From the IMG/VR virus record IMGVR_UViG_3300025141_000682, positions 1 to 25,157 of that record: a stretch of 25,157 bases of DNA; one strand, given 5' to 3'. This DNA comes from a virus. Every line of letters starts with the position of its first letter. Position 1 is the first letter of the stretch. Made by a program: the position numbers and the translations under genes. Below the pieces are notes generated by a model, which worked only from the letters and a program-made list of their open reading frames with translations, was not told where the DNA came from and ran no database searches. Below are positions 1 through 25,157 of this stretch, piece after piece.

Positions 1-488
1 GGAATTAAATCTCCACACTCTAGTCCAACCTTATCAAGTCGCTTTAAAAAGTTGTCTGCTTCCTTTTCCCAGTCATTAGGGTCATTCGGAGAAGTATCAG
101 GTCGGCCAAAATGATAAGCACCAACTATAATATCCTCTTTTCTGGCGTCTTCAAATTTCTTTTCGTGTTTTGGATTAACATGAGTTGTACCTTCGGACAC
201 TTTAATCCAAGCATATTTTACTCCAGCATCTGCAACCTTTTTAAAGTCTATTGTGCCGTTCCAGCTTGAAAGATCAATACCAGGGAGCACTTCAATTCCC
301 AACAGGCCAAGAGTTTGTGGTCCAGCTATACCATCTATTTCCAGTTCCTGATGTTTTTCTTGATAGCTCTCTACCTGAAATTTGGTATTGGGGCCGTAGT
401 CGCCATCTACTCTAGCGCCTACTTTTGCTTGAAGTCTCGCGACCTCTTGACCTTTATCACCCTGTCTTAATATATATTTAAAGCTCAT
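1..488 (-). CDS. Endolysin: peptidoglycan-binding domain plus GH25 muramidase (3' end beyond window)
   Basis: Probable phage lysozyme that cuts the N-acetylmuramic acid/N-acetylglucosamine bond of peptidoglycan at lysis. I translated 162 residues from ATG at 486-488, which follows a good AAAGGAG ribosome binding site about 6-8 nt upstream. Residues 1-58 resemble a peptidoglycan-binding type 1 repeat (RQGDKGQEVARLQAKVG, then VDGDYGPNT and IDGIAGPQT). From about residue 62 the GH25 fold begins: PGIDLSSWNGTIDF, then YAWIKVSEGTTHVNP and IIVGAYHFGRP, which match the first three conserved GH25 blocks and include the first conserved Asp of the GID motif. The later catalytic DxE motif lies past base 1, so activity cannot be judged. 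The gene is last in the visible minus-strand operon, 12 bp after dUTPase. The domain assignment is firm; the lysis role is inferred. Confidence 0.88.
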   Translation of the reverse strand, partial: MSFKYILRQGDKGQEVARLQAKVGARVDGDYGPNTKFQVESYQEKHQELEIDGIAGPQTLGLLGIEVLPGIDLSSWNGTIDFKKVADAGVKYAWIKVSEGTTHVNPKHEKKFEDARKEDIIVGAYHFGRPDTSPNDPNDWEKEADNFLKRLDKVGLECGDLI

Positions 489-500
489 ATTGTTTCTCCT

Positions 501-968
501 TTATTTAGTTCCTGTGCTGCCAAAGCCACCTTCGCCGCGAAGGGTGCCTTCATTAAGGTTATCGTTTATCACTTCTTCTATTCGACAGTGAACAATGGGG
601 ATTAATACTGCCTGCGCTATTTTAGCTCCTGGTTTAATATATTGTGTGTGTAACCCAATATTGTGAAGATTGACAAACAATTCACCATTATAGCCGGGAT
701 CCACAACACATGCACCAGTAATTAGCATACGTTTTGATGCAATACCGGATTTATTTTTAATTTCAAGCATGTGTCCAAAAGGGACCTCTACTTTAATACC
801 AGTTGGGATAACTTTTGATTCGCGAGGGTTAATAGCCAATCCTTCTTCTAAAATAATGTCATTACGTTCACCGTTTGGGCAATAAAACAAATCCATTCCA
901 GCATCTAAGTGATACACTCGAACAGGTAATTTGGCTTTAGGTCTAATTTTATAAACTTTTAAATTCAT
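501..968 (-). CDS. dut: dUTPase (deoxyuridine 5'-triphosphate nucleotidohydrolase)
   Basis: Hydrolyses dUTP to dUMP and pyrophosphate, which keeps uracil out of phage DNA and supplies dUMP for dTMP synthesis. The 155-residue product carries all five trimeric dUTPase motifs: AGMDLF (23-28), PTGIKVEVP (55-63), KSGIA (73-77) with GACVVDPGYNGEL (85-97, catalytic Asp90 and Tyr93), GAKIAQ (114-119) and the C-terminal P-loop-like RGEGGFGSTG (144-153). Length is normal for the family. I chose ATG at 966-968 over an in-frame TTG at 999-1001, because an AAAGGGGAG ribosome binding site sits about 11 nt before it and the upstream gene ends at 973, leaving only 4 bp between them. It belongs functionally with the deaminase and ribonucleotide reductase in this window. 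Confidence 0.95.
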   Translation of the reverse strand: MNLKVYKIRPKAKLPVRVYHLDAGMDLFYCPNGERNDIILEEGLAINPRESKVIPTGIKVEVPFGHMLEIKNKSGIASKRMLITGACVVDPGYNGELFVNLHNIGLHTQYIKPGAKIAQAVLIPIVHCRIEEVINDNLNEGTLRGEGGFGSTGTK

Positions 969-972
969 ATTT

Positions 973-1491
973 TTATAATCTCCCCTTTGATAAGTTTTCA
1001 AACAATTCCACCAGAGCTTCTATTTTGACATTTATATTATAGATATCAAACCCCTTTTGCCTATATTCCAAAATAAGACGTACTTCTCTTTTTTCCAATT
1101 CTTTAAAACTGGTGTCGTTTGGGTGTTCTTCGATGACCTCAAATTCAAAAGAATCGTCGCCATATTTATTATAATCATTTTGCAGATAACGATTTACATG
1201 CTTTTGTTTTTTCAAATTTCTAAAATGTGATGCTTTTCTTCTTGGCAGCTCTGTTGAGCAGCCAATATATTTACGCCCATTTTTATTGCAAGTTATTGTA
1301 TAGATGCCGGCTGGAAGGTTTTTCACATATTCCTTTTTCAAGTTTTTGTTATTTTTATAATATTGTTTATTCCTTTCCCTTGAGCATATTTTACAACTTG
1401 ACGCAATACCGGACGCCGTACTTTTTCTATTATAGAAATCGTTACCCGGTTTACCAATGCCACATGCTGAGCAATTTTTATTTTTGTCCAT
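973..1491 (-). CDS. GIY-YIG endonuclease with N-terminal zinc finger, probable free-standing homing endonuclease
   Basis: A 172-residue protein with two parts. Residues 7-36 hold a CxxC...CxxC zinc-finger-like segment (Cys7, Cys10, Cys33, Cys36), of the kind often joined to phage homing nucleases. Residues 60-155 form a GIY-YIG nuclease: AGIY (61-64), KYIG (74-77), Arg84/Arg85 in PRRKASH, and the metal-binding Glu candidate Glu133 in ELEKRE. The start could be TTG at 1507-1509, overlapping the polymerase gene, or ATG at 1489-1491; I prefer the ATG because it opens just before the zinc finger, although its ribosome binding site is weak. It sits between DNA polymerase III alpha and dUTPase, a typical landing place for a selfish endonuclease next to replication genes. 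The neighbouring genes look intact, so this is a free-standing element and not one inside an intron. Confidence 0.85.
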   Translation of the reverse strand: MDKNKNCSACGIGKPGNDFYNRKSTASGIASSCKICSRERNKQYYKNNKNLKKEYVKNLPAGIYTITCNKNGRKYIGCSTELPRRKASHFRNLKKQKHVNRYLQNDYNKYGDDSFEFEVIEEHPNDTSFKELEKREVRLILEYRQKGFDIYNINVKIEALVELFENLSKGRL

Positions 1492-1501
1492 TTGTTCACA
1501 T

Positions 1502-4500
1502 TTATCCAATCATTATCCAGTCCGACAGGCCACCCTTTGTGGAGAAACCCCACTGAGGATGGTAATTTAATTTAACTAAATAAGGATGATTGATAAAAAT
1601 TTTATCCTTGGGCTCCACCCCCCAACAACGAATACTGGTCATGGCGGAATTTTTGTCTATAGTTTTAACAATAAAATACGAACGACCTTTAACTGTTTTA
1701 CGTTTAATAACTTCACGCGGGATAAACCAGGCATAAGCAATATTACGGTCCCACTCTGAAATAGCTGGTGCGGTGCTACGGCCCCACTCAGACCGAGCAA
1801 AACGATTTAAACGTTTTACAACATCATCCGAGATAACCAAGTCAAACGGATAAACACCCGTAATATCAACTTTAGTTTTAATGTATTCGTCACGTGTAAA
1901 GTCTTCAATATCTTTAAACTCTTCGATAAGTAAGTTTAGTTTCTTTTTTGTTTTTGGTCTATTCTCTGCCACAACGGTCCAAAAATGTTTTAAATTCCTA
2001 AATCTATTATCCATTAAATCGTTTAGTGCTTCTGCTTTTATAAGCACATTAATGGCTTTTTTGTTAAGCTTCGAATAAGCTATATCCTTGCTAAAAAGCA
2101 ATTCTTCAATGTTGTTGAAGGGCCGATGTTCTATAATCTGTTCGATGGCTTTTTCCCCCAAACCTTTAATTGAAGTCAGTGGTTGAATAAGGGTTTTGCT
2201 ATCACCCTTATCAATGGACTGAATATGCTCAAAATTGCTCCCACCATCAGTATAGATCGGAATAAAACTGGGGGGATTCACTTCGATAACCCAGTTGACC
2301 ATGGATTTGTTAATGTCTAAAGGCTTGATATTAAAGCCAAATTTCTTTGCGATGTTGATGGCTTTTTCTTTTCTACTTTCTGGCTCTTTATCCAGAAAGG
2401 CAGCCATCCACTCTGCTGGATAATAATTGAGCAGCCAAGCACATTGAAAAGATATAATAGAATAGGACACGGCGTGTGATTTATTAAAACCATAGCCTGA
2501 GAAGAACTCAAACTTCTGCCACATTTTATCTGCCCATTTTTCAGACAAGCCCTTTTCTACACAACCTGCAACAAACTTAAGCTTTAGTTTAGTTTTCTGT
2601 GCCGCTACCGCTCCTGTGCCTTTTTTAGTCAAAAGTTTACGAAGTTTATTACCCTCGTCCAAGCTTAAATCTTTTCCGAGCTTATGGGCCAGCAGGGCAA
2701 TCTGCTCCTGAAAGATTAGAAAGCCATAAGTTTCTTTCGTTATTTCCTTAACAATATTATGTCCATAACGAATTCCTTTTAAATTTTCTTTTGTTTTAAT
2801 AAAAGTTTCATGAACATTTGCGCTTAGAGGACCGGGACGATACACTGCGGTGATCGCAGCAATATCAATAATATTCTTTGGCTTGGCACGTTTACAAAAT
2901 TCTTGTGCTCCTTGCTCTGCAAATTGAAATATGCCGGCCCATTTACCTTCCCAAAAAATATTTTTATAAACTTTTTGGTCTTTTAAATTAATTTTTTCTG
3001 GGTGTAAGTGCTTATCATAAAACTGTTTAATGTCTTTAAATGTTGGATTCCTGACCCCATGATGTCGATTGAGAATATGAGTAATTGCCCCTTCAATCAT
3101 TTTAAGTGTCGAGAGACCAAGAATATCAAATTTAATAAAACCCATAGGCTCTAAATGTCTAACATGCTGCCCCTCTGACCAAGGAGTCTGTGTCACCCCT
3201 CCACTATTAATAAGAGGCATATGCTTATCTAAATCTTCACCGATAACCACACCACCAGCGTGGCGAGACACTGACCTTACTTCTCCAACTAATGCCTCCA
3301 CATGTGTTTTAATCCTTGGGTATTTATTTAAGAATTTCTTTAAACTGTCCGAATGTTCCATGACTTCTTCGAAAGTCGGAGTGTATACTCCAGCTTTCAT
3401 ACCCCTTAATTTTTTAGCAATGGGTGTTGCTTCAACCATCATTTTAGAAGTAACAGAATTTGCCTCCACAAAAGGAACATTATAAAGTTTTGAAATATCC
3501 TTAATAACGGAACGTAACTGTAATTTATTAAAGTTTGAGATGGGGACAACAGTATTACTTCCCCACTCGTCAATTAGCATCTCTTTTAATTGCATTGGAG
3601 AGCTGACATCATAATCAATATCGGGATAATCCTTTGCGTCTTTTGTCATAAAACGCGAAAACAATAAATTATATTTAATAGGGTCAACCTGAGTAATCCC
3701 TAAAGCATACGCAACAAGAGAACCAGCAGCTGAACCTCGCCCTGCTCCTGTAAGTTGAACATCAGATGCTCTATCTGCAATCGCTTTCATTGTAAGAAAA
3801 TACTTACTAAAGCCCCTATCGCTAATTATATTTAATTCCTCTTTTAACCTCGCAATATATTCTGAATCGTCCTTTAAGTCCAAATCACGCACGCCATCAA
3901 TGCATGCTGCCACAAGCGTTCTATCCGCTGTTTGCCCAGCTGGAATAATAAAACTCGGAAGACGAACTGTGTTATCGGGTATAAACTTTTCAATGCGAGT
4001 GTGGGCAATGTGGTGAGTCCTTTCTATGCTTTCGTGAATTATACTATCATTGTAACTACAGCCTAATTTGCTTGAGTATTTTTTATATGCTTCCCACATT
4101 TGTTCGCCATTCTTCGGGAACAATTCATAACCAATTTCTTCTACATCAACTGGAAGCTCTGCACTCATCCACGCTGGCATGCCGCCTTTTCCGAGCCACC
4201 CTAAACGCTTATATAATTCTCTATCCTTCCAGGCTGTTATAGAGGGGTAATGACTATCTGCTGTAGATATAAGATCCACACCATATTCAGCACAAACCTG
4301 AATTATTAGTTTGTTTAATTGATGCTGCTCTTTTATGTTATTCCACTGAAGTTCGCCATACCAACGATCACCAAAAATAGATACCATCTTTTCAGTCGTA
4401 TCGCGCATCGCTGTTAATACTGCCTTTTCACCACTTTCTATATTTTCCCAATAGTTTCCAGCTAATACACCCCCCAAGCACGCTGACGCAGCAATCACCC

Positions 4501-5035
4501 CTTCACTATGTTTTTTAAGTATATCGTAATCCATCCTCGGGTAACGATAAAAGTTGTCAGCACTATAAGATTTAGAGACCAAGGAAAATATATTATTAAG
4601 ACCTTTTTGGTTTTGAGCTAAAAGGATAAGATGTCTACGGCGATTAAGAATGTTTTTAATCGCTCGTTTATTACTTTCATCTTCAATGGTCGTACCTGAT
4701 TTAGACTTATCAATACTTTTTTTTGCCTTTTTATCTGCTTTTACCTTTTCCAGTTCCTCTCTCCACCTGTCAATACTGGGGAGAAAATACGCTTCTACGC
4801 CAAAAATAGGTGTAAAATCTTTACCCTCTTTCATCATCTTTTGGGCATGTTGAACCTGATATGCAAAACCATTCATATTACCGTGATCAGTTAAAGCTAG
4901 TGCATCACTACCATTCTGAAAAGCGGATTCCATATGTTCGGATGGGTAACCTAGACCGTCAAAGGGAGAACCAACACCGCTATGAGCGTGAAGACCTGTA
5001 AACGGTATTTTACTTTTTATTCTATCGCCTTTCAC
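1502..5035 (-). CDS. dnaE: DNA polymerase III alpha subunit (DnaE-type, family C)
   Basis: Replicative polymerase of the bacterial DnaE class, 1177 residues, close to the bacterial length. An N-terminal PHP domain is visible: HAHSGVGS (His16, His18), LTDHGN (48-53), GVEAYF, SACLGG and TADSHY. The catalytic core has GAGRGSAAGS (430-439), PDIDYD with Asp472 and Asp474, HAGGVVI (592-598) and FIKFDILGL with Asp637; these match the three catalytic Asp residues of E. coli DnaE. YRPGPL, FQEQIA and GYGFNKSHAVSYS follow, then a helix-hairpin-helix segment (KGLGEKAIEQII). There is no embedded PolC-type exonuclease. I place the start at GTG 5033-5035, because GAGGAGG lies 6 nt upstream and the codon overlaps the TGA of the preceding gene as GTGA; an in-frame GTG at 5069-5071 lacks these supports. 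A separate family A polymerase lies at 17654-18835. Confidence 0.95.
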   Translation of the reverse strand: MKGDRIKSKIPFTGLHAHSGVGSPFDGLGYPSEHMESAFQNGSDALALTDHGNMNGFAYQVQHAQKMMKEGKDFTPIFGVEAYFLPSIDRWREELEKVKADKKAKKSIDKSKSGTTIEDESNKRAIKNILNRRRHLILLAQNQKGLNNIFSLVSKSYSADNFYRYPRMDYDILKKHSEGVIAASACLGGVLAGNYWENIESGEKAVLTAMRDTTEKMVSIFGDRWYGELQWNNIKEQHQLNKLIIQVCAEYGVDLISTADSHYPSITAWKDRELYKRLGWLGKGGMPAWMSAELPVDVEEIGYELFPKNGEQMWEAYKKYSSKLGCSYNDSIIHESIERTHHIAHTRIEKFIPDNTVRLPSFIIPAGQTADRTLVAACIDGVRDLDLKDDSEYIARLKEELNIISDRGFSKYFLTMKAIADRASDVQLTGAGRGSAAGSLVAYALGITQVDPIKYNLLFSRFMTKDAKDYPDIDYDVSSPMQLKEMLIDEWGSNTVVPISNFNKLQLRSVIKDISKLYNVPFVEANSVTSKMMVEATPIAKKLRGMKAGVYTPTFEEVMEHSDSLKKFLNKYPRIKTHVEALVGEVRSVSRHAGGVVIGEDLDKHMPLINSGGVTQTPWSEGQHVRHLEPMGFIKFDILGLSTLKMIEGAITHILNRHHGVRNPTFKDIKQFYDKHLHPEKINLKDQKVYKNIFWEGKWAGIFQFAEQGAQEFCKRAKPKNIIDIAAITAVYRPGPLSANVHETFIKTKENLKGIRYGHNIVKEITKETYGFLIFQEQIALLAHKLGKDLSLDEGNKLRKLLTKKGTGAVAAQKTKLKLKFVAGCVEKGLSEKWADKMWQKFEFFSGYGFNKSHAVSYSIISFQCAWLLNYYPAEWMAAFLDKEPESRKEKAINIAKKFGFNIKPLDINKSMVNWVIEVNPPSFIPIYTDGGSNFEHIQSIDKGDSKTLIQPLTSIKGLGEKAIEQIIEHRPFNNIEELLFSKDIAYSKLNKKAINVLIKAEALNDLMDNRFRNLKHFWTVVAENRPKTKKKLNLLIEEFKDIEDFTRDEYIKTKVDITGVYPFDLVISDDVVKRLNRFARSEWGRSTAPAISEWDRNIAYAWFIPREVIKRKTVKGRSYFIVKTIDKNSAMTSIRCWGVEPKDKIFINHPYLVKLNYHPQWGFSTKGGLSDWIMIG

Positions 5036-5919
5036 TCTTCCTCCTCTAAATCTACCCCTAAAGGATTCCACTCGCTATACGATAACAGAAAATCAGCTGG
5101 TTTGTCAAGGTTATTTTCACTACCGAGCCATTTTCTTAATCCTTTCCAATTGGACACATCATAATACCAAGAAACCTCTAAAAGGCAAGCATTTTCTGTA
5201 TTGACATCGCTAAAAACAAAATCGTGAGTGAAATAACGACCTGTATATTGTTCGCTTACTGGTAATACTTTTTTTTCAGCAGTATGTTTCTTGTTTTCAT
5301 TTTTTCTGAACTTGCGCCTACACACTAAAAAATCTTCAGGAGTAAAAGTAAAAGGAAGGTAAAGCCCATCTTTAAAATTGCTATCCTCATAAGAGATATA
5401 AAAAGAATCACTGGTTCTTATTTTCGCCCTAATCTTATCTTTATAACGTAAGGGGTGTAGGCCATATGGGAAACAAACAAAATATTTATCCGGTGTTGTA
5501 TAGCGACTTAATTTTCGTCCTACGCGCCAAGCATTTTGAGCACCAGTGATAATGCTCCAAGAGAGTGACGTTCTTCTATCAACGTCTTTGGGATGAGTGG
5601 GGGTATAATAAATTGGTATTTCTCTTATTAGTGGCCTATTAGCAAATTTAGATTTTGTATAATATATCACCGGATCGTATATCCAATCACCAAGTCTATA
5701 TCGTATAAGAGGTTGCATATCTCTAGGGCAAACAATCCAAATTGATTTACAACCAGCCACCGCGCAGTTAAAAACTGCATTTTCAATGGCTAAAAAATTT
5801 TCCCCAATTGGCATAAGACTATCATGCCATGGGAATTTGAAATCCAAAGGCTGTCCATCTACGGGAACAATTCCTGCTAAATGGTGATTTATCATATTTT
5901 TTGGTAAATCAATTTCCAT
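5032..5919 (-). CDS. Uncharacterised protein with a nucleotidyltransferase-like (GT-A-type) N-terminus
   Basis: A 295-residue protein. Residues 13-70 read like the start of a sugar-nucleotide transferase fold: LAGIVPVDGQPLDF, then FPWHDSLMPIGENFLAIENA, a conserved Ala-Gly-Cys turn and IWIVCP. This resembles the PKxLxPV...GxxxIxIV pattern of NTP-transferase enzymes, but the GxGTRL nucleotide loop is absent. A charged linker (about 204-216) precedes a C-terminal part rich in aromatic residues and ending in five acidic residues (DLEEEE without the Leu). The gene overlaps the previous gene by 11 bp and the polymerase by 4 bp (GTGA), so it should be co-translated with DNA polymerase III. Its proximity suggests a role linked to replication or nucleotide chemistry, but this is only inference. 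I believe related proteins occur in other marine phages as hypotheticals; I cannot verify that here. Confidence 0.72.
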   Translation of the reverse strand: MEIDLPKNMINHHLAGIVPVDGQPLDFKFPWHDSLMPIGENFLAIENAVFNCAVAGCKSIWIVCPRDMQPLIRYRLGDWIYDPVIYYTKSKFANRPLIREIPIYYTPTHPKDVDRRTSLSWSIITGAQNAWRVGRKLSRYTTPDKYFVCFPYGLHPLRYKDKIRAKIRTSDSFYISYEDSNFKDGLYLPFTFTPEDFLVCRRKFRKNENKKHTAEKKVLPVSEQYTGRYFTHDFVFSDVNTENACLLEVSWYYDVSNWKGLRKWLGSENNLDKPADFLLSYSEWNPLGVDLEEEE

Positions 5920-6610
5920 AAATAAATTTTATCTTCTCTGTATCGTTATATTTGTCCATTTCTTTGATCAATTCCCTTTCTGTCGTTTCTAACACAATTG
6001 GACTTGTATTGGGTCGATCATGATAAAATCTTCCCTTGTGACCATTCTTCATGAGAAGTTCTTCGCATTTAAACTTAACCATTGTGTCAGAATAATTAAA
6101 ATCTACTAAATCTTTTTTCTTAAGATAAGAAATGCTATAAAATTTAACAGGATCCCTTGTGCGTTTCTTTAAGATATGTAACTCAGAAGTTAATTTGCTT
6201 TTAGTATAAATCGAATTAGTGTTTTTTATTCCACAGTACGCCGATTTTAAACAATCAATCACCTTATATTTATCCACCTCTTCCTCTGGTGGGGGTAACC
6301 CTATGACGTTTTTGTCATCACAAACAAATAACAAGCCATACTCAGCTCTATTCACAATATTATTCTCACAGACTACAATAATTTCTTCATTGGTTATTTT
6401 TACGGCCTTTACAGTATCGCCCCCAATAGTTTGGCCACTAAGCATTAGTTTGGTATATAATAGTGACCAGGCGTGCTTTGTGTATTGGGGCTCTAAGATG
6501 TGTGGGAAATTAACCTTATTTAAAATAATTTTAGTATTATACTGATAGGCGTGTTTTAAGGCTTTTAAGCTCGAACCGATTGTTATTTCAATTTGTTCCA
6601 TTTCTAACAT
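5909..6610 (-). CDS. Hypothetical protein, 233 aa
   Basis: I do not recognise the family. The protein is soluble, with no signal peptide or membrane segment and no catalytic motif I can name. It alternates short beta-like stretches (for example EEIIVVCENN and YGLLFVCDDK) with charged helices, and the second half is Lys-rich. The start is either ATG 6608-6610 or ATG 6599-6601 (MEQIEITIGSS); both lie inside the end of the transglycosylase gene, so translation is probably coupled to it. It overlaps the next gene by 11 bp. The chain of overlaps transglycosylase, this gene, nucleotidyltransferase-like gene, polymerase suggests one translational unit, and a functional pairing with the following 295-aa protein is possible. 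Confidence 0.8.
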   Translation of the reverse strand: MLEMEQIEITIGSSLKALKHAYQYNTKIILNKVNFPHILEPQYTKHAWSLLYTKLMLSGQTIGGDTVKAVKITNEEIIVVCENNIVNRAEYGLLFVCDDKNVIGLPPPEEEVDKYKVIDCLKSAYCGIKNTNSIYTKSKLTSELHILKKRTRDPVKFYSISYLKKKDLVDFNYSDTMVKFKCEELLMKNGHKGRFYHDRPNTSPIVLETTERELIKEMDKYNDTEKIKFIYGN

Positions 6611-7166
6611 TAATTCGTTTATGCCACTTCTTCAAACGGGTATAATGAGTATTCCCGCTGTAGCAGTGGTATTTATTTTTTGTTGTTGCTTTTCCCCTCA
6701 CGGCTTGAGTCCAAGCTCCAACCCATTTTCGTAATTCGGAAAAAAAGCCAGGACAACGATTTCTTTTTCTTTGCTTAGTAATGTGGGTCATCCAAAAATG
6801 AGCTGAGAGTTTGTAATCGCCTCTTATAAACTTATATTTTTTTTCAGCCCATGGCCAAAATTGTAAAATTCCTTTCGCCATAGGATATCTTTTGCCGTTT
6901 TTCCCCGTGCGCCAATCTCCCTTTGCTTTGGGATTATAACCGCTTTCATTACATGCAGCTGCTAATAGCATTCCTCTTAATTCATTCGGAATATTATATT
7001 TTACGAAAAACTCATTCTCAATATACGATAATGCTGCTATTATTTCGGGATTAACATTCTCTTCTTTTGCGTTTGAACATTTATACGCTTCAAATATTAA
7101 ATCAGAATAGTCATAATTTTGTTGTGCAGGAATGCACATGCATAAAGAAATAATTAAAGAGTTCAT
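6588..7166 (-). CDS. Lytic transglycosylase-like (SLT-type) protein
   Basis: Probable peptidoglycan-cleaving enzyme of the soluble lytic transglycosylase/lysozyme fold, 192 residues. The catalytic Glu candidate is Glu74 in NESGYNPKAKGD, the usual ExS-type motif, followed 23 residues later by AKGILQFWPW, which matches the family GxxQ block. The first 15 residues (MNSLIISLCMCIPAQ) are hydrophobic and could be a short signal peptide or lipoprotein-like leader with Cys9 and Cys11. The C-terminus is strongly basic. ATG 7164-7166 follows a GGAG about 13 nt upstream. It could be a second lysis enzyme or a virion-associated wall-penetration enzyme. With the GH25 protein at 1-488 the phage carries two wall-degrading activities in one operon. 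Confidence 0.8.
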   Translation of the reverse strand: MNSLIISLCMCIPAQQNYDYSDLIFEAYKCSNAKEENVNPEIIAALSYIENEFFVKYNIPNELRGMLLAAACNESGYNPKAKGDWRTGKNGKRYPMAKGILQFWPWAEKKYKFIRGDYKLSAHFWMTHITKQRKRNRCPGFFSELRKWVGAWTQAVRGKATTKNKYHCYSGNTHYTRLKKWHKRINVRNGTN

Positions 7167-7193
7167 AAATCTTAAAGCTCCTTTTTCAATAGA

Positions 7194-7475
7194 TTAATCT
7201 AAAATACCATATATGTGTTGTTCCAGTACTAATAAAAATTCCCCCCGATCTGAACTAACAGTTTCAACCATCAAGTCGTTAACAACTGCTAATTTTCCCA
7301 CATCATCAATACTCAATTTAGTACAATCAGCTGAACATTGTTGAATTTGGTAAATTCCGTATGGGCTTGATTTGATTGTATATTCTTCTGGTAGAAGAAT
7401 ATTAGATGTTTCCTTTTCCTCTTTTTTCGGTACATCTACTAAAAGAACGTAACGGTTTCGTGGATCAAGTTTCAT
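7194..7475 (-). CDS. GroES-like co-chaperonin
   Basis: A 93-residue protein with the length and architecture of GroES/T4 gp31-type co-chaperonins. RNRYVLLVDVPKKEE (6-20) matches the opening beta strand of GroES, SNILLPEE (24-31) matches the GGIVL/GIILP mobile-loop region that contacts GroEL, YGIYQIQQ (39-46) matches the GEVLAVG strand, DVGKLAVVND (58-67) matches the VGDxVxF block, and EFLLVLEQHIYGILD (79-93) matches the C-terminal EYLIMxExDILAIIE. It would cap host GroEL and favour folding of phage proteins such as the capsid protein. The start ATG directly follows the TAG of the preceding gene, with GAGGAGG 5 nt upstream. The relationship is distant, with two Cys residues (47 and 51) unusual for GroES, but the order of blocks is convincing. 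Confidence 0.72.
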   Translation of the reverse strand: MKLDPRNRYVLLVDVPKKEEKETSNILLPEEYTIKSSPYGIYQIQQCSADCTKLSIDDVGKLAVVNDLMVETVSSDRGEFLLVLEQHIYGILD

Positions 7476-7760
7476 CTAACCCTCCTCTGCGGGGCCAAAC
7501 TGCTTCTCGATGATATCAAACATATCGTTGAGGTCATCCATATCAGCAGCTTTTTTATAAAAACGAAATGCCTTAACAGCGGCCCAAATATCATCTCTTG
7601 TCAACCATTTGTTTTCAATATATTCTCTGCGAAGGTCCTTTTTTTGTTCCTTATAGGGTTCCATTGCTTGCTCTAGAGCAAACAATGATTTAAGGTAATT
7701 AATTACATATTGTTCTTTTAAATTCGCTTCTTCAACTATAGATAGGTTAGGTTGACTCAT
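7476..7760 (-). CDS. Small helical protein, unknown function
   Basis: A 94-residue, largely alpha-helical, charged protein. Residues 22-60 (LKSLFALEQAMEPYKEQKKDLRRE onward, then DDIWAAVKAFRFYKKA) have a coiled-coil helix followed by a short second helix. This layout loosely recalls small GapR-type nucleoid proteins, but the match is too weak to assign. The start ATG has a strong AAAGGAG about 5 nt upstream. It ends directly against the GroES-like gene, so both should be made from the same message. A 57-bp AT-rich gap separates it from the ribonucleotide reductase gene. Confidence 0.78.
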   Translation of the reverse strand: MSQPNLSIVEEANLKEQYVINYLKSLFALEQAMEPYKEQKKDLRREYIENKWLTRDDIWAAVKAFRFYKKAADMDDLNDMFDIIEKQFGPAEEG

Positions 7761-7817
7761 AATGTCTCCTTTGGTAAGTCAATATTGTTAATTATTATAA
7801 TATATTTTTTTTGTATT

Positions 7818-9686
7818 TTATAATTCAGTTATAATACAGCTTCCACCTGAACACGCTAATTCGCCTTTTAGGTCTGTATTATCTTCGATTTCCATAACTT
7901 TTGTAAGATCCACTTTTGTAAGAGTAGAAACTAAATGTTCATATTCTTCTCTTGTACAATCTTCAAAAGGTGGTTGTTTATAAGTTCCGCCATTTTTTGG
8001 CAAAACTGAAAGACCATTGTAAACTTTTCTATTTTCCCACATCCAATCACCAACTTGATTCCATTCATCTTCTTTTATAGAAATAGTAGCTGAAACATTA
8101 TGAGTATTTTGGCCTCTTTGGTGTCCCGATTTTACCCACCCATCGCTAACTCTTTTAACTCTTTCCAAAAGACTTAAAGCCGCCTCTTCTCTCGTAATCG
8201 CGTCTTTTGGTGCTTTTTGTGGTACGGAAATAACTGCTGTATCGTGTGCTCTAAAAAAATCATCCTCAACTAATTCAGGATGATAAATAGACAAATATGT
8301 ATAAATAGATTCATTTTTTCCAACACGCATACGACGAATGTAATAATTATTATGCCAAGCATGAATGCCGCTAGAAGTACCAAGAGTTAAGCTTGTAGTG
8401 CCTGCTGGTTTTACACACGTTGTCCTTGCGGCAGGTTTAATCCCAATTTGCATTGCGACTCGTCTGTTTTCTCTTTTTACGATTAATGAAGCTGCCGTCA
8501 TATTCAATTTGAGAACTGCGCCCGATGCAATACCAGTCATAGAAACGCCCACAAGGGCATCTTTTTCAGTATTTCTTCGCCATACATCCCGAAGATAATG
8601 AAAATCTGTATAACTTGCCTGAAGCGTTCCAATAAAAGTAGCTGCCTTTGCTCTTGCCTCAAACTCTTCTTGAGAATCTACAGTAGAAACATTAATTTCT
8701 GTAAGATTGCAAAACTGATAGGGCCTTAATCCAATTTCGCAACACGGATTAGTCCCCCAATCCTTATCATTGGAAAAATAAAAACCAGGCTCTCCTGCGC
8801 CACTAGCACGCACTCTCGCCCAAAGATTCATAAAATATTCTTTTGTAATGCGATGTCTCATTAGAACAACAGAATTATTAGCACGACCACGTTGCGGATT
8901 TTTTTCCCACCAATTTCCAGTTTTCGCTGCTATCATTTCATTATCATCAGCACTAAAAAGAGAAATAAGCGCTGCTCTGCGAATGCCACCAGCCAACACT
9001 GCATCAGCAATATAGCAAATCATATCATGAACTTCAATTGAAGTCAGTTTATCGCCAGCTTCTTTTTGTAATAAAATCCCCTCTAGCTTAACTAGGCACT
9101 CACGAAGAGGTTGCGGTCCAGGCGCTTTACCTCCACTTGTTATAAGGCGAGCCCCTTTCGGTCTAATATCACTATAGTCAAAACGAATTTTGTAACCACC
9201 AAGAAAATATGATTTCATTAGCACCTTTACAGCATCAGCCCATCCCTCGATACTATCACCAATAAGATGCCTACGAGTACGCTTAGTAGATGGTTTAACA
9301 ATTTCTGGTAATTTTTCTATATGATGAAACTGTACACTATAGCCGACCCCAGTTCCTCCCAGCAGAAGAAACATTACTTCATGAAATGAACGCCAATCGT
9401 CTATTGGCAGATACGCACAATTAAAAATTCTATTTGGGGCCACTTCAATGGGCTTACCTGCAAATTGCATTGAGCGCATAGAAGGAAGTACTTTTTTTTG
9501 ATATACATAATCATAAGCTTCTTCAATCTCATTTGCCAATGTTGGAAATTTTTTAATGTGCATGTTTTTGTTTCTATCAACCAATTCTGTCCAAGTTTCT
9601 CTGCGCTTTTTTTTAGGCAAATATTTAGCATATTTCATATATACCGTAATATCTGATAAAATCTTCTTAGCTACGTCTTGGATCAT
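7818..9686 (-). CDS. nrdJ: Adenosylcobalamin-dependent (class II) ribonucleotide reductase, monomeric RTPR type
   Basis: Reduces ribonucleotides to deoxyribonucleotides with coenzyme B12, independent of oxygen. The 622-residue chain shows the active-site Cys90 in RIFNCAYLP, followed by LLLGGTGVGYSVQ, the radical-site block NPCCEIG (Cys315 thiyl candidate, Glu317), the partner Cys326 in QFCNLTE, the KPAGTTSLTLGTSSGIH nucleotide loop, and a C-terminal redox pair CSGGSC (Cys612 and Cys617). All catalytic positions are present. It is shorter than the roughly 740-residue Lactobacillus enzyme, as is common for phage versions. ATG 9684-9686 has AAGGAG 8 nt upstream, inside the end of the helicase gene. 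With dUTPase and the deaminase it supplies dNTPs. No separate small subunit is needed and none is seen, which fits class II. Confidence 0.94.
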   Translation of the reverse strand: MIQDVAKKILSDITVYMKYAKYLPKKKRRETWTELVDRNKNMHIKKFPTLANEIEEAYDYVYQKKVLPSMRSMQFAGKPIEVAPNRIFNCAYLPIDDWRSFHEVMFLLLGGTGVGYSVQFHHIEKLPEIVKPSTKRTRRHLIGDSIEGWADAVKVLMKSYFLGGYKIRFDYSDIRPKGARLITSGGKAPGPQPLRECLVKLEGILLQKEAGDKLTSIEVHDMICYIADAVLAGGIRRAALISLFSADDNEMIAAKTGNWWEKNPQRGRANNSVVLMRHRITKEYFMNLWARVRASGAGEPGFYFSNDKDWGTNPCCEIGLRPYQFCNLTEINVSTVDSQEEFEARAKAATFIGTLQASYTDFHYLRDVWRRNTEKDALVGVSMTGIASGAVLKLNMTAASLIVKRENRRVAMQIGIKPAARTTCVKPAGTTSLTLGTSSGIHAWHNNYYIRRMRVGKNESIYTYLSIYHPELVEDDFFRAHDTAVISVPQKAPKDAITREEAALSLLERVKRVSDGWVKSGHQRGQNTHNVSATISIKEDEWNQVGDWMWENRKVYNGLSVLPKNGGTYKQPPFEDCTREEYEHLVSTLTKVDLTKVMEIEDNTDLKGELACSGGSCIITEL

Positions 9687-9688
9687 GC

Positions 9689-11062
9689 TTATATCTCCTT
9701 GTTGTTCATTTGTTGATATACCTTACGCGCAATGGTCATGTCTGCTTTCTTTTTATTTTCTTGATCATTTTTTTGAATCTCGTTTACGTCTTCCTGTTCT
9801 AATACCTTAATGGTCACCGTGGAGGCATCCATAAAAACAGAATAGACAACAGCATCTGGACCGTTTCTATTTTTAGCAACAAATATGCGACCAATATTAC
9901 AATTTTTATCTTTGATAGTTCGCGATAAACTAAAAATAAAATCTGCAACAAAACATTTATTAAATGCCTCAGAAATAGATTCCATTGTTATTATTTCTTC
10001 ATTGAGTCCTTTTCGGTTGGTTTGAGAAGCAGTTACAAGAGGGCAATTAAATTCTTGAGCCATTCCTCGTAATTCTTCATAAATAGATTCTAGTTCGTGT
10101 CTTTTCTCTGAATTTCTATTATTCGAAATCGTACTTCTTAGCAAGTCTCCGTAGTCAACGATAATCATGTCGATTTCCATTTGAGTTTGTCTAATTCTTT
10201 CTAAGTGATTTTTTAGTGCAATAGTAGATACGGATTTTGTTGGGTACTCTTTTATAATAAGCTGACCGTCAATATCCTTAATTTTATCATATATGGCTTC
10301 TTTTTGCCCTACAAGCTCGTTTAAATTAAAACCCGTATGGCAAGCGTCATATCGTTGTGCAACAGTAGTATCTGACAATTCTAATGTAAAATGTACAACA
10401 TTTTTACCCTGCTTTAAGGCATGTGTTCCCAAGTGAACCAGAACATGTGATTTTCCAGCTCCTGTGGGTGCGATAACAACAGTTAGTTCACCCGAACCAA
10501 GACCTCCTTGAACAATTCTATCAATTTTGTCCCAACCGGTAGAAACTGGATTTCTGGCTTTTATCTTAAATCTTTCTTCAAAGTCCTTTAAATAATAATA
10601 ACCAAAATTATTATCCATCCCTAAACGAAGAGCTTTTGTTAGCAGCTGTTCAATTTCTTCAAAAGAGCATTTATTGAGCAAAGGTACAGATTTTATCATA
10701 GCCCCTTTAAGAACTTGTTTTCTGCAAAAATCTAAACTTTTGATTTTAATGTATTCTTCATCTTTAATGTCTGGAAAGGCCTGTAAACGAATAAAATAAT
10801 CCCTAATTTGTTTTTGAATTATTTCACTTTCATCTTTAAGTTCTGTGTTGATTATAGAGTTAATTGTTGTATTCGCAGGGTGCGTGCTATATTGATTTCT
10901 ATATTTAAACAATTTTTCTATAAACACTTGCAAATACTTAAGTTCTAAAAACCTAACATCTAAAACTTCTTGCATTTGGTCACAAAAAGATCGATCATAA
11001 ACTAAAAGTTTGCATAAATTTTCTTGGAAAGACTTTCCAAATACACCTAAATTATTTTCCAA
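9689..11062 (-). CDS. Replicative DNA helicase, DnaB/T4 gp41-like
   Basis: RecA-fold hexameric helicase that unwinds DNA at the fork. The 457-residue protein has a helical N-terminal part (1-165), then VSTGWDKIDRIVQGGLGSGEL (173-193) typical of DnaB, Walker A APTGAGKS (198-205), the catalytic-Glu strand FTLELS (Glu228), Walker B MIIVDYGDLL (299-308, Asp303), and the sensor block ASQTNRKGL (345-353). The DnaB N-terminal domain is not obvious, as in T4 gp41. It starts with TTG at 11060-11062, supported by AAAGAGG 5 nt upstream. A consensus promoter lies 36-64 bp upstream (11098-11126). The gene is followed after 2 bp by the reductase, so helicase and dNTP synthesis share a message. Confidence 0.92.
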   Translation of the reverse strand: MENNLGVFGKSFQENLCKLLVYDRSFCDQMQEVLDVRFLELKYLQVFIEKLFKYRNQYSTHPANTTINSIINTELKDESEIIQKQIRDYFIRLQAFPDIKDEEYIKIKSLDFCRKQVLKGAMIKSVPLLNKCSFEEIEQLLTKALRLGMDNNFGYYYLKDFEERFKIKARNPVSTGWDKIDRIVQGGLGSGELTVVIAPTGAGKSHVLVHLGTHALKQGKNVVHFTLELSDTTVAQRYDACHTGFNLNELVGQKEAIYDKIKDIDGQLIIKEYPTKSVSTIALKNHLERIRQTQMEIDMIIVDYGDLLRSTISNNRNSEKRHELESIYEELRGMAQEFNCPLVTASQTNRKGLNEEIITMESISEAFNKCFVADFIFSLSRTIKDKNCNIGRIFVAKNRNGPDAVVYSVFMDASTVTIKVLEQEDVNEIQKNDQENKKKADMTIARKVYQQMNNKEI

Positions 11063-11097
11063 TTTAACCTCTTTAATATATTAACGTGAATGTAGTA

Positions 11098-11126
11098 AGT
11101 ATAGCCAAAGATTTCCAAAAAGTCAA
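11098..11126 (-). promoter_or_regulatory. Sigma70-type promoter upstream of the helicase operon
   Basis: On the minus strand, TTGACT (11126-11121), a 17-bp spacer and TATACT (11103-11098) form a near-consensus promoter. Transcription would start near 11091, giving a leader of about 29 nt that carries the AAAGAGG site of the helicase gene. It is in the 104-bp gap between the secreted-protein gene and the helicase gene, so it can restart transcription for helicase, reductase and genes downstream. It matches closely the promoters at 13091-13119 and 18842-18870. Confidence 0.82.
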
Positions 11127-11166
11127 TCTATTTTCTAACCTCCTGAAAGGAAAATGAAAATACTTT

Positions 11167-11421
11167 TTATTTGAAAATTTTGTTTTTAGAAGTGCGATAA
11201 AGACTCGGTAAAAATGATTTTTTAAGCTTCAAAAGACGCTTAAATTTAATCTCTTTTCTACTGCTTGTGTATGTACCAGTAGGAGTCCTAAGTGTGCCGT
11301 CAATTAATTGTTCTCCAAAATCATAAAATTTAGATTTTACATTTTTTTTCGATGGGGGTGCTCCTAGCGCCGTGCTGCTGTAAATGGCTATTATAAATGC
11401 CACGGTTAAAAACGTTCTCAT
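11167..11421 (-). CDS. Small secreted basic protein, unknown function
   Basis: An 84-residue protein with a clear Sec signal peptide: MRTFLTVAFIIAIYSSTALG, with probable cleavage after ALG and before APP. The mature part is about 64 residues, strongly basic, and contains FYDFGEQLIDGTLRTPTG and a block of Lys/Leu (FKRLLKLKKSFLPSL). I do not recognise it with certainty. The ATG at 11419-11421 has AAAGGGAGAG about 7-8 nt upstream. It follows the 27-aa membrane peptide by 14 bp, and precedes the promoter of the helicase gene. An envelope role (lysis timing, superinfection exclusion or a host-derived periplasmic factor) is possible but untested. Confidence 0.75.
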   Translation of the reverse strand: MRTFLTVAFIIAIYSSTALGAPPSKKNVKSKFYDFGEQLIDGTLRTPTGTYTSSRKEIKFKRLLKLKKSFLPSLYRTSKNKIFK

Positions 11422-11435
11422 AATTTTCTCTCCCT

Positions 11436-11519
11436 TTATTTAATCTTTTTCATGCAAAACGCACAATGAGATATAGTCACTAAAGTTATTGTTGTTAATA
11501 TTATTTCCAAAATTGTCAT
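11436..11519 (-). CDS. Tiny hydrophobic membrane peptide, 27 aa
   Basis: Short open reading frame that starts with an ATG overlapping the TGA stop of the exonuclease gene (ATGA), the usual arrangement for translational coupling. It encodes MTILEIILTTITLVTISHCA and then FCMKKIK, one hydrophobic segment of about 20 residues with a Cys pair and a basic tail, so a single membrane span with the Lys end in the cytoplasm is likely. It ends 14 bp before the secreted-protein gene. There is no independent ribosome binding site, and AT-rich DNA can give hydrophobic peptides by chance, so I hold this at moderate confidence. It fills an otherwise empty 94-bp gap in a very compact genome. Confidence 0.45.
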   Translation of the reverse strand: MTILEIILTTITLVTISHCAFCMKKIK

Positions 11520-12490
11520 TTCTTGTTATCCCTTTGGATTCTTTTAAAACTTTCAAACATTGACGACCAGTTGATTTCATTAATTCCGTCTTGTAGCATC
11601 ATTATGCTTGTTTTGGTTTTATTAAAAACAAATTTAAATTCTTTGATGATCCAATCAACACTCTGTTTAGTTTGAACAGACAAGCTTGGACTATATAATT
11701 GCATTAAATCATAGTTTTCTTTAATTAGTTCTTTACTCTCCGGAATAGACTTAAATGCTTTAAGTTTACTTTCTTGATTTTCGCAAAATTCAATTACATC
11801 TTGCAGTACTACATCTTTTTCATTTGCAAAAAAAGAAAACCTCTTTGCGATTGTCTTCAGACCAATGCCCGAAACGCCCTCTAGATTGTCAGATTTATCT
11901 CCCACAATTGCCCTAGCAAGCGCAAAATTATTTGGATGAATTCCATACTCTTCAATAATATTATTACGATTTAAAAACACTTTCTGAATCGGACGATAAA
12001 GAATAGTATTATTATTTAGAAGCTGAAAAAAGTCCTTGTCGCTAGACACAATTACCTTTTCGGTATTCTTAAATTGAGAATATCGACATATGTAAGATAT
12101 AATATCATCTGCCTCTACTTCATCCGCCAAAAGTTGAATTATGGGAAGATTGTTTAAATATTCCACAATACGATACATTTGCCAAATTTTATTTTCTTGC
12201 TCTTCTTCTTCTGTCAAGACTTTGACATTTCGATTAAGTCTAATTGGTGCTCGACCTTCTTTATAGTTGGGGTTTTTCTGTTTTCTCTTACGACTTCCTC
12301 CTCTTCCATCCCAACAAACTATAATTTTAGTTGGCTGGATTTCTCTTGTTAACATCTGGATCGACCTAAGAAAGCCCGTGGTTCCTCCTATTGGATGGCC
12401 GTCTTTAGATAATTGAGGAACCGTTATATAATTTCGAAGAAAAAGGTTCAATGCGTCAATTATCATTATTCGTTCTTTTTTATTATTCAT
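11516..12490 (-). CDS. 5'-3' exonuclease / FEN-type flap nuclease (T4 RNase H-like)
   Basis: Removes RNA primers and 5' flaps during lagging-strand processing. The 324-residue protein carries the FEN acidic clusters: Asp12 in IIDALN, Asp61 in CWDGRG, EADD (126-129), SSDKD (149-153) and GDKSDN (197-202). These are followed by the helix-3-turn-helix DNA-binding motif GVSGIGLKTI (205-214). Its length matches stand-alone phage exonucleases and not the exonuclease domain of full PolA. The family A polymerase of this phage lacks a 5'-exonuclease domain, so this gene probably provides that activity in trans. It overlaps the upstream 65-aa gene by 8 bp and its stop overlaps the 27-aa peptide start. 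Confidence 0.92.
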   Translation of the reverse strand: MNNKKERIMIIDALNLFLRNYITVPQLSKDGHPIGGTTGFLRSIQMLTREIQPTKIIVCWDGRGGSRKRKQKNPNYKEGRAPIRLNRNVKVLTEEEEQENKIWQMYRIVEYLNNLPIIQLLADEVEADDIISYICRYSQFKNTEKVIVSSDKDFFQLLNNNTILYRPIQKVFLNRNNIIEEYGIHPNNFALARAIVGDKSDNLEGVSGIGLKTIAKRFSFFANEKDVVLQDVIEFCENQESKLKAFKSIPESKELIKENYDLMQLYSPSLSVQTKQSVDWIIKEFKFVFNKTKTSIMMLQDGINEINWSSMFESFKRIQRDNKK

Positions 12491-12680
12491 TTTTTATAAA
12501 ATCCAATTCACTTTCCCAATACCATATTGATGTATTTCCAATATCTTGCCAAAATACTTTATACGACTTTTTGTATCGTTCTACGCTTATCGCCAGTATT
12601 ATACCATATGACTTCGGAAATGTATTGGGAAAACTATTAATATTTAATTTAACTAAATCGCCAACTTTAGGCGTTTTCAC
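12483..12680 (-). CDS. Small SH3-like/KOW-type protein, 65 aa
   Basis: Small protein of predominantly beta pattern: VGDLVKLNI, then YGIILAISVERYKKSYKVFWQD and SIWYWESEL. This sequence style (VGDxVxx...GIILxI...YKVxW...W...EL) resembles small SH3/KOW-like barrel proteins often annotated as hypothetical in phages. It starts at GTG 12678-12680, which overlaps the deaminase TGA as GTGA, and it overlaps the exonuclease by 8 bp, so it sits in a translationally coupled trio deaminase, this protein, exonuclease. No catalytic residues are seen. Confidence 0.75.
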   Translation of the reverse strand: MKTPKVGDLVKLNINSFPNTFPKSYGIILAISVERYKKSYKVFWQDIGNTSIWYWESELDFIKNE

Positions 12681-13081
12681 AATTTCATTTCTCTAAAAGT
12701 TTCATTACTGGTGGAATAGATTACTTTTTTAATTCCAACCCAACGCATAGCTGCTTCGCACATGGAACAAGGCTTGCTTAAACGTAATTCATGTTGGTTA
12801 TTGGTTCTTACCACGTATATTATAGCCCCTTCTGTATTAGCTCTTTCTATATTTAGAATAGAGCCAAGCTCTGCATGTATTCTAGCATGACTTTTATTAT
12901 TTTTTTTGAATCTCATCGCGAAAGAGCTGAATTTATTTTTATTGCATGAAGTATTGGCCACATTGGAACCTTTTACCAATACCGCCCCATGGCGATGGTC
13001 ACAATCTGATTGATAGGAAATTCGCTTGGCAAGTTCAATATATTTTTTTTCTTTTTTGGAAAGTTCTTTTCGATACTCCAT
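12677..13081 (-). CDS. Cytidine/deoxycytidylate deaminase-family protein
   Basis: Zinc-dependent deaminase of 134 residues. The two signature blocks are present: HAE at 69-71 (His69 zinc ligand, Glu71 proton shuttle) and PCSMCEAAM at 104-112 (Cys105 and Cys108 zinc ligands). The order and spacing fit the dCMP/CMP deaminase superfamily; it is shorter than T4 dCMP deaminase, with no sign of the allosteric loop. The likely role is dCMP to dUMP conversion for dTMP synthesis, in step with the phage dUTPase, but substrate choice cannot be read from sequence and a tRNA or free-base substrate is not excluded. A consensus promoter ends only about 9 bp before the ATG, so the message may be almost leaderless. 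Confidence 0.88.
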   Translation of the reverse strand: MEYRKELSKKEKKYIELAKRISYQSDCDHRHGAVLVKGSNVANTSCNKNKFSSFAMRFKKNNKSHARIHAELGSILNIERANTEGAIIYVVRTNNQHELRLSKPCSMCEAAMRWVGIKKVIYSTSNETFREMKL

Positions 13082-13090
13082 AACAGTAAG

Positions 13091-13119
13091 AGTATATTTT
13101 TATTCTTTTGGAAAGTCAA
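13091..13119 (-). promoter_or_regulatory. Sigma70-type promoter for the deaminase/exonuclease operon
   Basis: Minus-strand TTGACT (13119-13114), a 17-bp spacer and TATACT (13096-13091). The expected start point is near 13084, only 2-4 nt before the deaminase ATG at 13081, and no ribosome binding site precedes that ATG. The message should therefore be leaderless or nearly so. It drives the divergent minus-strand operon away from the plus-strand gene at 13193. Confidence 0.83.
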
Positions 13120-13152
13120 CAACAAAAAAAAATCATTTTGATTAAAAACAAC

Positions 13153-13164
13153 TATTTATAAATA
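13153..13164. promoter_or_regulatory. Palindromic TATTTATAAATA: T4-late-type promoter box in both orientations
   Basis: The 12-bp palindrome TATTTATAAATA contains TATAAATA, the T4 late-promoter consensus, on the plus strand at 13157-13164 and on the minus strand at 13160-13153. In the plus direction it would start transcription near 13170, about 23 nt before the ATG of the gene at 13193, which has AAAAGGG upstream. T4 late promoters have no -35 element, and no good -35 is seen here. In the minus direction it could add late transcription of the deaminase operon. The motif is short and the region AT-rich, and no late sigma factor gene is visible in the window. Confidence 0.5.
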
Positions 13165-13192
13165 CCATATTTCAATAAAAGGGCTCAATAAT

Positions 13193-13879
13193 ATGAAATT
13201 AACAAAAGCGCGATTAAAACAAATTATCAAAGAAGAGATGAACAACTTGCTTAATGAAGCTCCTCCTGGTGACAGGGACCCCGAGATTCCTGAAGAGTTG
13301 TACAGGCGCCGACGTGAGAGGTTAAAGCGGGAGCGGAAGGCGGCGCGGGAGAAGGCGGGCAAAGGGGTCCAAAAAGTAGGACTAATACCGGTCGGTACTG
13401 ATGGCAAAGCATTGTTGACGATGGATGAAATCAAACGCTTAAAAAAGAGCGATAAAGTCAATTACGTTAAGGAATGGAAGAGAGTTAAAGGCGCAACTGC
13501 AGTTAACAAAAAGATGTGGGATGAGCGTGAGAAAAAACTAAAGAAAAAACTAAAAGAAGGAAGGGAGCCGATTACTGAAGGTATTGACGACATGCACGAA
13601 GAGGCTATGAAAATCGCCAGCTTTTGGCGCAAGGCTACAAAGCAATTGAATATGATTTGCAAACAACCGGATATGTCTCCCATTGATTGCAACAATGTCA
13701 GGCAATTTTTTGCAGTGTTGCAGGCCCACCCGGTAACAAAAGCAGCCAGTAAAGGCAATCTAGCTAAAATGCGAGCTTATAAACATTATATAAATTATTT
13801 CAAGCCCAACAGCCCATCAATTGATCCAGAGGCACTGAAGCCTATAATTGATAAAGTTACCAGTAACATTAAAAAATAA
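13193..13879 (+). CDS. Basic protein with possible capsid-targeting N-terminus; candidate internal virion protein
   Basis: The only plus-strand gene, 228 residues, placed between two divergently or convergently oriented minus-strand blocks. It starts with an amphipathic helix (KLTKARLKQIIKEEMNN) ending in LNE-A at 20-23, followed by a very basic segment (residues 38-59, many Arg/Lys), a Lys-rich middle, and a helical C-terminal domain (130-228) with two Cys. The N-terminus resembles T4 capsid-targeting peptides, and LNE-A, LKE-G (120-123) and ITE-G (127-130) each fit the (L/I)xE cleavage rule of the T4 prohead protease. It could thus be an internal, DNA-associated capsid protein. Bases about 13306-13372 are far richer in G and C than the neighbours. 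The TATAAATA box upstream fits late expression. Function is inference. Confidence 0.72.
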   Translation: MKLTKARLKQIIKEEMNNLLNEAPPGDRDPEIPEELYRRRRERLKRERKAAREKAGKGVQKVGLIPVGTDGKALLTMDEIKRLKKSDKVNYVKEWKRVKGATAVNKKMWDEREKKLKKKLKEGREPITEGIDDMHEEAMKIASFWRKATKQLNMICKQPDMSPIDCNNVRQFFAVLQAHPVTKAASKGNLAKMRAYKHYINYFKPNSPSIDPEALKPIIDKVTSNIKK

Positions 13880-13900
13880 ACATATCAGACATTGCTATTC

Positions 13901-15010
13901 TTACTTCTCTAGGTCATAATAATTGGATGCATCCCCAGTTCGCTTATCAAACTTTAATACTACTTCTTCATCCATTATCTCCAAAACACGTTTCTTGAAT
14001 TTTTTATCTTTCAAGTGTTCTGGCCATCTTGCAGTTTGAAATTTAGTGGATGTCTTATCGGAGTAATGTAATTCATACCAAGCGCCAGACCTAGTAAGAT
14101 GTTCAGAACCTTGAATTGCATCAAGCCAACTTTCTTCATCTGCGATCCCCACTTCATCGCCCCACAAAATTTTAAATTGACATATACGACCTTGCGAGCC
14201 AAAACGTGATTTTTCAATTTTTACTTTTACAGTATTTCCAATTCTATATTTTTGTCTTTCATCGCTAACAAAAGAAGCTTTTGCCTTTGGACGAGTCAAC
14301 CAAATACGTAATGAATATGCGTATATCATTGCTTTTCCACCAGGAGTCACATAAGGGGTTGTAAAAACATCTGTTGATGAACGAGAAATATTTGTTTTAA
14401 GCTGATTTAATACCAACAAGGTTGATTGACTATTAGCCAAAGGAATAGTCAGTTTAGACATTCCCTTTGCGAGAATACGTGGCTTTACTGCCATAGTGGA
14501 TTGCGGGTTGAAATCACCTTCAATATCTGAAATAGCTGGAGTTAGAGCAAGACTGTCCCAAATAAACAACATGTTGTTATTATTGGATTTTAGAAGTTCT
14601 TCTATTGTTTCCAAAACAAATTCAACAGAAGTCGCCTGAATATAGAGAATATTAGAAGCATCGCAACCTGCTTTTTCTAAAAAATCAAAATCCAATGCGG
14701 ATTCTGAATCGAAATAGACAACATCCATTCCCATTTTTTGAGCGTTAGCAGCAATTTGAATTGCCATATACGATTTACCGCTTGCTTCCAAACCAGCAAT
14801 TTCTGTTACCTTTCCAACTGGAATTCCAGCCATTTTACCGCGACAAACAATACCATCTAGCCAACGAGAACCTGTTGGAATCCACTGCTTTACTATTGTT
14901 GGGTTGTTTTTATTCCCCAAGTCCACAGCAACGGCTCCTCCAGCCTTCTTGTTTATAAGCTTTCTCATTTGTGTAATCGATAATCGACCGACTTTTTCTT
15001 TCTTCGTCAT
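13901..15010 (-). CDS. recA: RecA/UvsX-type recombinase
   Basis: ATP-dependent strand-exchange protein, 369 residues. Walker A is GLEASGKS (73-80), the catalytic Glu is Glu103 in DSESALD (RecA AEHALD), Walker B is MLFIWD (147-152), the ATP sensor Gln203 is in LNQLKTNIS, and the L2 DNA-binding block is TPGGKAMIYAYSLRIWLTR (222-240), matching RecA TPGGxALKFYxSxRxxxxR. The C-terminal 100 residues are divergent and more like phage UvsX than bacterial RecA. The start ATG 15008-15010 has GAGAGG about 5 nt upstream. It serves recombination-dependent replication and repair with the SSB encoded upstream on the same strand. It converges with the plus-strand gene, with only 21 bp between the stops. Confidence 0.93.
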   Translation of the reverse strand: MTKKEKVGRLSITQMRKLINKKAGGAVAVDLGNKNNPTIVKQWIPTGSRWLDGIVCRGKMAGIPVGKVTEIAGLEASGKSYMAIQIAANAQKMGMDVVYFDSESALDFDFLEKAGCDASNILYIQATSVEFVLETIEELLKSNNNNMLFIWDSLALTPAISDIEGDFNPQSTMAVKPRILAKGMSKLTIPLANSQSTLLVLNQLKTNISRSSTDVFTTPYVTPGGKAMIYAYSLRIWLTRPKAKASFVSDERQKYRIGNTVKVKIEKSRFGSQGRICQFKILWGDEVGIADEESWLDAIQGSEHLTRSGAWYELHYSDKTSTKFQTARWPEHLKDKKFKKRVLEIMDEEVVLKFDKRTGDASNYYDLEK

Positions 15011-15071
15011 TTAATCCTCTCTTTATTTTTGTAAGATTGATGGTGGTGGGGGCTTTGATCTTGCATTTGAT

Positions 15072-15371
15072 TTATTTTGATAGCTTGAAGGCGTGACAAC
15101 AACTTCTAAAACCTTTTTTGTCTATTTTCATACTAACAGTTTCTTCATGATCATTAAGCTCCAAAATATAATTGGCGCTTCTGTTAATCAAGTTTGTGAT
15201 ATCACTATTATCAGACCAAAAGGTAACAAAACCATCTTGAAGGTCTTGTTTCTGGGCATTGACAGCACTCTCGCTATCAGGACCACCTCCTCTGCCTTTA
15301 AACCTTTCAGCAACTGCTAAAATGTTTTCTAAAAAATTTTCCTCACCTTTCTTAAAGGTTTTTAAATACAT
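15072..15371 (-). CDS. Hypothetical protein, 99 aa
   Basis: I do not recognise this protein. It is soluble, with an N-terminal helical Lys-rich part, a Gly-rich turn (GRGGGPDSES, 26-35) and a C-terminal beta-rich part ending in FRSCCHAFKLSK. The ATG at 15369-15371 has a strong AAAGGAG about 7 nt upstream. It lies between the zinc-ribbon protein and RecA in the same direction and has coding-like composition without internal overlap, so it is probably a real gene of the recombination/replication group. Confidence 0.75.
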   Translation of the reverse strand: MYLKTFKKGEENFLENILAVAERFKGRGGGPDSESAVNAQKQDLQDGFVTFWSDNSDITNLINRSANYILELNDHEETVSMKIDKKGFRSCCHAFKLSK

Positions 15372-15383
15372 TATTTTTCTCCT

Positions 15384-15668
15384 TTATAGAACAAAGACAT
15401 CTTTTTGACCTCTCGTGGGTTCACTGGTTGTGATTAACCCAAATTCATCATCCATCTGATACCAATCTTCATAAAGAAGGCTTGGGGTCAATGGGCTGAT
15501 ATCAATTTTTTTGACCTCATATTGTGTTTTTATCGCAGCGCTATATTTAAAATGTTTACGCCCACCAGAAACCATTACTCTTCCGCAGCAACATTCTCTG
15601 GCATCCCTTTCAGTTCTAGAATATACAATAGTATCACATTCTTTGCATTCTATAGCTCTTACTAGCAC
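15384..15668 (-). CDS. Small zinc-ribbon protein, 94 aa
   Basis: N-terminal metal-binding motif with Cys8 and Cys11 (ECKEC) and a Cys cluster at 26-28 followed by Gly-Arg (CCCGR), a rubredoxin-like zinc-ribbon layout. The next strand reads VMVSGGRKHFKYSA. The rest is acidic and aromatic (LLYEDWYQMDDEFGL), ending in a hydrophobic stretch. Proteins of this layout occur as hypotheticals in T4-like phages; function is unknown. It begins with GTG at 15666-15668, with AAAGGAG about 9 nt upstream, just after the hairpin repeat at 15696-15733. That hairpin may limit its expression relative to the SSB gene. Confidence 0.75.
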   Translation of the reverse strand: MLVRAIECKECDTIVYSRTERDARECCCGRVMVSGGRKHFKYSAAIKTQYEVKKIDISPLTPSLLYEDWYQMDDEFGLITTSEPTRGQKDVFVL

Positions 15669-15695
15669 AATTAGTTTCTCCTTTTTTTAAAAAAT

Positions 15696-15733
15696 GGGAC
15701 ATCTGTAAACCCATGCCCCCCTGCGGTTTGTGG
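15696..15733 (-). repeat. 38-nt intergenic hairpin repeat, copy A (terminator-like)
   Basis: Sits 3 bp after the stop codon of the 63-aa gene. On the minus strand it has a conserved 14-nt lead (CCACAAACCGCAGG), then a 7-bp stem GGGGCAT/ATGTCCC around the loop GGGTTTACAG, then A and six T. This is the shape of a rho-independent terminator. The stem contains one G-U pair that exists only in minus-strand RNA. It is 32/38 identical to copy B at 15962-15999. Confidence 0.72.
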
Positions 15734-15736
15734 TTA

Positions 15737-15928
15737 TTAAGCCACTAGACTATTATCTAAAAAACTCTTTAAAGCCACTGCTTCACGGACAGTTAGGATC
15801 AACTGCGACTGTCCCCAACCACCACGAGTACTAATCGTTACCGTATTAGACTGTGCCCTTTTGGCAGTGTTATTTCGGCTAATTTCAAATGAGAAACGCT
15901 TTGTATTCTTGGTCTTGGTATAGTTCAT
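15737..15928 (-). CDS. Hypothetical protein, 63 aa
   Basis: Small basic protein (MNYTKTKNTKRFSFEISRNN onward) with a beta-strand-rich centre (TVTISTRGGWGQSQLILTVREA) and a short C-terminal helix (AVALKSFLDNSL). The family is not recognised. The ATG has AAAGGAG about 6 nt upstream. It lies between the two copies of the 38-nt hairpin repeat, directly after the SSB gene, so gene plus hairpin may be a small expression unit co-regulated with SSB. Its basic character would allow nucleic-acid binding, but nothing proves it. Confidence 0.72.
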   Translation of the reverse strand: MNYTKTKNTKRFSFEISRNNTAKRAQSNTVTISTRGGWGQSQLILTVREAVALKSFLDNSLVA

Positions 15929-15961
15929 AAAATCTCCTTTAAGATAAAAAATAAGTGTATT

Positions 15962-15999
15962 GAGGCACCTGTAGACCCGTGCCTCCCTGCGGTTTGTGG
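15962..15999 (-). repeat. 38-nt intergenic hairpin repeat, copy B (after SSB gene)
   Basis: Begins 2 bp after the SSB stop codon. On the minus strand: the same CCACAAACCGCAGG lead, a perfect 7-bp stem GAGGCAC/GTGCCTC around GGGTCTACAG, then AATACACTTA and six T. Compared with copy A there are six differences; five fall in the stem at pairing positions and keep pairing, one is in the loop. It may act as an mRNA 3'-end stabiliser or weak terminator for the SSB message. Confidence 0.7.
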
Positions 16000-16001
16000 A
16001 A

Positions 16002-16745
16002 TTAGCTCAATAGCTCTGAAAAAGCCTTATCCACTCTGCTTCTAACAGAAGTTACAGGCACCCGAGCTGGGGTTAGAGTATCCTCAGAATTTAAAAAATT
16101 ATTTAGGATTTCCTTAACCTCAGAAGGGCTTTTTCGCGCTGATGCAAAAGCTGCATCAAAATCTGGGATGGATTCCAAAAGCGCAGCAGCCTTGGCACTA
16201 TCTTCAAGAAGGGGAGAAGAAGCACGGCGTGGCGTAATTTTGGTTTCTGGAAAAGAAGCACCAGCCGGCTTGGTATACTTAATCACCAAATCTGTACCAG
16301 ATTCAGCATCTGTAATATCTCCATACTCAGGATTAAGCACAAGACCAACCAGGGTTTCATAAGCACGCTTTCCAAAACCCCAAATCTTAACACCCTCTTC
16401 CTCACGACCACGTACAACGACAGGGGCGAAGAAACGCTGCTTCGCGCCCAGCTTACGAGCCACTCTCTTTGACTCATCCGAACCATCCTTCCAGAGGGCT
16501 CGGACATACTTGTCTAGAGGACAATCCTCTCCAAAATTCCTCTTCGGTGAGAGAAATCCTGGCGCACCTCCAACATCATAGTGGAACCAAAAATCCTTAA
16601 AAGGATCGCCATCAACTGGACACACAAGGCGTACAGTCTGCTCACCTTCTTCAGGCTTCCAAAACTGATTACTGTTAGTACCGCCCTCCCCTCTGTTCTT
16701 GAGAGTTGTATAACGAGCACGTACTTTCTTCATATCAATAGCCAT
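16002..16745 (-). CDS. Single-stranded DNA-binding protein, T4 gp32-like
   Basis: Coats ssDNA at the fork and in recombination. The 247-residue protein follows the gp32 order: basic N-terminus (MKKVRARYTTLKNR, for self-cooperativity), FWKPEEGEQTVRLVCP (28-43), KDFWFHYDVGG (50-60), CPLDKY (75-80), AKQRFFAPVVV (101-111), VKIWGFGKRAYETL (119-132) and TDLVIKY. In T4 gp32 the CPxC block supplies two zinc ligands; here the second Cys is Asp78, leaving Cys75, Cys42 and His55, so zinc binding is probably lost or altered. The C-terminus is Ser/Lys-containing and less acidic than T4. Base composition is more GC-rich than the neighbours, as expected for a highly expressed gene. The ATG has AGGAG about 12 nt upstream; an 8-bp hairpin lies just before this leader. 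Confidence 0.88.
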   Translation of the reverse strand: MAIDMKKVRARYTTLKNRGEGGTNSNQFWKPEEGEQTVRLVCPVDGDPFKDFWFHYDVGGAPGFLSPKRNFGEDCPLDKYVRALWKDGSDESKRVARKLGAKQRFFAPVVVRGREEEGVKIWGFGKRAYETLVGLVLNPEYGDITDAESGTDLVIKYTKPAGASFPETKITPRRASSPLLEDSAKAAALLESIPDFDAAFASARKSPSEVKEILNNFLNSEDTLTPARVPVTSVRSRVDKAFSELLS

Positions 16746-16780
16746 AATAATTTATTTCTCCTATTTTTTTGGGTTAAAGT

Positions 16781-16803
16781 CGCCTTGATGATCTCTCAAG
16801 GCG
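16781..16803 (-). promoter_or_regulatory. 8-bp hairpin before the SSB gene; possible translational operator
   Basis: Perfect stem CGCCTTGA/TCAAGGCG with a 7-nt loop GAGATCA, overlapping the TGA stop of the FtsZ-like gene. In minus-strand RNA it is followed by a 35-nt A-rich unstructured leader containing the AGGAG site and then the SSB ATG. This resembles the T4 gene 32 operator, where a structured element is followed by an unstructured A/U-rich leader that gp32 coats to block its own translation. On the plus strand the same stem is followed by CTATTTTTTG, so it could also stop antisense transcripts. Confidence 0.55.
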
Positions 16804-17644
16804 CTATTTTTTGTATTAATGTACTACTTTTTTCACAATAAGCAAATAGCTTATCATATTCTGTCGGATAAACTGAATAAGTTGTTTTCAGTCTAGCATG
16901 CTCAAAATTATTTTTTAAGTTGTTTTGAATGACCTCCATTAAATTTTTATCCTCTTCCAATTGCTTTTCAGGAACAGCATAATAGTAATTTTTTTCTCTT
17001 GGAATGTCAAGAACAAAAAATAATTTTTCTTTACTATTTTCTACATCAAACAAGCCAATAGTACTAACGCGAGCAGTGTTTATACGATTTGTAGTCGTTG
17101 TAAATATTGCCCTTGAATGGTTAAATATATTAATCATATGGTACGTAGATGCTATCAAGTTGTTTAATGAGTCCCAATACTTCATTATTGGAACTGGTCC
17201 CAGTATATCAGATATTTTTTGATTGTCAAGTAAATAAACACGCTTAAACAAGCCTGAGCGTGCGTATTCTTGAAAAACATTAAAAAGTAAATTGTTTTGA
17301 AGCTTTTTTTCTCCCACAATTTCCTCAAGTTTGGGCACAATATACATTACTGTGATTTCGGTTTTATCTTTAATTTTTTCCAGAATTGAAAGAGAAGCAC
17401 CAGACACCGTCCCACAACTAGTAATAAATAAGGTTTCAGGCATCACCTCCTCCTGCAAATATTTAATCATACCTCTCGGTAGTTTCTTTTCATACAGCTC
17501 TGGTGATGTCTGGCGCTTGAGACCAAAGGAATTTTTGGCCTTTTTTAATCCTACATCAAGTTTTATAATTTTATATTGCGGGTATTGTTTTAGCTGATTT
17601 GCTATATTACACCCAGCTTCACCTAATCCTATTACGGTTTGCAT
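16796..17644 (-). CDS. Divergent FtsZ/tubulin-like protein
   Basis: A 282-residue protein whose block order follows FtsZ: VIGLGEAGCNIANQL (4-18) matches the T1 loop GVGGxGxNAV; LFITSCGTVSGASLSILEKI (72-91) matches the GTP signature GGGTGTGAAP with several Gly lost; ITVMYIVP matches TVAVVTxPF; RVYLLDNQKISDIL (135-148) matches SLITIPNDKLLxxL; and YWDSLNNLIAST (156-167) matches the H7 helix AFxxANDVL. The catalytic NxDxxD of the T7 loop is not found; NRINTARVST lies in that place. Nucleotide binding may thus be weakened and GTP hydrolysis lost. It starts 9 bp after the family A polymerase gene, with GAGG 6 nt upstream. It might form filaments, position phage DNA, or act as a decoy for host FtsZ. 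Assignment by eye; fold comparison needed. Confidence 0.62.
   Translation of the reverse strand: MQTVIGLGEAGCNIANQLKQYPQYKIIKLDVGLKKAKNSFGLKRQTSPELYEKKLPRGMIKYLQEEVMPETLFITSCGTVSGASLSILEKIKDKTEITVMYIVPKLEEIVGEKKLQNNLLFNVFQEYARSGLFKRVYLLDNQKISDILGPVPIMKYWDSLNNLIASTYHMINIFNHSRAIFTTTTNRINTARVSTIGLFDVENSKEKLFFVLDIPREKNYYYAVPEKQLEEDKNLMEVIQNNLKNNFEHARLKTTYSVYPTEYDKLFAYCEKSSTLIQKIAP
16982..17010 (-). promoter_or_regulatory. Possible internal promoter upstream of the SSB gene
   Basis: Minus-strand TTGACA (17010-17005), a 17-bp spacer and TACTAT (16987-16982), inside the FtsZ-like gene. The -35 is perfect; the -10 matches 4 of 6. Transcription would start near 16975, about 230 nt before the SSB ATG, and would include the hairpin at 16781-16803. 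It could give SSB extra, separately controlled expression. Confidence 0.42.
17202..17229 (-). promoter_or_regulatory. Possible second internal promoter in the FtsZ-like gene
   Basis: Minus-strand TTGACA (17229-17224), a 16-bp spacer and TATACT (17207-17202), the same -10 as at 11098 and 13091. It lies inside coding sequence, at residues about 139-148 of the FtsZ-like protein, so partly constrained by codons. Start point near 17195, about 450 nt before SSB. Confidence 0.45.
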
Positions 17645-17653
17645 TTACGCCTC

Positions 17654-18835
17654 TTATTTAATAAATAAATTTTTCATTTCCGCCCAATTTTTACCACCAA
17701 GGCAGTTAATACGGAATTTACCAAACCTTGTATCACTGAATAGTTCCTTAATTGTGTGAAACTCATACTCTTGTTCTCTATGAAGATCGATCATGATTGA
17801 GTCGTGGTTACAAAATTTAATATAGCTTTTTCTACTTTTCAAAAATTCCCAAATTTTATACATCTGCTCGAATACCAAATCCGCAGCTGTAGATTGGATG
17901 AGATAGCTTATGGCATGATCTTCGTCACATTCTATTTCTCGACCAAAAGGGGTTATAACCTTATTATCCTTAAAATACAAACTTTTGAGTTTTTTTCGGT
18001 TGTAAACCTTGCTAACCATGTCATCCTTGCTATTGGGGTTATAAAGCCAGGAAAATATCCTTTTTTTGGCATTATCGCGATCTTTTGCACTAGTAAATAC
18101 ATGAGTTAGGTTCCAATCATGAAGGTCTTCTTCCGGCTGTTCATGTCCAAGCAACGCCAGAGCAACTCTTAGCTCACATGCATTGAAATCCATCTCGAAT
18201 AGCCAATCATTATTTGGAATTAATATTTTACGATATTGTTTAGCTAAAGTGAGTACCGGGAAAGAGCCTTTTTTAGTGCTTAAGCGCCCAGTAACCGTTT
18301 TTGCAATATCATAATCTATAAACGATGTACTGTCTTCAATAAGCCTGCAAATGTTTTTATCTTGTGTCGTGATTTTATCGACCTGAGACAAATTAATATT
18401 AAGTGGCCTTTGTTTAATATCAGCGATAACCTTTACAATCTTCAGCAACTGTTCATAATTATTAGGCTTTGGGCAATTGTTAAAGATATTTTCGCAAATT
18501 TCATTTTTGATTTCTGCCCAATTTTTAAGAAGAAAACGTGGCATAATATCGTAAATGCACGTTTGGTCTAAATCCAAGCCAACTATTTGAGACGTTTTTA
18601 TCACTGCCTTTATTCTTTTTTGAATTTCATCAAATTCTTTTTTCTTATTAACTGGACAAAGCTCTTCTAACGATTTTCCCAACACAAATAAATTAGCATA
18701 GTCCACATCCTGTTCGCTTAAATAAGAAGTATAAGACCAAGTTTTTGTACACAATGGGGTATACTTGTCATAAAATTTACCATCTTTGTAAACCATATGA
18801 CACTTTTCTTTGTCATCAAATGTTTGAAAAATCAT
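17654..18835 (-). CDS. Compact family A (PolA-type) DNA polymerase without exonuclease domains
   Basis: A 393-residue polymerase matching only the polymerase part of DNA polymerase I. Landmarks: TGRLST (182-187), motif A DFNACELR with catalytic Asp216 and Glu221, motif B (O helix) Arg253, Lys257, Phe261 and Tyr265 with exactly the spacing of E. coli Arg754/Lys758/Phe762/Tyr766, LIQSTAADL (312-320), and motif C NHDS with His344 and catalytic Asp345 (E. coli HDE, so Glu883 is Ser here). There is no 5'-3' exonuclease domain and no 3'-5' DxE motif; the N-terminal 175 residues are short and divergent. The separate FEN nuclease at 11516-12490 could complement it. A consensus promoter places the RNA start on the first base of the ATG. 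It may fill gaps or act in repair next to the DnaE enzyme. Confidence 0.9.
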   Translation of the reverse strand: MIFQTFDDKEKCHMVYKDGKFYDKYTPLCTKTWSYTSYLSEQDVDYANLFVLGKSLEELCPVNKKKEFDEIQKRIKAVIKTSQIVGLDLDQTCIYDIMPRFLLKNWAEIKNEICENIFNNCPKPNNYEQLLKIVKVIADIKQRPLNINLSQVDKITTQDKNICRLIEDSTSFIDYDIAKTVTGRLSTKKGSFPVLTLAKQYRKILIPNNDWLFEMDFNACELRVALALLGHEQPEEDLHDWNLTHVFTSAKDRDNAKKRIFSWLYNPNSKDDMVSKVYNRKKLKSLYFKDNKVITPFGREIECDEDHAISYLIQSTAADLVFEQMYKIWEFLKSRKSYIKFCNHDSIMIDLHREQEYEFHTIKELFSDTRFGKFRINCLGGKNWAEMKNLFIK

Positions 18836-18841
18836 GTTAAA

Positions 18842-18870
18842 ATATTACCAAATTTATTTTTCTTTGTCAA
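18842..18870 (-). promoter_or_regulatory. Consensus sigma70 promoter giving a leaderless message for the family A polymerase
   Basis: Minus-strand TTGACA (18870-18865, perfect), a 17-bp spacer and TAATAT (18847-18842). Seven bases after the -10 lies A18835, the first base of the polymerase ATG, so the mRNA should start at the start codon. No ribosome binding site precedes that ATG. The -35 uses the last codons of the upstream structural gene (Phe-Asp-Lys), so the two genes are separated by this promoter: tail genes upstream, replication genes downstream. Confidence 0.85.
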
Positions 18871-20050
18871 AGTTAAAAAAATAAGGATTTAGATTGCGTG
18901 TTTTATAAATCTTAGAATTCATAATCTTTTTATTAACATACCGCAATGCCAAGTCCAAACCATCAATGCGGTAATAATCAATTAGGTGTTTTTCAAACTC
19001 ATTATACTTATCTTCGATATTATTTTCAATTAATTTTATTTTTAAATATAGTTTAAGAAAATAACTTTCTCCATATTTTGAAATAAAGCCACTCTTGTCA
19101 CCTGGCATTTCTACTGGTAATTCCTTGATTTCTATTGTTTCAAAATCAGAAAACATGGGAGAGCCATATTGAACAGACTTTAGCTTTACAATATTCTTTG
19201 AATATGTTGTGTTAACTGCATAATAACTTGAATACATTTGCCACATATAACTTTTAAAATTTTTATAATCTATGTCAATTGCTCGATAATAGCATAAATC
19301 AAAAAAGTTATTATCTTCTAAATTAATATTGTATTTGGCAGCATATATTTGCATTTTGCCACTAGATAAATCGGCAATTAGTTGCCATGGTGCGTTTTTG
19401 TTCACTCTAAAGCCATGTCCCTTACAAATATTTACAAAATTAGAATACTCAAACTTATTCAAATAATTTTCTACTTTTATATCGGTATCATCATGTTCCT
19501 CTTTCGTTAAATCTATAATCAATCCGGATATCTTATTAGTACAATTATTGCTTAATATAAATTCACTTTGCGTCAAAGAAACATCTTTACTTACCAATCT
19601 AGCATAATTTAAATATTCTTTAATAAAGCATTTGAAAGAAGGTATTGTTTTATTTGCGAGATAATCATTTAAAAATGGATTAAATATAAAATTTTCAAAA
19701 TATTCATCATACAAGACTGGTAAGGATTCCCAAGATCTTTTTGGATTAAACTTGCCAAGAAAATCAGCAGAAAAAGCTTTCTTGCTTTTTGCTCTTCTAA
19801 TAAAATTTTGCAAATTTAAAAAAGCATCAGTTACAAAATTGATTGCACGGAACTTACCTCTTGTATCAATGTTTTTCAAATATTTTTCTCTTGGATACAC
19901 TGTTATACCATTGGTGTCCACCTTTCCATAATATGGTCTTTTGTACCAAATGTCATATATTTTGTTTTTTGGAAAAACGGGATAAAGTTCTTCATATTCT
20001 TTTTTAGTTTTAAAGAATGTAGAGGCCTTTGAAGAGTTATTGCTTAGCAT
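18854..20050 (-). CDS. Hypothetical protein, probable virion structural protein, 398 aa
   Basis: I do not recognise a named family. The 398 residues are rich in Tyr, Phe, Asn and Lys, without membrane segments or signal peptide. Recognisable patches are YDIWYKRPYYGKVD, GHGFRVNKNAPWQLIADLSS and ISKYGESYFLKLYLKIKL; I associate the APWxLxADL and YGESYFLxLYxxI style with virion proteins of large marine phages, but this is memory and cannot be verified here. The gene lies directly after the baseplate genes (18-bp gap) and before the promoter of the replication group, so a tail or baseplate role is the simplest reading. The ATG lacks a clear ribosome binding site. Confidence 0.72.
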   Translation of the reverse strand: MLSNNSSKASTFFKTKKEYEELYPVFPKNKIYDIWYKRPYYGKVDTNGITVYPREKYLKNIDTRGKFRAINFVTDAFLNLQNFIRRAKSKKAFSADFLGKFNPKRSWESLPVLYDEYFENFIFNPFLNDYLANKTIPSFKCFIKEYLNYARLVSKDVSLTQSEFILSNNCTNKISGLIIDLTKEEHDDTDIKVENYLNKFEYSNFVNICKGHGFRVNKNAPWQLIADLSSGKMQIYAAKYNINLEDNNFFDLCYYRAIDIDYKNFKSYMWQMYSSYYAVNTTYSKNIVKLKSVQYGSPMFSDFETIEIKELPVEMPGDKSGFISKYGESYFLKLYLKIKLIENNIEDKYNEFEKHLIDYYRIDGLDLALRYVNKKIMNSKIYKTRNLNPYFFNFDKEK

Positions 20051-20068
20051 ATAATAATTAGAATCTTG

Positions 20069-22435
20069 TTACGTTTTGCTATCTGGTGATTTTCCAGATT
20101 TTTTCTTTGAATTATTTTTTTTGGTCTCTTCTACTAAAGAAACTTCAGGCGGAAGGGGCATTTCGCCAAGATAGGCATTAAAAGTGGGAGTAGTATCGGT
20201 GGAGGCCGTGACCAACCCTAGATCATAAGCGCTCTTCCAGGTATTTCCAACAATTGAATGCTTAATGCCATAAATATAAAAAAGTCCAGTAAAGAACATT
20301 AAGTTGTTGTGTTGTTGAAAATAGCCTCCATCAACAAATCTTGTATCTATAAACATTCTGTCCATTACACTAAAAAAAGGATTACCTTTTAATGATAGAT
20401 TGGCTTTAACTCTATTGGTGATCATTATTGAATCATCACTCGTATCCCCAATTGAGTTTTCTGTGCCTTTATTCAATTTGAATTGACGCACCGCCTCCCT
20501 CTCAGCGATTCCTGTTACTGGAAATGTTTCAAATTTTATGCCTTCGAAGGGACCAACATTCGGTCCTCCAAGGAATACTGTTGGGATATTTCTCTGTTTC
20601 CTGATCTTTTTAGTGGACTTCACGTTATTTAAAAATGTACCAATGAACACAAAATCTGTAACATTGACACTATCACTGTCTGGTGTGAAGTTTGACATAG
20701 ACCTAACAAATTTACTTGTTTGGTTTATTTTGTCAAGGTCTAAGGTATAACTTACTTTTCCAGAATATGCTTGTTGATCTTTCCCGGTTTTTTCTTTCTC
20801 TGCGCTTAGTACTAAAGTGTCAAAAAAACTTTTCATGAAATCGGCAAAAAATTGACGTATTGAAAAAAACTTTAACTTCTTGGAAACAATTTCTTTATTT
20901 AACTCGAATAAGAACATATCCAGTGATATTGGAGTATTTGCTATATTATATATTTTTTTCAAATCTTTGTTTTTTATCCAAAGTGTAGGCCCAAGAAGGA
21001 ATTTGGAGGCACTTTTCCCCAATAAATCTAAATCTTGTCCAACCCCACCTCCCTTTTGATTGTTTAAGATAATATCAAGTAGGTCGCCAAAATAGAAAAA
21101 TTTAACTTTTTCAAATTTGGTTGATGTTTCTTCCGTGTTAAAACTTCTTATCCTGAGGGTGCCGGCTGTATAATCGGTTTTGTTCTTTGTCTTTGATTTA
21201 AGTTTTTGTATTATGTCTTCTGGTGTTTGTTTTAGCTTGTGTTTTCTGTTTGGAACAACTTTTAAATTTGTCACATCAACAGGTTGCCCTTGAGCTACTT
21301 TTTTAATATAACTTGAATAAGTCTGGTTATCTAATTCGATATAATAAATTTTTCCTAATTCATATAAAGCCGTTATAAAGGGAAAAATTGATGGTACCGC
21401 ACCAGCTTGTTTGGCCAATTGCACTTTCCTTTGAAGTCTTTGTACATCTTTTTCAAGCTTATCGATGTTGGGGACATTAGACTCCTGGTCAGTTGGAGAG
21501 TCTGTTGCATGTTTTTTATCTAAGCGTTGTTTTAATTTTTCCAGCGAGGTTATTTTAGAAGCCAGTGTATCCGCAGAGTATTGTTCTTCATCTTCTATAA
21601 GACGCATATTTTTATTTCTTTTAATCGCTTTATAATATTTTGAATCCAATAAATTAACACCGCCTAAAGCCTCAACTCTACCATCTAATCTAGTACTGAT
21701 TTCTGCCGAGCCATCATTATTATATGTTATTTGAGTAGAGGGGGCATTTGGGGTAAGAATTATAATTAATTTTTTTTGTGCAAATTTGTTTAATAGGGGG
21801 TCAAAATTATCTGGAATGTTGTAACCTAGTTCCAATAATATATCATAAGAACTTCCACCTGGGCTCGCGAAGATATCTTTATATTTTACATTTTCTATTG
21901 GATCTAAATTTTTAAATAACATTTTGATATCTTGAAACGCTAAAGTAAGATTAACACGAACAATATTTGTTGTAGAGGGAATTATGGCTTTGTTGGCAGC
22001 ACCAGTGTGTGTGATATCTAAAGATTTAAGTCCTACAACTGGTCCCATAAACCTTTCTGTTATAAAATCTGTTTCACCTCCTATAAAACCTGCTGGGTCT
22101 TGAAAGGATTCAAAGTCCATTCTATTCTCAAATGGAATTTCAATCTTTTTTCTTACTTGACCCTTTTTTTTGAATCTTTTAAATATTCTTATAGAGGGTG
22201 TTAGCAAGTTCAGTTGTAAGGGTGTTGCACTAAAGAATTCAAAGACTTCCGGACTTGTATTGCTAAAGGGCTCTGTGTATGGGTTTTCATCCAAATAGTA
22301 AATATATTTATTATTTGGAAGTTTATCGTTATAAAATTCATATAGCTCAACAAAGTAACTTAAAAGCTTTTGTTGGTTTTTTACTTGTACGCCTAATGTT
22401 TTAATGTAATCTGATATCGGAGGTTTATTGGCCAT
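20069..22435 (-). CDS. Large baseplate protein, hub-like
   Basis: A 788-residue protein in the tail block. The middle (about 285-345) has a Lys/Gln-rich coiled-coil segment (for example DKLEKDVQRLQRKVQLAKQ). The C-terminal part (about 690-750) reads GNPFFSVMDRMFID, then FFTGLFYIYGIKHSI and TWKSAYDLGLV, which resembles the end of tail hub proteins of the gpD/gp27 type: a GxP turn, a strand, then YxVxxVxHxxxxGxWxTxLxL. Size and place next to a LysM baseplate protein support a hub or wedge role. The ATG overlaps nothing; the gene starts 2 bp after the LysM gene's stop, with GAGAG upstream. The C-terminus is Lys/Ser-rich and likely disordered. Family not certain. Confidence 0.68.
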   Translation of the reverse strand: MANKPPISDYIKTLGVQVKNQQKLLSYFVELYEFYNDKLPNNKYIYYLDENPYTEPFSNTSPEVFEFFSATPLQLNLLTPSIRIFKRFKKKGQVRKKIEIPFENRMDFESFQDPAGFIGGETDFITERFMGPVVGLKSLDITHTGAANKAIIPSTTNIVRVNLTLAFQDIKMLFKNLDPIENVKYKDIFASPGGSSYDILLELGYNIPDNFDPLLNKFAQKKLIIILTPNAPSTQITYNNDGSAEISTRLDGRVEALGGVNLLDSKYYKAIKRNKNMRLIEDEEQYSADTLASKITSLEKLKQRLDKKHATDSPTDQESNVPNIDKLEKDVQRLQRKVQLAKQAGAVPSIFPFITALYELGKIYYIELDNQTYSSYIKKVAQGQPVDVTNLKVVPNRKHKLKQTPEDIIQKLKSKTKNKTDYTAGTLRIRSFNTEETSTKFEKVKFFYFGDLLDIILNNQKGGGVGQDLDLLGKSASKFLLGPTLWIKNKDLKKIYNIANTPISLDMFLFELNKEIVSKKLKFFSIRQFFADFMKSFFDTLVLSAEKEKTGKDQQAYSGKVSYTLDLDKINQTSKFVRSMSNFTPDSDSVNVTDFVFIGTFLNNVKSTKKIRKQRNIPTVFLGGPNVGPFEGIKFETFPVTGIAEREAVRQFKLNKGTENSIGDTSDDSIMITNRVKANLSLKGNPFFSVMDRMFIDTRFVDGGYFQQHNNLMFFTGLFYIYGIKHSIVGNTWKSAYDLGLVTASTDTTPTFNAYLGEMPLPPEVSLVEETKKNNSKKKSGKSPDSKT

Positions 22436-22437
22436 AT

Positions 22438-22776
22438 TTAACTCTCAAAAATTTCTAACATTCTTGTTAATGGTGTTGGAATATAGATAGTATCACCAAC
22501 ATTAATCATGTTTTCTGTTGGTTTTTGATTGAAGTATGCGATTACCCACCAATAAGAAGAATCACCATAGTACTTTTGTGCATACTTGTAGAATCGATCA
22601 CCAATCTTAAAAATTTCTATATTAATCTTTACTCCTTCCAGTTCGTCTGCTGTTGGGTAACGAAAATTAGCAGTTGAGTAATGTTTAATAGATTTAATAC
22701 CGCGATTTTTAAATTGATTTGTGTAAACATCATCTTGGTTTAAAAAAATATTTCTTTTGCGATATCTAGAAGACAT
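22438..22776 (-). CDS. LysM-domain baseplate/tail protein (gp53/XkdP-like)
   Basis: A 112-residue protein with a LysM-type domain at about residues 55-100: FKIGDRFYKYAQKYYGDSS, then YWWVIAYFNQ and the closing VGDTIYIPTP. This YGDxxxWWxIAxxN...GxxIxIP pattern is typical of small LysM proteins in contractile tail baseplates, where the domain serves assembly rather than cell-wall binding (as in T4 gp53 and XkdP-like proteins). The basic N-terminal arm may insert into a partner. The ATG has a strong AAGGAG about 8 nt upstream. It lies between the tail/baseplate protein and the hub-like protein, matching gene order in many myoviruses. Confidence 0.82.
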   Translation of the reverse strand: MSSRYRKRNIFLNQDDVYTNQFKNRGIKSIKHYSTANFRYPTADELEGVKINIEIFKIGDRFYKYAQKYYGDSSYWWVIAYFNQKPTENMINVGDTIYIPTPLTRMLEIFES

Positions 22777-22788
22777 TTATTTTTCTCC

Positions 22789-23604
22789 TTATTGTGGTTT
22801 GCTTAACACTTTACCCGCCACAGAGGCTGGGCTTCCTGGGGTATTTTCTGCAATTCCAGCCCCTGGGTTACCCCCCTCAAAGCCAGGACCATCTGCGCTT
22901 GAATCAATGTTGACTCCGCTATTAAATGGCCAATTGTTTCTCCCATCATTCGCAAATTTACCATCATACCATCCAAGAACATGTTCATGCAAAACATCAA
23001 ATTGCATATTAACATCATATGTAATTGGTATCTTAACACCACCAACACCAAAGGTCAAATTATCTCCAATACCTCCTCCACCATAACCTCCTCCCGATGA
23101 AACGTTAAGGGAACTGAAAAAACCAGTCAGTCCTTTTTTTTGGCCTTTTGAAAAATCTCCTATAAGGTCTCCATATTTAATTCTGAAAAAGGGTGGAGTC
23201 TTTATAACAGAAGTACTTTGCATACCAGTTGGAGTATAAGATGGATATAATAATTGTTGTAATAAGTTAGCTGTAATAGTGTTATTAGAAACAGCTTGAG
23301 CCCCATTTAATACTTGACTTTTTATCATTTTAAAGTCTAATCTAATAGATCTTTTTGTTCCTGTATAAGTCGCTAAACCCTCAGCGCGACCATAAAATTC
23401 GCCAGCAGCACTCATACCTATACTAACGTTATTATCTATAGAAAGGTCAGCTGGTTCAATTACTATTATCATAGAATTGCCATTAATTGTTGTATGTAAA
23501 GGTTCAATTTCTATAAGTTCAACGCTTTTATCAATTGAACTTTCTGGAAGACCTTTATTTACTGCAGCTGAGACACTTTTTAAAGTTTTTATAAAATCTA
23601 CCAA
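22789..23604 (-). CDS. Tail/baseplate protein, tube-associated
   Basis: A 271-residue protein following the tape-measure-like gene. The centre holds PTGMQSTSVIKTPPFFRIKYG followed by DLIGDF, a signature I associate with small baseplate/tail-tube adaptors that carry a xPPxxRIxxGDL block. A Gly-rich stretch (about 168-185) and VNMQFDVLHEHVLGWYDGKF follow; the C-terminal 60 residues are Gly/Pro/Ser-rich and probably flexible. A TTG at 23602-23604 is the earliest in-frame start, with AAGGA about 9 nt upstream, just after the stop of the upstream gene. It is probably a tube-to-baseplate adaptor, but the exact counterpart is uncertain. Confidence 0.68.
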   Translation of the reverse strand: MVDFIKTLKSVSAAVNKGLPESSIDKSVELIEIEPLHTTINGNSMIIVIEPADLSIDNNVSIGMSAAGEFYGRAEGLATYTGTKRSIRLDFKMIKSQVLNGAQAVSNNTITANLLQQLLYPSYTPTGMQSTSVIKTPPFFRIKYGDLIGDFSKGQKKGLTGFFSSLNVSSGGGYGGGGIGDNLTFGVGGVKIPITYDVNMQFDVLHEHVLGWYDGKFANDGRNNWPFNSGVNIDSSADGPGFEGGNPGAGIAENTPGSPASVAGKVLSKPQ

Positions 23605-23616
23605 TCTTCAATTTCC

Positions 23617-25157
23617 TTATCCAATAACTTGGGCCGTGAGTCCAGGGATTACTGCATCGGCAATTTGTTTGTCATTCATTTGGAGAACCACCCTTATTTC
23701 TTTTCCGCTGGAGTCTACCTGTGTGATGACTCCTTTTGCTTCTTTCAGCAGCGACGGGAAGGACTTTGGGTTCTTCATGAGCTTCTTCAAGATTTCTATT
23801 GCCTTTTCGCCCTTTTCCTTGATGTTCTCTTTCCCTTCTGGGCTTGTGTGTTTAGCTCCCTCCGCTTCAAGCTCTTGAAGAAGTTTAGGGATTTCTTTTG
23901 TCAAACTTCGAATTGAGTCTGCGGTTTTTTGAGTTTCTTTGAATATTTTCATTGTGTTTTTGAAATTACCAAAAAGACCTTGCATAAGAAGACCTTCAGT
24001 TCCTCCCTTTTCGCTAAATGATTTTAAAATAAGATTTAAAGCACTTAAACTTGAGCCAAGTTGAGTTGCGCCCGTTATAAGTGTTTTAAAGCCTGGTGAC
24101 TTCTGCACTGTTTTGTCGAACAGTTGCATTTGTTTACTAAGTGATTGAAGGGCGTTTACACCCTTTTTTGTACCCTCGGCACTTAAAGCAGCCGAGTTGG
24201 CGAGTTTCACAGTGGGACGGGCTGCTGTTTCGGTTGCCCCAGCTGCATTTTTCGTTACCTTTACTAGTTCAGCAAATGTTTTTATGTTGGTCTTCGCTTT
24301 TGTGGAAACTTTTTCCATAGAATCTGCTAAACTTGTTTGACCGTCGTTGTGAGTTTTAAAATATCGATCTAATGCCGTCTTATCAAAGCCCGTAATCTGT
24401 TCCAAAGCCATTAGGGAATAATATCTTTCTCTCCCCTCTCCCAATTTAAAACGACCTTCCTCCATGGCGGTTTCTATATCTTGCATCACCAATTTGAATC
24501 TTTCTGGGTCTGTGGCTGCTAGCATTTCATTTATATCTAAAGTGGATCCCTTCAAGACTGCTCCCAATTCGGCAATTTTTGTACCAGCACCTTCAAGGGT
24601 ATCAAAGCCTTTTGCGGTTGATGAAATTTTTTCCATTGAAAAGCCAGTGAGTTTGGAGGCGATTTCCACTTCTCTTAGTTGTTTGGTCGCTTCCTCTAGA
24701 GGCCATATTGTATAGTCTTTTAATATACCGCCAAAATGTTTAAAAACTCCTGAAAGGGGTGACCTAACAATCTTTGCAGTATTGGCTGCACTGACTGTTA
24801 ACTTCTTAAAGCTTTTTATCACTTTTTCTGAATTACCTTCTAAGCCTCCTGCCTCCTTCGCGGCGTAGTCCAAAATTCCGGTGAGTTCTTCTATGCCAAC
24901 TCCAGCCTTTAGAACAGGAGCAGAAAGTCCTACAAATTGACCAAGCAGATTGGCCATTTCCTTGTCGCCTTTCATGATCGCTTCCTTAAAAGCATCCGAG
25001 CCGGCCAAAAACTTCGCCAAGGTTTTGGGAGCTTCTTCTGCTTTTATGTTGAAATCACTTAGTGTGATTCCGCTGTCCTTTATACCTTTTTGGATTTTGT
25101 CCCAATGTTTTGTAACATTAAAACTTAATTTCCGCGTCACTTCAGCGGCTTGGTCAT
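23617..25157 (-). CDS. Tail tape-measure-like protein (5' end beyond window)
   Basis: At least 513 residues are visible and the frame stays open to base 25157 (DQAAEVTRKLSF...), so the GTG at 25138-25140 need not be the start and the protein probably continues upstream. The sequence is helical, rich in Ala, Lys, Glu and Gly, with a mobile repeat-like pattern of coiled-coil and short hydrophobic stretches (for example LAKFLAGSDAFKEAIMKG and MANLLGQFVGLSAPVLKAG). The C-terminal end (RVVLQMNDKQIADAVIPGL) resembles tape-measure C-termini. It sits directly upstream of baseplate genes, the usual order. Base composition is more GC-rich than most neighbours. It could instead be another long structural protein; the missing 5' part would decide. 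Confidence 0.65.
   Translation of the reverse strand, partial: DQAAEVTRKLSFNVTKHWDKIQKGIKDSGITLSDFNIKAEEAPKTLAKFLAGSDAFKEAIMKGDKEMANLLGQFVGLSAPVLKAGVGIEELTGILDYAAKEAGGLEGNSEKVIKSFKKLTVSAANTAKIVRSPLSGVFKHFGGILKDYTIWPLEEATKQLREVEIASKLTGFSMEKISSTAKGFDTLEGAGTKIAELGAVLKGSTLDINEMLAATDPERFKLVMQDIETAMEEGRFKLGEGRERYYSLMALEQITGFDKTALDRYFKTHNDGQTSLADSMEKVSTKAKTNIKTFAELVKVTKNAAGATETAARPTVKLANSAALSAEGTKKGVNALQSLSKQMQLFDKTVQKSPGFKTLITGATQLGSSLSALNLILKSFSEKGGTEGLLMQGLFGNFKNTMKIFKETQKTADSIRSLTKEIPKLLQELEAEGAKHTSPEGKENIKEKGEKAIEILKKLMKNPKSFPSLLKEAKGVITQVDSSGKEIRVVLQMNDKQIADAVIPGLTAQVIG

Follow-up and report, generated by a model that had tools for sequence, protein, structure and literature searches.

What does a protein with the motif order of FtsZ and a degenerate GTP-binding signature do between the polymerase and single-strand DNA-binding protein (SSB) genes of a virus? 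The question is raised by a 25,157-base virus contig, the whole stretch of DNA that was analysed (hereafter the window). It carries a replication module with a DnaE-type polymerase, a class II-like ribonucleotide reductase, a dUTPase, a 5'-3' exonuclease, RecA, a gp32-type SSB and a family-A DNA polymerase. The best cultured matches of its replicative helicase are those of Microcystis phage Mel-JY01 and of Flavobacterium immuto phages. The locus itself is made up as follows:

17654..18835, (-) strand: family-A DNA polymerase gene (polA), 393 aa, immediately upstream of the gene under study (PF00476, E 2.6e-12; PHROG 17, E 7.9e-15)
16796..17644, (-) strand: tubulin-fold gene (tub), 282 aa, with ATG at 17644 and TGA at 16796 (ORF list, AlphaFold2, Foldseek/VIA, dN/dS)
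16002..16745, (-) strand: gp32-type SSB gene (gp32), 247 aa, immediately downstream (PF08804, E 8e-12; PHROG 1192, E 4.6e-22)
16781..16803, (-) strand: hairpin with an 8-bp stem, CGCCTTGA/TCAAGGCG, which holds the tub stop codon and precedes the gp32 start

The two neighbours are those named in the preliminary description of this DNA. The polymerase gene ends 9 nt before tub, and 50 nt separate tub from the SSB gene. The hairpin has a perfect stem and an RNA fold z of -2.87 against shuffles, and it is a possible processing or translation control element. Across 16796-17644 the plus strand is stop-rich. The motifs that had been quoted for the protein are all found, namely VIGLGEAGCNIAN (residues 4-16), SCGTVSGAS (76-84), DNQKISDIL (140-148) and YWDSLNNL (156-163), and the NxDxxD sequence is missing from it, as had been claimed.

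Several other genes of the window deserve mention in their own right. A 398-aa protein (18854-20050, (-) strand) adjoins polA and recurs in most of the family loci whose upstream sequence is long enough, and a 295-aa protein (5032-5919, (-) strand) adjoining DnaE has no family match above cut-off. A GIY-YIG endonuclease gene (973-1509, (-) strand; PF01541, E 7.2e-11), probably that of a homing endonuclease, lies between dnaE and the dUTPase gene. An N-terminal motif resembling MK(I/L)TKxxLKQ(L/I)IxEE opens 25 different small ORFs in the phage group (e.g. L016:3880-4149), and the same kind of start is found at 13193-13879 (+), the only large plus-strand ORF in that part of the window, where the GC skew flips.

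We collected relatives of the tub product from IMG/VR, where three scans returned 111, at least 589 and at least 551 matching stretches, the latter two sets overlapping. An alignment of 97 rows with <90% identity, in which the window is present twice (once as L081), contains 15 positions that are invariant in 97/97 rows, among them G6, G8, G11, N141 and N161. The dN/dS ratio between close relatives is ~0.1, as is expected of a gene under purifying selection. Hundreds of relatives, this ratio and the full-length tubulin fold of two separately modelled members show the ORF at 16796-17644 to be a real gene, as had been proposed. The phage group is apparently marine, judging from the collection contigs and relatives.

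The family is all but missing from the reference collections that we searched. Three different members found no good match in INPHARED, which comprises 50,697 records of cultured or deposited phages; a match in Shewanella phage SppYZU05 (28%, E 0.08) was discarded, as that region carries a PAAR gene. No PHROG covers the family (best E 0.029 for the window protein, isolated matches only for other members), PADLOC returned no informative match, and one protein and two profiles, searched against the PDB sequences, gave chance-level matches only, such as SirA. A literature search that covered few subscription journals and preprints returned no paper describing the family. The sole GTDB match lies in a WOR-3 MAG (L363, CP070664.1 2243228-2260046). 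It consists of a phage fragment of ~5.5 kb with the order u398-polA-tub-gp32-RecA, bounded by N runs and set among bacterial genes; it is probably mis-scaffolded phage sequence in the MAG chromosome, and we discarded it as a prophage or host clue.

The fold of the protein was predicted with confidence. The AlphaFold2 model of the window protein has a pLDDT of 93.7 and a pTM of 0.91, and a Foldseek search of the PDB returned FtsZ or TubZ for each of its best 50 matches (top E 1.4e-13). VIA-align superimposes 261-277 of the 282 residues on CetZ (Z 24.6), TubZ (23.2), FtsZ (23.2) and tubulin (22.3). In BFVD, the best match is an FtsZ-like protein from an uncultured phage (TMq 0.77), followed by phage tubulins, with Noxifer PhuZ at rank 3. 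A second member, 41% identical to the first and with a glycine-rich loop, was modelled with a pLDDT of 92.7 and gave the same fold matches, again with CetZ as the best (Z 24.5). Both models contain the N-terminal Rossmann-like GTPase domain, the core helix H7 and the C-terminal domain. Sequence profiles barely detect this relationship: PF00091 (Tubulin) matches the window protein with 17.2 bits (E 0.0065), under the 33-bit curated cut-off, and 11/29 members have such a sub-cut-off match. With PhuZ and FtsZ rows used as yardsticks only, hhalign scored the family against FtsZ at E 0.0024 (a broader alignment, A7, was no better, at E 0.14) and against PhuZ at E 0.0011, with a probability of 20% over 95 columns. 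On its modelled fold, the family belongs to the tubulin/FtsZ superfamily, and the earlier assignment, which was not obvious from the sequence, is borne out by structure prediction and by fold searches that return FtsZ, TubZ, CetZ and tubulin. The Z values of CetZ, TubZ, FtsZ and tubulin are too close to allow for a subfamily assignment. It is very improbable that we are instead dealing with a generic Rossmann-fold protein, for example a dehydrogenase-like enzyme, which merely resembles tubulin. Such a protein would be in keeping with the N-terminal GxGxAG, which recalls dinucleotide-binding motifs, and with single weak Pfam matches to TrkA_N, but the Foldseek and VIA alignments extend over the full length of the protein and take in its C-terminal domain, the best 50 rows are FtsZ, TubZ, CetZ or tubulin with Z values of 22-25, and PF00091 is the sole Pfam family matched by many members.

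We next consider the elements with which tubulins hydrolyze GTP and polymerize. In filaments of PhuZ, FtsZ and tubulin, the subunit interface is formed by the T7 loop and the base of helix H8, with the T7 aspartate being catalytic (PMC3678025). The corresponding part of the window protein is:

17069..17122, (-) strand: T7/H8 region, residues 175-192, with no conserved acid, no helix and a fixed spacing (alignment and DSSP of two models)

No column of this region is predominantly acidic in the 97 rows, and DSSP places no helix H8 in the AlphaFold2 model of either the window protein or the 41%-identical member. The loss of the T7 catalytic acid, first described for the window protein, thus extends to the whole family and is accompanied by the loss of H8. 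Because it is the T7 acid and H8 that make the active site of the next subunit complete, neither hydrolysis in trans nor ordinary protofilaments would be expected; judging from alignment and models, GTP hydrolysis and canonical protofilament stacking by this protein are unlikely. A non-canonical filament is possible. In principle, a tubulin that cannot hydrolyze GTP may still form a stable polymer. A static, non-hydrolyzing tubulin polymer serving as a scaffold of the replication site, a static scaffold being among the roles first proposed, would fit every observation. It would, however, need a new interface, the usual longitudinal contact through T7 and H8 being gone, and we regard such a scaffold as an unlikely account, albeit the first among the rivals.

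A cytomotive phage tubulin with divergent catalytic chemistry, which would position DNA or capsids as PhuZ does, is harder to reconcile with these data. PhuZ provides a known phage precedent (PMC3678025, PMC4244570), and the tubulin fold, the GG(S/G/A)G loop of many members and the guanine-contact residues (see below) would all suit a moving filament. Yet the T7 acid and H8, which are interface elements elsewhere (PMC3678025), are missing in 97/97 rows, H8 is seen in neither model, and the protein has no long C-terminal tail. Entire clades of the PhuZ phage family, moreover, do without PhuZ, which is dispensable (PMC11724907), whereas tub is a fixed gene. Neither a PhuZ profile nor phiKZ chimallin found a match in seven long contigs, and a PF00091 search of long family contigs found no second tubulin, in both cases among fragments and with no positive control. 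A cytomotive role thus seems distinctly unlikely.

The nucleotide binding site presents a different picture. It can be traced in the following elements:

17597..17635, (-) strand: T1 glycine loop VIGLGEAGCNIAN, residues 4-16; G6, L7, G8 and G11 are found in 97/97 rows, and hhalign places it onto PhuZ T1
17393..17419, (-) strand: T4 signature loop SCGTVSGAS, residues 76-84, aligned with FtsZ GGGTGTGAAP and with the PhuZ loop; a derived form of the loop kept in other clades
17222..17224, (-) strand: N141, the first residue of helix H6, found in 97/97 rows; assigned by its position in the model and by hhalign onto the Asn of FtsZ IPND
17162..17176, (-) strand: W157 to N161 in helix H7, with an aromatic residue four before an Asn, in hhalign register

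The T1 GxGxxG is present, and its GLGxAG form is invariant in the 97-row alignment. N161 is likewise conserved in 97/97 rows, residue 157 is Y/W/F in 83/97 and residue 156 is Y/F in 89/97. An unguided hhalign matches N141 with the Asn of FtsZ IPND and W157 with the guanine-stacking Phe of FtsZ, N161 following four residues on. We take the N141/W157/N161 pattern to be the equivalent of N206/Y224/N228 in tubulin, and W157/N161 to be that of F/(N,D) in FtsZ. By these alignments, the guanine-contact residues (the H6 Asn, and the H7 aromatic and Asn) appear to be retained. With T1 and the presumed guanine-contact positions both conserved, the family protein probably binds a guanine nucleotide. On this point the preliminary description needs qualifying, binding having probably been kept.

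The T4 loop is more variable. In the window's clade it reads SCGxVSGAS (SCG in 48/97 rows), while most other rows have GG(S/G/A)G-x-(I/V)-S-(G/S)-A-S, and the exact GGGTG(T/S)G signature is absent from every clade of the 97-row alignment. The SCG rows fall into one 50-row clade of the midpoint-rooted tree, with two exceptions, and the SCG form looks to be derived from a GG(S/G/A)G-type loop. The degeneracy reported for residues 76-84 is thus a property of the window's clade and does not hold for the others, in which the loop is glycine-rich (GGSG, GGGG or GGAG). Because T4 is shortened and less glycine-rich in the window's clade, phosphate binding could have been lost there.

We then compared the gene order across 179 family loci, for which some contigs were fetched twice, so that the counts are not independent. 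The upstream neighbour of tub is polA in 142/153 testable loci, and the downstream neighbour is gp32 in 162/165. From the polA stop to the tub start the median distance is 6.5 nt, and overlaps of 13, 4 and 1 nt (-13, -4, -1) are common. A minority of relatives carry small extra genes between polA and tub; a split polA, suggested by a best-hit gap table, was rejected, as polA is intact and small genes are inserted. At L076/L106 and L108, tub and gp32 are 2.8-3.1 kb apart, which shows that the SSB gene need not stay next to tub. Among 79 loci fetched by gp32 alone, tub is present in 72/72 that have enough upstream sequence. In a sister clade with Mel-JY01-type gp32 it is found in 0/68 testable loci, and LR756508 (484 kb), Mel-JY01 and immuto have the same module order, with no family member found between polA and gp32. 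In its own clade, the phage replication module has tub as a fixed component, located between polA and gp32. Given RecA, tub distances correlate at 0.77 with polA vs 0.57 with gp32; that tub tracks polA over gp32 after this correction, both being fast-evolving neighbours, is suggestive only.

This gene order bears on whether the protein acts on the host. In a host-division blocker, as envisaged in the preliminary description, a surface resembling the nucleotide face would bind the bottom of host FtsZ, cap protofilaments and halt division during infection. The complete FtsZ-like fold with its altered T7/H8 side is what a one-sided cap would look like, and unrelated phage proteins (T7 Gp0.4, P1 Icd) do target FtsZ. 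These are small proteins unrelated to ours, however, and the sequences of the family show no particular affinity to bacterial FtsZ (see the hhalign values for FtsZ and PhuZ above). The gene lies in the replication core family-wide, often overlapping polA, and not in a variable early-gene region, and we therefore consider a blocker improbable. A role in replication is favoured over host takeover because the gene is fixed in the replication core and often overlaps the polymerase gene.

Taken together, our preferred reading, which we put somewhat short of an even chance, is that of a replication-linked, non-cytomotive tubulin that probably binds guanine nucleotide and neither hydrolyzes it nor forms the canonical filament, its function being deduced. 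The protein would have abandoned the cytomotive-filament life of its superfamily, keeping the whole fold, T1 and the guanine-contact equivalents, and would serve the phage replication machinery as an accessory protein, be it a monomer, a dimer or a static assembly. It might, for example, tether polymerase and SSB or organize them where replication takes place, the bound nucleotide being a structural cofactor or switch. The rivals rank in the order static scaffold, FtsZ blocker, cytomotive filament. Counted against this replication-linked tubulin are the small genes that separate polA from tub in some relatives, the sister clade that replicates without tub, and the presence of nucleotide-bound T7-mutant FtsZ (3wgl, 3wgm) among the Foldseek PDB matches. 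More tentative still is the fuller statement that the protein is a tubulin-fold, guanine-nucleotide-binding, non-cytomotive part of the viral replication apparatus, made alongside the polymerase and kept across a large uncultured marine phage clade.

The known phage tubulins, PhuZ and TubZ, form moving filaments by which DNA or capsids are positioned. In the present family, the tubulin fold seems to have lost its catalytic loop throughout and yet is fixed in the replication module of a widespread phage group, having been missed by Pfam and PHROGs. If our reading is true, prokaryotic viruses would be able to use the fold for purposes other than filament dynamics, and the members with and without a glycine-rich loop would form a natural set with which to examine the role of nucleotide binding in the absence of hydrolysis.

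We compared the family to other members of the superfamily. Bacterial and archaeal FtsZ shares the whole fold (A. aeolicus FtsZ aligns over 270 residues at the VIA Z given above), and T1, T4, the S6-H6 Asn and the H7 aromatic/Asn occur in the same order and in hhalign register. Identity is however only ~12-14%, the window's clade lacks GGGTGTG, and the family has no NxDxxD, H8 or C-terminal FtsZ tail and stays under the Pfam cut-off. PhuZ and phage TubZ of phiKZ-like jumbo phages are likewise phage-encoded tubulin folds with T1 and T4 in hhalign register. As had been proposed, our protein differs from PhuZ, whose solved filaments use the T7 aspartate and the H8 base (PMC3678025): it lacks both elements and is shorter, and its gene lies between polA and gp32 on contigs of up to ~188 kb in which chimallin was not detected (fragments, no positive control). 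Plasmid-segregating TubZ aligns over 277 residues, whereas the family lacks its C-terminal extension and catalytic T7, and no tubR-like partner came to light beside tub. Archaeal CetZ is the best VIA match of both models, but the Z values of the other families lie within ~1-2, and T7 and H8 are missing from our family. Finally, FtsZl1 and FtsZl2 (Makarova and Koonin 2010, PMC2875224) are also divergent members of the tubulin superfamily that were recognized by weak profiles and gene context, and FtsZl1 lacks the T6-H7 elements required for filaments (PMC2875224). Those proteins are cellular and linked to vWA/OmpA, whereas the present family, in which T7 and H8 are missing instead, is viral and linked to replication.
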